In this document: piece by piece, positions 1 to 64,000 of the stretch
Position numbering within the stretch: the stretch's first letter is position 1
Layout of the letters: every line of letters starts with the position of its first letter
NCBI GenBank assembly: GCA_963204915.1
Contig: CAUJHS010000061.1
Location: 124,001 to 188,000 of the forward strand
Length of the DNA: 64,000 nucleotides
Direction: 5' to 3'
DNA from: Planctomycetota bacterium
Lineage (GTDB): Bacteria; Planctomycetota; Planctomycetia; Pirellulales; Pirellulaceae
Notes under the pieces: generated by a model
Databases searched by the model: none
Seen by the model: only the letters and a program-made list of their open reading frames with translations
What the model was told of the DNA's origin: nothing
Made by a program: the position numbers and the translations under genes

Positions 1-459
1 AACGGAATCGAATCGCCCTGCTGGTGGGCGGACGACGAAGACAAGTCCGACGCGACCCGCGAGTTGGACTTAATTGACGAATGCCTGGAGCGTGGCGAAG
101 GTGAACGTCTGAGCGACTTGTTCGATGGTCCGCTCCGCCTGCCGCGGCCCGATCAATTGAGTACCGACGGCGAAGCGGAGCCTGTACTGAAAACACTGCT
201 CGCAGCATTGGCGCGCTGCGGCGTGTCGCTGGCGATTTGCCATCATTTTACGCCGCGTCAGGCGTATCGCTTGTTGATCGAAGAGATATGCGTCGAGGAG
301 CGCGCCGACCGCGAACTCCAAGGAACACAGTCGGTCCAAACGTTTATGACTTCCGAATACTGCCGCCAGTGTGAGGAAGAATTTGAACGCGAGTACCAGG
401 AATACGAGCGCCGCCGCAAAGAGCGCGGCGAGGGTTCAGGCGACGATATTCCGTTCTGA
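1..459 (+). CDS. Hypothetical protein, 5' end missing
   Basis: The reading frame is open from base 1 to a TGA at 457-459, so this is the C-terminal part (at least 152 residues) of a longer protein. An in-frame TTG at 64 is not needed as a start, because the frame stays open and codes for a plausible acidic stretch (PCWWADDEDKSD) upstream of it. The visible part is rich in Glu, Asp and Arg, has a central hydrophobic helix-like stretch (TLLAALARCGVSLAICHHF) and a strongly charged, probably helical tail (EEEFEREYQEYERRRKER) ending in GDDIPF. No signal peptide or catalytic motif can be judged. I do not recognise the family. The next gene starts 150 bp downstream on the same strand. Confidence 0.7.
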   Translation, partial: NGIESPCWWADDEDKSDATRELDLIDECLERGEGERLSDLFDGPLRLPRPDQLSTDGEAEPVLKTLLAALARCGVSLAICHHFTPRQAYRLLIEEICVEERADRELQGTQSVQTFMTSEYCRQCEEEFEREYQEYERRRKERGEGSGDDIPF

Positions 460-609
460 CCGGGAATTGCATTTTTCCGGTCGATCATTTCCAATTGTGC
501 ATCCTGGGCCAAGGTCGGCCGTGCCCCATCATGCCTTTTAAGGGAGCCGCGGTTCGCGTTCGAAGTACGGCGTGATCCGACGCTCCCTTCGTTCCTAACG
601 GAGCCCCCG

Positions 610-1524
610 TTGAAACTCGGCGACACCCTTATTGACGATACGTTTGCCGAAGCCTTCGGCATGCGGTACGTCCGATTGGTAATTACCGCTCACGATCCGT
701 ACTGGCTGGACGCCGCCGTGCGTGAGGCGACCGGGTATAGCGCCTCGGTGATAGCCTGTGACGCCGAAACCGGCTTAGACCGCTGGCTGGAGCCAGAACA
801 GACCCCTGATGGACGAATCGGCGTAGAAGTCATGGCGTTCGGGTTTTCCGCCGACGCCCTGGCGAAGGCGATTCCCAACCGGGTCGGACAATGCGTGATG
901 ACCTGTCCCACCACGGCGGTTTATAACGGTATGCCCGACGCCGACGAGCGAATTCCGCTCGGCAAGCACATTCGCTTTTTTGGCGACGGCTATCAAAAGA
1001 GCCGACTGCTTGCGGGCCGCCGGTATTGGCGCGTGCCCGTCATGGATGGCGAGTTTCTTGTGGAAGAAAACTTAGGAGTTCGTAAAGGCGTTGCTGGCGG
1101 CAACATCCTCATTCAAGCCGCCACGCTCGACACAGCGCTGGCCGCCGCCCGTCGCGGAGTGGCGGCCGTTGCGGAAGTTCCTGGCGCGATTACTCCATTC
1201 CCCGGAGGGGTGGCTCGCAGTGGAAGCAAAGTTGGCTCCCGGTATAAGAAACTGATGGCCTCGACGGCGGATGCGTATTGCCCCACACTGCGTGGTCGCG
1301 TCGAGAGTAAACTGCACGCGGGCGTGAATGCGGTGTTGGAGATCGTCATCGATGGGGCAAACGAAGCCACGGTGGGCCAAGCCATGGCGGCTGCGTTGCG
1401 TGCTTCCGCCGGCGAGGGCGTAATCGCCTTGAGTGCGGGAAATTACGGCGGAAAGCTAGGAAAGTTCCATTTTCACCTGCATCAATTGTTGCAGGGCGCT
1501 CCGTCAGCTCCGCCGCACGCGTGA
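610..1524 (+). CDS. ftr: Formylmethanofuran--tetrahydromethanopterin N-formyltransferase
   Basis: Ftr (FhcD in bacteria) transfers a formyl group between methanofuran-type cofactor and tetrahydromethanopterin; in methylotrophs and planctomycetes it works with the Fhc hydrolase subunits in H4MPT-linked formaldehyde oxidation. The 304-residue product matches the usual length of about 300. The N-terminus (IDDTFAEAFGMRYVRLVITA) and the segment GVAGGNILIQAATLDTALAA, followed by GAITPFPGGVARSGSKVGS, are strongly characteristic of the family. The TTG start is supported by GGAG at 600-603, six bases upstream, and by alignment of the N-terminus with the family from memory. The gene stands alone: no other fhc or mch gene is visible in the window, and it is convergent with the symporter gene 26 bp downstream. 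Family assignment is firm; direction of catalysis in this organism is inference. Confidence 0.93.
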   Translation: MKLGDTLIDDTFAEAFGMRYVRLVITAHDPYWLDAAVREATGYSASVIACDAETGLDRWLEPEQTPDGRIGVEVMAFGFSADALAKAIPNRVGQCVMTCPTTAVYNGMPDADERIPLGKHIRFFGDGYQKSRLLAGRRYWRVPVMDGEFLVEENLGVRKGVAGGNILIQAATLDTALAAARRGVAAVAEVPGAITPFPGGVARSGSKVGSRYKKLMASTADAYCPTLRGRVESKLHAGVNAVLEIVIDGANEATVGQAMAAALRASAGEGVIALSAGNYGGKLGKFHFHLHQLLQGAPSAPPHA

Positions 1525-1550
1525 CGACGCGCTGCATTGCTTCTCTCGCT

Positions 1551-3194
1551 TCAGGCGAGCTTGGAAGATGGTTCGCCCTTCACCACGGCGCGCCAGGTGT
1601 AGTTCGACCCGGAATGACGGCCCGAGCGATCAACAATCAGGCTCAATAGTGCGGCGATCATAAACGTGGATACGCACGGTAAGGCCACGGAAAGAAAAAT
1701 GGTGGGCCTCGTTTCGGTACGGAAGATGTATTCCCACCAACTCCACACTACCGAGATGGCCAAGCCGCAAAGCGCCGCGGGGAAGACCGATCGCGTGGTG
1801 CATCGCGGCAAGAACATGCCGACAAAAAACATTGCCGCCAATGGCCCCACAAACATGTTGAAAAACTTCGGCATCATATCCACCAGCGAAAGTCCATAGG
1901 TGCGTTGGATATACGCCACGCCATACGCCGTCCCGGTGACGAAGGCGGTAATCCCCACGGTCAAAAATCGCGCTACCGTCAGCTGCGCCGTAGATGACTC
2001 TTCGACCGGGCGCAATTCTTTCCGTACCGTAGACTTCTCCGCACGGTGATAGATCAAATCCTTGGTCGCGACGGCCGTGGCCGCATTCACGCCCGATTCG
2101 AGCGTTTGAATGGCGTCGCACAAGAAGGCCGAGATAATCAACCCCGCACAGCCGGCGGGAAGCTGATGGCCCAGAAAAAACGGGAATAATTTGTCCGCCA
2201 TGCCCGTGGCGGTCGCGCCTTCGGGTAAAAGGTAAACGCGTTGCACGTAGAAGGCGAGCAAGGCAAGACCTGCCAAGGACGCTAGCGAAATCATCGTTAA
2301 TTCAACTATAACGTTGGTCAAATAACTGCGCCGTGCGGCGCGCAAGGATGAGGTGGAGAAATACCGCTGAAGCACTACCTGGTCGGCGCCGTGCGTGCAG
2401 ATGCTCCAAAAGAAAACATTGGTCATTGTCCAAAGCACGGTATTGCGCACCGTGAGGTCGAAGCTGTACAGCGGAGGCATGGTGTGCGTGGTCGAAGCGT
2501 TGGACGAGGCGATGCGCCACCAGTCGGCCGGTCCCGTGCGATCGACCATCACGACGTATCCGATTGCCATAAGCACGCCCGCCAGCAGCAATACGCACTG
2601 GATCACGTCGACCCAAATGACGGCTTGAATACCGCCGATCGCGGTGTATACGGCCGCCACAACGCCAACGACCCCAATCCACCAAAAGATATCGGGACCG
2701 GGAAGCCACTCCAAATCGCCGCCAATGACTTGCTCCAGTCCCATGGATGCAGCGAATACGACCATGCTCATCCAACCCAGCCGCAGCATGACAAAGAGCG
2801 CCGCTCCCAATAATCGTACCGGATAACTGAACCTGCGCTCCAGGTATTCGTAAGCGCTGGTCAAATGCAGACGCATGTAAAACGGAATGAACAGAAACGC
2901 GATAACCAAAAAACTAAGCGGGACCGCCAGATAACCAAGGAACAATGCGGCTCCGTGGCGGATCATTTCGCCGGGAACTCCGACATACGAAAGTGTGGAG
3001 AACAACGTAGCAAGAATACTCAGCCCGACCGCCATCCAGGGCATGCGTCGCCCGCCAACGAAGAAGTCCTCGGTGTTCTTTTGCCGTCGGCCAAACCAAA
3101 CCGCAATACCAAAAGTAAGCACCAGATAAAACAGCACGGCGGCGTAATCCAGTCCTTGGAGGCCGGCGTTGGTGGTTAAGACGGTATCGTTCAA
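1551..3194 (-). CDS. Sodium:solute symporter (SSS family)
   Basis: A 547-residue integral membrane protein of the SSS family, which couples sodium entry to uptake of sugars, amino acids or organic acids. The N-terminus (LDYAAVLFYLVLTFGIAVWF) is transmembrane helix 1, followed by the family-typical RRQKNTEDFFVGGRRMPW loop, and about 13 hydrophobic segments follow. The long open frame extends to 3419, but the upstream 75 codons lie within the SDR gene and are Arg-rich shadow sequence. I place the start at the TTG at 3192-3194, which overlaps the TGA stop of the SDR gene (TTGA) and has a GGAG eight to nine bases upstream, so the pair is probably translationally coupled. The substrate is not readable; with an SDR partner, a sugar or sugar acid is a reasonable guess. 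Confidence 0.88.
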   Translation of the reverse strand: MNDTVLTTNAGLQGLDYAAVLFYLVLTFGIAVWFGRRQKNTEDFFVGGRRMPWMAVGLSILATLFSTLSYVGVPGEMIRHGAALFLGYLAVPLSFLVIAFLFIPFYMRLHLTSAYEYLERRFSYPVRLLGAALFVMLRLGWMSMVVFAASMGLEQVIGGDLEWLPGPDIFWWIGVVGVVAAVYTAIGGIQAVIWVDVIQCVLLLAGVLMAIGYVVMVDRTGPADWWRIASSNASTTHTMPPLYSFDLTVRNTVLWTMTNVFFWSICTHGADQVVLQRYFSTSSLRAARRSYLTNVIVELTMISLASLAGLALLAFYVQRVYLLPEGATATGMADKLFPFFLGHQLPAGCAGLIISAFLCDAIQTLESGVNAATAVATKDLIYHRAEKSTVRKELRPVEESSTAQLTVARFLTVGITAFVTGTAYGVAYIQRTYGLSLVDMMPKFFNMFVGPLAAMFFVGMFLPRCTTRSVFPAALCGLAISVVWSWWEYIFRTETRPTIFLSVALPCVSTFMIAALLSLIVDRSGRHSGSNYTWRAVVKGEPSSKLA

Positions 3195-3982
3195 GTTTCG
3201 GTCTCCTCGGCGGCGTGCGTCATGGCGCCACGGAGAGCGTACCCTCCGTCGACCAAGAGCGAAGCCCCGGTGATGTAGTCGGCGTCGTGCGAACAGAGGA
3301 ACGCCGCGGCACGCCCGATGTCGTCGATTGTCCCCAACCGCCCCCAGGGCAACGTGGGCGCCGCGCGGGCGATGGCTTCTTCGCCAAACAAGGCGCGTTC
3401 GCCGGGCGTATCGATCCATCCGGGCTCAATCACATTGACGTTAATTCGATGCCTGGCCAACTCGGCCGCCATGGTCATCGCCATATGATTCAATCCCGCC
3501 TTCGCCGCGTTGTATGCGGCGCAACGTACATACGGAATGCGAGCTTGAACGCTTGAAATAAAGACGATCTTCCCGCCTTTCCGGCGTTCGACCATGCGCC
3601 GCGCCACGAACTGGCCGATTAGAAACCCGCTCAACAACGTGCCCTGCAACACCTGTTCAAAGGCGCGCACGTCAAAGTCGAGAAAGTCGCCCGTGCGTGA
3701 ACACGCTGGATTGCTGATCAAGATGTCGATATGTGAAAACACGTCAATCGATTGCGCGACAATGTGCTCACAGGCATCAGCCTCGAACGCATCTCCCACG
3801 ACAAGTACAGCCTGCCGGCCAAGGCCGCGAATTTCATTCAGGAGCGACGTAGCGTCGTCAGATTGCTCACGATCATTGATCGCGACGTTGGCGCCAGCGC
3901 GCGCCAGGGCTAAGGCGCAACCTCGACCGATCCCACGAGCGGCTCCTGTGACCAGGGCGATACGTCCTTCCAAAGTCATCAT
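3191..3982 (-). CDS. SDR-family oxidoreductase
   Basis: A 263-residue classical short-chain dehydrogenase/reductase, the normal length for the family. Visible motifs are the N-terminal NAD(P)-binding TGAARGIG (about residues 12-19), NPACS replacing the usual NNAG, the catalytic Ser in FISSVQ, the YxxxK pair in YNAAKAG, and the C-terminal ITGASLLVDGGY that is typical of 3-oxoacyl-ACP-reductase-like and glucose-dehydrogenase-like members. The substrate cannot be inferred from this. Its stop codon overlaps the start of the sodium symporter gene by four bases, so transport and oxidation or reduction of the same compound is plausible. The stop-proximal sequence GAGGAG also serves as the ribosome-binding site for the symporter. 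Confidence 0.9.
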   Translation of the reverse strand: MMTLEGRIALVTGAARGIGRGCALALARAGANVAINDREQSDDATSLLNEIRGLGRQAVLVVGDAFEADACEHIVAQSIDVFSHIDILISNPACSRTGDFLDFDVRAFEQVLQGTLLSGFLIGQFVARRMVERRKGGKIVFISSVQARIPYVRCAAYNAAKAGLNHMAMTMAAELARHRINVNVIEPGWIDTPGERALFGEEAIARAAPTLPWGRLGTIDDIGRAAAFLCSHDADYITGASLLVDGGYALRGAMTHAAEETET

Positions 3983-4228
3983 CGGTTTCTCATACGCCCT
4001 GCTGCCGCATCACGCACGCTTGATCGGAATTACATTCCCCGAGGTTAAAGGCTGCGACTTGACTTGTGGTCGCCAATGGCCAAACTTAACTGGCCGAGCT
4101 GGGCGAATTGGTAGAACAACCTCCGCGATGCGGATCGGAAGAACGCCGATTCTACGATCGGCACGCGCGGCCGTTGATGCGAACAGCGCGACGCCTCTTC
4201 CAATGAAAGCATCGACCTTAAAAGCCGA

Positions 4229-5140
4229 TTAGTTGAGTCGCCGCGCACTGCCGACGAAGAAATTCGGATTCTTGCTAAGCGCCATTTCGATGGCCTGTTG
4301 GCTGTTCCGCGCGGGGACCACCACGAATTGCGGCGGCAACGCAACGCCTAGCGGCGGCTCCAGGTAGACTTCCCAGAGATCGACCACGCCCGCGTTAACC
4401 GCCATGAGCGTTAGTTGCATCGCCGCGATTTGTTGATTGACGCGTCGATCGTGAAAATACGCTTCGGCTTGAGCTTGCAGGAAGAAATCCTCCTGCTGAC
4501 GACGAACTTCGTCTTGGTGAGCCGCCAGCCATCGCTCCCAACCCGGCTGCAGGACCTTCTTATCGTCGCTGGAGAAAAAGATAAAGGGTACGGCGTATTC
4601 ATCGCCATTTTCAAGTTCCAGCATGACGCCGTCAACTTCGAAGGTGCGCGCTTGTCCTCGCTGGCGGAGAACCCATGCGTTGAAGGCGTTGGCGTCGTTC
4701 AACTCGACGCCCTCAAAATGCGACACAATTTCGGGAACCATGCGTTGATAAATGGGCGGCAAATTTCCGAATACCCGATCGTTAACGTAAACTCGCCCTC
4801 GACGTCGTTGAATGACCACGTTTTTCCGTCCATACGCCACCACGCGACCGTTGACCTTCCAATCGTCTTTCAAGGTCCAGGTTTGAAGATCGCCGGCGCC
4901 GCCAAGTTGGGTCGCTTCTTGGCTCTTCAAGTATTCTTGATCAGCGGCCGAGAGTTGACTGATCGAGAGCGCAACAAGTCGGCCGTCTTCGCGTTTCAAC
5001 ACGACTTGATCTTCCGTCGAAGCGATCAATTCGGCCTGAACGGAAAACTTCCCGGTTGAATCGCGCCATTCGCGCGCATGGACCGGAACGGTCATCCCGA
5101 CGACCAACAATACGGCGCACCATGAAAACTGCGGACGCAT
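4229..5140 (-). CDS. Secreted SHD1-domain protein
   Basis: A 303-residue exported protein. I place the start at ATG 5138-5140 rather than farther upstream, because it begins a signal peptide (MRPQFSWCAVLLVVGMTVPV, cleavage after VHA) and a GAGGTGA motif lies just upstream. After the signal comes an SLA1-homology domain 1 (SHD1), recognisable from REWRDSTGKFSVQAEL, VVLKREDGRLVALSI and LSAADQEYL; this small beta-barrel is frequent in planctomycete secreted proteins. The middle has a second similar beta-rich stretch (VVIQRRRGRVYVNDRVF). The C-terminal half is helical and Gln-rich. No catalytic motif is visible. It is 241 bp downstream of the NADH dehydrogenase on the same strand. Function unknown. 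Confidence 0.78.
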   Translation of the reverse strand: MRPQFSWCAVLLVVGMTVPVHAREWRDSTGKFSVQAELIASTEDQVVLKREDGRLVALSISQLSAADQEYLKSQEATQLGGAGDLQTWTLKDDWKVNGRVVAYGRKNVVIQRRRGRVYVNDRVFGNLPPIYQRMVPEIVSHFEGVELNDANAFNAWVLRQRGQARTFEVDGVMLELENGDEYAVPFIFFSSDDKKVLQPGWERWLAAHQDEVRRQQEDFFLQAQAEAYFHDRRVNQQIAAMQLTLMAVNAGVVDLWEVYLEPPLGVALPPQFVVVPARNSQQAIEMALSKNPNFFVGSARRLN

Positions 5141-5381
5141 AGTATTCACCTCAACGTATGGAGGGCGGATTGTAGCCAACGATCGCTGGCAAACCCCGCC
5201 ACAGAACGCCCCTGTCGCCATAACTGCGATTTGCCTTTGGCGAGGTTCGCTGGCAGGCGTCCAGTATAATCACCGCAAGCGCCGGGGGGTATCTACGCCA
5301 TTCGAGATGATGCGTAACGTCTCGGAAGTTGTGAGGGAGATCGGACAAAACCGATTAACATGTACCGAAGGTTCCAGGTCG

Positions 5382-6737
5382 CTAAACCTGGGGCGGCGAC
5401 GAAGGCCCCTGCGGGACGGCCGCATTAGGGACTCGCACAAAGCCCGTGGGACGAGGCGCCTGGATATCAATCTGGGCCGCGCCCGTTATGAGCCGGGCGT
5501 CTCGCGCATTCAGGAGCCAATTCCAAAACCAACTCAACAAGACCTGAACGCGATTTCGAAAACCGATCAGAAAGGCGATATGGACGCCGCCCCACAAAAG
5601 CCAGGCGAGAAACCCTCCTGTTGTGAAACGGCCAATTTGCGCCACCGCTTTTGCTTTACCGATTACGGCCATCGAGCCTTTATCATGATAAACGAACGGC
5701 TTACGAAGCTCCGGCGATGATCGTCCCGAAGTTTCCGCGGCAATCACTCGACCTGCGTATCTCCCCATTTGAATGCCGCCTTGCGCCACGCCGGGAACGA
5801 ATGCGCCGGTATCGGCCGACTTGGCCGCCGCCATGTCGCCCGCAATAAAAACTTCGGAGTGTCCGGGAATGGTTAAGTCGGGACGGACGATGACGCGTCC
5901 GGCACGGTCCAGCGGAACGCCGAGCGAAGTCCCCAGCGGATTCGCCCGAACTCCCGCCGCCCAAAAAACATTGCGCACGGGGATGAATTCGTCACCCACG
6001 TAAATGCCTTTCGGCGTGATGTTGGTCACAATCGAGTTGAGTCGCACCTCAACGCCCATACGCTCGAGATCGCGCTGAGCGCGGGCGCTCAGTTCCGGGG
6101 GAAAGGGCGGGAGGACACGATCGGCGCCCTCTAACAAAATCACCCGAGTCGTGCGCGTGTCAATATGTTTGTAGTCGCGCGGCAGTGTTTGCCCTGCGAT
6201 TTCTTTGATGGCGCCGGCGAGTTCGACGCCCGTGGGGCCCGCGCCGACAATACCGAAGGTCAACGCAGCGCGACGCGCCTCGTCGCTCCCTTCATATTCG
6301 GCCGACTCGAACGCCAAGAGAATGCGACGCCGCATCTCGGTGGCGTCTTCAATACTTTTCAGACCGGGCGCGACCTCAGCCCAATCGTCGTGACCAAAAT
6401 AGGAATGCGTCGCGCCTGCCGCAAGAATGAGATAATCGTACTCGGCGTAACCGCCGTCGAATATCAATCGTCGATTTGACACATCCACGCCTTGCACTTC
6501 TCCCATGACCACTTGGCAATTCGCCTGCCCCCGCAAGACGCTGCGAATGGGTGAACTTATGTCCGCTGGCGAAAGCGACGCCGTGGCGACCTGGTATAAC
6601 AGAGGCTGAAAGACGTGGTGATTTCGACGATCAATTAACGTAGCCTCGACAGGAGCTCGCGCCAGCGCCTTAGCGGCCGCAAGGCCCGCAAAACCTCCCC
6701 CGACGATAAAGACCTTGGGCCGAGGTTTCCTGTCCAT
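5382..6737 (-). CDS. ndh: Type II NADH dehydrogenase / FAD-dependent oxidoreductase
   Basis: A 451-residue single-subunit NADH:quinone oxidoreductase of the NDH-2 type, which passes electrons from NADH to quinone without pumping protons. The N-terminal FAD-binding motif is IVGGGFAGLAAAKAL, followed by HHVFQPLLYQVATASLSP, which is highly typical of NDH-2. A second dinucleotide motif is FGIVGAGPTGVELAG, and the FAD-contact region is VFIAGDMAA. The C-terminus has the hydrophobic anchor helix GFLAWLLWGGVHIAFLIGF and then LSWFWNWLL. The start at ATG 6735-6737 has GGAG six bases upstream and directly precedes the Rossmann fold; the open frame extends 47 codons farther but without family-like sequence. 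The Pro-rich C-terminal tail is not conserved. Confidence 0.9.
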   Translation of the reverse strand: MDRKPRPKVFIVGGGFAGLAAAKALARAPVEATLIDRRNHHVFQPLLYQVATASLSPADISSPIRSVLRGQANCQVVMGEVQGVDVSNRRLIFDGGYAEYDYLILAAGATHSYFGHDDWAEVAPGLKSIEDATEMRRRILLAFESAEYEGSDEARRAALTFGIVGAGPTGVELAGAIKEIAGQTLPRDYKHIDTRTTRVILLEGADRVLPPFPPELSARAQRDLERMGVEVRLNSIVTNITPKGIYVGDEFIPVRNVFWAAGVRANPLGTSLGVPLDRAGRVIVRPDLTIPGHSEVFIAGDMAAAKSADTGAFVPGVAQGGIQMGRYAGRVIAAETSGRSSPELRKPFVYHDKGSMAVIGKAKAVAQIGRFTTGGFLAWLLWGGVHIAFLIGFRNRVQVLLSWFWNWLLNARDARLITGAAQIDIQAPRPTGFVRVPNAAVPQGPSSPPQV

Positions 6738-7295
6738 ACGGGCTCCGAAGCAAGTAGCGGTGTGAGGGCATGACTTCCTAGCATCTAGCGTCGGGCAATT
6801 CTCAGAAGCGGTCAATCCGTCTGAGGCGCCGCGTTCGCTCGAAGCAGCAACAGCAGAACACACGAGATTCGCTTGCACAAAAAGGCAGCGACGGCAGACT
6901 TGCAGTCAAACTATGCGAAAATCACGCCCAACGACGCGATGCGTCGCCCTAAACGACTTGCGGCAAGACTTTCCAAATAATTGCCCCTAGACGCAATGGG
7001 CGATTCGTGCAAAACAACGTGCACAGTGGCAGTTACGCGAACAGTGGAGAAAACGCGTGGCGCGGGTGCGAATGAGAAGTTGCAATGGCGACTCCGGGCG
7101 GCAACGCGTTTGGCGTTTTGGCACAAGGCGCTGTACAAGGGCTGGCCGGTTAGAGGCCAATCTTGCCCCGAAGGGTCCTGCTCCAGCAATATAAATGCAA
7201 TACAGAGTTATCGAACGTAACCCCAAACCGTACTGCGGATTGCTCCGTTCAACGGCGTCATCGAACGGACAATGCGGAGATCGTTCACTGGGCGA
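6738..7295. other. Intergenic stretch without recognisable gene
   Basis: This 558-bp stretch lies between the NADH dehydrogenase start and the end of the RRM protein gene. Open frames of 79 to 92 codons exist on both strands, but their translations are Arg/Cys-rich, lack domain motifs and overlap each other. I saw no tRNA, strong terminator or clear promoter. It presumably holds the promoter of the NADH dehydrogenase gene. Confidence 0.5.
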
Positions 7296-7601
7296 TTACC
7301 AACGGCGCCCGCCGCGGTCTCCCCCTCGGCCGCCGCCACCGCCCCGAGGACGATCTTCGCGAGGCCGAGCTTCGTTGACCGTTACCTTGCGCCCCGCGAT
7401 TTCCGCGAGATTCAGATTCTCGATCGCTTCCTTGGCGGCTTGGGCGTCGGGCATTTCCACAAATGCGAAACCGCGCGGGCGCCCTGTCTCGCGGTCCATG
7501 ATGATGTTGACGGCCGATACCTCGCCATACTGCTCAAACGCCTCGCGCACGTCTGACTCGGTCGCGTTGTAGGAGAGGTTTCCCACGTAAATGTTGACCA
7601 T
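7296..7601 (-). CDS. RRM-type RNA-binding protein with Gly-rich tail
   Basis: A 101-residue protein made of one RNA recognition motif and a short Arg/Gly-rich tail, like the Rbp proteins of cyanobacteria and other bacteria that bind single-stranded RNA, often under cold stress. RNP2 is IYVGNL (residues 3-8) and RNP1 is RGFAFVEM (about 43-50); both contain the aromatic residues that stack on RNA bases. The tail is RPRGGGGGRGGDRGGRR. I chose ATG 7599-7601, which starts MVNIYVGNLSYN and has AAAGGGA upstream; the frame stays open for 63 more codons but those are not RRM-like. The 185-bp upstream leader before the SirB1-like gene could carry cold-shock regulation, which I cannot demonstrate from sequence. 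Confidence 0.93.
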   Translation of the reverse strand: MVNIYVGNLSYNATESDVREAFEQYGEVSAVNIIMDRETGRPRGFAFVEMPDAQAAKEAIENLNLAEIAGRKVTVNEARPREDRPRGGGGGRGGDRGGRRW

Positions 7602-7786
7602 ATGCTTTCCCTTTGCAAATGAAACGTCGCGACCGTGCTGGTAGGTGCTACGTACCCACAGGCTAACACGCCTGGCACAAGCAAGCCCCCCGAAATCGCA
7701 ACCAATGATTATTGTGAGGGAAAGACCATGCGTCAATCTCCGTTTTTTCGACGGAAGAGGCTTCAAACGCGGCGCTCGCGCGCGGG

Positions 7787-8491
7787 TCACGCGACGGAAG
7801 AGGAGTGGAACGACTGACTCAACGCGCCTTTCAACTCCAACATAGCGCGAAGATCGTACTCACAATTGTCGCGGTGTAGCGTGTCGCACAAGTTGTCCAG
7901 AATCCGGTTCAACCAATCGCGGTGCGTGGCTGGCGGTAGGAATTGATCGTCGCGCAAGCGATTGCGACCGACAATCTTCTCAATTCGGGCAATGGCTTCG
8001 TCGCGATGGTAAACCCTCCCCCCTTCAAAGGGGTCAACAATCAACCATCCTTTCTCGCTCCGCACACGAACCATGAAACGGTACGGAGCGTTGACGCCAA
8101 TCACCTTTAAGCCCAGGCAATTCGCTACCGCTTTGTAGATCAAACAGAGTGTAATTGGCAAGCCGCAACGTACTTCCAGCGCGACGGGCAGAAAGCTGTT
8201 GCGTGGATCACGATAACCTTTCCCCACGAAGCCCGCGAATCGCTCTTCTTCGAACAAAACATCGTGCAAATGCGCCAACAAGGCCTGAGGGCTCCGGCTG
8301 GGCGCGCGAAATCGAACTCGGTCCGCCAACTCATCAATTCGCTGATGTACTTGCGCCAGTTCGACTTCGGGGAAAGCATGCATCGCAATCGCCGTTGCCG
8401 CGTTTGTTAGCCCGACCGTCGATTCAATCAGCGCAAATTGATCGAAAAACGTTTCGTACGCCTTCGGTTCGCAGAATTGAGGAGCGTCCAT
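7787..8491 (-). CDS. SirB1-like transglutaminase-fold protein
   Basis: A 234-residue protein of the SirB1/transglutaminase-like superfamily. The recognisable core is GKGYRDPRNSFLPVALEVRC followed by GLPITLCLIYKAVANCLGL and APYRFMVRVRS, with the later GWLIVDPFEGGRVY; this order (NSFL, GIPITL, GHF, DPF) is the family signature, although the usual GHF is YRF here. Members are often annotated as transglutaminase-like and their biochemical role is not settled. The start is uncertain: ATG 8489-8491 immediately precedes the conserved part, whereas ATG 8540-8542 and GTG 8552-8554 are also in frame, and none has a good ribosome-binding site. Transcribed toward the RRM gene but separated by 185 bp. Confidence 0.8.
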   Translation of the reverse strand: MDAPQFCEPKAYETFFDQFALIESTVGLTNAATAIAMHAFPEVELAQVHQRIDELADRVRFRAPSRSPQALLAHLHDVLFEEERFAGFVGKGYRDPRNSFLPVALEVRCGLPITLCLIYKAVANCLGLKVIGVNAPYRFMVRVRSEKGWLIVDPFEGGRVYHRDEAIARIEKIVGRNRLRDDQFLPPATHRDWLNRILDNLCDTLHRDNCEYDLRAMLELKGALSQSFHSSSVA

Positions 8492-8817
8492 GGGAGGAGA
8501 GGCGATGCTGAGGTAGGCGTAGGGATGTGCAAACGCACACATCGTTGGAAGCACGAGCCGTCCGTTGCGACCACACGCTTCATCCTAATTCTCGGCCTAG
8601 TTCTTTGACTATTTCAGGAAAATAGCGGATTCTCGCAAAACCGTTACCCTGGGGGGATAAAAACCCGCCCCAATAGTGCGCATGCGAAGGTACTCACCCA
8701 CCCGAATAAGCGATCCAACGACATTTGAGATACCCGCCGCCGACGTGCCGTGTCACCGTACAAAGTCCGTGACTACGATCGCTGCCACGGGAGTCCATCG
8801 CCGACTATACTACCTCG

Positions 8818-10188
8818 ATGCCCCGTTCGCCAGAAAAAACTTCTGTTCACGGCCGAGAGATCCACCCCAACCCTAACCCCGCGACGAACACGAATCCGGC
8901 GCCCTCGCGTTCTCAAGAACGGCGAAACTTTGCGGCGCTTGTCGTCTTTCAGATTGTCACGCGGATTGGGTGGATTTTTAAGACGGAGAGCATTATCGTT
9001 CCCGCCGTACTCGATACTCTTGGAGGTGCGGCCTGGTTGCGCGGGTGTTTACCTATGCTCAACCGCTTGGGTCAAAGTATACCACCGATGTTGATGGCCC
9101 GTCGCATTAATGTAGCGCCATACAAGAAGACCGGTTTGTTCTTGTACACGTTGGGCATGGCGGTCACCATTCTTTTGCTTGCCTCGATGTGGCTGGTTCC
9201 CTCGGTGGCGAATGCCTCGACGGACTGGGAGCACGCGACTTCGTGGGCGCCCGCCGCCTTCCTCATCTTGTATGGACTGTTCTTCGCTTGTACGGGTCTT
9301 CATCAATTGAGCTTTCAGACGCTGCAAGGCAAGCTCGTGCATGCGACGCGACGCGGGAGATTGCTCTCGGTCTCGAACGTCATTGGGTCGGCCGCGGCAA
9401 TTGCAGCCGCGTGGTGGCTTTTGCCCCGATGGCTGAGTGAACCTCATCCCCGGGTAGAATTGATTTTCGGCCTCGCCGGCGTGTGTTTCGTGGGCGCCGC
9501 ACTTTCATCACTTCTACTAGTCGAATGGCCGGACGACTACCACCAACCTTCCGAAGGCCTCCATCGAAAACTTGCGGATAGTTGGGCGGCGTTAGACGAT
9601 CGAAACTTTCGCCGACTATGTTTTTCCGCAGCGCTTTCGGGCAGCTCAATTGTTTTGTTTCCGCATTATCAGGCTCTGGGACGCGACCGCCTTTCGTTAG
9701 AGTTTGGCGATTTGGTGCTGTGGGTCGTTGTGCAGAACATTGGCACGGCCGTATTCAGCGTGCTCGTCGGACCGATTGCCGATTGGCGCGGAAATCGTAT
9801 TGTGCTGCGTCTTTCCCAATTGTTGATTGTGTTATTGCCTCTGGCGGCGCTGGCCTTAGCGCACGGCGCGACGTGGGGCCGATCGTGGTATTTCCTCGTG
9901 TTTCTATTCTTGGGGCTCACCCCGGTCACGTTGCGCTTGCTGAACAATTACACGCTCGAGATCGCCCAACCCAGCGATCACCCCCGCTTCCTTAGCACAC
10001 TCAATCTTTTTCAAGCAGGTCCGGCGTTACTAGCGCCGCTTGTGGGAGCGGCGATCGACCTAACCAGCCTTGAGGCCGTTTTTCTGACGGTGGCAGGATT
10101 AAACGCCGTCGGCTGGTTGATGACCCTAGGACTCGACGAACCGCGTCTTCATGTCGCGTCGGAGATTGTCACTGGACCAGAAGATTAA
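8818..10188 (+). CDS. MFS transporter
   Basis: A 456-residue integral membrane protein that reads as a major facilitator superfamily transporter. After a hydrophilic N-terminal extension of about 38 residues rich in Asn, Pro and Arg, about 12 hydrophobic segments follow (for example FAALVVFQIVTRIGWIF, LGMAVTILLLASMWLV, AAFLILYGLFFACTGLHQL). The loop ATRRGRLLSVSNVIGSA resembles the MFS segments R..G....... seen after helix 4. A charged stretch near residue 250 (ADSWAALDDRNFRRLC) is the likely central cytoplasmic loop. The substrate is not identifiable. The ATG lacks a clear Shine-Dalgarno. The gene is divergent from the SirB1-like gene and convergent with the giant secreted gene; the terminator at 10372-10405 may serve both. 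Confidence 0.82.
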   Translation: MPRSPEKTSVHGREIHPNPNPATNTNPAPSRSQERRNFAALVVFQIVTRIGWIFKTESIIVPAVLDTLGGAAWLRGCLPMLNRLGQSIPPMLMARRINVAPYKKTGLFLYTLGMAVTILLLASMWLVPSVANASTDWEHATSWAPAAFLILYGLFFACTGLHQLSFQTLQGKLVHATRRGRLLSVSNVIGSAAAIAAAWWLLPRWLSEPHPRVELIFGLAGVCFVGAALSSLLLVEWPDDYHQPSEGLHRKLADSWAALDDRNFRRLCFSAALSGSSIVLFPHYQALGRDRLSLEFGDLVLWVVVQNIGTAVFSVLVGPIADWRGNRIVLRLSQLLIVLLPLAALALAHGATWGRSWYFLVFLFLGLTPVTLRLLNNYTLEIAQPSDHPRFLSTLNLFQAGPALLAPLVGAAIDLTSLEAVFLTVAGLNAVGWLMTLGLDEPRLHVASEIVTGPED

Positions 10189-10371
10189 GATCCGAACACG
10201 AACCTGACTCGTGTATCGCCGTCGCACTTCAAACAAAAGCCGGGGAAGAAACTACGAGAGGCGGTTGTGCGATTGTCACGTCACCGAACCTGGTGAAAAC
10301 ACGTGTACTACACGCCTGAACTCTGGGTTGCGGCGTTGGAAATCTTTCGAATGGTTTTTGGAATCGCGGAC

Positions 10372-10405
10372 AACAAGAAAAAGGCCACCCATGAAACAGG
10401 TGGCC
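10372..10405 (-). terminator. Intrinsic terminator of the giant secreted gene
   Basis: On the minus strand a perfect 7-bp GC-rich stem (GGCCACC and GGTGGCC, plus positions 10383-10389 and 10399-10405) with a 9-base loop is followed directly by TTTTTCTTGTT. It lies 36 bp beyond the stop of the giant gene, which is the expected place for Rho-independent termination. The plus-strand MFS gene ends 183 bp before it, but the plus strand lacks a T-run there. Confidence 0.82.
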
Positions 10406-10440
10406 CGGTTAGCTTGGCGTTCGAAGCGATCCACAGCCGA

Positions 10441-13400
10441 TTACAACGCCACGTCCTCTTGGAACACGGAATCAACCGCTGCGTTGAATTCCTCGTCATC
10501 GGTCAAAACTGCGTCTGCGACCTCGTGCACGGGATTCGTTGTATCGCCGCGAGCCATTTCATCGATGACAACGTCAACCGCTTGCGCCATTTCCGGACTG
10601 ACCGTTCGGCGTGAAGTCTCCTCCGTCACACTCGACGAAACGTCCGCCGTGTACAGGAAGTCGAGCATCGAGAACTCATGGCTCGATGCGACCCACTGCG
10701 TGCTCGCGGCGGAATCCTCGGCTTCCCCTTCCGCCTCACCTTCGGCGTTGGTCGACTGGGATTGCGTCGTGGTCGTGACTGGCTGGAAATTAAAGGAATT
10801 TCGGTTGCCGGCAAAACGCAGAAGCGCACTGGTCGAGCCCGAATTGAGCACTTCGAATTGAGTAACGTTTTGAGCGGAGAAGTCGTCTCCGTCGCTCTCT
10901 TCGATACGGAGCGTCGCGATCATGGTCGTGGGATTTACGTTCGCATTGAAGTCGCTAACGCCCTCCCATCCGCTTTCCACGATGAAGAATTCGGAATCCC
11001 CGGTCGCGCCCGCGGCGATAAGCACCGAATCGCCCGGTTTGTAGTACATGAAGTCCAAAATACTGAGCGACGTCGCAGCTCGCATTTCCGCGAAGTTATA
11101 ACCCGTACCTTGCGCGCCTTCGGTCAATGGAACGGTGAACTGATCATTCGCGGACGCTTGCCCTCCGAGCGATCCTACCGTTTCCGGTCCATCGGTAAGT
11201 AGGCTGGACTGTGGTTGTCGAATGGTATACGTGCCAGGAGCCAGGTTGTCGAACTTGTACGAACCATCGGCCGCGGTTGTGGCTGTGCGTTCACTCACGG
11301 CGGCGCCGGTCGAGGTGGTTCCCGTCAACCGGACGACCAAACCACCGACGCCTCCCTCACCCGCGTCTTTTTGTCCGTTACTGTTCGGGTCCAGGAACAC
11401 AAATCCACCGACGCTACCCGGTTGGAATTCTGCGATGTTCACGGTCGCTGTGGCCGTGACCGATTGGTTGTCCTGGTCGGCAATGGTGATCGAGAAGGTT
11501 TCAATTCCGGTGACGTTAGCCGCTGGCGTATAGAAGAAGCCGGTTCCGTTGTTGCCGACTTCGACCGTACCGCCGCGGCTCGGGTTCGCCACGGCGGTCA
11601 CCCGGAAGGTTTGTCCCGCGCCATCAGGGTCAGTAATGGCGTTGGAGAAGCTCGATAGCGCATAGAACGTCCGCGGCGCGTTTCGCGAACTATTGACTGT
11701 CAAATTTTGCACCACGGGTGCGTCCGGCTGCGCCGCCACATTGATCGTCACCGTCGCCACGTTCGCCGATTGAATGGCGTTATCGCTGGCCCGGTACGTG
11801 AACGAATCTGTGCCGTTGAAATTGGCGGCCGGCGTATAGGTAAATGAGCCATTCGCCGCATTGAATTGGAGCGTGCCATGTTGCGGTTGCGTCACGAGCA
11901 ATCCGATGAGCGTATCACCGTCGGCGTCGGTGTCGTTCTTGAGTACACCGTCCGCCACGCTCACGGTCAATGTCGTGTCTTCTACCGCGGAGTACGTGTC
12001 GTTGACCGCCACGGGAGCGTTGTTCGTCACATTGATCGTGACCGTCGCAACGTTACTTTCCTGCGAACCGCTGACTGCCTTGTAGGTAAACGAATCCGCA
12101 CCTTGGAAACTGGCGTTCGGCGAATAGGTGAACGAACCGTCGGAGTTCAGCGTCAACGTGCCGTTCTGCACGTTCGACACGAGCTGCGCCGTGAGAGGGT
12201 CGCCAAGCTCGTTATTCGGGTCATCATTGGCCAACACGCCATTGGCGGCGTTCACATTAAGCGTTGTTCCCAGCTTGGTTGAGTATTGATCGCTGCGTCC
12301 CGGCCCGCTGATCACGTTCAACGTGACGGCTTGATCAACCGAGTTACCTGCGGCGTCCCGTGCACGAATGCTAAATGCCTGCTGCCCCGTTTGGGTAGAC
12401 GACGGAGTCCAGGTAACTTCACCCGTGGTCTGATTGATCGATAAGCCAGTCGGCGGATTCACCAACGAATAGAACACCCCCGGGCTGCCTTCTTCCGGGT
12501 TTTGTGCATTGTAAGTGAAGGGCGTTCCCACCGAGGCTTCGGTCGGCGGCGTCGAGCTAAAGGCCGGCGGCGCCGTGCGGTCAATCGTGACCGCCAAGGC
12601 GGACGTTGGATCGCTTTGAGCGCCGTCCACAACTTGCCGCGCGGTAATCTGCTTTACGCCCTCGGTCAGCAAGTTGGTGTTGGTTACGGTCACGGTGGCG
12701 CTCGTGCTTGTCGCCGTCGCCGTGCCGGCTAATTGATTGCCAACAAACACCTGCACCGTGGCTCCGCTCGTCACTCCGTTGACTTGGAATTGAAGCGAGG
12801 CGGCGTTTGTAATGTTGTCATCGTTGGCAATGCCCGTGTCGGAAGCCGCCACGAGATCGACCGACGTCGGCGCGGACGGTTTGACTTGGATTTGCACTAA
12901 TTGGGAGTCAAACGTGTCGCCAGTGTCTGACGAGGTCTGCGGCCGCGCCGTAACAAGCAACTCAAGCGTTCCCACGAAATTATTGGGCGGTGTCACATTC
13001 ACCGCTCCTGTGGTGGGATTCACCGTGAAGTCAAACGTGGGCGTAGCGCCCTGCGGAATGGACCCTCCGTAGGTAATCGCGTCGCCTTCGACGTCGTTCC
13101 CCTGCAATTGGAAGCTCACAGGCGTATTCATCGCCGTGGCGACCGTGGGAATGTCGCTCAGGAACGGGCCGCCATTGAACGTGTCGGCCTGAACGGTCAC
13201 ATTGAACGACCGAGTGGTCGTTTTGCCCTGCATATCGGTCGCGGTGACCGTCACCGTGGCGGTTCCCGTCGTGCCCGGAGCCGCCTTGAGTCGCAAAACG
13301 CCGTTTTCTTCATCGGTGAAAACATCGACCGAGGTCATGCGGACCGTATTCGTTGGCCGATCCTGCGCGCCGGTCGCCGTTTCACTAATCGCTTCCCGAA

Positions 13401-15225
13401 CGTCATCGCCTTCGACAATGAAGCCAAACACCGAGTGGTTGAAATCCAAGGCCCGCAACTGCCGCGGGTTATTGGGATTGGCTTCCGTAATGAAGAACTG
13501 TGAACTATTCGTGTCGTCGCCCGCTTTGGCCATCGACAGGATGCCCGACTGCGTATGCTGCAAATCGAAGTGGAACTGGTCGTCAAAGTCAGCCAAGTTG
13601 GGATCGCCAAAGCCGGTTCCGGTGGGGTCGCCGCCCTGAATCACAAAGTTGTCGATCACGCGGTGGAAGATCACGCCATCGTAAATGTTCGCTTGAGCCA
13701 ATTCCGCAATCGCATTGGTTACACGCGGCACTTCGTTATCAAAAAGCCGGAAGACCATATCTTCATAGCCTTCCATGTTGACCCGCATGCTGCGTGTTTG
13801 CGGCAATACGTTCGCCGTTACGCCCGAGGCGCCCGTGACTTGAACCGTATAAGTGATCTTCTGCCCATTGGGGTCGTAACCGTCGAGGGCCACATGCAAC
13901 GGAGCGCCGGCCAGCAGCGTCACGTTGGAGATCGGTGCGAGAAACGGCGCATCACCCGTCGGGATGGCCACGCCGCTACGTGTCGACAGTTCTTCCAACG
14001 TCAAAACGCCGGTAGCGCGCGTACCGTCAGGAAACTCCCAAGTGGGAAAGGTGGTGATATTGTTTTGCTGACCGATCGTGTTCAACGAGCGATCCGGATT
14101 TGTCACCTCGATGAAAGGCAAAAACTGCTCGCCATCCTCAAAGAGCTGTTTTTGCTCCGTGCAGAAGGGGCACCACGCGGCGCCGTAAAACTTAACGCCA
14201 GCCGCCGTCAACGCTTGGGCAAAGGCGACTTTGTCCGTCGACGTTACCGCGGCGACATTGACGGTGGCCGTCGCCGTAGCTGTGGAGCCGCCGCTTGTGA
14301 CGGTATACGTGAACGTCTCAGCGCCTGAGAAATTCGCGGCTGGGGTATAAATCACCCGCGTGCCGTCTTGGCTGATCGTCACCGTTCCGCCGTTGCTCGT
14401 CTGCCCGACCGCCGTAATCGTCGGTTTGCTTGTACTTGTAACTTGGACCGAGTCGCTTTGGAACAGAATTTGACTATTGGGAATCGGATTCGCCGCACCT
14501 GCCCCTTCTTCGAGCACCAGCGTCTCGTGACCGATTCCTTCGGGGGCGTTCGGGGTGAAGGTCAGCGTTCCGCCCAGCGAGTCGTTCGCGAGAACGTTCA
14601 GCTCGTTGTTCGACGAACCGGTCGCGACTGCCAACGTATCGTTGACGGCTTGAGGCGTCAGACTGTTCGACGTGACGGTAAACGGCGCCGAGAAAAACAG
14701 AACTTCCTGCGGCCCAAGCGGACTGGGCAAACCCGAAGTTCCAAACGACTGAGTTGAACCCACTTCGTTCAAGCGGCCTGTTTCAACGGTTCCGTCGTCC
14801 GGAAGAACTTGAAACTGTGGACTGAACGTGATCGGCCCGACAAACGTCGCCAGCGCCGCGGTGAAGTCCACATCGAGGTATCCGGAGAATACGCCGCGAT
14901 CGTCTTCGCTGTTGTTGGTATCTGGGTCCTGAGTCCGCAGGTCTTGCACGTAAACCTGCAAGGTCACAGTGCTGCCTGCCGTAACACTGGTTAACTCATT
15001 GCCGCTGGAATCGACAATGGCGGCCCGATAGCGCACGAGTTCGCCTTCCCCCTCGCCCACAAGGGTGGTCTGCGACGCAAAGAGTGCATCGGCGGCGAAC
15101 ATTTCGCGGCCCTCCAGCATCTCTAAGCAATGCTGACGAAATAACTTAGGACGCACGCGAGCTCTGCCCCAACGCGAGAGCCAGCGAGAAAACCCGGTGA
15201 TTTTGCGGCGCGAATGCTTCTTCAT
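10441..15225 (-). CDS. Giant secreted protein with thioredoxin-like and cyclophilin domains among cadherin-like repeats
   Basis: About 1594 residues, exported or surface-located. The N-terminus has a basic stretch and then LEMLEGREMFAADALFASQT, the LEPR-type motif (LExLExRxxxA) found at the start of many large planctomycete secreted proteins. Domains in order: beta-rich region (40-190); cadherin-like/VCBS segment from about 190 (AVNDTLAVATG); thioredoxin-like domain at about 330-420 with WCPFC (Cys352, Cys355) and a TTFPTWEFPDG cis-Pro-like region; cyclophilin peptidyl-prolyl isomerase at about 475-633 with GVIFHRVIDNFVIQGGDP, SMAKAG, SQFFIT and NHSVFGFI; Ig/cadherin-like repeats including two good tandem-95 units (about 975-1190); an SdrD-B-like domain (VGGFVFLDPNSNGQKDAGEG, about 1275-1360); and an acidic C-terminus. 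The start at ATG 15223-15225 (MKKHSRRK) is one of several and lacks a Shine-Dalgarno. Role: probably an outer-surface or matrix protein with folding-catalyst domains; the function is inference. Confidence 0.85.
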   Translation of the reverse strand: MKKHSRRKITGFSRWLSRWGRARVRPKLFRQHCLEMLEGREMFAADALFASQTTLVGEGEGELVRYRAAIVDSSGNELTSVTAGSTVTLQVYVQDLRTQDPDTNNSEDDRGVFSGYLDVDFTAALATFVGPITFSPQFQVLPDDGTVETGRLNEVGSTQSFGTSGLPSPLGPQEVLFFSAPFTVTSNSLTPQAVNDTLAVATGSSNNELNVLANDSLGGTLTFTPNAPEGIGHETLVLEEGAGAANPIPNSQILFQSDSVQVTSTSKPTITAVGQTSNGGTVTISQDGTRVIYTPAANFSGAETFTYTVTSGGSTATATATVNVAAVTSTDKVAFAQALTAAGVKFYGAAWCPFCTEQKQLFEDGEQFLPFIEVTNPDRSLNTIGQQNNITTFPTWEFPDGTRATGVLTLEELSTRSGVAIPTGDAPFLAPISNVTLLAGAPLHVALDGYDPNGQKITYTVQVTGASGVTANVLPQTRSMRVNMEGYEDMVFRLFDNEVPRVTNAIAELAQANIYDGVIFHRVIDNFVIQGGDPTGTGFGDPNLADFDDQFHFDLQHTQSGILSMAKAGDDTNSSQFFITEANPNNPRQLRALDFNHSVFGFIVEGDDVREAISETATGAQDRPTNTVRMTSVDVFTDEENGVLRLKAAPGTTGTATVTVTATDMQGKTTTRSFNVTVQADTFNGGPFLSDIPTVATAMNTPVSFQLQGNDVEGDAITYGGSIPQGATPTFDFTVNPTTGAVNVTPPNNFVGTLELLVTARPQTSSDTGDTFDSQLVQIQVKPSAPTSVDLVAASDTGIANDDNITNAASLQFQVNGVTSGATVQVFVGNQLAGTATATSTSATVTVTNTNLLTEGVKQITARQVVDGAQSDPTSALAVTIDRTAPPAFSSTPPTEASVGTPFTYNAQNPEEGSPGVFYSLVNPPTGLSINQTTGEVTWTPSSTQTGQQAFSIRARDAAGNSVDQAVTLNVISGPGRSDQYSTKLGTTLNVNAANGVLANDDPNNELGDPLTAQLVSNVQNGTLTLNSDGSFTYSPNASFQGADSFTYKAVSGSQESNVATVTINVTNNAPVAVNDTYSAVEDTTLTVSVADGVLKNDTDADGDTLIGLLVTQPQHGTLQFNAANGSFTYTPAANFNGTDSFTYRASDNAIQSANVATVTINVAAQPDAPVVQNLTVNSSRNAPRTFYALSSFSNAITDPDGAGQTFRVTAVANPSRGGTVEVGNNGTGFFYTPAANVTGIETFSITIADQDNQSVTATATVNIAEFQPGSVGGFVFLDPNSNGQKDAGEGGVGGLVVRLTGTTSTGAAVSERTATTAADGSYKFDNLAPGTYTIRQPQSSLLTDGPETVGSLGGQASANDQFTVPLTEGAQGTGYNFAEMRAATSLSILDFMYYKPGDSVLIAAGATGDSEFFIVESGWEGVSDFNANVNPTTMIATLRIEESDGDDFSAQNVTQFEVLNSGSTSALLRFAGNRNSFNFQPVTTTTQSQSTNAEGEAEGEAEDSAASTQWVASSHEFSMLDFLYTADVSSSVTEETSRRTVSPEMAQAVDVVIDEMARGDTTNPVHEVADAVLTDDEEFNAAVDSVFQEDVAL

Positions 15226-15827
15226 CGGTAAATCGTGCAAAGTCCAAGAATGAGAAACGCCCATTAGCAACGCATGCCACCTAAGGACGGAGTAGATGTC
15301 CTTTTGTCACACGCCCCCCAACCTGCGGAGATAAACGATCCTGAGCGACAATCGACTAGGAAAGCTAGGAAAAGTTCGTTGAAACACTCTTCGCAGATGT
15401 GGCGCCAATGCAACCCTAGTTGCCTTAGATGCACCTCGACGACGAAAAGTTGCATCGCAGAAACTGCCGGTTTTGTTCGCCATCATCCCGATTCGTTATA
15501 TTTTACCTTGCTGTGATATCCCATGAACAAGGTTTTCTTTAGGGATAACTGACGTTAGTTGCTTTCTCACAACAGGTTGCGTCCTACAACCAACTTTTTC
15601 CGTTCTCTCCGCACGGTGTCAGGAAATGCAAGGTCGATGCCCGTAGAGGTTTCATCGTCAAACTTTTGCGTGGAACTCGCATGCGTTCCCCGGCGAAGGT
15701 GGAGAAGTTGCCGGTTTTACCACCGGTAGCGGCAGCAGTACGCTATCCAATGGGTGGTATCTGATTTAACTATAAAAATAAAATGCGTAAACAAACCGGC
15801 TATTGAGGTTGTAAAGTTCGGCAGCCC
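15226..15827. other. Intergenic stretch upstream of the giant gene
   Basis: About 600 bp with no convincing coding region. It should hold the promoter and leader of the giant secreted gene. A weak candidate on the minus strand is TTGTTC (plus 15525-15530) and TAAAAT (plus 15500-15505) with a long 19-base spacer. An AT-rich patch at 15764-15785 (TTAACTATAAAAATAAAATG) lies just past the rRNA methyltransferase stop and reads as a T-rich run on the minus strand, but I found no good stem before it. Confidence 0.4.
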
Positions 15828-16628
15828 TTAGGTCGCAAGCCGTTGGCGTAAAGCCTCATAAAAGAGAATCGCTGCGGCGGTCGATACGTTCAGGCTGTCG
15901 ACTACGCCTCGCATGGGTAATTCGATTTGCGTGACATCTTCGGTGCGCCACGTATCGCTAAGTCCTTCCGCCTCGCTGCCTAGAACGAACGCGGCAGGGC
16001 GGCGATAGTCGACCGAGGTGTAAGCGACCCCTCCTCCGACGTACGCGGCATACATTGCAATTCCGTTCATGCGCAGCCAATCGCGCGTCTCCACGCTGCG
16101 GGCTTCGCATACGGGCAGTGCGAAAATCGCCCCTAAACTCGCGCGAATTGTATTGGGATTGAAGAGATCGTGTCCTCCATCGGCGGCAATGACTGCAGAA
16201 ACTCCGGCTGCGTCAGCCGATCGCAAAATGGCTCCGAAGTTGCCGGGCTTTTCAACTCCTTCCACGATGGCTACCAGAGGCGCCGCTCCGATGACTAAGT
16301 CTTGAAGTGTCCTGGGCCGAGTTACGGCCACAGCAACCGTACCTTCGGCCCGATGTCCAAAGGCAAGCTTGGAAAACACGTCCGGTGTAACGAGATAAGA
16401 CCGTCGCGCCGCGTCACCCGCGCGGCGGGCCGCGGTTTGCCGTTCCACCGAGGTGCACAGTTCAGCACAGAGGAAGGCTTCGTCAATTTCGACGCCGGCA
16501 TCAATGGCGCGTGAGATTTCCCGAGCGCCGTCGATGAGAAAAAGCCCCTGCTTCCGCCGCGCCCGGCTTTCGCGCAGGCGCACTGCCGCTTTGACGCGAG
16601 GATTTTGTGCACTGGTAATGGTCAACAT
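15828..16628 (-). CDS. TrmH/SpoU-family RNA 2'-O-methyltransferase
   Basis: A 266-residue SPOUT methyltransferase that would transfer a methyl group from S-adenosylmethionine to a ribose 2'-OH in rRNA or tRNA. The N-terminal substrate-binding domain starts ITSAQNPRVKAAVRLRESRA and contains GLFLIDGAREI. The catalytic domain carries the three SpoU motifs: VEGVEKPGNFGAILRSADAA (motif 1, with the conserved Asn and Arg), FVLGSEAEGLSD (motif 2) and IELPMRGVVDSLNVSTAAAI (motif 3). These also build the trefoil knot that binds the methyl donor. The closest named relatives are 23S rRNA guanosine methyltransferases (RlmB-like, TsnR-like); the exact target nucleotide cannot be called. It stands alone, divergent from the epimerase gene. 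Confidence 0.9.
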   Translation of the reverse strand: MLTITSAQNPRVKAAVRLRESRARRKQGLFLIDGAREISRAIDAGVEIDEAFLCAELCTSVERQTAARRAGDAARRSYLVTPDVFSKLAFGHRAEGTVAVAVTRPRTLQDLVIGAAPLVAIVEGVEKPGNFGAILRSADAAGVSAVIAADGGHDLFNPNTIRASLGAIFALPVCEARSVETRDWLRMNGIAMYAAYVGGGVAYTSVDYRRPAAFVLGSEAEGLSDTWRTEDVTQIELPMRGVVDSLNVSTAAAILFYEALRQRLAT

Positions 16629-16805
16629 CAGGAAATGGGCCGCCTCTTCATGCGGACTTCAAGGTTGCAAAGCGAGAAAATATTACCGGGAAAAGACCGG
16701 AACGATTTTATCGCACCATGCGCTCACGCGCTCATAGATCAACTATTATTATGATGGACATAAGCCACTTATGTTAGGACTGCGTCCGGTCGGGAGTTTT
16801 GTTGC

Positions 16806-17756
16806 GTGCGCGCTTTGATCACGGGAATTGCGGGGTTCGCGGGAAGCCATCTCGCCGAACACCTTTTGGCATCGGGCGACGAAATACTAGGGTCCTCTTG
16901 CCAGAACGTATGGAACGATGACGCGCCTGCCCTTTTACGTCACGCGGTTCCTTTGGTTCGCTGGAACATCGCCGAGCCGATATCGCCGGAATCGCTACAA
17001 CAAATCTTAGATTTTCGCCCGGATATCGTGTTTCATCTTGCCGCAGTCAGCATTCCTGCCGACTGCGGCCAGCAGGAACCAACGTCCCATGCGTGGCAGG
17101 TCAATGTTGTGGGAACGGAACGCGTGGTTGAAATGGCGGGAGCAATCGCCTCACATCCGCGCGTGTTGGTGGTAAGCAGTTGCCGCGTTTATGGCCGGCC
17201 CGACCCAAAGCACCTTCGCGTGGCGGAAACGGCGCCGCTGCAACCAACCAGCGGATACGGAAAAACGAAACTTGCCGCAGAACAAGCCCTATGGCGAAAA
17301 TGTGACGCGTTTGGACTTGAAGGGTTGGTAATTCGAGCTTTCAACCACGCAGGTCCCCGGCAGTCGCCACGACTGATGCTTTCCGAGTGGTGTCAACAAT
17401 TCGCCCGAGGAGACAACCCGGTGCGCGTACATTGCCTGGATAGCTATCTCGATATGAGCGATGTGCGCGACGTCGTGCGCGCTTATCGTATGTTGGCCCT
17501 CGAAGGCAAGCCCGGCGAAGCGTACAACGTAGGAGGCGGCGTTCCACTGCGGAGCGGCGACATTTTCGAGCAACTTCGCCAAATTTGCGCCCCCGAGCGT
17601 CCGACCTTGGAACTGGCGCCAGGACGACGACAAGACCCCATTGCCGATTTGACGAAGATCCAATCGACAATCAATTGGCGGCCTGACACGCCGCTCCCGG
17701 CAACGCTTCGCGACACACTCGATTATTGGTTAGAGCGCACAGCGCGTCCAAACTAA
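16806..17756 (+). CDS. NAD-dependent sugar epimerase/dehydratase, GDP-6-deoxymannose reductase-like
   Basis: A 316-residue extended SDR. The N-terminus is the NAD(P)-binding Rossmann motif ITGIAGFAGSHLAEHL (residues 5-20). The catalytic features are SSCRVYG (Ser) and YGKTKLAAEQ (YxxxK). The stretch IRAFNHAGPRQSP resembles the GDP-mannose dehydratase/GDP-4-keto-6-deoxymannose reductase (RMD) branch, and AYNVGGGVPLRSGDI is the usual C-terminal nucleotide-sugar region. It probably makes an activated deoxy-sugar for surface polysaccharide, in keeping with the glycosyltransferase and BY-kinase-like genes downstream on the other strand, although they are not co-transcribed. The start is GTG 16806, with GGGAG about ten bases upstream. 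Specific reaction is inference. Confidence 0.85.
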   Translation: MRALITGIAGFAGSHLAEHLLASGDEILGSSCQNVWNDDAPALLRHAVPLVRWNIAEPISPESLQQILDFRPDIVFHLAAVSIPADCGQQEPTSHAWQVNVVGTERVVEMAGAIASHPRVLVVSSCRVYGRPDPKHLRVAETAPLQPTSGYGKTKLAAEQALWRKCDAFGLEGLVIRAFNHAGPRQSPRLMLSEWCQQFARGDNPVRVHCLDSYLDMSDVRDVVRAYRMLALEGKPGEAYNVGGGVPLRSGDIFEQLRQICAPERPTLELAPGRRQDPIADLTKIQSTINWRPDTPLPATLRDTLDYWLERTARPN

Positions 17757-17772
17757 AGCACGGGAAACCGAT

Positions 17773-18996
17773 CTAACGACGCGGTGACTCGCGGAAGTAG
17801 CGTTCAATGGCCATAGCCAACTGCCGTCCGACAGCGCTATAGCCCTCGGGCGTGCTATAAGGCGTGTTCCAGGCGGTTTCCAAAGTCAACGCCACCACGT
17901 GGTCGCGCGTGTTGACGGTGACCCAGTTCTTGCTGATACGCGACCACGCGTCATCGTAACGAGGACCCGATTCGTAGGTTTGTCCCGTAAACTTCAGAGG
18001 GCCCGTCATTTCAAGGCGACACATTGCGAGAAACCGGTCGATGTTCGCACGTCGTGGTGCTGAAATCATGTCGGCCGGAGCAAGAAAGAAGAACGGCTCC
18101 TTGGTATTGGGAGCAGGGTTGTGCAGATCGACGAACATGTCAAATCGGCCTGCTGCGTTCTCACGACGGATATGCTCTTGAGCCGCCGCCACGGCATGAA
18201 AGTGCGGCGCGTCGCTCCAGTCACGGTTATGGTCGTGCGGTTTTTGTTCTTTCCCTCCTGCCCCGACGGCCACATTGTCCACATCCATCACCGGTACAAT
18301 GTAGACCTTGGCGCTTTTGCGAAATGCTTCAGCCCGCGGGTCGTCCGACGTGAGCCAGTCGACCACGCCGCGACATACCCAACTCGAGCCCGACTCCCAG
18401 GCATGTTGCCGTGCTTGAATCCAAATGCCCCAGCGATGATCGTCGTCAACGCCAGGCTGCTGTATCACTAACGCGGGCGTAGGGCGGCCCTCGCGCGATT
18501 TGCATAGCTCAAATGCGGCCGCGCAGGCCAAACGATTATCGGCTTCATCGACCAACTGCTGCGCGTCTTCCACCGTGAATGGCGGCCCCCACGCAAACCA
18601 AGCGGTATCGCCATCGACGCGGTGTCGGTAAACCATAAATTCGCCGCGCATTTCACCTGCGTCGGTTTGCGTCCAATGTCGGTTGTCGGTGCTGCAAGCC
18701 GCTTGCAGCGGCGTCGACCATGGTCCATTTCCTACCTCAACGGTGATGGTCTCTCCCGGTTGTATTCCTGTCGCCTTGAAGTACCACCACACCACCCAAC
18801 CACGTCCTTCAGGCCGAGGAGGCACAAGGCGAATTAGCCGTTGTTTTTGATCAATCCGTTGAAACTCCGCCGCTCCGCCGGAGAAATCGCTGCTGACCTC
18901 AAGTTGGGAGGGGAGCGGGTTACGAATCTCCTGCGCTGCCGTAATTCCCACAAATCCCCAGATGATGGCTATCCCAAGACAACGCCCATAAGGCAT
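17773..18996 (-). CDS. Secreted M14-family zinc carboxypeptidase-like protein
   Basis: A 407-residue exported protein with a signal peptide (MPYGRCLGIAIIWGFVGITA). The start at ATG 18994-18996 has AGGGAGA upstream; the frame reaches 19059 but the extra residues precede the signal. The first 150 residues are a beta-sandwich-like region typical of cytosolic-carboxypeptidase-like M14 proteins (GRGWVVWWYFKATGI). The catalytic domain shows the zinc ligands HxxE in QARQHAWESGSSW and a later His in MFVDLHNPAP, plus HNRDW. The candidate catalytic Glu is in VALTLETAWNTP. Members remove C-terminal residues from proteins, tails or peptidoglycan peptides; the substrate is unknown here. It follows the membrane glycosyltransferase gene by 87 bp on the same strand. 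Confidence 0.85.
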   Translation of the reverse strand: MPYGRCLGIAIIWGFVGITAAQEIRNPLPSQLEVSSDFSGGAAEFQRIDQKQRLIRLVPPRPEGRGWVVWWYFKATGIQPGETITVEVGNGPWSTPLQAACSTDNRHWTQTDAGEMRGEFMVYRHRVDGDTAWFAWGPPFTVEDAQQLVDEADNRLACAAAFELCKSREGRPTPALVIQQPGVDDDHRWGIWIQARQHAWESGSSWVCRGVVDWLTSDDPRAEAFRKSAKVYIVPVMDVDNVAVGAGGKEQKPHDHNRDWSDAPHFHAVAAAQEHIRRENAAGRFDMFVDLHNPAPNTKEPFFFLAPADMISAPRRANIDRFLAMCRLEMTGPLKFTGQTYESGPRYDDAWSRISKNWVTVNTRDHVVALTLETAWNTPYSTPEGYSAVGRQLAMAIERYFRESPRR

Positions 18997-19083
18997 TTTG
19001 TTTCTCCCTGCGCAATCTTGTCTCACAATTTGCCTTCGCACCTGGACAACATTGTACACCAGATATCCGCGGCGCGCGGACCT

Positions 19084-20631
19084 TCAGGGCGTAACTGGGG
19101 CGAGTTGGACAACTGTCACATGACCAAACGAGCGAGTTTCAAGCACGATCATTGAAAGCCCGCGATCGGCAAGCCATTTCCGTTCGCGCTCGACGGCGGC
19201 GGCAACGCGGTGGGGCGGCATACGCAGGAGCAGGTAGGCCCCATGCTTTGTCGTCTCGCGATACGTTGAGAGGACGCCTTGCGGCGGCGGAGAAATCAAC
19301 GTTTCACGACGCGCGTCGATCCGATAGATTCCCAACACGGGCGACAGTAAATAAGCCTGCCGCAATGGGTCTGACGATAACGCGTACGTTTTTGCCTCGA
19401 TCAGTCCCGAGTGGACAATTACGGGCAGATTGTCTGGCTGCCCGTTGAGGTAAACCACCGCGCCGCGCCAATCTTCATTGCGGTCGGCCAGCAGACGACC
19501 GTCCACACGAACTTGCGCTAGGTAAGGGGGCCCAACCCACAGAAGAAATATCGCGGAGGTAATCAACGCCGTTGCGGCGCGCCATATTTTCGTGCGTCCC
19601 AGCCCGCACAAAAGACCCGCGAAAAGTGGTACGACCGCGGCAGCGGACACCAAGTAACGGTAAAGAAACAACCGCGCGATATCTCCGACAGAAAGCACCC
19701 ACGCACACAACACCGGCGTCGCCATCCATATCAGCACGAGCCACACCAACCGTCCCAACGGCGGGCGACCGTCATCGCATTTCCTCATGCGCAATCGGAG
19801 TAGTATCAGCAAACATGGGGGCGCCAGCGCGCACGCGAGTGTCGTTGCGCGATACGAAAAACTTCCAGTCATCAGCCGCGTCGGCGTTGGCCGAGGGACG
19901 AACATGGCCCACTGGTCCCGACGCGCGAAAACCTCGGCTAGATGCGGCGCGGCAGGAAGGCACAAAGACAAACCGATCGCCGCATCGATCCATAAACTTC
20001 TCCGCTCGCGCGGATGACCCAAGCGGCCGGCGAAAACGCCGGCGCACACAAACTCTCCCGCCCACAAGAGCGCCGTGGTGTAATGCAAATGGAACATACC
20101 AACACTTACGGCAATATAGACGCAACGCCACGCCATGGTGGGATTGTTCAGCCGTTGTACAAACGCCGTCAGACGAAGCACCGACAGGAATTGCAGGAGG
20201 GCGTAAACTCGACCTTCGGTCGCGTAAAACACGAGATCTCGGTCCGCCAGTGCAAGAATCGCCGCTAAGACGGCTGCCGCGAAAGACCGAGTCCATCGCT
20301 CCGTTACAAGAAAAACGAGGGGAACGAATGCAACGCCCGCCACAATCGAGGGCAAACGAACTGTAGCCTCGGTCAAGCCGAACCATTCGACAACGACCCA
20401 AACCAAGTAGAAGTAGGCGGGGGATTGATTTCCAACCTTGGCCCGCGGCGCAACCTCCGCCAGATCATCGGCCACAACCCAGGCGGTATGGAGCTCGTCG
20501 ACCCACAAGCTTTCGGAGAGCTGAGGCCCGCGCAGAGCGAACGCCAGGAGTATGAATGCCCCTAGCAGTAACCAGCGCATGCGCCCTGCGTTGGCGGGTT
20601 CGCAACCTGTCGAATCGAGAGAGGCAGACAT
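19084..20631 (-). CDS. GT-C-fold membrane glycosyltransferase (family 39/ArnT-like)
   Basis: A 515-residue polytopic membrane protein. After a short cytoplasmic N-terminus, helix 1 (WLLLGAFILLAFALRG) is followed by a luminal loop with SLWVDELHTAW; the DE pair just after helix 1 is the position of the catalytic acidic motif in GT39/ArnT/PMT-type transferases that use polyprenyl-phosphate sugars. About ten further hydrophobic helices follow, then a soluble C-terminal domain of about 140 residues (for example LADRNEDWRGAVVYLNGQ). ATG 20629-20631 is my start; ATG 20580 directly before helix 1 is an alternative. It follows the ExeA-like ATPase gene by 93 bp, so it may belong to the same polysaccharide or glycoprotein unit. 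Sugar donor and acceptor are unknown. Confidence 0.75.
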   Translation of the reverse strand: MSASLDSTGCEPANAGRMRWLLLGAFILLAFALRGPQLSESLWVDELHTAWVVADDLAEVAPRAKVGNQSPAYFYLVWVVVEWFGLTEATVRLPSIVAGVAFVPLVFLVTERWTRSFAAAVLAAILALADRDLVFYATEGRVYALLQFLSVLRLTAFVQRLNNPTMAWRCVYIAVSVGMFHLHYTTALLWAGEFVCAGVFAGRLGHPRERRSLWIDAAIGLSLCLPAAPHLAEVFARRDQWAMFVPRPTPTRLMTGSFSYRATTLACALAPPCLLILLRLRMRKCDDGRPPLGRLVWLVLIWMATPVLCAWVLSVGDIARLFLYRYLVSAAAVVPLFAGLLCGLGRTKIWRAATALITSAIFLLWVGPPYLAQVRVDGRLLADRNEDWRGAVVYLNGQPDNLPVIVHSGLIEAKTYALSSDPLRQAYLLSPVLGIYRIDARRETLISPPPQGVLSTYRETTKHGAYLLLRMPPHRVAAAVERERKWLADRGLSMIVLETRSFGHVTVVQLAPVTP

Positions 20632-20724
20632 ACAGGCAACGCGGGTTGCGCACTCCGCGTACTGTCCGCCCGCTTGCAACGCAAGTCAGCACAGCGGCGG
20701 CACACGGTGATGGCCGCCTTGATT

Positions 20725-21540
20725 CTACTCGGGCGTGACGGCCGTTAGCTCCTCGGAAACCGCGACAATCTGCGCCTCGCCCAGCACGGTGCGTTCCTCG
20801 GCAAAACCGATCAATAGGGCGAGATCGCACAAGCGGTTGATGCGCCGCGGGCTCCCTTGGGCAAGACGATGCACCGCGGTGAGTGCGCGGTCGTCAAAGA
20901 TCGCTCTGGCGGCTCCGGCCGCTTGCAAGCGATGTTGCACGTAAGCGATGGTTTCATCGCGCGTGAACGGTCGAATAAGGCATTTGACGCCCAACCGTTC
21001 ATCCAATTCGGGCATGCGGTCGAGAGTTGGCAACAACAAAGGTTGACCAACCAAGAGCAGCGTCAAACCGGGCCCTACGGCTGTTTCCAAATTGAGCAAC
21101 AAGCGAACCGTTTCCAACGTGCCCGCTTCGCACAAATGTTGCGCCTCGTCGATAACCAGGACTGCCCGTCGTCCTGATTTCACATTCTCTCGCAACGAGT
21201 CTTCAATTCGTCGAAGACTTTCCGCGACCGGAGGGTTCTCAATGCGTTGTCCCGTGATCCGACCTGCCAAATACGCGAGGAGCTGGTCGGGGGGCATCTG
21301 GGGAAACACGAGTCGCACGAAAGGTGCGTAACGCTCCGGCAACTGTCGCGCGAGCGTTTGCACGAGGAGAGTTTTGCCTAGTCCCGCACCTCCTGCCAGG
21401 AGCGCGGCGCCCCGCTGGCTTTCAATCGCGTAACGCAGTTTAAGGAGCGCCCCTTGATGCGCTTCACCGGGATAGTAGAAGCGCAAATCGGACGTCTGCT
21501 CAAACGGCTTCGCTTCGAGTTGCCAGTAGGATTCGTACAT
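20725..21540 (-). CDS. ExeA/GspA-like AAA+ ATPase
   Basis: A 271-residue cytoplasmic ATPase. It starts MYESYWQLEAKPFEQTSDL, the typical opening of the ExeA/GspA and XrtA-associated ATPase family, followed by FYYPGEAHQGALLKLRYAI. Walker A is GGAGLGKT (about residues 50-57), Walker B is AVLVIDEAQHL (about 125-135), sensor 1 is LTLLLVGQPLL, and the C-terminus has the lid motif GSPRRINRLCDLAL. In polysaccharide loci this family sits next to chain-length and BY-kinase genes; in type II secretion ExeA helps secretin assembly. Here the gene starts 9 bp after the BY-kinase-like stop, so they form one transcript. No peptidoglycan-binding or membrane segment is present, so a cytosolic partner role is likely. 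Confidence 0.87.
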   Translation of the reverse strand: MYESYWQLEAKPFEQTSDLRFYYPGEAHQGALLKLRYAIESQRGAALLAGGAGLGKTLLVQTLARQLPERYAPFVRLVFPQMPPDQLLAYLAGRITGQRIENPPVAESLRRIEDSLRENVKSGRRAVLVIDEAQHLCEAGTLETVRLLLNLETAVGPGLTLLLVGQPLLLPTLDRMPELDERLGVKCLIRPFTRDETIAYVQHRLQAAGAARAIFDDRALTAVHRLAQGSPRRINRLCDLALLIGFAEERTVLGEAQIVAVSEELTAVTPE

Positions 21541-21549
21541 GAGTCGTGT

Positions 21550-23367
21550 TCAGACGAATGTTTCCACCACGCCAAGCGTTTCGACGCCGGCAGCCTCGAG
21601 TCGCTCCAGCGCTGCGGATAGTTGTTCGTCGCGCACCGTGCGATGATCCGAGACGAGAATCGCCGCCGCGGTCGAGGAAGCCTCGGGAGACGCGTCATGC
21701 GCGTCTTCGTCGCTCACAGGCCCCATGTCCACAAGCACGAGGTCAAATTTCTGTGAGGCCTGTTGGAGAGCGGCCACCGTGTGCGCGCTGACAAAGGCGG
21801 CGGCGCGACGTCCCAGCGGAAGAATGGTTAGTTGATCCGCCAGCGACGAGACCGCAGCCTCCGCCAAAGGCTGACCATCGGTCAATACGTCGTCCCAGCC
21901 ATTTTCCATATCGATTCCGAGTCGCCGCCCCAAGTGCGGGCGTTCAAAATCGGCGTCAAGTACGGCGACACAGACTCCTTCTTGTGCAATGCGTCGTGCA
22001 ACGCACAGCGTTAAGGTGGTGCGTCCTTCGCCGCGGCCAAGCCCTGTAATAGCGATAACTTTCTTCCCGCGCCGACTCGCGTCGATGAGCGTCTGCGCGA
22101 GCGGACCGAACGCATCGTCTTTCGAAAGACGATCGCACTCTTCAGGCCAGTTCAAGCGATCAACTTCCCACGCGGCGTGAAACGTAGGCGGTTCCGCCTT
22201 GGGTGACTGAGGCTGAGAAGGCGACGCAGGAGTCTTTTTCTGCGGCGGTTCTTTCGGAGTCGAAGCCGTCGCTGACTTTGGAGTCGCGCTCGCCAAGGCC
22301 GATTTCGCCGCCTTCGCCGACGCGTCGACCTTGTAGGTTGCTTCGATCTTCGGCGAGACCGCTTCGATCTTCCGTGAATCCTTGACTTTCGGTAAGTCCT
22401 CAGTCGTCTCGAAAGCTTCCGTCTTTACCACCGCAGGAGTCTTTGCGACAACTTCCGAGGCCGGCGGGTTATCAACACGCGGTGACTCGTCAGCTTTTGG
22501 CGAACCGGCCTGATTCGCCGACAAAGGCTCCACCGGCAGGGAAACTTGCCGCGGCGATGCTTCGGTAGCCGACGGTGCGGCGCTGCCCGTGTTGGTGCTA
22601 ACGTCGCTGCGTGCGTCCGAATTCGTCGAGGGAATGCCCGTCGGCGGCGTGGGCGCCGCGTCGGTTGGCTTATCTTCGGGCCGTTCCGCTAAACGAGCAT
22701 GCTCGGAAGTCTTGCCCACTTGCGTGGTTGGCGTTTCAAACCACGTTTGCTCAATCACCAAGGGGGTAACCAGGTGGCCCGTTGCAAGGCAGCATTGACA
22801 TAGCGAGTCCGGCGTCGAGCCGTGCGCATTGCCATCGGTCCACCATTGCGCCGTAACCGACGAAGCGGCGCCCTGCAAGAACGCCTCCAGTTCATGCGGC
22901 TCAAGCCTTTGCTCCCGCGGCGCAGGCGCCGGAGGCTGGGGTTGCCTTACGGTTCGGCGTTCGGCCGACTGCCGCGGGGCATCGATGCGAAAGAGCGCGG
23001 TTTGCGGCTCTTCGCTATCGCTTGTTGGTTCGAACCCACCCAATCCGAGCAATGAGTCGAGCATGTCGACCGCAGAAGGCGAAGCAGGCGTAGTTTCGTT
23101 GCGAACCCGCGCTCCATGAGTGCCGCTAAACGCGGCATGAGGCGCCGGAACCGAACGTTCCGCAACGGCCGGTTGTTCAATGCGATACCATACGCCGTCG
23201 GCTGCGGAAACTTCCACCAGCGGCGAGAGCTGGCCGATCTCGACCGCAGCACGATTTTGCGAAGCTGCCGCGGCGCTTTGTTCATTGAGCTCGGGAGGCG
23301 AGGCGACCGCGCCGCCGTGAACTCCGCGAGCATAGGCTTTAATAAAGGCTTTATCTAATGCGTTCAT
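21550..23367 (-). CDS. BY-kinase/CpsD-like P-loop protein with atypical Walker A and long disordered N-terminus
   Basis: A 605-residue cytoplasmic protein. Residues 1 to about 390 are low-complexity, rich in Ala, Pro, Ser, Glu and Lys, with repeated short K-E-A blocks (VVKTEAFET, SRKIEAVSPKIEA, YKVDASAKAAKSA). The C-terminal 210 residues are the MinD/CpsD fold: ITGLGRGEGRTTL is Walker A (442-451), VAVLDADFERPHLGRRLG is Walker A', and LVLVDMGP is Walker B. The usual P-loop lysine is Arg449. The tail (GVETLGVVETFV) lacks the tyrosine cluster that BY-kinases autophosphorylate. Both differences argue for a regulatory or degenerate kinase. ATG 23367 overlaps the upstream gene by 17 bp and the downstream ATPase gene is 9 bp away. 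No membrane helix; the upstream protein supplies a possible anchor. Confidence 0.82.
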   Translation of the reverse strand: MNALDKAFIKAYARGVHGGAVASPPELNEQSAAAASQNRAAVEIGQLSPLVEVSAADGVWYRIEQPAVAERSVPAPHAAFSGTHGARVRNETTPASPSAVDMLDSLLGLGGFEPTSDSEEPQTALFRIDAPRQSAERRTVRQPQPPAPAPREQRLEPHELEAFLQGAASSVTAQWWTDGNAHGSTPDSLCQCCLATGHLVTPLVIEQTWFETPTTQVGKTSEHARLAERPEDKPTDAAPTPPTGIPSTNSDARSDVSTNTGSAAPSATEASPRQVSLPVEPLSANQAGSPKADESPRVDNPPASEVVAKTPAVVKTEAFETTEDLPKVKDSRKIEAVSPKIEATYKVDASAKAAKSALASATPKSATASTPKEPPQKKTPASPSQPQSPKAEPPTFHAAWEVDRLNWPEECDRLSKDDAFGPLAQTLIDASRRGKKVIAITGLGRGEGRTTLTLCVARRIAQEGVCVAVLDADFERPHLGRRLGIDMENGWDDVLTDGQPLAEAAVSSLADQLTILPLGRRAAAFVSAHTVAALQQASQKFDLVLVDMGPVSDEDAHDASPEASSTAAAILVSDHRTVRDEQLSAALERLEAAGVETLGVVETFV

Positions 23368-24454
23368 ATCGTGGGCTCATGGCAGGAGGAGTATTGGTGC
23401 TGGGATAAGCGTTCGGGACGACGCCGCTCGACGTCGTGGGGTACATCGACGGCCCGGAATCACGCATTCCCGTGCGAATTGACGGAACGAAACTGTCTCC
23501 ATTCGGTGGAGGACCATCGCCAAGTCCCGTTGTGGGGTAACTCGGCGGGGGCGGCGCCGGCGTAGGCACAGTCAACCCCGTGGCGGGGGTTACCGGGTAC
23601 GCATTGGTGTTTGGGTAGTTCGCTGCGGCATTCGCCGGCGCGGTTAACGAGACGCCGCTTGTAAGCGATGCGGATTCCGGCCGGGCCGCGGTAATTTCCT
23701 GGGAAGGCGGTGTGACCGCCGACGCATTCGCAGGGTTCGTTTCCGATGCATTGGAGGTCAATTCTGGCGCGGAGGGAGCCCCGCTCATCCAGTTGGTCGG
23801 AACAGGCGTAGTCGTGCGCGGAGGCGCATGGGCGATCTCTCCTTCGGCCGGGTTCGACCAGTTGCGCTCCGGATGAGGGACTGAGGTCGATTCGCGTGGG
23901 ACAGTCACCGACGGCGCCTCTGCAAAGCGAGGCTCACTGAACTCCTCGGCAGACGGCGCAGTTTCCTGACTTCGTTGGCTCCAGCCGTCTACAGGCGGTT
24001 TAGAATCAGAACCGCCAAAATCTCCGGAAAGCGCAAAGAAACCAACGACTCCCACCATGAGCATCCCGCCCCCTAACAACCATTGCGACGGTGCGGCGCC
24101 CTTCTTCGCGTTCTCTGGACGCGGCGAGCGACGGCCATGGCGTTCACGCCGCGAAGGGTGCGCGTGATCGTCATGTGAGGGTTCAGGCTCATCGTAGGAT
24201 GCCGTCGAGGGACGATCACGGCGCGACTTTTTCCCATCGCCGACCGCACTGCGGGCATCGGCAGATTGAACGTGCGGCGTCTCGACCAAGGCGGCCGGTT
24301 GATGGCGTTCATCTCGCTCCGGCGCCTCGACGACCAAGGCCGGAACTCGAAGCAGAACGGGCGCACGCCGTGGCGTGCTGGACGCCGAAGCTCCTCGCGA
24401 AGGTTCGCGAGAGCGAGTGGCAAGTTGCGCCGACGAGGGGGCGGCGTTACTCAT
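23351..24454 (-). CDS. Single-span membrane protein, Pro/Ser/Thr-rich, first gene of the BY-kinase-like operon
   Basis: A 367-residue protein without a recognised domain. Residues 1-125 are basic and disordered (RRDRPSTASYDEPE, SRRERHGRRSPRPENAKKG). A single hydrophobic segment follows (WLLGGGMLMVGVVGFFALSG, about 125-145), and the remaining 220 residues are Pro, Ser, Thr and Asn-rich with Tyr-Pro repeats near the end (ANYPNTNAYPVTP, SYPTTG, MYPTTSSG, AYPSTNTPP). The arrangement, basic inside and neutral low-complexity outside, fits a bitopic membrane protein with its C-terminus outside. It overlaps the BY-kinase-like gene by 17 bp, so it may be its membrane partner, analogous to a chain-length-determinant protein, but it has no Wzz domain. 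Start ATG 24452-24454. Confidence 0.68.
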   Translation of the reverse strand: MSNAAPSSAQLATRSREPSRGASASSTPRRAPVLLRVPALVVEAPERDERHQPAALVETPHVQSADARSAVGDGKKSRRDRPSTASYDEPEPSHDDHAHPSRRERHGRRSPRPENAKKGAAPSQWLLGGGMLMVGVVGFFALSGDFGGSDSKPPVDGWSQRSQETAPSAEEFSEPRFAEAPSVTVPRESTSVPHPERNWSNPAEGEIAHAPPRTTTPVPTNWMSGAPSAPELTSNASETNPANASAVTPPSQEITAARPESASLTSGVSLTAPANAAANYPNTNAYPVTPATGLTVPTPAPPPPSYPTTGLGDGPPPNGDSFVPSIRTGMRDSGPSMYPTTSSGVVPNAYPSTNTPPAMSPRYERIR

Positions 24455-24484
24455 GAGCAGGAATCCCTTCCAAAGGTTCCAAAC

Positions 24485-24501
24485 GCGGGGATCATCCCCG
24501 C
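24485..24501. promoter_or_regulatory. Perfect 7-3-7 dyad in the BY-kinase operon leader
   Basis: GCGGGGATCATCCCCGC is a perfect inverted repeat of two 7-base arms around TCA, 30 bp upstream of the first gene of the operon on the minus strand. It could be an operator or an RNA hairpin in the leader; it has no T-run on either strand, so I do not call it a terminator. Confidence 0.4.
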
Positions 24502-24535
24502 GGCAAAAGTCCGCTGGCGCGGCTTTCGGTGGTAT

Positions 24536-24552
24536 CGGTACCCAGGGTACCG
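24536..24552. promoter_or_regulatory. 8-1-8 dyad, possible operator
   Basis: CGGTACCCAGGGTACCG is a perfect inverted repeat of two 8-base arms around a single A, 81 bp upstream of the BY-kinase operon. A one-base centre cannot form a normal RNA loop, so a dimeric DNA-binding protein site is the more natural reading. No regulator gene lies next to it. Confidence 0.4.
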
Positions 24553-24771
24553 GTCTTGAGTTTTAGGCGAAATTTAACGGCTAAGCGGACTTTGTGGGGG
24601 ACGTTACCAAGGGCCGGCATTTTGGGGAATGCCAATCCATCCGGTCGGCACAATTGCGCTTCTTGGTACGACCGCTAAGCGCCGAGGGCGTCTCTAGCCG
24701 ATGGTAGAAGTTATCCCGCCCTGCGCGAGGCCGTTGCGCGGACCGCTTCCCGCCGCCAGGAATTACCTACC

Positions 24772-25335
24772 ATGAAACGATATTTTATCTATGCTTCCCT
24801 GTTGATCGCTCTTGCCACGGCGCGCGGTCTTGCGCAGACGCCCGGGCTTCCGTCGTTTAACGACGTTTCGCCCAGCGACCGTGCAGATCCGTTCTCCGAG
24901 GTCAATTCCGATGCCGCTCCTGCGGCGCCCGGCGCCAATGAGCCTGACGACGGAGCAGCGCAAGTGCGACGACAATTGGCCGCGCCTTTACGCAACCAGT
25001 TTGACGCGTACCGGCGTCCTCAACAATTCGAAGACCTCAAAGCCGACGTGGTAACGCCGGAAATGTGGCTGTATATGCAAGAAATGCGACGTTACGACGA
25101 TCCGCTGCAGGCCGTACGTCGCAATGCGGCGACACGGGCGGCGCATCGACGGTCGCGTTTGGCCGCCATGCAATGGTTTGGATTTTCGAACACCCGGCCG
25201 CAAGCAAACCCCATGCCCTTCATGGACATGTATTCGCCTGGCTGGATTAGTAACAGTTGGAATCCCTACGCCTGGATTGGGTCCGGTCACGCCTGGACGG
25301 CAGTTCGCGCCGAACCGATCATCATTACCCGGTGA
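24772..25335 (+). CDS. Secreted hypothetical protein
   Basis: A 187-residue protein with a clear signal peptide (MKRYFIYASLLIALATARGL, cleavage after LAQ). The mature part is hydrophilic, with an acidic segment (FNDVSPSDRADPFSEVNSD) and then QLAAPLRNQFDAYRRPQQFE, DVVTPEMWLYMQEMRRYDDP and a basic RNAATRAAHRRSR stretch. The C-terminus is aromatic and Pro/Gly-rich (WNPYAWIGSGHAW). I do not recognise the family; it resembles short lineage-specific secreted proteins of planctomycetes. It is divergent from the BY-kinase-like operon and is followed after 76 bp by a strong hairpin, so it is probably a single-gene unit. Confidence 0.72.
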   Translation: MKRYFIYASLLIALATARGLAQTPGLPSFNDVSPSDRADPFSEVNSDAAPAAPGANEPDDGAAQVRRQLAAPLRNQFDAYRRPQQFEDLKADVVTPEMWLYMQEMRRYDDPLQAVRRNAATRAAHRRSRLAAMQWFGFSNTRPQANPMPFMDMYSPGWISNSWNPYAWIGSGHAWTAVRAEPIIITR

Positions 25336-25411
25336 GCAGGGTTAGGGCGCGCCTGCCGCAACCATTGCATCCACGACGAATAGAAAAGACGTAGTACGCG
25401 GGATATATTCA

Positions 25412-25446
25412 GGAAAGGCTGGCCGTCTAACGCGGCCGGCCTTTCC
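25412..25446 (+). terminator. Long GC-rich hairpin after the secreted protein gene
   Basis: Arms at 25412-25425 and 25433-25446 pair over 14 bp with a single T/G position (GGAAAGGCTGGCCG against CGGCCGGCCTTTCC) around a 7-base loop. Downstream on the plus strand is CCGTTTCG, a poor T-run. The position 76 bp after a stop and 39 bp before the next start fits a terminator, with moderate certainty. Confidence 0.6.
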
Positions 25447-25485
25447 CCGTTTCGACGCCCGCTCCTCGTCATCGCGTCGGGTAGT

Positions 25486-28269
25486 ATGTATCAGCATTTT
25501 GCGGTTGGGTTAATTCTTGTCCTTGGCCTCGGCGCAACGGAGTATCTTACGGCCGCCGAACCTGTGGCCAGCAAGGGCGAACTTCTGTTTGCGCTGCGCG
25601 TCAAGCCGCTACTGGCGCAAAAGTGTTTCGCTTGCCATGGATCTCAACCCGATGATCTTCAAGGTGCGCTCGATCTGACGAGTCGCGCCGCCATGTTGCG
25701 CGGCGGAGAAAGCGGCGCGGTGGTTCTCAAGCCGGGTAAACCTGCGGCCAGTTTGTTGTATACCGCAGCGGCGCGCATCAGCGCCGACTATCAAATGCCG
25801 CCTAAGGAGAACGACGCGCTAACCGAACAACAAGCAAAGTGGCTTCACGATTGGATTCAGGCCGGAGCACCGTGGCCTGGAGACGACCGCCTTGCGTCAA
25901 TCCAAAATGTATCGGCGAATGAGCTGGACGCGGGAGTGCAGGTTCCCACGAGCGGTGGTCTTTCGGACGAGTGGACCCAACGTCGTTACGCAGCGGCCGA
26001 TCTTTGGGCGTATCAGCCGGTGCGCAAGCCACAGGCGCCGGTAAAAATTCGCGCTACCGACGGCGCCCATCCGATCGACGCATTCATTGACAAACATCTG
26101 GTCGACATCGGGGCGCCGCCCGCGCCTCGGGCCGACCGTCGCATGTTGCTTCGTCGCGCGACGTTCGATTTGCTGGGCTTGCCTCCCTCACCCCTGGAGT
26201 TAGACGCCTTCGTTCATGATCCCGCTCCGGATGAGGAAGCCTTTGCCAAGGTTGCCGACCGTCTCTTGGCCAGTCCGCATTACGGAGAACAGTGGGGAAG
26301 GCATTGGTTGGATGTGGCGCGCTACGCCGACACCGCGGGTTTGGCTAACGATTTCGAACGTCCCAATGCCTGGCGGTATCGCGACTATGTGGTTCGCGCG
26401 TTCAACGACGACAAGCCCTACGATCAGTTCATTCGCGAACAAATCGCTGGCGACGAAATCGATCCGGCGAACCCGGAAATGCTGATTGCCGTTGGCTTAC
26501 TTCGTATGGGACCGTGGGAGCAAACCGGCATGAGCGTGGCGAGGTTGACCCGGCAGCAATTCCTGGACGATGTGACCGACGCCGTAGGCCAAGTGTTTCT
26601 CGCTCAACCGCTGCAATGTTGCCGCTGCCATGATCATAAGTTCGATCCGATTCCCACGCGCGACTATTATGCGTTTCAAGCGGTCTTTGCCACCACGCAG
26701 TTCGCTGAGCGAGACGCCCCCTTTCTTCCGCACGAAAATCTTGGCCCGATTGCCGATGACCAAGGACGCTTAAATCAGCGCATCGCCCATTATGAAGATG
26801 AGTTGCGTCGGATTGCTGCGAAGGAAGAACAAGCCGCCCGGCAGTGGTACGCCGAACGCAACTTGGAGTACACCCCTCGCAATCAACTCGTGAAGCGCGG
26901 CGTACCCGAGGAGAAAATCGCTCCGCGCCACATCGGTTTGACCACAGAAGATTTTGGCTTGGAGCGAGTCGCCCGCAAGAACCTGGCGCGGCACACCTGG
27001 GAGTTGGATCGTTACCGGCCGATCGCGTACTCGGTTTACACGGGGAGAACTCCGACGCTCAGCAACGTGCAAAGCCGGCTACACATGCCGTCCGATCCGG
27101 CGAAAGAGGGAACGTGGGAAGCGACCGCGATTCTTGCCGGGGGTGATGCTTTTTCGGCCACAACCCCAGTTACGCCTGGTGTGTTAAGTTGCCTTGCGAC
27201 GCCGCGTGCGGAAATTTCCGAAGCGCCTCACGGCCGGCGACTCGCATTGGCCCGTTGGATTGCCGATCCGCGCAACCCGCTCACGGCCCGCGTGTTGGTA
27301 AATCGCGTTTGGCAACATCATTTTGGCCAAGCGCTGGCGGGCAACCCCAACAACTTCGGAGCGACAGGCAAGAAACCCACGCATCCGGAACTACTGGATT
27401 ACCTCGCCGCAACATTCATGGAGCAGGGCTGGTCGATCAAGAAGCTCCATCGCCTGATTATGACCTCACAAGCGTATCAGCGCTCCTCGCAACATCCTCA
27501 CATGGCGGCGGTCTCACAGAAGGACCCCGACAAAACAGCGTATGCGTACTTTCCGATGCGACGTTTGAGCGCGGAGGAGTTGCGAGACGCCATGTTGGCC
27601 GCCTCGGACGAACTGAACCGAACTGTCGGGGGCGCGCCAATTCGTCCTGACATGAACTTGGAAGCGGCGCTCCAACCTCGGCAGATCATGGGCACCTACG
27701 CCCCGGCATACCAACCGTCGGCGTTACCGGAACAGCGTAACCGCCGGAGTATTTACGCCATGCGCATTCGCGGCTTAGCCGACCCTTTCCTAGAAGTATT
27801 CAATCAACCTAGTTCCGAAAAGTCGTGCGAAATACGCGACGCATCAACCGTCGCCACGCAAGCGTTCGCGTTGTTGAACGGAGAAGAAACGTACGATCGC
27901 GCCCTGGCCATGGCTGGTAGCGTGTTAAGGGAAAACCTCAATGATAGGGACGCCATTTCGCTCGCGTTCCGGCGCACGCTCAGCCGTGAGCCAACACCGG
28001 AAGAACGCGATACCTGCTTGGCCCATTGGCAACGCATGACCGCGCGGCACGAGCAACTCGAGTTTCTTCCCCAGAATTCGCCCAAGGAAGTCGTTCGCCA
28101 TGCCATCGAAGAAATGAACGGCGAGCCGTTCACGTTTATCGAGAAACTCGAAGTTTACGAAGACTATGTTCCCGACACGAAGCCATGGAGCGTGGATTCT
28201 CGCACGCGAGGCCTAGCCGAAGTGTGTCTCGTATTGTTCAACACCAATGAGTTTATTTACGTCCCCTAA
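25486..28269 (+). CDS. PSCyt1-DUF1549-DUF1553 planctomycete protein
   Basis: A 927-residue exported protein. A signal peptide (MYQHFAVGLILVLGLGATEY, cleavage near TAA) is followed by a planctomycete cytochrome-c-like PSCyt1 domain with KCFACHGSQPDDLQGALDL and RGGESGAVVLKPGKPAASLL. DUF1549 comes next, with HPIDAFIDKHL, RRATFDLLGLPPSP, HYGEQWGRHWLDVARYADTA and CCRCHDHKFDPIPTRDYYAF. DUF1553 (PSD1) forms the C-terminal half, with NPLTARVLVNRVWQHHFG, GWSIKKLHRLIMTSQAYQRS and FPMRRLSAEELRDAML. Two CxxCH motifs suggest covalent haem at the first and possibly the second site. The biochemical role is unknown. The DUF1501 gene follows 47 bp later on the same strand, the usual pairing. Confidence 0.95.
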   Translation: MYQHFAVGLILVLGLGATEYLTAAEPVASKGELLFALRVKPLLAQKCFACHGSQPDDLQGALDLTSRAAMLRGGESGAVVLKPGKPAASLLYTAAARISADYQMPPKENDALTEQQAKWLHDWIQAGAPWPGDDRLASIQNVSANELDAGVQVPTSGGLSDEWTQRRYAAADLWAYQPVRKPQAPVKIRATDGAHPIDAFIDKHLVDIGAPPAPRADRRMLLRRATFDLLGLPPSPLELDAFVHDPAPDEEAFAKVADRLLASPHYGEQWGRHWLDVARYADTAGLANDFERPNAWRYRDYVVRAFNDDKPYDQFIREQIAGDEIDPANPEMLIAVGLLRMGPWEQTGMSVARLTRQQFLDDVTDAVGQVFLAQPLQCCRCHDHKFDPIPTRDYYAFQAVFATTQFAERDAPFLPHENLGPIADDQGRLNQRIAHYEDELRRIAAKEEQAARQWYAERNLEYTPRNQLVKRGVPEEKIAPRHIGLTTEDFGLERVARKNLARHTWELDRYRPIAYSVYTGRTPTLSNVQSRLHMPSDPAKEGTWEATAILAGGDAFSATTPVTPGVLSCLATPRAEISEAPHGRRLALARWIADPRNPLTARVLVNRVWQHHFGQALAGNPNNFGATGKKPTHPELLDYLAATFMEQGWSIKKLHRLIMTSQAYQRSSQHPHMAAVSQKDPDKTAYAYFPMRRLSAEELRDAMLAASDELNRTVGGAPIRPDMNLEAALQPRQIMGTYAPAYQPSALPEQRNRRSIYAMRIRGLADPFLEVFNQPSSEKSCEIRDASTVATQAFALLNGEETYDRALAMAGSVLRENLNDRDAISLAFRRTLSREPTPEERDTCLAHWQRMTARHEQLEFLPQNSPKEVVRHAIEEMNGEPFTFIEKLEVYEDYVPDTKPWSVDSRTRGLAEVCLVLFNTNEFIYVP

Positions 28270-28316
28270 CCAGCGACAAGCGACTGGGCGCTGCCGTTGC
28301 AGTCGGAAAACGGGTC

Positions 28317-29732
28317 ATGAATCCTGCAAATCAAACCTGGCTTCGACGAGAATTTCTTTATGGCGCCGGCACCACTCTGGGAAGCATCGCCCTCAGCGCG
28401 CTGCTTGCGCGCGAAACGCCCGCGAAGACGACGGCCACGGGTCCTCTTTCGCCGAAGCCGGGGCATTTCCCCGCTAGGGCGAAGTCTTGCATCTTCCTGT
28501 TGATGGAAGGCGGTCCAAGCCACATCGACACGTTCGATCCGAAACCCAAACTGCACGAGTTGCATTTGCAGGAGTTCACGCGCAGCGGCGAGGATAAGTC
28601 CGCGATGGAGAGCGGTAAGCGGTATTTCGTCGAAAGTCCATTTAAGTTTCGCAAGGCCGGCGCATGTGGCGCCGACATGGCCGAAAATTGGCAACATCTG
28701 GCCGAAGTGGCCGATGAGTTATGCTTTTACCGCGGTTGTCAGGCGGAATCGGTCAATCATCCTACGGCGTTGTATCATTTGAACACCGGTAACCGTTTTG
28801 GCGGCGACCCGGCAATCGGATCTTGGGTCACGTACGGTTTGGGCTCAGAAAATCAAGACTTGCCAGGGTTCATCGTCCTGCCGGAGCTGGCGTATCCGCA
28901 GGGAGGAGCCGCCAACTGGAGCAATGGGTTTCTTCCTGCCCATTTCCAAGGTACGCCGCTCCGACCTCAAGGCAGCCCCATTCTCGACCTGCAACCGCCA
29001 GCCGGAATCACACGTGAGCATCAGCGTGAGAACTTAGACCTATTAGCGACATTAAACCGCCGCCACGAGGAACAGTACCCCTGGAACGACGAACTGGGGG
29101 CGCGCGTGGAAAATTACGAACGCGCCTTTCGAATGCAGATGCAGGCGCCTGGCATTTTTGACATTTCCTCCGAAGACGCGCGCACGCTCGATCGTTACGG
29201 GGTTGGCGCAGAGCCCACGGACGCGTTTGCGCGACGGTGCCTCCTCGCCCGACGACTCGTGGAGCGCGGCGTACGCTTCGTTCAGGTGTACGCCGGCACG
29301 TGGGATTCGCATGACTACATCCACCGGGCCCACACAGCGCTCATGAAGGCGGTGGATCGCCCTCTCGCGGCGCTCGTTCAAGACCTGAAACAGCGAGGCT
29401 TACTGGACGAAACGCTCCTCGTGTGGTGCGGCGAGTTTGGCCGCAGCCCCGACAATGGCGTTCGCGGCGGCGTTGCGTATGGACGCGACCACAACGCCAA
29501 AGCCATGACGATCTGGCTGGCCGGTGGTGGGGTCAAGGCTGGTCACACCGTGGGCGCCACCGATGAACTTGGCGCCGAAGCGGTCGAAATCGTGCATCCT
29601 ATGCGCGATTTGCATGTGACGCTTCTCCGCTTGCTTGGGTTAGACGACAATCGCTTGACCTACTTCCATGGGGGGCGTTTCAAACAACTCTCTCAATTCG
29701 GCGGCAAGCCCATTGTTGAGCTTATCGCGTAG
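28317..29732 (+). CDS. DUF1501 protein with Tat-like signal
   Basis: A 471-residue protein of the DUF1501 family, which has a sulfatase/alkaline-phosphatase-like fold. The N-terminus has a twin-arginine motif, WLRREFLYGAG, and a hydrophobic core (TTLGSIALSALLA), pointing to Tat export. Family markers are AKSCIFLLMEGGPSHIDTFD, WQHLAEVADELCFYRG, LNTGNRFGGDPAIGSWVTYG, RRCLLARRLVERGVRFVQVY, TLLVWCGEFGRSPDNG and GRDHNAKAMTIWLAGGGVKA. It is encoded 47 bp after the DUF1549/DUF1553 gene and probably forms a functional pair with it. The pair is expanded in planctomycete genomes; biochemical role not established. Confidence 0.94.
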   Translation: MNPANQTWLRREFLYGAGTTLGSIALSALLARETPAKTTATGPLSPKPGHFPARAKSCIFLLMEGGPSHIDTFDPKPKLHELHLQEFTRSGEDKSAMESGKRYFVESPFKFRKAGACGADMAENWQHLAEVADELCFYRGCQAESVNHPTALYHLNTGNRFGGDPAIGSWVTYGLGSENQDLPGFIVLPELAYPQGGAANWSNGFLPAHFQGTPLRPQGSPILDLQPPAGITREHQRENLDLLATLNRRHEEQYPWNDELGARVENYERAFRMQMQAPGIFDISSEDARTLDRYGVGAEPTDAFARRCLLARRLVERGVRFVQVYAGTWDSHDYIHRAHTALMKAVDRPLAALVQDLKQRGLLDETLLVWCGEFGRSPDNGVRGGVAYGRDHNAKAMTIWLAGGGVKAGHTVGATDELGAEAVEIVHPMRDLHVTLLRLLGLDDNRLTYFHGGRFKQLSQFGGKPIVELIA

Positions 29733-29874
29733 CCGTCCCCGGTCACGCGTTTTCTCCCGCTTCACCATTGCCTTTTGGCAACCTGCGCTAGTCAGAGAGC
29801 GGGACTTGCACTATCATGCGCGCAGGAAATGGCAGCTGGGGCGCGTGTATCCTTTGACGTAGAACACCGATTGC

Positions 29875-31083
29875 GTGCAGTACGATAGCCTTACCACCTC
29901 TGCGCAACTTCGTCAATTTTGCGAATCGTTGGCCGATGCCGAATTGATCGCTTTTGACACCGAGTTCGTTTCGGAACACACCTACCACCCGCAATTATGC
30001 CTGGTGCAGGTGGCGGTTGGCGACCGTCTCGCGGTGATCGACCCGCTCGAGATGGATGACGTGACGCCGCTTTGGCATTGGCTTGCCGATCCGCGGCGCA
30101 TTGTCGTGGCCCACTCCGCGCGGGAGGAACTGCGGTTCTGCATGCGCGCTATCAATCGCCCGCCGCATGGCCTGTTCGATACGCAGATCGCCGCAGGGTT
30201 GGTTGGCCTGGAATACCCCGCGGCGTACAGTTCTCTGGTCACCCGGTTGGCGAACGTCAAGCTCCACAAAGGCGAGACCCGCACCGATTGGCGCCGCCGT
30301 CCGCTTTCCAAGAAACAACTCGAGTACGCACTTCAGGACGTAATTCACCTACCCCCGCTCTACCACAAGCTGCGGCAAAAACTCGCCAAACTTGGTCGGA
30401 TTGAGTGGATGCATACCGAAATGCGAGCCTGGCAAGAGCAAATTGAAGCCGAAGAGACTCGAGAGCGTTGGCGACGGGTCAAGGGAGTTTCGGGGCTTTC
30501 CGGTCGCGCCATGGCCGTGCTGCGCGAGCTTTGGCGGTGGAGAAACGATCAGGCCCAACGTCGCGACTGCCCCTCAAAGCGAGTTCTTCGCGATGACTTG
30601 TTGGTGGAGCTTGCCAAGCGACAGTCGGCCGACATCAAACACATCCAAGCGCTGCGCGGCATGGAGCGGGGCGACTTAAAGCGGCAAATGCCGCAAATCG
30701 CCGCCGCCATTGAACGGGGGCTGGTGCTCCCCGAAGATCAACTCCCAAACCTCGGCAAAAAGAATTCGTTACCGCCGTTCAACTTGCTGGGGCAGTTCTT
30801 GGCGACCGCCTTAGGCAGCATTTGCCGCGACGCCAATGTCGCGCCGGGGCTGGTCGGAACCGTGCAAGATGTGCGCGACTTGATCGCGTGGCGGCTCCAA
30901 CAACAAGGCAAACTTCCCGGCGATCCCGGCGAGCCGCCAGCCCTAGCGCAAGGCTGGCGCGAAGAAGTCGTCGGACGAGTGATTGAAGACCTGCTCGAAG
31001 GCAAGCTGGCCATTCGCATCAGCGACGCACTTTCGGAAATGCCCCTGACCTTTGAGCCGTGTGGGCCGCGCGCCCACCTTTAA
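29875..31083 (+). CDS. rnd: Ribonuclease D
   Basis: A 402-residue DEDDy-type 3'-5' exoribonuclease, involved in tRNA and other small-RNA 3' maturation. Exo I is LIAFDTEFVSEHTYHPQLCL (Asp and Glu), Exo II is VVAHSAREELRF with the later FDTQIAAGLVG, and Exo III is LEYALQDVIHLPPLY (Tyr and Asp). The middle segment TDWRRRPLSKKQL is typical of RNase D (TDWS.RPL). One HRDC-like helical region is visible near residues 205-270 (GRAMAVLRELWRWRNDQAQRR and SADIKHIQALRGM), and the C-terminal part is consistent with the second. The start is GTG 29875; there is no strong ribosome-binding site. It is single and convergent with the TlpA-like gene. Confidence 0.92.
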   Translation: MQYDSLTTSAQLRQFCESLADAELIAFDTEFVSEHTYHPQLCLVQVAVGDRLAVIDPLEMDDVTPLWHWLADPRRIVVAHSAREELRFCMRAINRPPHGLFDTQIAAGLVGLEYPAAYSSLVTRLANVKLHKGETRTDWRRRPLSKKQLEYALQDVIHLPPLYHKLRQKLAKLGRIEWMHTEMRAWQEQIEAEETRERWRRVKGVSGLSGRAMAVLRELWRWRNDQAQRRDCPSKRVLRDDLLVELAKRQSADIKHIQALRGMERGDLKRQMPQIAAAIERGLVLPEDQLPNLGKKNSLPPFNLLGQFLATALGSICRDANVAPGLVGTVQDVRDLIAWRLQQQGKLPGDPGEPPALAQGWREEVVGRVIEDLLEGKLAIRISDALSEMPLTFEPCGPRAHL

Positions 31084-31207
31084 ACGTTGGTGGTTCGCGC
31101 TACGATGGCCGTTGTGGGCCGTCGGACAAAGCTGCCCGCTTCTCCCCTTCGATCAGGTTCTCGGGCCGCTCGCATTGTAAGCGACCCGGGTGGTGAGCAA
31201 ACAGAGC

Positions 31208-33184
31208 TTACTTCTTAGCCGTCTTCACGGCCTTTTCCAGTTCGCCGTCAATCTCGCTGACATGCAAACTGCGGCGAACCACCTTGCCCTGCGTATCGAT
31301 CAAGAGCATCGTGGGAAGCGTCAACACGCCCAATTCATTGGCCAGACGGCTATCCAGGCCGCCTTCTTCCCACACATGATACCAGGGGTAACTGTTGGTG
31401 CGCAAGAACTGGGCAGCGTCAGATTTTTGGCTGTCCAGGTTCACCCCCACGACGGCCAACCCGGTTTTCGCGTGCTTGGCTTGGAGCTGCTTGAGAGTTT
31501 TCATGTCCTCTTTGCAGGGTTCGCACCAAGTGGCCCAGTAGTGCAGCACCACCCATTTGCCGCGAAAGGCGGAAAGGTCGAGCGTGCGCCCGTCAAGCGT
31601 CGTCCCTTTGAGCGTTAGCGCTTTACCCACCGAGTCGAGCCGGCGCACCGCGCCCGCGGCCTTCTTGGCGCGCGTGCTGGTGGGGTCGTCACTCACGACC
31701 CGTTCGTAATACTTCCGGGCATCATCGTCTTTACCGGCGAACTCCAGCCCCAAGGCAAGTTGCATCATCGCTTCCGACGCATCATCGCTTCGGGGATACT
31801 TGTTAACAAATGTTTCGAGGTCCTTGAGCCATTCCTCTTGAATTTTCGCGTAGTCCGCACCCGTTTCCTGATACTTAAGCGCGTATGAGGCGGTCATCAG
31901 ACGGAATTTCACATAAGCGGCGAGCGACTGATCGTCTGAGTTTTCATCCAGTTGCTTGACCATCGATTCCAACCGAGCTTCGCCGTCATCAAAATCGCCG
32001 GTTTGGACGGCTTCGGCCAAGGTGTCGGCGAACTGACGAATCCAGTTCTCTCGTTGCTCCTCGTTGGCCGCATCGATGATCTTCTCCAACAGGTCGGCCT
32101 GTTTCTCGCGCTGCGTTTTGCGCGCGGCGCCCGTGGCGGAAGCGAGATCCTTATTGAGCTTTTCCAACTCGGAGATGAGCTTCTGGAACTCTTCGCTCAC
32201 GCTGCCTTCCTGAAGCGCCGTAGGATCAGGTTGCTCGGCGCCAGGACCGTGGAAGAAAAATCCGCCTGCGGCGAACGTGGACTGGGCTGCGTCCAGGTTT
32301 TGCGGCAAGTCAATGACGCGCCAGGCATCGCCAACTTTGATCAATGTGCCAACCACGACTTGGCTAGGTTTGCCGCCCGTTTCTACAACCGCCGCGACAT
32401 TCTCATAAACGGTCAGATCCTTCGTCGATTGGTTGACGCCGGCCGGAATCACTCCAGGCCGCGACCCGCCAAAGTGAACCCACTTCGACTGCGCACTGAC
32501 GACCGTCTGACGTTGGGCTAGCGCCTTGAAACCGGACATGGCTCCGGTAATTTTTTTCTCCAGCTCTTTTTGCGTGTCGGCGCCAAGTCCGAGAGATTTC
32601 AATTCTTCGGTCGTCAGCAGGAGCCGGCGGAAGCGTGCTTCGTCCTTGTCGCGCAACGCGGCCACCGCCTCCGCGGTTACCTCCTCGGGCGAAATGACCT
32701 TCCACGCTTCGATCTGCCCGTTCTCGGCGCGGTCTACGCCCCAACGAACGCCTTCAGTGCCCAACCAGCGATACTGGTCGGCCTTGCCGTTGTAGTCGCC
32801 GTCCACATCGCGGTACACCTCGACGCCGTTTTTGTAATAGCTCCACAGGTCGACTTTGTTGTCGCCGTTGGTGTCCAAAAACTTACGCAACATCTGGCCG
32901 GCCTGATCGTAGACCACCCAGCCGGACGTCGCGCCGAACTTCTCGGCCTTCACAATGCATTTCTCGACATCGGCTTTTTGCGGCGTGTCGAACTCGACGT
33001 CGCGTTGAATCGGCTTCAGCTCAAGCGCCGACGACGCCGTCGGCTTGGCGGCTTGCGCAGGGAGCGCAGACAGCAGCAAGGCGGCAGGCAGGGCTTGCGC
33101 AGAAAAACGGGCAAGTTTGGCCATAAGCGATCGACGCCGGACCGACATTCTACCTTGAGCCAAACGAAGCGAACCGTTAAACAT
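31208..33184 (-). CDS. Secreted TlpA-like thiol-disulfide protein with EF-hand-like and TPR-like regions
   Basis: A 658-residue exported protein. ATG 33184 is supported by AGGAAAGGA upstream; the signal peptide is at about residues 13-46 (LPAALLLSALPAQAA). Two calcium-loop-like motifs, DTNGDNKVD (104-112) and DVDGDYNGKAD (126-136), lie in a region that resembles toxin_10/VCBS-type repeats. The middle is helical and charged (EELKSLGLGADTQKELEKK, KTQREKQADLLEKIIDAANE), with a TPR-like segment near FAGKDDDARKYYERVVSDDP. The C-terminal 130 residues are a redoxin domain: TLDGRTLDLSAFRGKWVVLH, YWATWCEPC (Cys554, Cys557), then GVLTLPTMLLIDTQGKVV with the cis-Pro. It should reduce or exchange disulfides outside the cytoplasm. 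Partner unknown. Confidence 0.88.
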   Translation of the reverse strand: MFNGSLRLAQGRMSVRRRSLMAKLARFSAQALPAALLLSALPAQAAKPTASSALELKPIQRDVEFDTPQKADVEKCIVKAEKFGATSGWVVYDQAGQMLRKFLDTNGDNKVDLWSYYKNGVEVYRDVDGDYNGKADQYRWLGTEGVRWGVDRAENGQIEAWKVISPEEVTAEAVAALRDKDEARFRRLLLTTEELKSLGLGADTQKELEKKITGAMSGFKALAQRQTVVSAQSKWVHFGGSRPGVIPAGVNQSTKDLTVYENVAAVVETGGKPSQVVVGTLIKVGDAWRVIDLPQNLDAAQSTFAAGGFFFHGPGAEQPDPTALQEGSVSEEFQKLISELEKLNKDLASATGAARKTQREKQADLLEKIIDAANEEQRENWIRQFADTLAEAVQTGDFDDGEARLESMVKQLDENSDDQSLAAYVKFRLMTASYALKYQETGADYAKIQEEWLKDLETFVNKYPRSDDASEAMMQLALGLEFAGKDDDARKYYERVVSDDPTSTRAKKAAGAVRRLDSVGKALTLKGTTLDGRTLDLSAFRGKWVVLHYWATWCEPCKEDMKTLKQLQAKHAKTGLAVVGVNLDSQKSDAAQFLRTNSYPWYHVWEEGGLDSRLANELGVLTLPTMLLIDTQGKVVRRSLHVSEIDGELEKAVKTAKK

Positions 33185-33397
33185 GGGCTTCCTTTCCTCG
33201 TTTCAGCGAGTCGAGTGATGGGCGGCCGCGCAACAGGTCTCCGCAAAACGCGCGATCTTGCGCCGAGCGCAACAGGACCCGCGCGAGATAAACCGCTCTC
33301 TGATAAATTCGTCTTGCCCGTTGATGAACTTTACCGACTTTACGGCGTTTCCGCCAAGTGCGAGTCGAAACGACTTCGACCATCTCTTGCCAATTCA

Positions 33398-33435
33398 ACA
33401 AAAAAACGAGGAGTTGCGCGGGCAACCCCTCGTTT
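33398..33435 (-). terminator. Intrinsic terminator of the DUF1559 gene
   Basis: On the minus strand, AAACGAGGGGTTGC pairs with GCAACTCCTCGTTT around CCGC (plus positions 33422-33435 and 33404-33417), a 14-bp stem with one G-T pair, followed by a run of seven T. It lies 37 bp after the stop of the DUF1559 gene and ends the lipoprotein/DUF1559 unit before the TlpA-like gene. Confidence 0.88.
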
Positions 33436-33471
33436 GATCGTGCAGCATAATTTTCAGGCGAGGAACCCCAA

Positions 33472-34494
33472 CTACGGCATTTGGACCGCTTGACCGTCCT
33501 TCATGCCGCCGATGAACTTCCAAACGTTGAAGTCGACCGAATCCGCCACGAACCGGGTCGAGGCATCACCCAGCGTCACCTGAACGCCTCCACGGTGCGC
33601 GCTACGTGCGGCGAACAGTGTGTCGTTCGAGTTGTTACCACAATCCCACAACTTCGAGTTGGGGGTCATCAAAGTGGTAAAGGCCATCGTTTCGGACTCA
33701 TAACCACGGAACCAAGTGCCGCCGCGGCATTGGGTCGACGCACCGGTACCCGCGATCGGGGTCGTAGGACAACCGTTGTTCGTCGCAGTGACCGAGTCGG
33801 GAGCGGTGGCAAACGACGAATTCGCGTTGATTTGTGGAAAACCGATCAGGCATTCCGAAATGGCCAGCGTGTTGGACGTGCCATCAAGGAAATCGACCAA
33901 GCCCGTATTGCCGCCTTTGTCCGTCGCGCTACGCCATTGACCTTCGGCCGCCCAGCCGCGCGCCGAGTTGGGGCGAGTTTGAATCTGGGAATCGTGACCG
34001 ATGCACGCAACGTAGTTCGTTGGGGCGTCGCCAACGGTGGGCTGCGGTCCGGTACGCTTGACTCCCGTGGGATCGGTCCACGGAAAGTTTCCTTTTCCGG
34101 GATCCGACGGGCAACGATACGACTCAATTAATGTCTGACGCACCACCGCATGGTTTGCGTGGCTATTGCCAGGCCAGAGCGTCCAGTCGATACGCTCGTA
34201 TAGAGGACCCTGCTCCATTTGACTGAGAATACGCGCCAACCAGTTGATGTTGTTCGTATTCCACGTGTCAGGAGGACTGGAGTTCGTGCGAACGCGGATA
34301 AAGGGAAGCCCTTTATGAATGTCGTGATAGTTGTGCAGGGCCAAGCCGAGCTGTTTAAGGTTATTTCCGCACGACGAGCGCCGGGCCGCTTCCCGCGCCG
34401 CCTGCACGGCAGGCAACAACATGGCCACCAGCACGCCAATGATGGCAATTACCACCAACAGTTCCACCAGGGTAAAACCAGTTTTACGTTTCAT
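33472..34494 (-). CDS. DUF1559 prepilin-like protein
   Basis: A 340-residue protein of the planctomycete DUF1559 (SBP_bac_10-like) family. It begins with a type IV pilin-like prepilin signal, KRKTGFTLVELLVVIAIIGV, with the cleavage-site Gly, Phe and Glu+5, and a hydrophobic helix. The following LLPAVQAAREAARRSSCGNN and LKQLGLALHNYHD are the family hallmark. The C-terminus has the H-x9-DG-type motif (HRGGVQVTLGDASTRFVADS). Members are numerous in planctomycetes, are processed by prepilin peptidase and probably form pseudopilus-like or surface structures. A small lipoprotein gene lies 273 bp upstream on the same strand and a strong terminator follows. Confidence 0.95.
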   Translation of the reverse strand: MKRKTGFTLVELLVVIAIIGVLVAMLLPAVQAAREAARRSSCGNNLKQLGLALHNYHDIHKGLPFIRVRTNSSPPDTWNTNNINWLARILSQMEQGPLYERIDWTLWPGNSHANHAVVRQTLIESYRCPSDPGKGNFPWTDPTGVKRTGPQPTVGDAPTNYVACIGHDSQIQTRPNSARGWAAEGQWRSATDKGGNTGLVDFLDGTSNTLAISECLIGFPQINANSSFATAPDSVTATNNGCPTTPIAGTGASTQCRGGTWFRGYESETMAFTTLMTPNSKLWDCGNNSNDTLFAARSAHRGGVQVTLGDASTRFVADSVDFNVWKFIGGMKDGQAVQMP

Positions 34495-34698
34495 AAAGTG
34501 TTACGAACTCCTACGAACTGAGTACAGAAAGAAGATAGAGTATGAGAACCGAATACAAGCCCAGCTAAGGGCGAAAACCGCGAAGGCGAGATGAAGATGC
34601 GAGAGAAGAAATACTTACAAGATTTGATGGGTTTATTCTGAAATAGTTTCATCTGCCATGTCAAGTGAACATAGGAACACCCTTTTTTAGGCCTCTCG

Positions 34699-34725
34699 AC
34701 GAGCGTCCGTGGTGAACGCTCGTCA
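34699..34725. other. Perfect 9-bp stem-loop between lipoprotein and DUF1559 genes
   Basis: GACGAGCGT (34699-34707) and ACGCTCGTC (34717-34725) are exact inverted repeats around a 9-base loop. It lies 42 bp past the stop of the lipoprotein gene. No T-run follows on either strand (the nearby T-run at 34684-34689 is A-rich on the minus strand), so it is more likely a processing or stability hairpin than a strong terminator. Confidence 0.5.
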
Positions 34726-34767
34726 CACTTAAGTCCCTGGGAGAGCCGAGTTTTCGAAACGCTCTGC

Positions 34768-34947
34768 TTACTGATACGACGCTTCGCCCGACTTGTACTC
34801 TTCGGTTTCCATGGCCGGGTCAGGCTGTTCGGGCGGAATGTCCGTGGGGGTTGTTTCGCCACCGCCGCAGCCGGTTAGGGAAACCGCTCCCACAAAACCG
34901 AGCGAAAGAACCGTAGCGAACATAAGTTGCGAAAACACCTTCTTCAT
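34768..34947 (-). CDS. Small lipoprotein beside DUF1559
   Basis: A 59-residue lipoprotein. The signal is MKKVFSQLMFATVLSLGFVG and the lipobox is SLTGC, so the mature protein starts at Cys and is only about 33 residues: GGGETTPTDIPPEQPDPAME and an acidic tail. I chose ATG 34945-34947, which has AAGGGA upstream, over the ATG at 34960-34962. Such small Pro/Glu-rich lipoproteins commonly accompany DUF1559 genes in planctomycetes. A role is not known. It is the first gene of the pair with DUF1559. Confidence 0.82.
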   Translation of the reverse strand: MKKVFSQLMFATVLSLGFVGAVSLTGCGGGETTPTDIPPEQPDPAMETEEYKSGEASYQ

Positions 34948-35115
34948 CGTAAATCCCTTCAAATAAGACGGAACAGCAGTTTCTCGAAACAGCGATTAGG
35001 CCGCTTCACAACCGACGAAGGCGGTAGGAAAAGTTTCTCAGAAAATGAACACGCGCTTCATCGCACGTTGTGGATTTTAGGGGGCCACTTTTCCCCTCGC
35101 AAGTCGGCCAAGCAA

Positions 35116-36258
35116 TCATTTTGAGGGAACCGCGTGGAATGCTTTTGCCTTCTCAGGTTCGCGAACGCGAATCCAGTGATCGGTAAAGGCCAGGTAATCG
35201 CTCGTCTTGACCTTGGGCATGTGGCATGTCAGACAGTCGGAACCTTGCGGACGGACCGGGCAAGGCGTCGAATCGGCTTGTGATGGCGCATGGCATGTGT
35301 TGCAGCGCTGGGCGTAATACGCGGGATCCGTCGCTGCCGGACGGTGCGGATCGTGACAGGTAATGCAATCCATGCGCACGCTCCTCGAAGCCTCGGCTTG
35401 CGATTGAAAGCAGGGACTCAGCGCCAGCCCGACCGGGGCAAAACGAATCAAGAGCTGGTTCTCCGTCGTCAACTCGTCTTGGGTAAACTCCTCAATGCGC
35501 CGGTGACACTCGCCGCAGCGATTGATTGAGTCAAGCGGCGAAAGCGCCTTCCAGTCGACCGCCGTTGGAAGTTCGCCCTCGGAGTCGGCATGTCGCGCCG
35601 CGCCGGGATGACACCGGGCACAGGTCACGCCCACTACGGACCGGTTCAGGTCAAGCTGCCCGTTTTCGACGGCAAGAAACGTGCTATGGCAACCGAAGCA
35701 TTGCAGCGTTTCCGTTGCGGAATGGTGCAAACCGATCGAAGCCGTCTCGCCTTGGGCCATACTGCCCGGCGTTAAACCCAGACCATGATCGGGGTACCAC
35801 GACGCGTGAAACTGAAACATTTCTGTTTCGCCGCGCGGGTTCTCCAGAAGCGTCACCGGCGTCAACGCATGATGCCCCGAGCCGAAGATCCAGTCGACCG
35901 AACGACGCCCCGGAAACGCCTTTGCCGAAACTTGCAGCATCCCCTGGACTTTGTCGAATTGGTACGTGTCATTGAAAAGATCGATGCTTTGACCGCGAAA
36001 ACGCTCGATCAATTCAGAGTCGTTGCCGGGACGCAATGTAAACCGATGAGGCGCCTTCTGGAACTCTTCGTACAACGTGCTATGACATTCGGCGCAGCGA
36101 TGCGCATCCACCTGCGCCGCTGGCGAAAACACGGCTGGCGGTTCGAGTGGCTGCGGTTGCGTCATGGCGTAAACCGCGGCTCCCGCCGCTGCGGCAAGTA
36201 ACGTGAAAATTAACCAACGCACAAAACGCTCCCGTTCGCCCACGTGGCGCAGCCGCAT
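35116..36258 (-). CDS. Membrane-anchored heptaheme cytochrome c
   Basis: A 380-residue electron-transfer protein. An N-terminal anchor or uncleaved signal (FVRWLIFTLLAAAAGAAVYA, residues 12-31) is followed by seven CxxCH haem-attachment motifs: CAECH (55-59), CFGCH, CARCH, CGECH, CITCH, CNTCH and CLTCH. Several free His residues (HRFTL, GSGHHALTP, GLHHSATET) could be distal ligands. The arrangement resembles multihaem cytochromes of the cytochrome c554/c-nitrite-reductase-like superfamily, but no CxxCK active-site haem is visible. It starts 22 bp after the stop of the large membrane protein gene, so it is probably co-transcribed with it and with the upstream kinase gene. The partner reductase or oxidase is not in the window. 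Confidence 0.9.
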   Translation of the reverse strand: MRLRHVGERERFVRWLIFTLLAAAAGAAVYAMTQPQPLEPPAVFSPAAQVDAHRCAECHSTLYEEFQKAPHRFTLRPGNDSELIERFRGQSIDLFNDTYQFDKVQGMLQVSAKAFPGRRSVDWIFGSGHHALTPVTLLENPRGETEMFQFHASWYPDHGLGLTPGSMAQGETASIGLHHSATETLQCFGCHSTFLAVENGQLDLNRSVVGVTCARCHPGAARHADSEGELPTAVDWKALSPLDSINRCGECHRRIEEFTQDELTTENQLLIRFAPVGLALSPCFQSQAEASRSVRMDCITCHDPHRPAATDPAYYAQRCNTCHAPSQADSTPCPVRPQGSDCLTCHMPKVKTSDYLAFTDHWIRVREPEKAKAFHAVPSK

Positions 36259-36280
36259 GCAACCGGGGCATTCGCCCGAC

Positions 36281-38524
36281 TTATGGTAACGCGGGCAATG
36301 CGTTGCCGGCGTCCGGTTGTGACGAATCCCATGTTAAGCTGGCCTGCAAGTCTTGAACAAGCACACGCAAGGCCTTGTCGGCGTCGGCTTCGATCGCCTT
36401 CAGTTGTTGGTGAGCCGCTTCGGGGTCGCCTTGTTCGAGCAGAATCCAGGCTTGGGCGTACATCGCTTCGGGGTCGGCGCCAACGCCTAATGCGCCCTGC
36501 GCCAGCGATGCAAGCGCATCCGGCAAGTCGCCGTTCACATACGCATCGATGGCGCGGCGCCACGCGAGAGAGTCGGGCCGCGCCGCCGGTGGGGACGATG
36601 CGGCGGCGCGCGGCGGCGCTTCCGTCGCTGGCGCCATTGCCGCGACGGCTAATTCGCGAAACCGGCTCGCCTGTCCCGCAACCACAACCTCAGAATGATA
36701 AAGGTTCGCTTGACACTCGGCGACTTCGCGGTGCAGCTCGGGGGAGTCGCCACGCCCCTGCTCGTAGCGCAACACGCGCAAGGCCGCCGTCGTCAGACCC
36801 ATGGCGCGAAAGACCCGTGATTGCCTTAGACTCGATTGTCGATCGGCCGCGTGTTCGCGCCATCCCCAGAGGTCGCGGTCGAAAACGCTTTGCGTCGAAG
36901 CGGGAGGAGAGTAGGACCACGGGCCCACATTGACGAAGTTCGCATGGCTTAATGTCTCCACGATGCGCGCCGTGTAGAAGGTGTCGGCCGTGGAGGCGTA
37001 CGGCAAGACCGGCGAGTCTAGCGAGAACGGCTTCCATAACGAGGGCTCAAGTGCGCGAATCATCGCGAGATCTTCTGCGGCGATCAGCAGCAACGCAGTG
37101 CGGCGCTTGGCCAAGGGAATCCACCAACCGCCGGTGTCGCCATTGGCGCGGTGATAGCTCATCTTGCGTTCGTGACGCAAGTCATCCAGAAGATGCTGGT
37201 GCGCGGCCAAACGGCCTCCCAGTAGCGCGCGCTGAGGCGTGTCTTGCACTTGCAACTCTCCCGGTCGAAGCCACGCCGCCATGCCAGCGCTTCGACCGCT
37301 GTCGGCAAGGATTGTGCCGTGCGCGGGAACATCACCCAGAGCAAGTTCGAGATAACGAAAGTCTAAATCCGCGTGAATTCCCCAACCACCCGCGCGGAAG
37401 ACGCCGAGCGCTCCGCCGCACAACAACACAGCACCAATCACGATGTAGAAGTCTGTCCTGCGTGGAAGCGGCGAATCGAAAAGGTAGCCAAGTCGGGGAG
37501 TCGCGCGCAATTCGGCCGTTTTACCGGCAACCGTAATTACGGCCATGGCTAGCCACGCGGCGGACGGAGCAAGATTGGGCGCCGAGGTCCACGTCGCCAG
37601 GTGCGCTATCAGCATCACCATCGCCAGGCTGAAAAAGAGTCGTCCCGCGGTTCTCGTTAAAAGTAGCGCCGCGAAAAACGTAAGCAGCAAAAACCCCGCT
37701 TCGACGCTTCCCCACGGCCCGCGTGCAAGGGGACTCCACGGCGAAAATTCCAAGTTCGCGCCCTGTGCGGCAATGACGGGGAACATGATTCGCGCCGAAT
37801 CGCCTAGGGTCGCGAGTCCCCGCGGAGTGATGCACCCCGCGATAATGGCCGTCATCAAGGCCAGCAAGACCGGACGCAAACAATGGCGTTTGTCGCCATC
37901 AAACGACACCAGCAAGCTCGACACAAGAACCGGATACGCCAGAATCATGCGCGGGCCGAAGTTCGCCCAAAGAAGAATGACGATGGCGATTGGCGCAAGC
38001 CTGCGTAGCGTCGGTTGTCTTGCATAACGTACTCCTACAGCGAATACCACGGCTGCACCCACGGTGTCAAAAAACAGTCCGCCAGGATCCACAACATTTC
38101 TCAGACATAGCAATACGGCGACACCGAGGACCAACGAAAAGAGCGTATTTGATTTGCCTCCCCAGATGGCGAGCGCAAGGCAAGCTAACGCGGTAGCAAC
38201 CACGCGCAGCACCATGAGGCCGTGGTCTCCCAGCGTGCTATGTGCGACGAACCAGGGGACTCCGCCGAGCCAATCCGCTTCCGCTGCGGCGTCGAGCGAG
38301 AGTAAGTCAGCCGAGGGGCGAAGCGAACCGGTGATGACTTCTCGCCCTCGACTCAGATCCCACCATAAGTCTGCCGATTGAACTGGTTGAAAGGCGACGA
38401 TTAGTGCGACCGCCGCCAAGGGCCAAATGACACGCCATGAGAATGACCGCGCGCTGCGCGGCGATCGCTGGACAACGGGCGAAGGCGGCGCCAGGGCTGG
38501 AGCCTTGTTCTTTTTAGGGGCCAT
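36281..38524 (-). CDS. Multi-span membrane protein with TPR-like C-terminus
   Basis: A 747-residue protein. ATG 38522-38524 (MAPKKNKAP) is chosen over an upstream in-frame start at 38557. One helix near residue 35 (VIWPLAAVALIVAF) is followed by a soluble loop with ADLWWDLSRGREVITGSL and DWLGGVPWF, a pattern seen in GT-C-like membrane proteins where acidic residues follow helix 1. About eight to ten further helices run to about residue 380. The rest is soluble, ending in an Ala/Pro-rich linker and a helical repeat region (DALASLAQGALGVGADPEAM, YAQAWILLEQGDPEAAHQQL) that reads as TPR-like. I do not recognise a named family. Placement between a kinase gene and a heptaheme cytochrome gene suggests a shared function. 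Confidence 0.72.
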   Translation of the reverse strand: MAPKKNKAPALAPPSPVVQRSPRSARSFSWRVIWPLAAVALIVAFQPVQSADLWWDLSRGREVITGSLRPSADLLSLDAAAEADWLGGVPWFVAHSTLGDHGLMVLRVVATALACLALAIWGGKSNTLFSLVLGVAVLLCLRNVVDPGGLFFDTVGAAVVFAVGVRYARQPTLRRLAPIAIVILLWANFGPRMILAYPVLVSSLLVSFDGDKRHCLRPVLLALMTAIIAGCITPRGLATLGDSARIMFPVIAAQGANLEFSPWSPLARGPWGSVEAGFLLLTFFAALLLTRTAGRLFFSLAMVMLIAHLATWTSAPNLAPSAAWLAMAVITVAGKTAELRATPRLGYLFDSPLPRRTDFYIVIGAVLLCGGALGVFRAGGWGIHADLDFRYLELALGDVPAHGTILADSGRSAGMAAWLRPGELQVQDTPQRALLGGRLAAHQHLLDDLRHERKMSYHRANGDTGGWWIPLAKRRTALLLIAAEDLAMIRALEPSLWKPFSLDSPVLPYASTADTFYTARIVETLSHANFVNVGPWSYSPPASTQSVFDRDLWGWREHAADRQSSLRQSRVFRAMGLTTAALRVLRYEQGRGDSPELHREVAECQANLYHSEVVVAGQASRFRELAVAAMAPATEAPPRAAASSPPAARPDSLAWRRAIDAYVNGDLPDALASLAQGALGVGADPEAMYAQAWILLEQGDPEAAHQQLKAIEADADKALRVLVQDLQASLTWDSSQPDAGNALPALP

Positions 38525-38587
38525 GCCGAGTCGACAAGTCAGCCGACCTGCCTGCACGAAAGGGAAGTTTTACCCGGAGGGCGACTG

Positions 38588-39496
38588 TTACACTTCTTCG
38601 TCCTGCTCGACATTGCGTAACAAACGCAAGACCTGCTCTGCCGATTCGGGGCGTTTGTCAGGCGCCGCGCTCATGCACTGCATAATGACCTTACCAAGCT
38701 GCCGGTTGAGCCGGGGGCACTTTTCGAAGATATCGGCCGGAGTTTGGGTGTCATGCGCCAGCGCCGCCACGCCGGTGGTTTCTCGCACCGGCCAGGGAAG
38801 ATCGAGGGCGCACAAGTGATAGGCGGTCACCCCGAACGCGAAGATATCGACGCGCTGATCGGTCCAGCGGCGGCGCACCACCTCGGGCGCCATGTACAGC
38901 GGAGTACCGGTTCGGTTGCCCGGTTGGCGGAACTCGGGTTTGTCCGGCAAGGTCAATCCAAAATCGATCAGCTTGAGCGAATCGACCTCCAGCGAGCAGA
39001 TGAAATTCCGAGGACAAATGTCGCGATGAATGAACCCCGCTTTGTGCACCGCGTCGATCGCTTCCACCATTTGTTTGATTAGCAGAACTCGGCGCCCTGC
39101 GAGCAATGGATCCTGATGATTGATCAATTGTTGCAATCCGGGGCCTTCGACAAACTCCATGATGATGAACTGTTCGCCCTTAGTGGTCAGGCCATAGTCG
39201 TACGTTTCGACCACGCGCGGATGCTTGATCGCCATGCCGATCTCGCCTTCGGACGGTTTGCCCAAAGCGCGAAACCGCTGTTCGAACAGTTCGGTTTTAT
39301 CGGGATCAAGCACCTTGAGCCCCACAATGCGATCGGTTTCCCGATCGCGCGCTTTGCGGAAGCTCGACATGGTGCCCGAAACCGCCTGCCGCAGTATCTC
39401 GAAGCGGGCCTCGACGTCCACCTTTTTGGAGGACTTACTGGAGGATTTAGCTTTCCCGCTGGAGAGAACGGTTTTGAATTTGTCGAACAGGCCCAT
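38588..39496 (-). CDS. Divergent Ser/Thr protein kinase-like protein
   Basis: A 302-residue protein with a kinase fold starting about residue 30 after a Ser/Lys-rich N-terminus. Visible elements: a poor glycine loop (AVSGTMSSFRKARD), the ATP-binding Lys61 (IVGLKVLD), hinge FIIMEFVEGPGLQQL, catalytic loop HRDICPRN (157-164), DFG (178-180), TGTPLYMAPEVVRRR, and the helix-F DIFAFGVTAYHL. In the catalytic loop, the conserved lysine after HRDx is Cys161, and Asn164 is kept. Metal ligands (Asn164, Asp178) remain, so weak activity or an adaptor role are both possible. No transmembrane segment or sensor domain is present. The membrane protein gene follows 63 bp later. Confidence 0.87.
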   Translation of the reverse strand: MGLFDKFKTVLSSGKAKSSSKSSKKVDVEARFEILRQAVSGTMSSFRKARDRETDRIVGLKVLDPDKTELFEQRFRALGKPSEGEIGMAIKHPRVVETYDYGLTTKGEQFIIMEFVEGPGLQQLINHQDPLLAGRRVLLIKQMVEAIDAVHKAGFIHRDICPRNFICSLEVDSLKLIDFGLTLPDKPEFRQPGNRTGTPLYMAPEVVRRRWTDQRVDIFAFGVTAYHLCALDLPWPVRETTGVAALAHDTQTPADIFEKCPRLNRQLGKVIMQCMSAAPDKRPESAEQVLRLLRNVEQDEEV

Positions 39497-39780
39497 GTCG
39501 GGGGCAGTGCGGCGAAGGGAAGAAAACTTGGGAGGCTCAACGGCCCCCGTAATTCTTCTATTACACTCTGCCGCGCGTTGGGCCGCAACGACCGGATGCG
39601 ATGAAAGCTACAAATGCGGCCCGAGGCGGAATGGATTAATGGTCGAACACAACACCGGCGATGGAACCCACCCTGCGTCAGGGAGGGCTTCTCGTTTTGG
39701 TTGCCGGAATTGCGCCTCCGTCGGTATGGGAAGTTCGCCGGCGCCGTGCCGAACGGCCCAAGGGAAGAACCGCAGACGAC

Positions 39781-40797
<1,017 letters not shown>

Positions 40798-40927
40798 GAT
40801 GGTGTTTTGCGAACTTTCGTTACGAAGATGAATGGGTGGGGTGACCGGGACTCGTAAGGCGTTCCTGCCAAAATCCCGGCGAATGGAAGCGCCGGGCGGG
40901 TCTCGGCGCTGAGCGGTTTCGACCGGA

Positions 40928-42799
40928 TTACGCCGTCAGTTTGCGAATCTTCTCCATCACTTCGATCACGCTGAACGGCTTGCCTTGCACTTTGTTCAAT
41001 CCTTGCGCGTCGATCAAAAACTTGCTGCGGATCATCATTTGGAGTTGACCCAAGTTCAGTTCCGGCACAAGCACTTTCTTGTAGCTGCGAAGGATTTTTT
41101 CCAAATTTCGTGGGAACGGATTCAAGTACCGCAAATGCGCATGAGCGACCGAAATTCCTTCGGCCCGGCAACGCTGCGTGGCGGTGGTGCAGGCCCCGTA
41201 GGTGCCGCCCCAACTCAGAACGAGCAAGTCGCCTTGTTCGGGTCCCGCCACTTCCTGCAAGGGAATGTCGTCGGCGATGTTGGCCACTTTCTGGGCTCGC
41301 GTGTTCACCATGTGTTGGTGATTGAGCGGGTCATAGCTCACATTGCCGGTAACGTCTTGCTTTTCCAAACCGCCGATACGATGCATAAGCCCCGGTGTGC
41401 CGGGCAGCGCCCACGGCCGGGCCAAACGCTCGTTGCGCAAGTAAGGCTTGAACACATCGCCGTTGTCCAACGGTCCAGGATGCTCGATCGGGATTTTCTT
41501 CAACTCCGAAGTATTCGGAATGCGCCACGGCTCCGAACCGTTCGCAATGTAACCATCGGAGAGGACAATTACGGGAACCATGAACCGCGTCGCAATACGC
41601 CACGCCTCTTGAACGACATCAAAGCAATCGGCCGGGCTCCGCGCCGCCACCACGGGCAAGGGTGATTCGCCGTTGCGGCCATACATTACTTGAAGCAAGT
41701 CAGCTTGCTCGGTTTTCGTGGGCAAGCCCGTACTCGGACCGCCGCGCTGAATGTTGATAATCAAAAGCGGTAGTTCCAGAATCATAGCCAAGCCCATGGC
41801 TTCGCTCTTGAGGCAAATGCCCGGACCGCTCGAGGTGGTTGTGGCCATGGCGCCGCCGAACGCTGCGCCAATCGCCGAGCCAATTGCGGCGATTTCATCT
41901 TCCGCCTGGAACGTGCGCACGCCGTAGTTCTTGTAACGGCTTAGTTCGTGGAGGATGTCGCTCGCCGGAGTAATTGGATAGGAGCCCAAGAACAAATCTT
42001 TGTTGCTGAGCTTGGCCGCCGCCACCATGCCCCAGGCCATCGCCTGATTGCCAGTCACGTTGTTATAGGTGCCAGCGGGAAGTCGGGCGGGATCAATGTG
42101 ATAGGTATAGACGAACGCCTCCGTCGTTTCGCCGTAGTTGTAACCAGCCCGTAGCGCGCGGCGGTTCGCCTCGGCGATATCGGGCATCTTGGCGAATTTG
42201 GCGTCGATAAACCGCAACGTGGGGTCCAAACTTCGGCTGTAAAGCCAGTACAACAGACCCATAGCGAAGAAGTTGCGGCAACGGTCGGCTTCTTTGACGC
42301 TCAGGCCCTGCTCGGCCACGGCGTCGCGCGTGAGTTTGGTCATCTTCACGCGAATCAACCGAAAACGTTCTTCAAGGTTGCCGTTTTCCAGCGGGTTTTC
42401 GTCGTAATGCGCAAGCTTCAGGCTCTTACCGTCGAACGCGTCCTCATTGACGATCAAAATGCCGTTTGGCTCCAGGTCCTCCAGGTTTGTCTTGAGCGCA
42501 GCAGGATTCATCGCCACCAGCGCGTTCAAGCGATCGCCGGGGGTGTAAATGTCGTCAGCGGCAAAGTGCAACTGGAATCCGCTCACTCCCGCAAGAGTGC
42601 CCTTGGGGGCGCGAATTTCGGCAGGAAAGTCCGGAAAGGTTGCAATGTCGTTGCCGGCCAGAGCGGAAGTGTTGGTCAGTTGCATACCGGCCAACTGCAT
42701 GCCATCGCCCGAGTCGCCGGCCAACCGGACCGTGGCGCCTTCCAATTGAATGATTTGCTTACCGCCCGAAGAGGCTTCTGGCTGCGTTGTGGTTGACAT
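40928..42799 (-). CDS. korA: 2-oxoacid:acceptor oxidoreductase, fused gamma-alpha subunit
   Basis: A 623-residue protein. The N-terminal gamma domain contains VRLAGDSGDGMQLAGMQLTN (about residues 24-43) and FPDFPAEIRAPKGTLAGVSG. The alpha domain begins near residue 240 (GNQAMAWGMVAAAKLSNKDL) with the family motif GSYPITPASDILHELSRYKN and FQAEDEIAAIGSAIGAAFGG, then SSGPGICLKSEAMGLA, NIQRGGPSTGLPTKTEQADL and VIVLSDGYIANGSEPWRIP. This gamma-alpha fusion plus separate beta is the KorA/KorB two-subunit architecture. The start is ATG 42797-42799, without a Shine-Dalgarno. Together with korB it probably forms an operon, and it depends on a ferredoxin encoded elsewhere. Confidence 0.94.
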   Translation of the reverse strand: MSTTTQPEASSGGKQIIQLEGATVRLAGDSGDGMQLAGMQLTNTSALAGNDIATFPDFPAEIRAPKGTLAGVSGFQLHFAADDIYTPGDRLNALVAMNPAALKTNLEDLEPNGILIVNEDAFDGKSLKLAHYDENPLENGNLEERFRLIRVKMTKLTRDAVAEQGLSVKEADRCRNFFAMGLLYWLYSRSLDPTLRFIDAKFAKMPDIAEANRRALRAGYNYGETTEAFVYTYHIDPARLPAGTYNNVTGNQAMAWGMVAAAKLSNKDLFLGSYPITPASDILHELSRYKNYGVRTFQAEDEIAAIGSAIGAAFGGAMATTTSSGPGICLKSEAMGLAMILELPLLIINIQRGGPSTGLPTKTEQADLLQVMYGRNGESPLPVVAARSPADCFDVVQEAWRIATRFMVPVIVLSDGYIANGSEPWRIPNTSELKKIPIEHPGPLDNGDVFKPYLRNERLARPWALPGTPGLMHRIGGLEKQDVTGNVSYDPLNHQHMVNTRAQKVANIADDIPLQEVAGPEQGDLLVLSWGGTYGACTTATQRCRAEGISVAHAHLRYLNPFPRNLEKILRSYKKVLVPELNLGQLQMMIRSKFLIDAQGLNKVQGKPFSVIEVMEKIRKLTA

Positions 42800-43165
42800 G
42801 AGAGGTGGGGAAGAAGTTTGGTTCGCGAAAGGTGGGCCAGATGTGAGGTGGAGTCCGCAACAATCCGAAAGGTCGTATCACCATCCAACGGGGCGAGAAT
42901 GACCGGGGCAGCAAGAACTCTACATCGCGGAATACGGGGTGCGTCTTCGTGCATCGAACGCGCCGCGCGCCGCTGGGTGGTTTCGCAAGCTGTCTCTCTC
43001 GGTTACCGCGAATCAATGCGATCAGCCGACGAGATACGCCACGTGAGTGTTCGTTACCAACCCAACAAGTTATTCTTTCGGTTCGCCTGAGGATTGCGGT
43101 TTAGGGTTCGGATTTCTGTAGCGAATTGCCCGTGGCAAGTTGCCCCCTGGCTTCCTTGTAAGTCG
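42800..43165. other. Intergenic stretch without recognisable gene
   Basis: A 366-bp region between the korA start and the CBS-protein stop. A 90-codon open frame on the plus strand (42818-43090) has an Arg/Ser-rich translation without motif. No tRNA or clear terminator was seen; it presumably carries the korAB promoter. Confidence 0.5.
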
Positions 43166-43675
43166 CTAGGCTCCTTCGCGGGTTTGCGAGGCGTGATGAG
43201 GCGCCGGAGGTAGCGTGTAGACGGCCTTGGGGAAGTGCTCTGCCAGATAATGGAGAATGCCCGCCGCTTCCACCGTGCCAACCACCTTGCCCGAATCATC
43301 GGTCACGGGCAAGCGGCGATAGCCCCCTGCCGACATCATCGTAATGGCTTTGGCGACGGAATCGCTCTTGGCGAGCGTTGTCGGATGGGGCGTCATCACC
43401 TGTTCAATGGGAGCCTCCAGACCTGCCGACTCTCCGTGTCCGTTGGAGGCGGCTCCTGGAAAACCGGCGGCCATGAGCCGCAAGGCGTCCCGTTCGGTAA
43501 ACACCCCGACGAGCCGGCCTTCCTGGCGCGAATCACACACCAGGATACTGCCTGCCTTCTTCTCCTTCATCAGCGCCAGCACCTCGCGCACGGTGGTCGT
43601 CGGATCGACACAATTTGGCTCGCGAGGGTAGGCCTGCTCGACCGTTTCAGCGTCCAGATTGAGTTGAAAATCCAC
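43166..43675 (-). CDS. CBS-domain pair protein
   Basis: A 169-residue cytoplasmic protein consisting of two CBS domains, which bind adenosyl nucleotides as a Bateman module. The first has VDPTTTVREVLALMKEKKAG, SILVCDSRQEGRLVGVFTER and DALRLMAAGF; the second has VMTPHPTTLAKSDSVAKAIT, MMSAGGYRRLPVTDDSGKVV and GTVEAAGILHYLAEHFP. I place the start at GTG 43673-43675 (reading VDFQLNLDAETVEQ), because the conserved part begins there; the frame is open to 43843 with Cys-rich sequence that does not look coding. The protein has no effector domain, so it would act on a partner. The nearest genes are korAB, 366 bp downstream. Confidence 0.85.
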   Translation of the reverse strand: MDFQLNLDAETVEQAYPREPNCVDPTTTVREVLALMKEKKAGSILVCDSRQEGRLVGVFTERDALRLMAAGFPGAASNGHGESAGLEAPIEQVMTPHPTTLAKSDSVAKAITMMSAGGYRRLPVTDDSGKVVGTVEAAGILHYLAEHFPKAVYTLPPAPHHASQTREGA

Positions 43676-43862
43676 GCTACCGATCTCGCAAATCGCGGAA
43701 GAGAGGTAACTTGTGCGGCGCAACGCGCATGGAATGAATGTACCATGACCCGTTGAGGATTTGAACCCGTACTTGCACAAGAATTTATGAAACCACGAAA
43801 ACCTAGCGCAACAAGGCGTGACTTCCAAGCAATTGTTCGACAAATAATCGGCGGCTTTGCCG

Positions 43863-44702
43863 CTAGTCTAATTTGGTCCGCTTCTGGTTCTCATAGAATT
43901 GCGATAGATCAAAACCGCCCTTTTGATCTTCCTCAAGCAATTTGATGCGCGTCTCTAATCGCTCAATCCGTCGCATCAACTGCGGCACTAATTCCGGCGT
44001 TGTATCACGCCGCAGCAGGCGTGGAGCCGGAGGATACCCCAATTGCCGCTGCAGTGCGGCGAACAGGTAGAGCGGATCTTTGCGACGATTCGCCCAAGCG
44101 ATTTTCCCTTCACGCGCGCCAAACAGCATCGGCTTCTCGGGATGCTCCACCGCCTGTCCCCGACGCGCTAAATCTTGCAGGTACAACTCGCTACGCACGT
44201 AAAGCATGTCGGCGAAATCAACCACGCCCATTTGACGCCGGACGGTCAGAATCCATTCTTTCCAGTCGGCGTCATACATCGGATCTTCGGCAATCGCCGC
44301 GAGTCCACGATCGTACCGCAGCCGATTACGGCACAACACCTCAAACTGGTATAGGAACATGCCCTGTCGGGTTGGCTCTTTGGCGCGATATCCCGCTTCC
44401 GCCCGCAGCACGGCCATGGCCACGCGCATGTCGAACCGGCCGCGTTCCTCTTCCGCTTCACGCACGACATACGTTTGAAACGGCGTGAAGTAATGTTTGA
44501 GCCGCGCCATCGCGGGGGCGAACACTCCCGAGTGCTTCATTTCGGCCAGGAGAAAGCCAATCGCCATCGGCAATTTGGTGGTGGCCAGAACTTCCTGCTT
44601 CACTTGCTGGAACAAGTCCTGCATGGGCAGGTTTTCTTCCAAACGCTCGCCCAGAATGCGGAAGAAGTACTCCTGTTCGATGTATTCTTCGCGCTCCAGC
44701 AT
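43863..44702 (-). CDS. Conserved hypothetical protein with C-terminal coiled coil
   Basis: A 279-residue, highly charged soluble protein. It starts MLEREEYIEQEYFFRILGER at ATG 44700-44702. The middle is helical (LPMAIGFLLAEMKHSGVFAP, AMAVLRAEAGYRAKEPTRQG, MFLYQFEVLCRNRLRYDRGL). The C-terminus is a likely coiled coil (LMRRIERLETRIKLLEEDQK). There is no signal peptide, membrane segment or known catalytic motif. I do not recognise a named family; the sequence has the even, well-folded composition of a conserved lineage protein. It is divergent from ribBA. Confidence 0.8.
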   Translation of the reverse strand: MLEREEYIEQEYFFRILGERLEENLPMQDLFQQVKQEVLATTKLPMAIGFLLAEMKHSGVFAPAMARLKHYFTPFQTYVVREAEEERGRFDMRVAMAVLRAEAGYRAKEPTRQGMFLYQFEVLCRNRLRYDRGLAAIAEDPMYDADWKEWILTVRRQMGVVDFADMLYVRSELYLQDLARRGQAVEHPEKPMLFGAREGKIAWANRRKDPLYLFAALQRQLGYPPAPRLLRRDTTPELVPQLMRRIERLETRIKLLEEDQKGGFDLSQFYENQKRTKLD

Positions 44703-44894
44703 CAATGAAAAACAATTCTATGAAGGATGATTGATGAATTGGCGAACACGCGTCGCAAGACAGTCAACGCAGTAGGCGGCGCACGACGGCGCCCATCGTC
44801 ACCGTTACGGTATCTCCGTATAATAACGGGTAAGCGTGCCTTTGGCATGTTGTATTCCCACGTTGTTTTGGATATCGTTCGCCCGGGATCGCCC

Positions 44895-46100
44895 ATGCCC
44901 CACGAATTCTCGCCCATTCATGACGCCGTCGACGCCATCGCGCGGGGCGAGGTGATCGTCGTCGTCGACGCGGAAGACCGCGAGAATGAAGGCGACTTCA
45001 TCTGCGCCGCCGAGAAGGCGACACCGCAACTGGTGAACTTCATCCTGAATGGTCGCGGCGAGTTTTGCATGCCAATCTTGCCCGACGTTTGCGACCGGTT
45101 GGAGTTGTTTCCCTTAGTTGAGTCGAACACCGCTCCGCTGGGCACGGCGTTTCTCACGCCGATTGACCATTACACCGTCAAGACCGGCATCACGGCCGAT
45201 GAGCGTTCACGCACCGTCAAGGCGGTGATCGACTCAAAGACGGGGCCGGACGACTTCGTTCGTCCCGGTCACGTCCATCCGCTATTAGCCAAAGAAGGGG
45301 GCGTCTTGCGCCGCGCCGGGCACACCGAAGCGGCGGTCGACCTGGCGCGCATGGCGGGCCTGGCGCCAGCCGGCGTATTGTGCGAAATCCTCGATGATCG
45401 CGGTGAGCGCGCCACACGCGAACAGTTGTTTGAGCTGGCCTACAAGCATCACCTGCAAATCATCTCGATTGAACAGATCATTCGGCAGCGCCGCGTCAGC
45501 GAGAAACTCGTGAGTCGGGCAGCCGAAGCCGTCATGCCCACGCGGTATGGCGATGCGAAAATCATCCTCTATAACGTCCAATACGAAACCACCGAACCCG
45601 TAGCGCTCGTGTTTGGCGATTTGCGTAATAGCCCGGCGCCGCTGGTGCGGCTGCACTCGAGTTGCTTCACGGGCGATTTGCTCGGTTCGCTACGCTGCGA
45701 CTGCGGCGATCAATTGCACATAGCGTTGGAGCGCATCAGCCGAGAGGGAGGCGCGCTCGTTTATCTCCCGCAAGAGGGCCGCGGCATTGGGCTGGCCAAC
45801 AAGATTCGCGCGTACGCCTTGCAGGACCAAGGATTGGACACCGTCGAGGCGAACCATGCGTTGGGATACAAGGCCGATGTGCGCGATTACGGCGTGGGTA
45901 TTCAAATCCTCAAAGATTTGGGCCTGTCTAAGGTGCGCATTCTGACAAACAATCCCAAGAAGACCGAGGCCACCATTTATGATGGCTTCGACCTGGAGGT
46001 GGTCGAGCAGGCGCCCATTGTCGTTCCACCGAATGAACACAATGCGCGTTACTTGGCGGTCAAGCGTGACAAAATGGGCCATCGATTGCCCAAAGAGTGA
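44895..46100 (+). CDS. ribBA: RibBA: DHBP synthase / GTP cyclohydrolase II
   Basis: A 401-residue bifunctional enzyme that supplies both precursors of riboflavin: 3,4-dihydroxy-2-butanone 4-phosphate from ribulose 5-phosphate, and the pyrimidine from GTP. The DHBP synthase half (about 1-200) has the acidic metal motif EDRENEGD (27-34), [20 protein letters not shown] and [17 protein letters not shown]. The GTP cyclohydrolase II half has the zinc site [14 protein letters not shown] (Cys257, Cys268, Cys270), [20 protein letters not shown] and [15 protein letters not shown] 44895 is chosen because it opens the domain; the frame is open from 44727. Length matches the family. No FMN riboswitch was recognised upstream. 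Confidence 0.95.
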
Positions 46101-46163
46101 CCCACGATCCCGCGCTGCGTGTTTTTGTCTCGCTGGTCTTTCTTTTCGAATGTCTAAGGACCG

Positions 46164-47198
46164 ATGACGCCTGAGCTTGATCGTTACGTTCGGCAGGTGC
46201 GCTATCCTCGGCTGGGCGAAGCCGGGCAATGTCGGCTGTTGCAAAGCACCGCGCTTATTTGCGGTTGTGGAGCGCTCGGGTCAGTTTTGGCGAACACGCT
46301 GGCCCGCGCCGGCGTGGGCCGCTTGCGACTTGTGGATCGCGATTTTCTCGAAACGAATAATCTGCAGCGGCAGGTGCTTTACACCGAGGAGGATGTCGCG
46401 TCGGGATTACCCAAAGCAATAGCCGCCAAGAACCACCTGCAACGGATCAATTCTCAAATAGCCATTGAAGCGGTCGTGGCCGATGTTGATTCGTCGAACA
46501 TCGCCGCCCTGGCGAAAGACGCCGACATTCTCTTGGATGGGACCGACAACTTCGAAACGCGGTTTCTGCTGAATGACGCGGCGTTGAAGTTCAACGTGCC
46601 GTGGGTCTACGGCGGCTGTCTGGGCGCCGAGGGGCAGACCATGACCATTCTTCCGGGCGAAACCGCGTGCCTGCGTTGTTTAATGCCCGAGGCGCCGCCA
46701 CCCGGCTCGACGCCCACATGCGACGCCGCCGGCATTCTGGGAACAATTATTAATGTGATTGCCTCGATCGAAGCGAATGAAGCCATCAAGATCCTTAGCG
46801 GCCATCGTGAAGCGGTCAGCCGAACACTGACCATCTTCGAACTTTGGGACAATCGCTTCCGGCAAGTAAAACTTGATTCGTTACGCGAGACGGGCAACTG
46901 TCCCGCTTGCCATCGACGCGAGTTTCCTTGGCTCGAAGGCGTACGCGGCAGTCACACGGCCGTACTGTGCGGCCGGAACGCCGTACAACTAAGCTTCGCC
47001 GATCGGCAGGAAGTTTCGCTGGAGCATCTCGAAGAGAAACTGACGGGGCTAGGCATGGTGCGGCGCAACCGGTATCTGCTTCGCTTCGAAGCGGCGCCTT
47101 ACCAGTTGACGGTGTTTCCCGACGGCCGTGCGATTATCGGCGGCACCGAAGATATCGCCGAAGCGAAAAGCGTGTACGCGCGATACATCGGCGTATAA
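46164..47198 (+). CDS. ThiF/MoeB/HesA-family E1-like adenylyltransferase
   Basis: A 344-residue ATP-dependent enzyme that adenylates the C-terminal glycine of a small sulfur-carrier protein such as ThiS or MoaD. Motifs: the nucleotide-binding loop LICGCGALGSVLANTLARAG (31-50), LRLVDRDFLETNNLQRQVLY, PKAIAAKNHLQRIN, and LDGTDNFETRFLLND. Zinc cysteines are CLRC (169, 172) and CPAC later, and the candidate catalytic Cys is Cys186 in PTCDAAG. A C-terminal extension of about 90 residues (VLCGRNAVQLSFADRQEVSL onward) is also seen in planctomycete MoeB/ThiF homologues. No ThiS or MoaD gene is beside it. It begins 63 bp after ribBA on the same strand. Confidence 0.88.
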   Translation: MTPELDRYVRQVRYPRLGEAGQCRLLQSTALICGCGALGSVLANTLARAGVGRLRLVDRDFLETNNLQRQVLYTEEDVASGLPKAIAAKNHLQRINSQIAIEAVVADVDSSNIAALAKDADILLDGTDNFETRFLLNDAALKFNVPWVYGGCLGAEGQTMTILPGETACLRCLMPEAPPPGSTPTCDAAGILGTIINVIASIEANEAIKILSGHREAVSRTLTIFELWDNRFRQVKLDSLRETGNCPACHRREFPWLEGVRGSHTAVLCGRNAVQLSFADRQEVSLEHLEEKLTGLGMVRRNRYLLRFEAAPYQLTVFPDGRAIIGGTEDIAEAKSVYARYIGV

Positions 47199-47318
47199 GC
47201 TCGACGACATGTTTGACGTTGCGGGTGGGTGGAATTAACCAACTTTTCTCCGAAAATTGCGCCCGAAAATCCTCTTCCTAGCGTATACGCCAACGACCTT
47301 TAAGAGCCGAGAGCTTGG

Positions 47319-47894
47319 TTAGGAGGCCGCTTCGGTTGCGGCGAACAACTCGGTTAGTACAAGTCGTACATCGGGATAAACGAGCGATTGAATCACTGCG
47401 TCGCCTTCGCAAACCACTTGCGATTGGTAAAGCCCGTACTTGGGGTCGCGAAACACCGTGACGCGACGATGATTCGCATCAACGACCCAATAATCGCGGA
47501 CGCCCGCTTCAGCGTATAATTGCGATTTCGGTCCCAAGTCATTGCGAAGACTGCTGTCGGCCACTTCAATAATTAGGAAGACATCATGCGATTGGGGTCG
47601 CTGGACGCTATAGTTTTTTCGCGCCACCCAAGCAATATCAGGTTCTGGCACACTTTCTAACTCAGGAAAACCGATCGAATTCTGCACACGAATCCACACA
47701 TCGGTGCGCGAGGTGTGGAGAAAACTCCACTCGCATAAGCGGTCGACGAGAACTTCATGAACGGCGCCAATGGGGCTCATGGGAAGGATCTCTCCGCGAA
47801 TTAACTCGACACGCTGACGGTGTTCGCCTGAAAACGCCCCAGCCTGCACCATGACGTCAAATTGGTCGTAAGTAATGCGTAACGCCGTGCTCAT
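47319..47894 (-). CDS. Uma2-family (DUF820) restriction-endonuclease-like protein
   Basis: A 191-residue protein with the PD-(D/E)xK nuclease fold of the Uma2/DUF820 family. Markers are RVELIRGEILPMSPIGAVHE near the N-terminus, the candidate catalytic acidic residue in PEPDIAWV, VFLIIEVADSSLRNDLGPKS (acidic E-V and K), QLYAEAGVRDYWVVDANHRR and VTVFRDPKYGLYQ. These proteins are numerous in cyanobacteria and planctomycetes, often as orphans, and the biological role is not settled. It is convergent with the ThiF-like gene and not linked to a transposase. Confidence 0.92.
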   Translation of the reverse strand: MSTALRITYDQFDVMVQAGAFSGEHRQRVELIRGEILPMSPIGAVHEVLVDRLCEWSFLHTSRTDVWIRVQNSIGFPELESVPEPDIAWVARKNYSVQRPQSHDVFLIIEVADSSLRNDLGPKSQLYAEAGVRDYWVVDANHRRVTVFRDPKYGLYQSQVVCEGDAVIQSLVYPDVRLVLTELFAATEAAS

Positions 47895-48014
47895 CGTGAC
47901 GTAGTCAATAAAGGAGAATGGTCGCTTAACTCATTTTACCTAGGCGAAGGCGCAAACACGAATGTTCAAAGCTCGCTGCCGTCGCCCGCTGCGTAAATTG
48001 TAGGTGCGGCTACG

Positions 48015-49622
48015 TTATAACTTCCGTTTGAAGGTTATTCGGCGCCGCCAATTCCGATCGTCGGTTTCAGGAAAGTCAGTGCGCAGGTGGACGCCGCGCG
48101 ACTCCTCGCGAGCAATCGCCGCGGCGATCATGATTTGCGCTACGAGCAGCATGTTTTGTAACTCCCAACCGCGCGGGTCAGAAAACTGGCGATTCGCCAC
48201 GTATCGTTGCCAGTTGTCGATCAATTCGGCCGCTTCCGCCATGTGCACGCCAGAGCGGCGCACTCCCGCAGCGCGCCACATGAGCGACGTGAGCGAATTG
48301 CGAATGTCGGCCAGGTCCAGCGGTTCGGTCGGCTCGGGCAAAGGCGGATTGTCGAGCGGCGTAACGCGGTAGTCGTCCTGCTGCGAGAGCGCCTCTTGCG
48401 AAGCTCTCTCTCCAGCGCGGGCGCCATACACCAAACCTTCGAGCAAACTGTTGGAGGCCAGCCGGTTCGCACCGTGGAGTCCACTGGAAGTGACTTCTCC
48501 CGCCGCCCACAACCCCGGCAAGGTCGTACGACCATCTTCATCAACCGTGACTCCGCCAATCATGTAATGAGCGCCCGGCCGCACTGGAATTCGGTCTTTG
48601 GTAATGTCGATGCCGAACTGAGCACAACTTTCAGCAATGCCAGGAAACCGCCGACGTACAAGCTGCGGGTCCAAATGGCTCAAATCCAAATAGACGCATG
48701 GCCAGCGCGTCTTTTCCATTTGCGCGACAATGGCTTGCGACACGATATCACGCGGGGCCAGTTCGCCGCGAGGGTCATACTCAGCCATAAACCGATGACC
48801 GTTATGATCGATCAACCAGGCGCCTTCGCCGCGCATCGCCTCGGTAATCAAACTGCGTGCGCCGCCCGCGATGTACAGCACCGTGGGGTGGAACTGCATG
48901 AACTCCATATCGCGCAGTTCGGCGCCGGCACGATACGCCACGGCATGGCCATCGGCGGTGGCGACGGCCGGGTTCGTCGTCTCGCGGTAAACCTGGCCGG
49001 CCCCGCCGGTGCAAAGAATGGTTTGCTTGGCCCATAGATAGGTCTTGCCATGGTCCGCATTCCACACCAGCGCGCCGCGGCAGGCGTCGCTGTGTGTCAG
49101 CAAGTCAATCGTGAACGTGTTCTCCCAGATCTGCACGTTCGGCAAGTTGCGCGTGTGGTCGATTACCGCACGCATCACCTCTTTGCCGGTCGCGTCGCCC
49201 AAGGCATGCACAATCCGGCGGTGGCTATGTCCGCCTTCGCGCCCCAGCAGCAATTCGCCCGATTGCTCGTCAAAGCGCGTGCCCCATTGAATCAGTTCGT
49301 GAATTCGGAGCGGCGCGTCGCGCACCACGGTCTCGACCACCTGCTCGTCGCATAACCCCGCTCCGGCGGTCAACGTGTCGGCAATGTGATCTTCAAACCG
49401 ATCCTCAGGGTCCAAAACTCCCGCGATGCCCCCCTGAGCGTAGTTGCTGTTTGATTGCCGGGCGACATCCTTTGTGACAATCACTACCGAGAGCCGCGGG
49501 TCAATGGCGTTCGCGGCGCGCATGCCGGCCAGCCCTCCGCCGATAATCAATACATCCGTGAAATAGTGCGGAACCTGCTTGGGATGAAAAGGAACCAGGT
49601 AGCGAGGCGTAATTGAAAGCAT
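48015..49622 (-). CDS. nadB: L-aspartate oxidase
   Basis: A 535-residue FAD enzyme that oxidises L-aspartate to iminoaspartate, the first step of NAD synthesis. The FAD motif is DVLIIGGGLAGMRAANAI (about residues 23-40), followed by SNSNYAQGGIAGVLDPEDRF. Further motifs: GREGGHSHRRIVHALGDATG, ELRDMEFMQFHPTVLY, ITEAMRGEGAWLIDHNGHRF, GAHYMIGGVTVDEDGRTTLP and GLWAAGEVTSSGLHGANRLA (FAD), SNSLLEGLVYGARAGE. The C-terminal helical domain is present (SLMWRAAGVRRSGVHMAEA), so this is NadB and not a truncated succinate dehydrogenase flavoprotein. No nadA or nadC is visible near it. Confidence 0.95.
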   Translation of the reverse strand: MLSITPRYLVPFHPKQVPHYFTDVLIIGGGLAGMRAANAIDPRLSVVIVTKDVARQSNSNYAQGGIAGVLDPEDRFEDHIADTLTAGAGLCDEQVVETVVRDAPLRIHELIQWGTRFDEQSGELLLGREGGHSHRRIVHALGDATGKEVMRAVIDHTRNLPNVQIWENTFTIDLLTHSDACRGALVWNADHGKTYLWAKQTILCTGGAGQVYRETTNPAVATADGHAVAYRAGAELRDMEFMQFHPTVLYIAGGARSLITEAMRGEGAWLIDHNGHRFMAEYDPRGELAPRDIVSQAIVAQMEKTRWPCVYLDLSHLDPQLVRRRFPGIAESCAQFGIDITKDRIPVRPGAHYMIGGVTVDEDGRTTLPGLWAAGEVTSSGLHGANRLASNSLLEGLVYGARAGERASQEALSQQDDYRVTPLDNPPLPEPTEPLDLADIRNSLTSLMWRAAGVRRSGVHMAEAAELIDNWQRYVANRQFSDPRGWELQNMLLVAQIMIAAAIAREESRGVHLRTDFPETDDRNWRRRITFKRKL

Positions 49623-49728
49623 AAGGTTGGGAGCAAGTAAGGGCGCCGCTCGCTCCGCGAGAGGACTGCCGGCTTGAGGAACAAGCCGCCAAGGCGGTCA
49701 CACAGGCAAGGAACTATTCCACCGCCCA

Positions 49729-50310
49729 TCAAGGCCGAATGACCGGCTCGACCTTCGTGCGGCCAGGAAGGTAGCTCGGGCCCAAGCACAAAGGCGTATA
49801 TCGTTCGTGCACACCGTTTTCGACGTAATGCGGCGTCCATCCCGAAGCATCCTGAAACAGCCGAATGCACCGAATCGTGCGGTCGTCGCACAGGTCGAAC
49901 CAATGTTGGGTACCCGCCGGCACATTGATCAAGTCGCCCGCTTCCACTTGCACCGCGAAGACCGGCCCGCCTTGCGGATGAATATGAAACACTCCGCCGC
50001 CTTGCACGGTGAAACGCACTTCATCTTCGCTGTGGGTGTGTTCCTTGCTGAACTTGGCCAGCATGCCGTCCAACCCAGGCGTTTGCGAGTTGACGTTAAT
50101 CACATCGGCCGTGACAAAGCCGCCCGCCTGCTTTAACCGTTCGATCTCCGGCGCATAGGCGGTCAGAATCTCTTCGTTGGTCGCCTCCGGACCGATGCGG
50201 CCCTCCACCTCCCACCGCTCGTACCAAATACCGAACGGCTGGAGAAAGGTGCGAATCTCGTCGACATCGGTCAGTTCGCGGTTTTCATCAGGAATGCGAA
50301 TTCGGGCCAT
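49729..50310 (-). CDS. mtnD: Acireductone dioxygenase
   Basis: A 193-residue cupin enzyme of methionine salvage that oxidises acireductone to 4-methylthio-2-oxobutanoate and formate (iron form). The metal ligands are visible in the signature [20 protein letters not shown] (two His and Glu) and in [19 protein letters not shown] (His). Other family regions are [12 protein letters not shown] and [22 protein letters not shown] 50308-50310 has GGGAAAGA upstream. The gene is 105 bp downstream of mtnB on the same strand, so the two are probably co-transcribed. The intervening enzyme of the pathway (mtnC, or mtnW plus mtnX) is not encoded between them. Confidence 0.93.
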
Positions 50311-50415
50311 GAAATCTTTCCCACGGGGAATAAACCAACTTGCCGGGCCATGGCATGGGCATGGCGTTCAAGGCTTGCGCGCCGCAGCGTCAGGAAAACG
50401 CTCGGCTGCGTGGCA

Positions 50416-51090
50416 TTATAGCCGCCTTCCTAGGACTTCAAACAAGAACTCGAACACCTCCACGTGACGGCGGGCTTGGTCAAGGTCTTTGCCCCACGTA
50501 TAGAGCCCATGGCGGCGGATCAAAAAACCGTGCGGAGTCGGCGTCATCTGCGCCAAGTTTTCTCGCAGTTGCGCCGCCAACACGGGAATATCCTGCGTGT
50601 TTTCGAAAATTGGAATCCACTCGCGATGTTCATGCGACGTGACCCCTTCCAACCCTTTGAGCATCTCGTAACCTTTGATCGCGATTCCGCCGTTCTCGTG
50701 AAAGTGATCGGAAAGAATGGTTCCCCACACCGAATGCGTATGCAGAATGGCGCCTGCACCCAGCGCTTCCGCTAAGGCGATGTGCAAATGTCGTTCGGCC
50801 GAGGCCGCTGGTTGCTGAATCGTGGTTGGTTCGCCCTGGGAGTTGATAAGGACAAAATCCGTGCGCGTGAGTCGGCCTTTGTCTTTGCCGCTCGCGGTAA
50901 TTAGCAGTTCCAGCGGCGCATGGTCAATAACCACGCTATAGTTGCTGCTCGTGCCAAGCGACCAACCCCGCCGGTGGAATTCTTCGCCAATCGCACGTAA
51001 TGCATCGACGTGGTACTCCAAACCGCGCAACACTTGCCGCGGCGAGGCAGGAATATCTTCACGAATGGCGGGGCGTTTCGCTTTGGCCAT
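50416..51090 (-). CDS. mtnB: Methylthioribulose-1-phosphate dehydratase
   Basis: A 224-residue class II aldolase-fold enzyme that dehydrates 5-methylthioribulose 1-phosphate. The N-terminus shows HRRGWSLGTSSNYSVVIDHA, typical of MtnB, and LLITASGKDKGRLTRTDFVL. The zinc ligands are in ILHTHSVWGTILS (HxH) and GFLIRRHGLYTWGKDLDQAR (His). Adjacent mtnD makes methionine salvage the likely role, rather than the related aldolase of the 5-deoxyribose shunt. The start is ATG 51088-51090. It is divergent from the FGGY kinase gene, 135 bp away. Confidence 0.92.
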   Translation of the reverse strand: MAKAKRPAIREDIPASPRQVLRGLEYHVDALRAIGEEFHRRGWSLGTSSNYSVVIDHAPLELLITASGKDKGRLTRTDFVLINSQGEPTTIQQPAASAERHLHIALAEALGAGAILHTHSVWGTILSDHFHENGGIAIKGYEMLKGLEGVTSHEHREWIPIFENTQDIPVLAAQLRENLAQMTPTPHGFLIRRHGLYTWGKDLDQARRHVEVFEFLFEVLGRRL

Positions 51091-51225
51091 GCCAGAACAA
51101 TCAACAAGAGGGAATGGTTTCGCTCAATCTAACAGATCAGCCTGGCAATTCAACGGTCATGGGGATTGCGAGGCGCCAGGTTGTCGGGCATGATCTAGGC
51201 GTTTTCCTCCCGGGAGCAAGCGCCA

Positions 51226-52845
51226 ATGTCCTCCGCTTTGAAATACACGCCCGATGGCACGATCATCACCGGTTGGGACTTTAGCACCGGAGCGGTCAAG
51301 TGTGTCGCGTTTGAACTGAACGGCCGCGTGGTGGCCGAGGCTCGCCTTCCCACCGATCTTTGGCGCGGCGACGAACGCAACGGCGAATTGGTCGATGCGG
51401 GCATTCACGAACTCAACCTCATGCAGTTAGAAGGCCAGGCGCGGGCCAGCGTGCGAAAGATCGCCGCACAACTGCGCGACCTGGGCAGGTTAGACGACTG
51501 GCGCGCCGGCGGCGTTTCGGCCACGCATCATACCGCAGGGCGCATCGACCGCGACTTCACACAAGTCCGACGCGCCATTTGCTGGAACGATCAAACGCTG
51601 GCTCGCTACCATGCTCCGGCGTTGGAGCGTCTCGGGGGGCAGGAGAAGGTCAAAAAGCTCATCGGCGGACCGTGGGCTATTCGTTACTCGCTTTCACACC
51701 TGGTTAAAGACGAACAAGAGTTGCCGTGGGACGATTGGCAGCGCACGCACCTGATTTTGCCGCACGGCCCGTTGGCGATTGGTTATTTGACCGGGAAGTT
51801 CGACGCAATCAGCGTTTCCGCGGCGGCGTCCACGGGCATGATGGACCTGCGCAAGCGGCAATGGGCCTGGGGCATGTTGAACGCGCTCGAGAACGCCAAG
51901 TTACGCAGCCTGGTAAAAAAGCAATTACCCGAGATCATTCAAGATCAGTACGCCGCCATTGGTCCGCTAGCGCCGCACGTAGCGACAGAAGCCGGACTGG
52001 GCAAACAATCGCCCTTGGTGTTCCCCAATCTGGATGATCAACTCGCCGGACTGGCTGGGGGCGGCGCCGTGGAAGCGGGACAGATGGCGGTCATTCTGGG
52101 AAATTCCGTTGTGGTGAACTCCTCAGCGGCCGAGTTGCCCCGGACCGATGATTTAGACATCATGGCGCTGAACTGGCCGGGCAATCTCGTCATGCGGTGT
52201 TACACCAACGGCGCCGGATTTTTCAACCAGGTCATTGGGACGCAGCCGACGTGGAAGGCGTGCGACTGGGCTGAACGCGAGAAGCTGGCCGCAGCCGCGG
52301 CGCCCGATCCTGACCGCATCATGGTGTTGCCGTTCCCGCTGCAAGAGCCGTCACTGGGCATCGGAGAGCAACAACGCGGCGTGCGGTGGTTTCCGTCGGA
52401 ACCTGACCCCAAGCAAGAACCGGGGCTTCGCTACCGCGCCGCCGCCGAAGCGCTGGCGTACCTCATTCGCCTTGGGGTCGAAGCGCACGAAGCGGCCGGG
52501 CAGAAAATCAACCGCATTAGCGTGTCGGGCGGACTCGCGCAAAGCGATCTCATGTGCAAGATCTTGGCCACCGTGTTGGAGCGGCCGCTGGAACGGCTGG
52601 AGTCGGTCGAAGGCCCCGCCTTAGGCGCCGCTGCCGCAGCGCTGGCCGGGTACGAAACAAGCCTGCGCCGCAAACGCCGCAGTAAAGAGGAATTTACGGT
52701 GGCCGACGCCGTGGCGCAGATCGTGCGCTACCGCAAGCCGGTCGCTCCGCATGATCCTTGGCGTGAAACGTATCAACGCGGTCTGGCATTGTTCAAGCAG
52801 CGCGTCGAGCAAGCGCGACAAAGCGGCTCGACCACCCGCAAGTAA
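51226..52845 (+). CDS. FGGY-family carbohydrate kinase (xylulokinase-like)
   Basis: A 539-residue kinase of the FGGY family, acting on a ketose or polyol. The N-terminal nucleotide-phosphate motif is TGWDFSTGAVKCVAFELNGR, then VSATHHTAGRI and WNDQT replacing the usual substrate segment, and LPHGPLAIGYLTGKFDAISV with SAAASTGMMDLRKRQW. The C-terminal domain holds GGAVEAGQMAVILGNSVVVN (phosphate loop), RISVSGGLAQSDLMCKILAT and LESVEGPALGAAAAAL, with the invariant GG and an A-A-A-A stretch as in xylulokinases. The start ATG 51226 has GGGAG about nine bases upstream. It is divergent from mtnB, so a link to sugar-phosphate metabolism of methionine salvage is possible but unproved; thiL follows 57 bp later. 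Confidence 0.85.
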   Translation: MSSALKYTPDGTIITGWDFSTGAVKCVAFELNGRVVAEARLPTDLWRGDERNGELVDAGIHELNLMQLEGQARASVRKIAAQLRDLGRLDDWRAGGVSATHHTAGRIDRDFTQVRRAICWNDQTLARYHAPALERLGGQEKVKKLIGGPWAIRYSLSHLVKDEQELPWDDWQRTHLILPHGPLAIGYLTGKFDAISVSAAASTGMMDLRKRQWAWGMLNALENAKLRSLVKKQLPEIIQDQYAAIGPLAPHVATEAGLGKQSPLVFPNLDDQLAGLAGGGAVEAGQMAVILGNSVVVNSSAAELPRTDDLDIMALNWPGNLVMRCYTNGAGFFNQVIGTQPTWKACDWAEREKLAAAAAPDPDRIMVLPFPLQEPSLGIGEQQRGVRWFPSEPDPKQEPGLRYRAAAEALAYLIRLGVEAHEAAGQKINRISVSGGLAQSDLMCKILATVLERPLERLESVEGPALGAAAAALAGYETSLRRKRRSKEEFTVADAVAQIVRYRKPVAPHDPWRETYQRGLALFKQRVEQARQSGSTTRK

Positions 52846-52902
52846 GCACGCCAAGGACCTGTCCCAACAAAACGCCCGCGCCCTTTGTGAGACCATCGGC
52901 TT

Positions 52903-53817
52903 GTGGAGTCAGAGTTTATTGGTTGGTTGCGTGAACGGCTTCCGTCTCATCCGCGCCTGCTTCTGGGTCTCGGGGACGATGCCGCCGTGCTGCGCATGTC
53001 GCACAACTGCGTTGTCACGAGTGACCTGCTGACCGAGGGCGTCGACTTTTATTTGGCGGAGTGCGATCCGCGGCGCATCGGCCGCAAAGCATTGGCGGTG
53101 AACCTGAGCGATCTTGCCGCGATGGGCGCAAAACCGGTCGCGGCGGTGGTCGCGTTGGCCCTACCCCGTTCGGGCGCGCTGGAATTGGCAAAACAACTTT
53201 ACGAAGGTCTCTTGCCACTCGCCGACCAGTTCGACACGGCCATCGCGGGCGGCGATACGAACACGTGGGACGGACCGCTCGTAATCAGTGTGACCGCCTT
53301 GGGCGAACCGACCGAGCGCGGCGTCCTCACTCGATCGGGCGCAAAACCGGGAGATCGTGTTCTCGTAACGGGATCGCTGGGAGGCAGCATTCTGGGACGA
53401 CACTTCGACTTCACGCCGCGCATCGCAGAAGCGCTACTTTTGCAGGAGCGCTATCGCCTGCACAGCGCCACGGACATCAGCGATGGGCTATCGCTCGATT
53501 TGTCGCATATCTGCGAGGAAAGCGGTTGCGGCGCCGAATTGGATCTTGAGGCCATTCCCATCCACGACGACGCAACACGGCTTGCCGAACAACGCGGCGA
53601 CGGCGTCACGCCGCTTGCGCACGCCCTTTCCGACGGCGAAGATTTCGAACTAATTCTGGCCGTTCCGCCCGAGGAAACGGAGCGGCTGCTTCGCGAAAAA
53701 CCGCTCGCGACGCCGCTCACCTGCATTGGCGAATTCGTGCAACACGCCGGTTTATGGACGCGAGACGCTCACGGCGCGGTGACGCCGCTCACGCCGCGCG
53801 GCTACCGGCATGAATAA
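52903..53817 (+). CDS. thiL: Thiamine-monophosphate kinase
   Basis: A 304-residue kinase that forms thiamine diphosphate from thiamine monophosphate. Motifs are GLGDDAAVLRMS near the N-terminus (two Asp that bind Mg-ATP), VTSDLLTEGVDFYLAECDPR, RIGRKALAVNLSDLAAMGAK, IAGGDTNTWDGPLVISVTAL, GDRVLVTGSLGGSILG, ATDISDGLSLDLSHICEESG and HALSDGEDFELILAVPPEE. The start is GTG 52903, weak ribosome-binding site; the N-terminus ESEFIGWLRERLP aligns with the family. It follows the FGGY kinase gene by 57 bp, so the two are probably on one transcript. Its stop codon lies in a 13-base tandem duplication. Confidence 0.93.
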   Translation: MESEFIGWLRERLPSHPRLLLGLGDDAAVLRMSHNCVVTSDLLTEGVDFYLAECDPRRIGRKALAVNLSDLAAMGAKPVAAVVALALPRSGALELAKQLYEGLLPLADQFDTAIAGGDTNTWDGPLVISVTALGEPTERGVLTRSGAKPGDRVLVTGSLGGSILGRHFDFTPRIAEALLLQERYRLHSATDISDGLSLDLSHICEESGCGAELDLEAIPIHDDATRLAEQRGDGVTPLAHALSDGEDFELILAVPPEETERLLREKPLATPLTCIGEFVQHAGLWTRDAHGAVTPLTPRGYRHE

Positions 53818-53829
53818 CCGGCATGAGTA
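53804..53829. repeat. 13-bp tandem duplication at the thiL stop
   Basis: ACCGGCATGAATA (53804-53816) is followed directly by ACCGGCATGAGTA (53817-53829), one mismatch in 13. The first copy contains most of the thiL stop codon TAA (53815-53817). This is probably a small replication slippage event. Confidence 0.6.
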
Positions 53830-53848
53830 AGTTGAATTGCGTCCCTCA

Positions 53849-55804
53849 TCACTTGCTGCGCGGATTGCGTAGGTAATAGAAACGGCCGTCTTCGGCGCCG
53901 CCCACGAAGTCCGGAATCGTATCGCCGTTGAAGTCGACCACCGTGGGGCTCACGTCGTGCCCCTCGATGTTGCGCTTCGCTAGCGTGCCAGCGTTCTTGA
54001 AAACCCACTGGCCATCCTGAGCGGCGACTTGTTGCAGGAAGTCGGCATTGGCTGAGTTCAACAGAAAATCGAATTTACCGTCGCCGTCCCAGTCAGCCAC
54101 ACACAACTTGCGGCGCCCGCTGCCGCCGGCGGTGCGATTATTGAGTTGCAGCGGCGCGCCGCGCTCATCGACGAACGCTCGGCGCGGTGACAGCAGGACG
54201 CGCCGCCCCTCTCGCTCGGCGCGTTCAAACAGGGCGAGGTAGCCTTCCTGGTCGAGCATCGCCAAATCGGGCAATCCGTCTCCGGTGAAATCGTACACAA
54301 CCGGCGTAGTGCGCCACTGCGTGAGCAGCGCCTTGCCTTGTGGTTTGCGCCATCCCCAGGCGAGCGCCGGTTGCGGCTTATCCCATTCGACCTCAATGGG
54401 TTGCGGCGCCGCCAGTTGCGGCGCGGAACGCGTGCCAAGATTACGCAGCCAGACGACATTCCCCAGGATGCTGTTCAGCACAATGTCGGGCAAGGCGTCG
54501 CCGTCCCAGTCGGCAATGCTGAGTGTGGTGTAACCCCATTTCGCCTCGGCCGGTCCTTGAATACTGCCGTTGGGACCCGCCATGATGCGAAACGGTTTTC
54601 CCTCCACTTCGAGCCGAACGGGCGCCGCCCAGCGCGGATATTCAACCTTCGGACCGCTCAAGTTTTCGAAGAACTCGATATAACCTGCGGTGTTCCCGCT
54701 TACCAGGTCGGTATCGCCGTCGCCATCCCAGTCGAACCCGCATGGCGTGGCCAGCGCGCCGCACTTCAACTCGTCGGCTTCTTGTTGGAAGTACCGCGGC
54801 GGCAGAAACGTAGGAGTGCGGTCGTCGCCGAGTTCGCCCGTGTTTTCCACAAGCGCCACGCGGCCGTCTTCATCACCCACGATCAAGTCGAAGTCGCCGT
54901 CGCGATCCCAATCAAACGCGACGGGAACAATCATTTGCAGCTCCATCGCCAGCCGCTGTCCGCGCGCGTCGGTTAGGCGCCGACCTGCCGCGTAGCGCGG
55001 CTTGGTGCGGCTGCCGACATTCTCAAAGTACGTGAAACCGTCAAGGAACTCGCCACAAAGCAGGTCCAAGTCGCCATCGCCGTCGAAGTCTTCGAAGTTG
55101 GGCGAGGGACATCCGAACGTGTCGACCGGCTTACCCTCGGCTTCCACCTGGAATGGCTCCGCATAGGACGGCTCGGCGGTCGTGCCCTGGTTGCGGAAAA
55201 CGAACACGAACCCATGCAGCAGTTCATGCGTCCACTCGCCCGCCGCGTTGTACGCATCATCCCAGCCGTAGTAGCTCCAATCTTCAATGCCCACCACCAA
55301 GTCGAGCGCGTCATCGCCGTCGTAGTCCACATAGCGCCATTGATTGTGACGCACCTTCGGCCCTTTGGGTTGCTTTCCTTGAGGAACGTACCATTTGGCC
55401 GACACCGGCAGCGTCACGCGTTGCGTGAGCCCCGTCTTTTCGAAACCGGGGTGCTCGGCGCCGGGGGTCAACACGCGCAATTGGCCGTCGATGTAGCTGG
55501 GCATAACGTAATGCACCGTGCTGCTTAACTTGCGCGAGGGCTTGAACGCGGGAGATTTGTGCGCCGCGGTGTCGCCCGATGCATTCTCGAACAGCCACAC
55601 GCCGTTCGAAGGCTTATCGGGACAGGACACGATGAGATCGAAATCGCCGTCGCCGTCGGCGTCACACGGCACGGGCCAGGCCCAGAGGCCCACGCCCAAG
55701 TCGACCTTCAGGCCCGGCTGTTGATACTTCAGCCGCTCAAGCTCCTGACCGATCGCAGCACATGGCGCGAGCGCGAGACAGACAACCAACGCAGCAAACT
55801 TCAT
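53849..55804 (-). CDS. Secreted FG-GAP/VCBS repeat beta-propeller protein
   Basis: A 651-residue exported protein with a signal peptide (MKFAALVVCLALAPCAAIGQ, cleavage after IGQ). The mature part is built of FG-GAP-type repeats with Asp-rich calcium loops; nine can be counted: DADGDGDFDLIV, DYDGDDALDLVV, DFDGDGDLDLLC, DWDRDGDFDLIV, DWDGDGDTDLVS, DWDGDALPDIVL, DFTGDGLPDLAM, DWDGDGKFDFLL and DFNGDTIPDFVG. This would form a beta-propeller that binds calcium outside the cell. Each repeat is followed by an F.N.G or FRN-type strand. There is no enzymatic motif, anchor or lipobox. The gene is convergent with thiL and stands alone. Confidence 0.9.
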   Translation of the reverse strand: MKFAALVVCLALAPCAAIGQELERLKYQQPGLKVDLGVGLWAWPVPCDADGDGDFDLIVSCPDKPSNGVWLFENASGDTAAHKSPAFKPSRKLSSTVHYVMPSYIDGQLRVLTPGAEHPGFEKTGLTQRVTLPVSAKWYVPQGKQPKGPKVRHNQWRYVDYDGDDALDLVVGIEDWSYYGWDDAYNAAGEWTHELLHGFVFVFRNQGTTAEPSYAEPFQVEAEGKPVDTFGCPSPNFEDFDGDGDLDLLCGEFLDGFTYFENVGSRTKPRYAAGRRLTDARGQRLAMELQMIVPVAFDWDRDGDFDLIVGDEDGRVALVENTGELGDDRTPTFLPPRYFQQEADELKCGALATPCGFDWDGDGDTDLVSGNTAGYIEFFENLSGPKVEYPRWAAPVRLEVEGKPFRIMAGPNGSIQGPAEAKWGYTTLSIADWDGDALPDIVLNSILGNVVWLRNLGTRSAPQLAAPQPIEVEWDKPQPALAWGWRKPQGKALLTQWRTTPVVYDFTGDGLPDLAMLDQEGYLALFERAEREGRRVLLSPRRAFVDERGAPLQLNNRTAGGSGRRKLCVADWDGDGKFDFLLNSANADFLQQVAAQDGQWVFKNAGTLAKRNIEGHDVSPTVVDFNGDTIPDFVGGAEDGRFYYLRNPRSK

Positions 55805-56134
55805 GGGCGACGCTCCCCTAGGTCGACATCACGTGGGTCCACCGTCCGATGATGACGGATCCCGTGAAGTGCTGCAACTGCGGGGGCTCGTGACGGGCGC
55901 AAACCGCCGCGGATTCGCGCCGTTCGAGAGGGCAGTCGAACTTCCGCGTTCCCGCGAACGTCTCGTTGAACCACGTTCCAGCGAGAAACACTTTCCCGAA
56001 CAACCCGTGCGCTCGCGCTTCGCTAACGCGCCGCAACGGGAAAGTCGGGGAAGGAGGGAGCCGAGGTTTTCACCACGTCATGCACTCGAAATCATGAAAG
56101 GCGGAAACCCGGACTCCCGCTGAAACAACCGTCT
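55805..56134. other. Intergenic stretch without recognisable gene
   Basis: A 330-bp region between the start of the FG-GAP gene and the stop of the HtrA-type gene. A 106-codon plus-strand frame (55803-56123) is Arg/Pro-rich and unconvincing. No terminator with a T-run was found after the protease gene. Confidence 0.5.
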
Positions 56135-57487
56135 TTACTTTGGCAGACTGGCTTGCAAATGCCCATAAAGTGTTTCTTCGCCACGCACAATATAGAACTT
56201 CAGCGGTCGCAGTTGGGCGAAGTCGGGACGGTTGAGAATGTAACGCACGTTTTCTAACGTAATGGTTTCCCAAATGTGCATGCCGACCAAGACGTCGCCG
56301 CGGCGAATCCCTTCGGCCGCCGCTGGGCTGCCGGGACGAACTCCTTGCACGCGAAGTCCGCCGCGGTAGCGGGTATTGAGCTTCTGAAACTCATCGGTTT
56401 GCATGGGCTCTAACCGCAGGCCGAACGCCGTCCAAATCTGCTCATCTGCGTTGGGCGTAGGATTAACCAAAGCGCCGATCGCTAAGGTCAGCGAGCTTTC
56501 TTCGTCTCCGCGTCGGATCTTGACGGTCACTTCATCGCCGGTCTTCCGGCCCATCAAAGCGCGTTCGATGTCGAGCTTGCGAGCGACGGTAAAGTCCTCG
56601 ATGGCGAGAATCTCATCCCCAGGAGCGAGCCCTGCGGCTTCGGCCGGGCTACCGGGCTTCACGGTTCGGGCGATGAAGTGAAAGTCCTCCTCATCCCGCA
56701 CCGTCTCGCCTTCCAGGCCGTAGTACAATCGTTCGCGGCGTTCGACGCTCATCAACTGAGCAGCGACTTGCATGGCTTCGTCCACGGGAATAGCAAAGCC
56801 GATGCCCTGCGCTCCCACGCGAACCGCCACGTTGATGCCGATCATCTCGCCGTCGATATTGAGCAGCGGTCCACCCGAGTTGCCGGGGTTGATGGCCGCA
56901 TCGGTCTGGATTAAATCGTTATACTTCTGCTCATCGCTCACCTGCACCGTGCGATGCAAAGCGCTAATGATTCCCCGTGACACCGTATGCGGGTAGCCAT
57001 ACGCGTTGCCTACCGCCACCACCGGTTCGCCTGGCATCAGATCATTGGACGAACCGATACGAATCACCGGTAGCGGGCTGTCCACATCGATTTTGATGAT
57101 CGCCAAGTCGGTGCGGGGATCGTTCTCCACCAGACGGCCGATGACGGTCGTCGAGTCGGCAAGCGTCACTTGGATTTGCCGCACGCCCTCGACCACATGA
57201 TAGTTGGTAATGATGTACCCGCGCGGGTCGATCACCACGCCGGTACCCATGCCGTTCACTTGCCGGCCGGCTTCGGCGCCGAACTGCACATCGGTGGCCG
57301 GAACCGTCTTGCGGCCGTGAATATTTACCACCGAGGGGCTCGCTTTTTCCACCGCCTCGACAATGGCGGTGCGGCGAAGTTCCGACGCATGCAAGCTGGT
57401 GGATCGCTCCAACGAGCATGCGATGAATCCCGCCAGCACGGCAAGGGCAATACGCGATCGTCCATGTCGGCGGGTAGGGTCGTGCAT
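56135..57487 (-). CDS. HtrA/DegP-type serine protease with two PDZ domains
   Basis: About 450 residues, exported (signal anchor SRIALAVLAGFIACSLERST). The trypsin-like domain has all three catalytic residues: His97 in NYHVVEG, Asp127 in RTDLAI and Ser204 in NPGNSGGP, with GMGTGVVIDPRGYIITNY preceding. PDZ1 (AEAAGLAPGDEILAIEDFTV, about 275-370) and PDZ2 (AAAEGIRRGDVLVGMHIWET, about 395-450) follow. DegP-like proteases degrade misfolded envelope proteins, and PDZ domains bind C-termini. The start is uncertain: I use ATG 57485-57487, and ATG 57517 and the frame up to 57589 are possible. None has a Shine-Dalgarno. Confidence 0.9.
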   Translation of the reverse strand: MHDPTRRHGRSRIALAVLAGFIACSLERSTSLHASELRRTAIVEAVEKASPSVVNIHGRKTVPATDVQFGAEAGRQVNGMGTGVVIDPRGYIITNYHVVEGVRQIQVTLADSTTVIGRLVENDPRTDLAIIKIDVDSPLPVIRIGSSNDLMPGEPVVAVGNAYGYPHTVSRGIISALHRTVQVSDEQKYNDLIQTDAAINPGNSGGPLLNIDGEMIGINVAVRVGAQGIGFAIPVDEAMQVAAQLMSVERRERLYYGLEGETVRDEEDFHFIARTVKPGSPAEAAGLAPGDEILAIEDFTVARKLDIERALMGRKTGDEVTVKIRRGDEESSLTLAIGALVNPTPNADEQIWTAFGLRLEPMQTDEFQKLNTRYRGGLRVQGVRPGSPAAAEGIRRGDVLVGMHIWETITLENVRYILNRPDFAQLRPLKFYIVRGEETLYGHLQASLPK

Positions 57488-57914
57488 GGCAGGTCGTGGG
57501 TCCAAAGGAAACCGCATGGCGCTTTGCGGGAACGCCAGTTGGGAGGTTGGGTCCTTCCCTGCGGGTTGCGCACGGAAACCTCGTCCCACGGCCTAAATCG
57601 GACATCCACATTCTAGGCGTTAGGCGATGGGCGGTCGTCGTCATAGATCGCCTAGCTTCACAAGGGTGGAATAATCGGGAAACTCGCTATCGGCTCGGTT
57701 CAGTCGCCTATTCGAAAGCCCTTCTGCATCAAGACTTACGATCATTCGACAACGGGCCGAAGTCGCGCCCTTGGCGTAGCCGAAAAGAGACTGAGAGCCG
57801 ACGACCACATTCCAGGATTCCCGGTTCGCGAAAATGCCTTGACCCTGGCGCGCGATGTTGCGAAGATCGCCCGCCTGCCGGTCGGCAGTTCGACGGTGTT
57901 AGCGTAGGTGGTAC
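57488..57914. other. Divergent intergenic region
   Basis: A 427-bp region between the HtrA-type gene and the glycine-zipper lipoprotein gene, divergently transcribed, so both promoters should be here. A 140-codon plus-strand frame (57496-57918) is Arg/Ser-rich and overlaps the start of the lipoprotein gene; I do not consider it real. The only clear signal is AGGTGG (57906-57911), the ribosome-binding site of the lipoprotein gene. Confidence 0.5.
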
Positions 57915-58532
57915 ATGAGCCGATGTATTTTGGCGAGCTTTAGTCTTCTGGCTTTGGCGATGGTGTCGGCCACAGGCTGCCGTTCTCCCCATCATGCGGA
58001 TCGCGGCGCCCTGCTAGGTGGACTCACCGGAGCCGGCGTAGGCGCAGCAATTGGCAAAGCGTCGGGTAACACCGCTGCGGGAGCGCTCATTGGAACCGCC
58101 GTTGGGGCCGTGGCGGGCAACGCCATTGGCACGGCGGTTGATGAAGATATTGAGCGAGCCCGCATCGAGGCGCAAATCGGGCAGAAGCTCGCTGCCCAGG
58201 CGACCATCAACGACGTGATCGTGATGACGCAAGCCGGGGTCAGCGAAAGCGTGATCATCGCGCATATCCATGGCAACGGCGTTGCGCAGTCGCCCAGTCC
58301 CGAAGAGGTGATCACGATGAAAAACCAGGGCGTGACCGATCCGGTTATTATGGCGATGCTCCAAGCACGTCCCGCTCCGGTTGTCGTTACCGCTCCACCC
58401 CCGCGACCCGTCGTGGTCGAAGAACATTACTATGGGCCGGGGTGTTACTCGCCCTACTGGCGACATCATCATTTTGGTCACCACCATCGCCCCCATTCCC
58501 ACGTCAGTTGGGGCGTGTCGTTTGGACATTAG
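57915..58532 (+). CDS. Glycine-zipper lipoprotein with His-rich tail
   Basis: A 205-residue lipoprotein. The signal is MSRCILASFSLLALAMV and the lipobox is SATGC, so Cys22 would be lipid-modified. A glycine-zipper domain follows (LLGGLTGAGVGAAIGKASGN, LIGTAVGAVAGNAIGTAVD), the kind found in outer-membrane SlyB/PRR-like proteins that insert in membranes. The middle is soluble and helical with two repeats of a short domain (ATINDVIVMTQAGVSESVII, SPEEVITMKNQGVTDPVIMA). The C-terminus is Pro-rich and ends in HHHFGHHHRPHSH plus VSWGVSFGH, which could bind metal. ATG 57915 has AGGTGG upstream. Outer-membrane location is inference. Confidence 0.87.
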   Translation: MSRCILASFSLLALAMVSATGCRSPHHADRGALLGGLTGAGVGAAIGKASGNTAAGALIGTAVGAVAGNAIGTAVDEDIERARIEAQIGQKLAAQATINDVIVMTQAGVSESVIIAHIHGNGVAQSPSPEEVITMKNQGVTDPVIMAMLQARPAPVVVTAPPPRPVVVEEHYYGPGCYSPYWRHHHFGHHHRPHSHVSWGVSFGH

Positions 58533-58710
58533 TTCAAACTGGGGCGATGACCGCGGTTGAGATCCTCACGGCCGAAGCGTCTGGCGACAAACGGCGCCTT
58601 CTCTTGCGACGCTAACCTCTAGTGATGGGTCCTTACGCTTGCTAGGCTACCGAAGGGCGCCCAAATCTGGGCGACATGTGGCTTTGGCGTAGCTCTGGAA
58701 AGACCGCGCA

Positions 58711-60351
58711 ATGGCAAGTGACGAGCCGGTAACCAAAACGTCCTCTTCTAACCATCAATCGCCCGAACCCACAAAGCGTCGACAACGCCGACGGACTCCC
58801 CCTTGGTGGGTGTGGATCGTACTCATCGTGGCGGCGGTTGGCATTGTCTTCGTACAGCGTCCGAACGCCGCGGATCATCAAATCAGCAATCTTGCCACCC
58901 TCGTCATGGGTCTGGTGGCGGTGGGCGCGGTAACACTGTGGTTCGTGTGCTTCAGTGGTTACAGCTTTTTGCTGCGCATGCTGTCGCTGGCTGCCGTATT
59001 ACTTGCGCCGGTCGTGTTTTTCACGTTTTTCCGTATCGAACAAGTCACGGCCGAGTTAGTCCCCCATTTTGGTTTGCGATTCGCACCCAAGCCCGACGAA
59101 AAATTGGAACAGCCGCCGGCCACCGTGGCGGACACGGTTGACCTAACGCCCACGTCGCGCGACTTTCCCCAGTTTCTCGGGCCAAACCGAGACTTTACCG
59201 TTCCAGACATCACGCTCACTACGAACTGGAAGTCTCAGGCGCCGGAGAAGATGTGGCGCCAACCCATCGGCGGCGGATGGTCGGGGTTTGCCGCGGTCCA
59301 TGGTTTCGCTGTCACGCTGGAGCAACGTGGCGATAAAGAACTGGTTACTTGTTACGAGATCGAAACAGGCAAACTTCGCTGGTCGCAGGGAGTCGAGGCG
59401 CGTCACGAAACCGTGTTGGGCGGTGTTGGACCACGCAGCACCCCCACGATCCATGATGGCCGAGTCTATGCGCTTGGCGCCACCGGGAAATTACGTTGTT
59501 TGGATGGCGCCACCGGCCAACTGGTCTGGTCAAAAGACCTGTTGGCCGAGTTCGGTGTGACCGTCGAAGAGGACTTGAAAAACATCGCCTGGGGGCGCGC
59601 GGGATCGCCACTGGTGGTAGATGATCAGGTTATTGTGCCCGCCGGCGGACCCGCCGGAAAAGCGGTCTCGCTCGTCGCGTACCATCGGTTAACGGGCGAA
59701 GAAGTTTGGCGCGGCGGCGAACGGCAAATCAGTTACGCCAGCCCTACGTTGGCAAAACTGGCCGGCGCGTCACAAGTTCTTATTGTCAATGAAGATACGG
59801 TCTCGGCCCATGACCCGGAAACTGGCAAAACGCTGTGGAGTCATCCCTGGGAAGGAAAAAGCAACATGAACGCGACCGCCTCGCAAGCGGTGGTGTTGCC
59901 GGGCGATCGCGTATTTCTTTCAAAGGGCTATGGCGGCGGCTCGCTGATGTTGCGTTTATCCCGACAGGGGGATGCGTGGAAGGTCCAGGAACTTTGGCAA
60001 GATAAAAATGTGCTGAAAACTAAGCTCACCAGCGCCGTGTACTTTGAGGATCATCTTTACGGACTCTCTGACGGTATTCTCGAGTGCGTCGCCGCCGAGG
60101 ATGGCCAACGACAGTGGAAACGCGGCCGTTACGGGCATGGGCAGCCGCTGCTGCTTGGCCGGTCCTTACTCGTGTTGACGGAGTCGGGCGAGGTCGTTCT
60201 GGTGGCCGCGACTCCGGAAAGCCACCAAGAGTTAGGGCGTTTTCAAGCCATTGAAGGCAAAACCTGGAACAATCTTTGCGTTTACGGGCCCTATCTCTTA
60301 GTGCGTAACGGTGAAGAAGCGGCGTGCTACAAACTGCCGCTGGAAAAATAG
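58711..60351 (+). CDS. Membrane-anchored PQQ-type beta-propeller protein
   Basis: A 546-residue protein. After a basic N-terminus (TKRRQRRRTPPWW), three hydrophobic segments follow: WVWIVLIVAAVGIVFVQ, LATLVMGLVAVGAVTLWFVC and LLRMLSLAAVLLAPVVFFTF. The remaining 400 residues carry repeated PQQ-like motifs of the outer-membrane BamB/quinoprotein type, for example RDFPQFLGPNRDFTV, ETGKLRWSQGVEARHETVLG, RVYALGATGKLRCLDGATGQ, LVWSKDLLAEFG, and ETGKTLWSHPWEGKSNMNAT. This predicts a beta-propeller held at the cytoplasmic membrane, facing outward. No quinoprotein catalytic Cys-Cys is seen, so an enzymatic role is not claimed; it may be a scaffold. ATG 58711, weak ribosome-binding site. Confidence 0.87.
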   Translation: MASDEPVTKTSSSNHQSPEPTKRRQRRRTPPWWVWIVLIVAAVGIVFVQRPNAADHQISNLATLVMGLVAVGAVTLWFVCFSGYSFLLRMLSLAAVLLAPVVFFTFFRIEQVTAELVPHFGLRFAPKPDEKLEQPPATVADTVDLTPTSRDFPQFLGPNRDFTVPDITLTTNWKSQAPEKMWRQPIGGGWSGFAAVHGFAVTLEQRGDKELVTCYEIETGKLRWSQGVEARHETVLGGVGPRSTPTIHDGRVYALGATGKLRCLDGATGQLVWSKDLLAEFGVTVEEDLKNIAWGRAGSPLVVDDQVIVPAGGPAGKAVSLVAYHRLTGEEVWRGGERQISYASPTLAKLAGASQVLIVNEDTVSAHDPETGKTLWSHPWEGKSNMNATASQAVVLPGDRVFLSKGYGGGSLMLRLSRQGDAWKVQELWQDKNVLKTKLTSAVYFEDHLYGLSDGILECVAAEDGQRQWKRGRYGHGQPLLLGRSLLVLTESGEVVLVAATPESHQELGRFQAIEGKTWNNLCVYGPYLLVRNGEEAACYKLPLEK

Positions 60352-60497
60352 AGAATCTGCATCGTCGGCGCCGGTTCTGCCTCGTGCGCCGTATTTCGCG
60401 CCGGGCTTGGTCGATACCAACCTTCGGCGTCCTTGCGATCGGCGGTCCGAACCGTCGGCCGAAAAGGAATGCTTTGCATCATCATCTTTGAGGCCGC

Positions 60498-60833
60498 ATG
60501 TCTTCTGACTCCGCCGTTCGTTGGTGTCCCCATTGCCGCCGTCTCACGCAAAACGCCCTCACGGCGCCACCCGTGTACGATGCGTCGCTCGGGAATGATC
60601 TGGCGGAAGCCTCGCCGCGGGTGGCCCGCCTCAAGCGCTACTGCGCCAGTTGCGGCGAAATCTGGGAGTCGGTTGAAGCGCCGCTCTCGGTTTTGGAGGA
60701 GCACCTGCAACTACACTCCAAACTTGAGGAAGCCCGGCGACAACTGGCCATGTTACGGCTGTTACTCGCCCGAGACCGCCACTTCGAAGAGGACGACGCG
60801 GTCAAAACGATCCCGCTACGCCGCGCGGCGTAA
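60498..60833 (+). CDS. Small zinc-ribbon protein with coiled coil
   Basis: A 111-residue soluble protein. The N-terminus has two CxxC pairs, CPHC at 10-13 and CASC about 40 residues later (YCASCGEIWES), a likely zinc ribbon. The C-terminal half is charged and helical with heptad-like leucines (LSVLEEHLQLHSKLEEARRQ, LAMLRLLLARDRHFEEDDAV), a short coiled coil that may dimerise. NrdR-like and transcription-factor-like readings are possible, but the ATP-cone of NrdR is absent. ATG 60498 has no strong ribosome-binding site. It is 233 bp upstream of lysS. Confidence 0.75.
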   Translation: MSSDSAVRWCPHCRRLTQNALTAPPVYDASLGNDLAEASPRVARLKRYCASCGEIWESVEAPLSVLEEHLQLHSKLEEARRQLAMLRLLLARDRHFEEDDAVKTIPLRRAA

Positions 60834-61066
60834 CTCTGCAAAGGGACTCTTCACCGCGGACCTGTTTTCTCGTCCTGATTTTATTTGTCAGGAATTGTCG
60901 GTCCTCGCGCCTGGTTGATGGTCGCGTTACCGTGTTGCGGCGTTGACCGGAAAGGCGGCGTCCGTGACAATGCGTCGAACCCTGGCTTTGCGGCCAGCGT
61001 CTTGGTGGTGGTGCGCCGCTGCGCCCGCTCGACCCGTTCGCCGCCTTCGATCGATCGTGACCGCCC

Positions 61067-62662
61067 ATGAGTTCTGGTGTTCCTGCTTCGTCCACCGTTC
61101 CCGATCCCCATGCTGCGCGACGAGAAAAGCTTCGCAAACTCGTTGAAATGGGCGTCGATCCCTGGGGCGGACGGCTTGATGGCATCGCGTCGATCTCCGA
61201 TGTCCGCGCGCAATTGCCGCAGGTGAAATTCCACACCGAAGCGGGACAGCAACTCAACCTCCCGGTGGAGTTGCTGTCGCTGGAGGATGTGCAACAGCGC
61301 CAAAACGAGTTTCGCACCTGGCTAAGTCAACAAGGCAAGGGCGAGATGGTCGGCCCTACGGTGCGTGTGGCCGGCCGCATTATGTTGAACCGCGACAAGG
61401 GCAAGCTGCGTTTCCTCGATGTGCAAGACCGCACCGGCAGCGTCCAGTTGTTCGTCGGCATGAACCAAGTGGGCGAGAAGAATTGGGAACTGGCCGCGCT
61501 ACTCGACATGGGCGATATCATCGCCGCCGATGGCATGTTCGCGGTCACGAAACTGGGCGAGCCGACGATCTTCGTCACCGCGTTGCACTTTTTGACCAAA
61601 ATGTTGGAGGTGCCCCCGGAAAAGCACCACGGACTGAACGACCCCGAGTTGCGCCAACGCATGCGCTATCTCGACCTGACCTACAACGAGGGGGTGTTGC
61701 CGCGGTTTATCGCCCGCACCAAGGTAGTGCAGTCAATCCGGCAAACGCTGCATCAGCAAGGTTTCTTCGAGATTGAAGGCCCAACGCTCCACACGATCGC
61801 GGGCGGTGCGGCGGCGCGTCCCTTTGTGACGCACCACAACACGCTCGACCTGGACCTGTTCCTGCGGATCGCCCTGGAGCTGCACCTCAAGCGGCTGCTG
61901 GTGGGGGGCATGGAGCGTGTGTACGAGTTGGGCCGGGTCTATCGGAATGAAGGAATCAGTCCTCGGCACAACCCCGAGTTCACGATGCTCGAAGCCTACC
62001 AGGCGTATGGCGACTACGGCACGATGATGGACCTGACCGAAAGCCTCATTCTGCGCGCCATCGAAGCGATTGACGGCAATTATCGCCGACCGTGGGGCGA
62101 TAAGCTGATTGACTTCACGCCGCCTTTTGCCCGCCGCACGTATGACGAGCTTTTCCAGGAGCATACCGGCGTCGACCCGCGCGACGAGGCCGGCGTCAGG
62201 GCCCTGGCCGGGAAGATCGGCTTCCACACAGAAGGGAAACACCCCGACGTCATCAAAAGCGAGGTCTTCGAAGAAAAGGTCGAAGACGCGCTCATGGGGC
62301 CGGTTTTCGTCCTCGATTACCCCGCCAGCATTTGTCCCTTGACCAAGCGGAAGCGAGAGAACCCGCAAGTGGCGGAACGATTCGAGTTATTCATCCAAGG
62401 CATGGAAGTCGCCAATGCCTACACCGAACTGAACGACCCCGATTTGCAGGAGCAACTGTTTCGCACGCAGTTGGCCGGTCTGGCCGACGACGAATCCATG
62501 GCGAAGATGGACACCGACTTTATCCGCGCTTTGCGGCATGGCATGCCCCCCGCAGGCGGGCTGGGAGTCGGCATTGACCGCCTGGTAATGCTCTTGACGA
62601 ACACCCAGACAATTCGCGATATCATTCTCTTTCCCGTCTTGCGCCCCGAGCAAGAAAAATAA
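61067..62662 (+). CDS. lysS: Lysyl-tRNA synthetase, class II
   Basis: A 531-residue aminoacyl-tRNA synthetase. The N-terminal anticodon-binding OB-fold contains VGPTVRVAGRIMLNRDKGKL, RFLDVQDRTGSVQLFV and DIIAADGMFAVTKLGEPTIF. The class II catalytic core has motif 1 (VQSIRQTLHQQGFFEIEGPT), motif 2 (ELGRVYRNEGISPRHNPEFT) and motif 3 (GGLGVGIDRLVMLLTNTQTI). Lysine-binding residues lie in ANAYTELNDP. The start ATG 61067 aligns with an N-terminal helix (ARREKLRKLVEMGVDPWG) that is normal for bacterial LysS. Two REP-like palindromes and the permease gene follow. Confidence 0.96.
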   Translation: MSSGVPASSTVPDPHAARREKLRKLVEMGVDPWGGRLDGIASISDVRAQLPQVKFHTEAGQQLNLPVELLSLEDVQQRQNEFRTWLSQQGKGEMVGPTVRVAGRIMLNRDKGKLRFLDVQDRTGSVQLFVGMNQVGEKNWELAALLDMGDIIAADGMFAVTKLGEPTIFVTALHFLTKMLEVPPEKHHGLNDPELRQRMRYLDLTYNEGVLPRFIARTKVVQSIRQTLHQQGFFEIEGPTLHTIAGGAAARPFVTHHNTLDLDLFLRIALELHLKRLLVGGMERVYELGRVYRNEGISPRHNPEFTMLEAYQAYGDYGTMMDLTESLILRAIEAIDGNYRRPWGDKLIDFTPPFARRTYDELFQEHTGVDPRDEAGVRALAGKIGFHTEGKHPDVIKSEVFEEKVEDALMGPVFVLDYPASICPLTKRKRENPQVAERFELFIQGMEVANAYTELNDPDLQEQLFRTQLAGLADDESMAKMDTDFIRALRHGMPPAGGLGVGIDRLVMLLTNTQTIRDIILFPVLRPEQEK

Positions 62663-62676
62663 CCTGCGCTGGAGCG

Positions 62677-62738
62677 CCACTGCTGACTCGCCAGCAATGG
62701 ACCCCCGAAGAGAACACTGCTGGGCAAGCCAGCAGTGG
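62677..62738. repeat. Two REP-like palindromes after lysS
   Basis: Unit A (62677-62700) is CCACTGCTG, ACTCG, CCAGCAATGG, a dyad with one mismatch in the second arm. Unit B (62715-62737) is CACTGCTGG, GCAAG, CCAGCAGTG, a perfect 9-bp stem around 5 bases. The units have the same arms and almost the same loop length, 14 bp apart. No T-run follows, so they look like repetitive extragenic palindromes rather than a plain terminator, although RNA hairpins would form. Confidence 0.65.
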
Positions 62739-62770
62739 CACGCGCCTATTACGCTGTCCACGGAAGGACC

Positions 62771-64000
62771 ATGTATAAACTTCTGCTTAGTTGGCGGTAT
62801 TTGCGGACGCGTTACATCGCGCTGGCGTCGGTCGTAAGCGTCACCTTGGGCGTGGCCACGTTGATCGTGGTCAACAGCGTGATGGAAGGCTTCGCCGTCG
62901 AGATGCACAAGCGGCTTCACGACGTGCTCTCCGACATCGTTTTCGAGGGGCAAGGGCTTGAGGGGCTTGCTGACCCCGATTATTACGAACAGGAAATTCG
63001 TCATATCGTGGGCGACGACCTGCAAAGCGTCACCCATGTGATCCATTTGCCTGCCATGGCGTCGATCTCGATTCGCGGCGGCGAGACGATCAACCAATAC
63101 GTCAACCTGATCGGCGTGGACGAAAAAACGTACGGTTCCGTTTGCGATTTCTCCCAGTTTTTGCTGCACCCGGAAAACCGCCAGAAACTCAGCTTCTTAC
63201 TGCGTGACGGCGGCTATGACCCGCGCATGGCCGAAGCGGGCTGGTCGCACCGGCGCATGTGGGCCGCCTGGGAAAAAGCGTATCAGGAACAAGTGCGCAT
63301 GGAGCAGGAGCGCCGCTTAATGCAGCACCCCCGACCTGCGCCGACGGCGCACGCGGCGGATGAATCCGGAGAGCCTTCTGCGCCGTTTGACCCGATTGCA
63401 TCGGCAGAAGCCGCTGCTGAGCCGCCCGCACCTCAACCGCCGGCGCCCCAGCCGCCGCAAGAGCCGGATGCAGCGCTTGCGGGCGAGGCTTCTCCCGAGA
63501 CGCCTGTTGCCGGCCCGCGGGGCGGCCGCAACCCGTTTGATCAGTTTCGTCGCGAGGAAGCGCAACAAGACGTATTCGACCCCACCAAGGAGCAGCATCC
63601 GGGAGTGATCTTGGGCATCGCCATCGCCAGCCGGCGCCAGCGCGACGACAATGGCAATGTCAAGGACTATTTCTTCGTTCAACCGGGCGACGATGTCCAA
63701 GTTTCGTTCCCCAGCGCGGGCAATCCGCCCAAGCCGTTGCACGCCTCGTTCACGGTGGTCGACTTGTACGAGAGCAAGATGAGCGAGTACGACTCGACGT
63801 TCGCCTTTGTGCCGCTGCGCACGTTGCAGGAGTTGCGCAACATGATCGATCCGCTGACCGGGACCGCGGCGGTCACGTCGATTCAGCTCAAGCTCAAGCC
63901 CGGCGCGAACTTGCGAGCCGTGCAAGACAAACTGCTTAAGCGTTTTCCGCCAGAGCGTTACCCCTACCGCATTCGCACCTGGCAAGACTTGCAAGGACCG
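62771..64000 (+). CDS. LolC/LolE-type ABC transporter permease, 3' end missing
   Basis: The frame is open from ATG 62771 to the end of the window (410 codons, no stop), with GGAAGGA just upstream. The N-terminus MYKLLLSWRYLRTRYIALAS then VVSVTLGVATLIVVNSVMEG is the first transmembrane helix and the FtsX/LolC-type start; it continues as a large periplasmic domain (HLPAMASISIRGGETINQYV, LIGVDEKTYGSV; GVILGIAIAS; VVDLYESKMSEYDSTFAFV; the last matches the LolE/FtsX MacB-like region). An insertion at about residues 186-254 is Pro/Ala-rich (PAPQPPAPQPPQEPD). The remaining helices lie outside the window. Role: probable lipoprotein release permease, partner ATPase not visible. Confidence 0.85.
   Translation, partial: MYKLLLSWRYLRTRYIALASVVSVTLGVATLIVVNSVMEGFAVEMHKRLHDVLSDIVFEGQGLEGLADPDYYEQEIRHIVGDDLQSVTHVIHLPAMASISIRGGETINQYVNLIGVDEKTYGSVCDFSQFLLHPENRQKLSFLLRDGGYDPRMAEAGWSHRRMWAAWEKAYQEQVRMEQERRLMQHPRPAPTAHAADESGEPSAPFDPIASAEAAAEPPAPQPPAPQPPQEPDAALAGEASPETPVAGPRGGRNPFDQFRREEAQQDVFDPTKEQHPGVILGIAIASRRQRDDNGNVKDYFFVQPGDDVQVSFPSAGNPPKPLHASFTVVDLYESKMSEYDSTFAFVPLRTLQELRNMIDPLTGTAAVTSIQLKLKPGANLRAVQDKLLKRFPPERYPYRIRTWQDLQGP

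Follow-up and report, generated by a model that had tools for sequence, protein, structure and literature searches.

Results

A single long gene on the minus strand

The window, the whole stretch of 64,000 nucleotides that was analysed here, carries on its minus strand the gene whose features are listed in Table 1. It forms one frame of 1594 residues, as the original prediction had claimed, and the motifs quoted there were each found once (LEMLEGREMF at residue 34, WCPFC at 351-355, TTFPTWEF at 391, FHR at 520, QGGDP at 530, SQFFIT at 575 and HSVFG at 597). A TTG codon upstream, at 15270, is an alternative start and would give a version of 1609 amino acids. The label 'giant' that the protein had been given is a relative term, since the gene spans 10441-15225, whereas a 'giant gene' in the planctomycete literature is one of more than 15 kb (PMC7717043). 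A terminator-like hairpin with a T run (tail TTTTCTTGTT) lies 3' of the stop codon; across the region such hairpins were found at 9 sites with 8.3 expected, a frequency at chance level. The possibility of a conserved gene neighbourhood was rejected, as the window neighbours were missing at 39 other loci and gave only weak matches to a common epimerase family.

Table 1. Position of the gene, its domains and motifs in the window
Feature	Residues	Position	Strand	Evidence
Whole gene, thioredoxin-cyclophilin-cadherin repeat protein	1594 aa + stop	10441..15225	-	open reading frame
Planctomycete extracellular (LEPR-type) motif	32-46	15088..15132	-	PF07595
Lineage-specific N-terminal insert	47-330	14236..15087	-	missing from most homologues
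Thioredoxin-like domain, VKOR/LTO1 type	331-422	13960..14235	-	family profile vs 3kp8 + model
WCPFC active-site motif	351-355	14161..14175	-	sequence, conservation
Presumed cis-proline (TFPTW)	394	14044..14046	-	Pro in 40/40 homologues
Ig/cadherin-like domain, first half	426-475	13801..13950	-	strands 435-438, 443-447, 458-465, 469-473; pLDDT 88-97
Cyclophilin domain inside Ig-like domain	476-637	13315..13800	-	PF00160, structure alignments
Ig/cadherin-like domain, second half	638-682	13180..13314	-	strands 642-648, 654-663, 669-679
Cadherin/Big_9/He_PIG/tandem-95 repeat stalk	690-1260	11446..13158	-	Pfam, NCBIfam
SdrD B-like domain	1271-1352	11170..11415	-	PF17210 E 7e-15
C-terminal region, weakly conserved	1353-1594	10444..11169	-	family alignment
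Terminator-like hairpin + T run, 3' of stop codon		10382..10406	-	11 pairs

Judged by its sequence, the protein is probably secreted. The LEPR-type motif that had been noted at its N terminus corresponds to the planctomycete extracellular motif PF07595, which may direct the export. In the window protein the match stayed below the cut-off of 25.5 bits (E 0.15, 12.3 bits), and in the homologue L042 it was above it (E 2.6e-8, 33.6 bits). The motif is discernible in most homologues with an available N terminus. When 31 long family members were aligned, the blocks of the insert that follows it had an occupancy of 0.05-0.35.

The CxxC motif lies in a thioredoxin-like domain

When the single sequence was scanned with Pfam, the thioredoxin remained below the cut-off (PF13098, E 0.14). 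A profile of 34 homologous segments, A1, matched the thioredoxin domain of VKOR (PDB 3kp8) with an E value of 1.2e-18, and its next-best family was that of the ordinary thioredoxins at about 1e-5. AlphaFold placed the secondary structure elements in the order beta-alpha-beta-alpha-beta-beta-alpha that is expected for the fold, with WCPFC at the beginning of the active-site helix and Pro394 immediately before the next strand. The pLDDT of the blocks of this domain was 74-93, with a lower value of 62 for the loop that follows the CxxC helix. Homology, the CxxC at the helix start and the proline at the cis-Pro position place the domain among the VKOR/LTO1 thioredoxin-like domains. The assignment is based on the sequence profile together with the secondary structure of the model and is confirmed at that level, and the predicted CxxC domain, weak in Pfam, was borne out. 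A second thioredoxin domain of the VKOR type was searched for in the same genome and not found at E <= 1.

The confidence of the first AlphaFold model was low in the cyclophilin because the alignment was shallow, and a deeper alignment raised it. In the second model, comprising the thioredoxin, cyclophilin and Ig parts (365 residues, mean pLDDT 89.5, pTM 0.78), the two folds were well modelled next to each other and WCPFC was located inside the thioredoxin fold.

A cyclophilin predicted to be nested in an Ig-like domain

The cyclophilin matched PF00160 at residues 481-635 with an E value of 2.9e-34. The fold and the equivalents of the catalytic Arg55, Phe60, Gln63, Phe113 and His126 are all present, so the main active-site residues are intact, as had been predicted; the equivalent of the human Trp121 is an alanine here and often a histidine or phenylalanine in the homologues. 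The structure searches with both models were dominated by cyclophilin matches. The highest score of the first model in VIA-align was obtained with 3jb9_d (Z 17.4, rmsd 2.7, 139 aligned), and cyclophilins were among the Foldseek matches of the second model. AlphaFold predicted strands with high confidence on either side of the cyclophilin, and in the homologues the segment following it matched just the C-terminal half of Ig/cadherin profiles. Because of these modelled strands and half-profile matches, we infer that the cyclophilin is inserted into one single Ig-like domain.

Two side observations concern cyclophilins elsewhere. In genus g4 (L241, L242) the domain has an insertion of more than 100 residues between SQFFIT and LDFNHS. 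The genome of the window also contains two tandem cyclophilin genes (L003, L004) with frames of 468 and 431 amino acids and N termini that look secreted.

The repeat stalk and the C terminus

The cadherin-like repeats of the original prediction were found by Pfam as well as NCBIfam, the types matched being Big_9, Cadherin_5, Cadherin_4, SdrD_B and tandem-95. With 174.5 bits against a cut-off of 90, the protein belongs to the tandem-95 repeat family NF012211. The label VCBS, also used for the repeats, was matched with a weak fit (TIGR01965, E 9e-4).

The C termini of some homologues differ in content. A matrixin-like metallopeptidase motif (HExxHxxGxxH) was observed in L213, L219 and L061 (Peptidase_M10, E 9.5e-6 to 0.0035), and L219, a member of genus g167, also showed a cohesin-like match. 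Two shorter second copies (L056:9464-13381 and L240:518-4432) have a type I dockerin domain at the C terminus.

The module is conserved in the family

The module of 356 residues was matched at E <= 1e-60 in about 155 of the 241 family genomes by our own count, and many of the matches sit in open frames approximately 1,600 residues long. Conservation of this kind throughout the family shows that the arrangement is not due to chance. It was also found in some other families of the order and in genus g167, which belongs to a different family of the same class; outside the class, no VKOR-type thioredoxin domain was found in a sample of the phylum. Ig-cyclophilin modules without a thioredoxin are frequent in Planctomycetia. 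Because such thioredoxin-less relatives are common, the module appears to have the nested cyclophilin as its core, with the thioredoxin as an addition.

A search across genomes, which had been proposed with the prediction, thus showed that many planctomycetes conserve the two domains side by side, in most cases together with the catalytic residues. The domain order had not been recognised as a described architecture, and our literature search, which was incomplete in coverage and does not establish an absence, found neither a description of the thioredoxin-cyclophilin-repeat order nor one with a different function.

The cysteines are kept or absent as a pair

Among 40 proteins, the CxxC was present in 38 and Pro394 in all; the Arg, Phe, Gln and Phe of the cyclophilin were found in 40/40 and the His in 38/40. 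The window protein is one of 31 long family members, and in 30 of these the CxxC pair provides the only cysteines beyond residue 80 of the frame; L069, with six, is the lone exception. Any thiol partner would therefore be another protein, and no disulfide of its own is left for the protein to repair.

A larger set of 84 proteins was partly chosen for CxxC-less relatives and includes second copies. Both positions were filled in 81 of them; one row without a thioredoxin, L249, is truncated by a contig end. Both cysteines were present in 54/81 and neither in 27/81, a proportion that is no frequency given the choice of the set, and a single cysteine was never seen. On a quick maximum-likelihood tree, computed with the trait columns excluded, the CxxC state changed 9 times, and 8 of the changes are forced by well-supported branches. 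The count does not distinguish gain from loss; as the CxxC is present in the related VKOR domains, we interpret the changes as losses.

All 54 CxxC-bearing proteins have an intact cyclophilin core (R, F, Q, F), and in the 31 long family members this core is more strongly conserved than the remainder of the protein. It was broken in 12/84 proteins, all without the CxxC, namely 11 of 13 in genus g167 and the second copy L240; the alignment of such eroded cyclophilins is less certain. The 13 g167 genomes that were analysed all lack the CxxC and retain a full-length homologue of about 1,560 residues. This pattern suggests that constraint on the cyclophilin is relaxed only in proteins that lack the redox pair, but the sign test for coupled erosion, with only 1-2 informative independent pairs, was not significant.

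Possible redox partners

Neither VKOR (PF07884) nor, by Pfam, DsbA was found in the genome of the window, which has one DsbD-type protein. VKOR was considered as a partner and rejected: it was not found here and scored above the cut-off in 61 of the 149 genomes of the family, and is therefore not required. Where family members have a VKOR, it is often in a protein of about 500 residues that can be read as VKOR plus a DsbA-like domain. VKOR proteins of this kind from other Pirellulaceae (L196-L201, about 470-560 residues) resemble fusions of VKOR with a DsbA-type thioredoxin, and profile A1 found no match when searched against them.

Discussion

The best explanation, to which we give a probability of about 0.5, is a planctomycete cell-surface or envelope protein with a built-in foldase head. 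After export, the cadherin/Ig repeats would serve as a stalk. The Ig-inserted cyclophilin near the N terminus would isomerise prolyl bonds of adjacent envelope proteins and, in most family members, the VKOR-type thioredoxin domain alongside would exchange disulfides with the neighbouring ones. Both domains would then be catalytic and act on other proteins, with a disulfide-linked protein wall as the presumed substrate; the planctomycete wall has been reported to be a disulfide-bonded protein sacculus (PMC2754498) and to include cysteine-rich YTV proteins (PMC8567305). The original prediction had proposed a tethered folding station or a self-maintaining matrix. The domains are real, adjacent and conserved, and a foldase that acts on neighbours fits them, but self-maintenance by disulfide exchange does not, as there are no cysteines besides the CxxC beyond the N-terminal motif.

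The foldase reading is weakened by the repeated absence of the CxxC, by the eroding cyclophilin of g167 in a protein that still has about 1,560 amino acids, by the unconserved neighbour genes, and by a genome in which neither VKOR nor, by Pfam, DsbA was found as a source of oxidising power, only one DsbD-type protein. With 8-9 changes of the CxxC, common thioredoxin-less relatives and the eroding g167 homologue, a strict need for both enzymes is doubtful. Alternatively, the protein could be a mainly structural adhesin or matrix protein, in which the thioredoxin and cyclophilin are binding modules with catalytic residues of little importance. Repeats make up most of the protein, the CxxC state switches 8-9 times on the tree, and g167 keeps the full length with the CxxC gone in 13/13 and the cyclophilin core eroded in 11/13. 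We consider this somewhat unlikely, since R, F, Q and F are intact in 54/54 CxxC-bearing proteins, above the conservation of the rest.

The CxxC could also be no enzyme but either a thiol pair for cross-linking or anchoring, forming mixed disulfides between the stalk and cysteine-rich wall proteins, or a surface redox switch. It is the sole cysteine pair beyond the N-terminal motif and is absent as a pair, and VKOR and DsbA, its possible re-oxidants, were not found in the genome. However, the motif opens the active-site helix of a thioredoxin fold with a conserved proline, like that of redox-active thioredoxins, and the residues between the two cysteines vary as in redox-tuned motifs, and we hold a cross-link, anchor or switch to be unlikely. 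Chance motif matches within a repeat protein, for which the Pfam result below the cut-off for the thioredoxin could speak, are refuted by the profile and the model; the family-wide conservation also argues against them, and their probability is close to nil.

A protein conserved in many Pirellulaceae that joins prolyl-isomerase and thiol-exchange domains on one surface stalk makes it possible to test how a bacterium folds a protein-based, disulfide-linked envelope outside its cytoplasm, and the natural variants without one or both sites are ready comparisons. Sequence and models suggest that folding helpers may be built into the planctomycete surface. A further-reaching proposal, which we hold to be unlikely, is that foldase heads in the wall fold and maintain the disulfide-linked wall extracellularly and that the thioredoxin and cyclophilin activities are functionally coupled, with erosion of the cyclophilin setting in only once the redox pair is gone.

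Several known systems resemble parts of the protein. Cyclophilin-type PPIases (PF00160; PpiA/PpiB and human PPIL1) have the same fold and the catalytic Arg, Phe, Gln, Phe and His, whereas the cyclophilin of the window protein sits inside an Ig-like domain. Tandem-95/cadherin-like surface proteins of planctomycetes likewise combine a repeat stalk with an N-terminal extracellular motif; in contrast to them, the window protein bears enzyme-type domains near its N terminus. For the VKOR-DsbA-type proteins of Pirellulaceae (L196-L201), a similar role in disulfide exchange is plausible in the same bacterial family. The VKOR-thioredoxin fusions (Synechococcus VKOR, PDB 3kp8/3kp9, and plant LTO1) share the thioredoxin sequence profile, the WCxxC, a mostly aromatic residue ahead of the presumed cis-Pro and the TW that follows it. 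They have the four-helix VKOR membrane domain, whereas the window protein is without PF07884 and has its thioredoxin fused to a cyclophilin and repeats instead.
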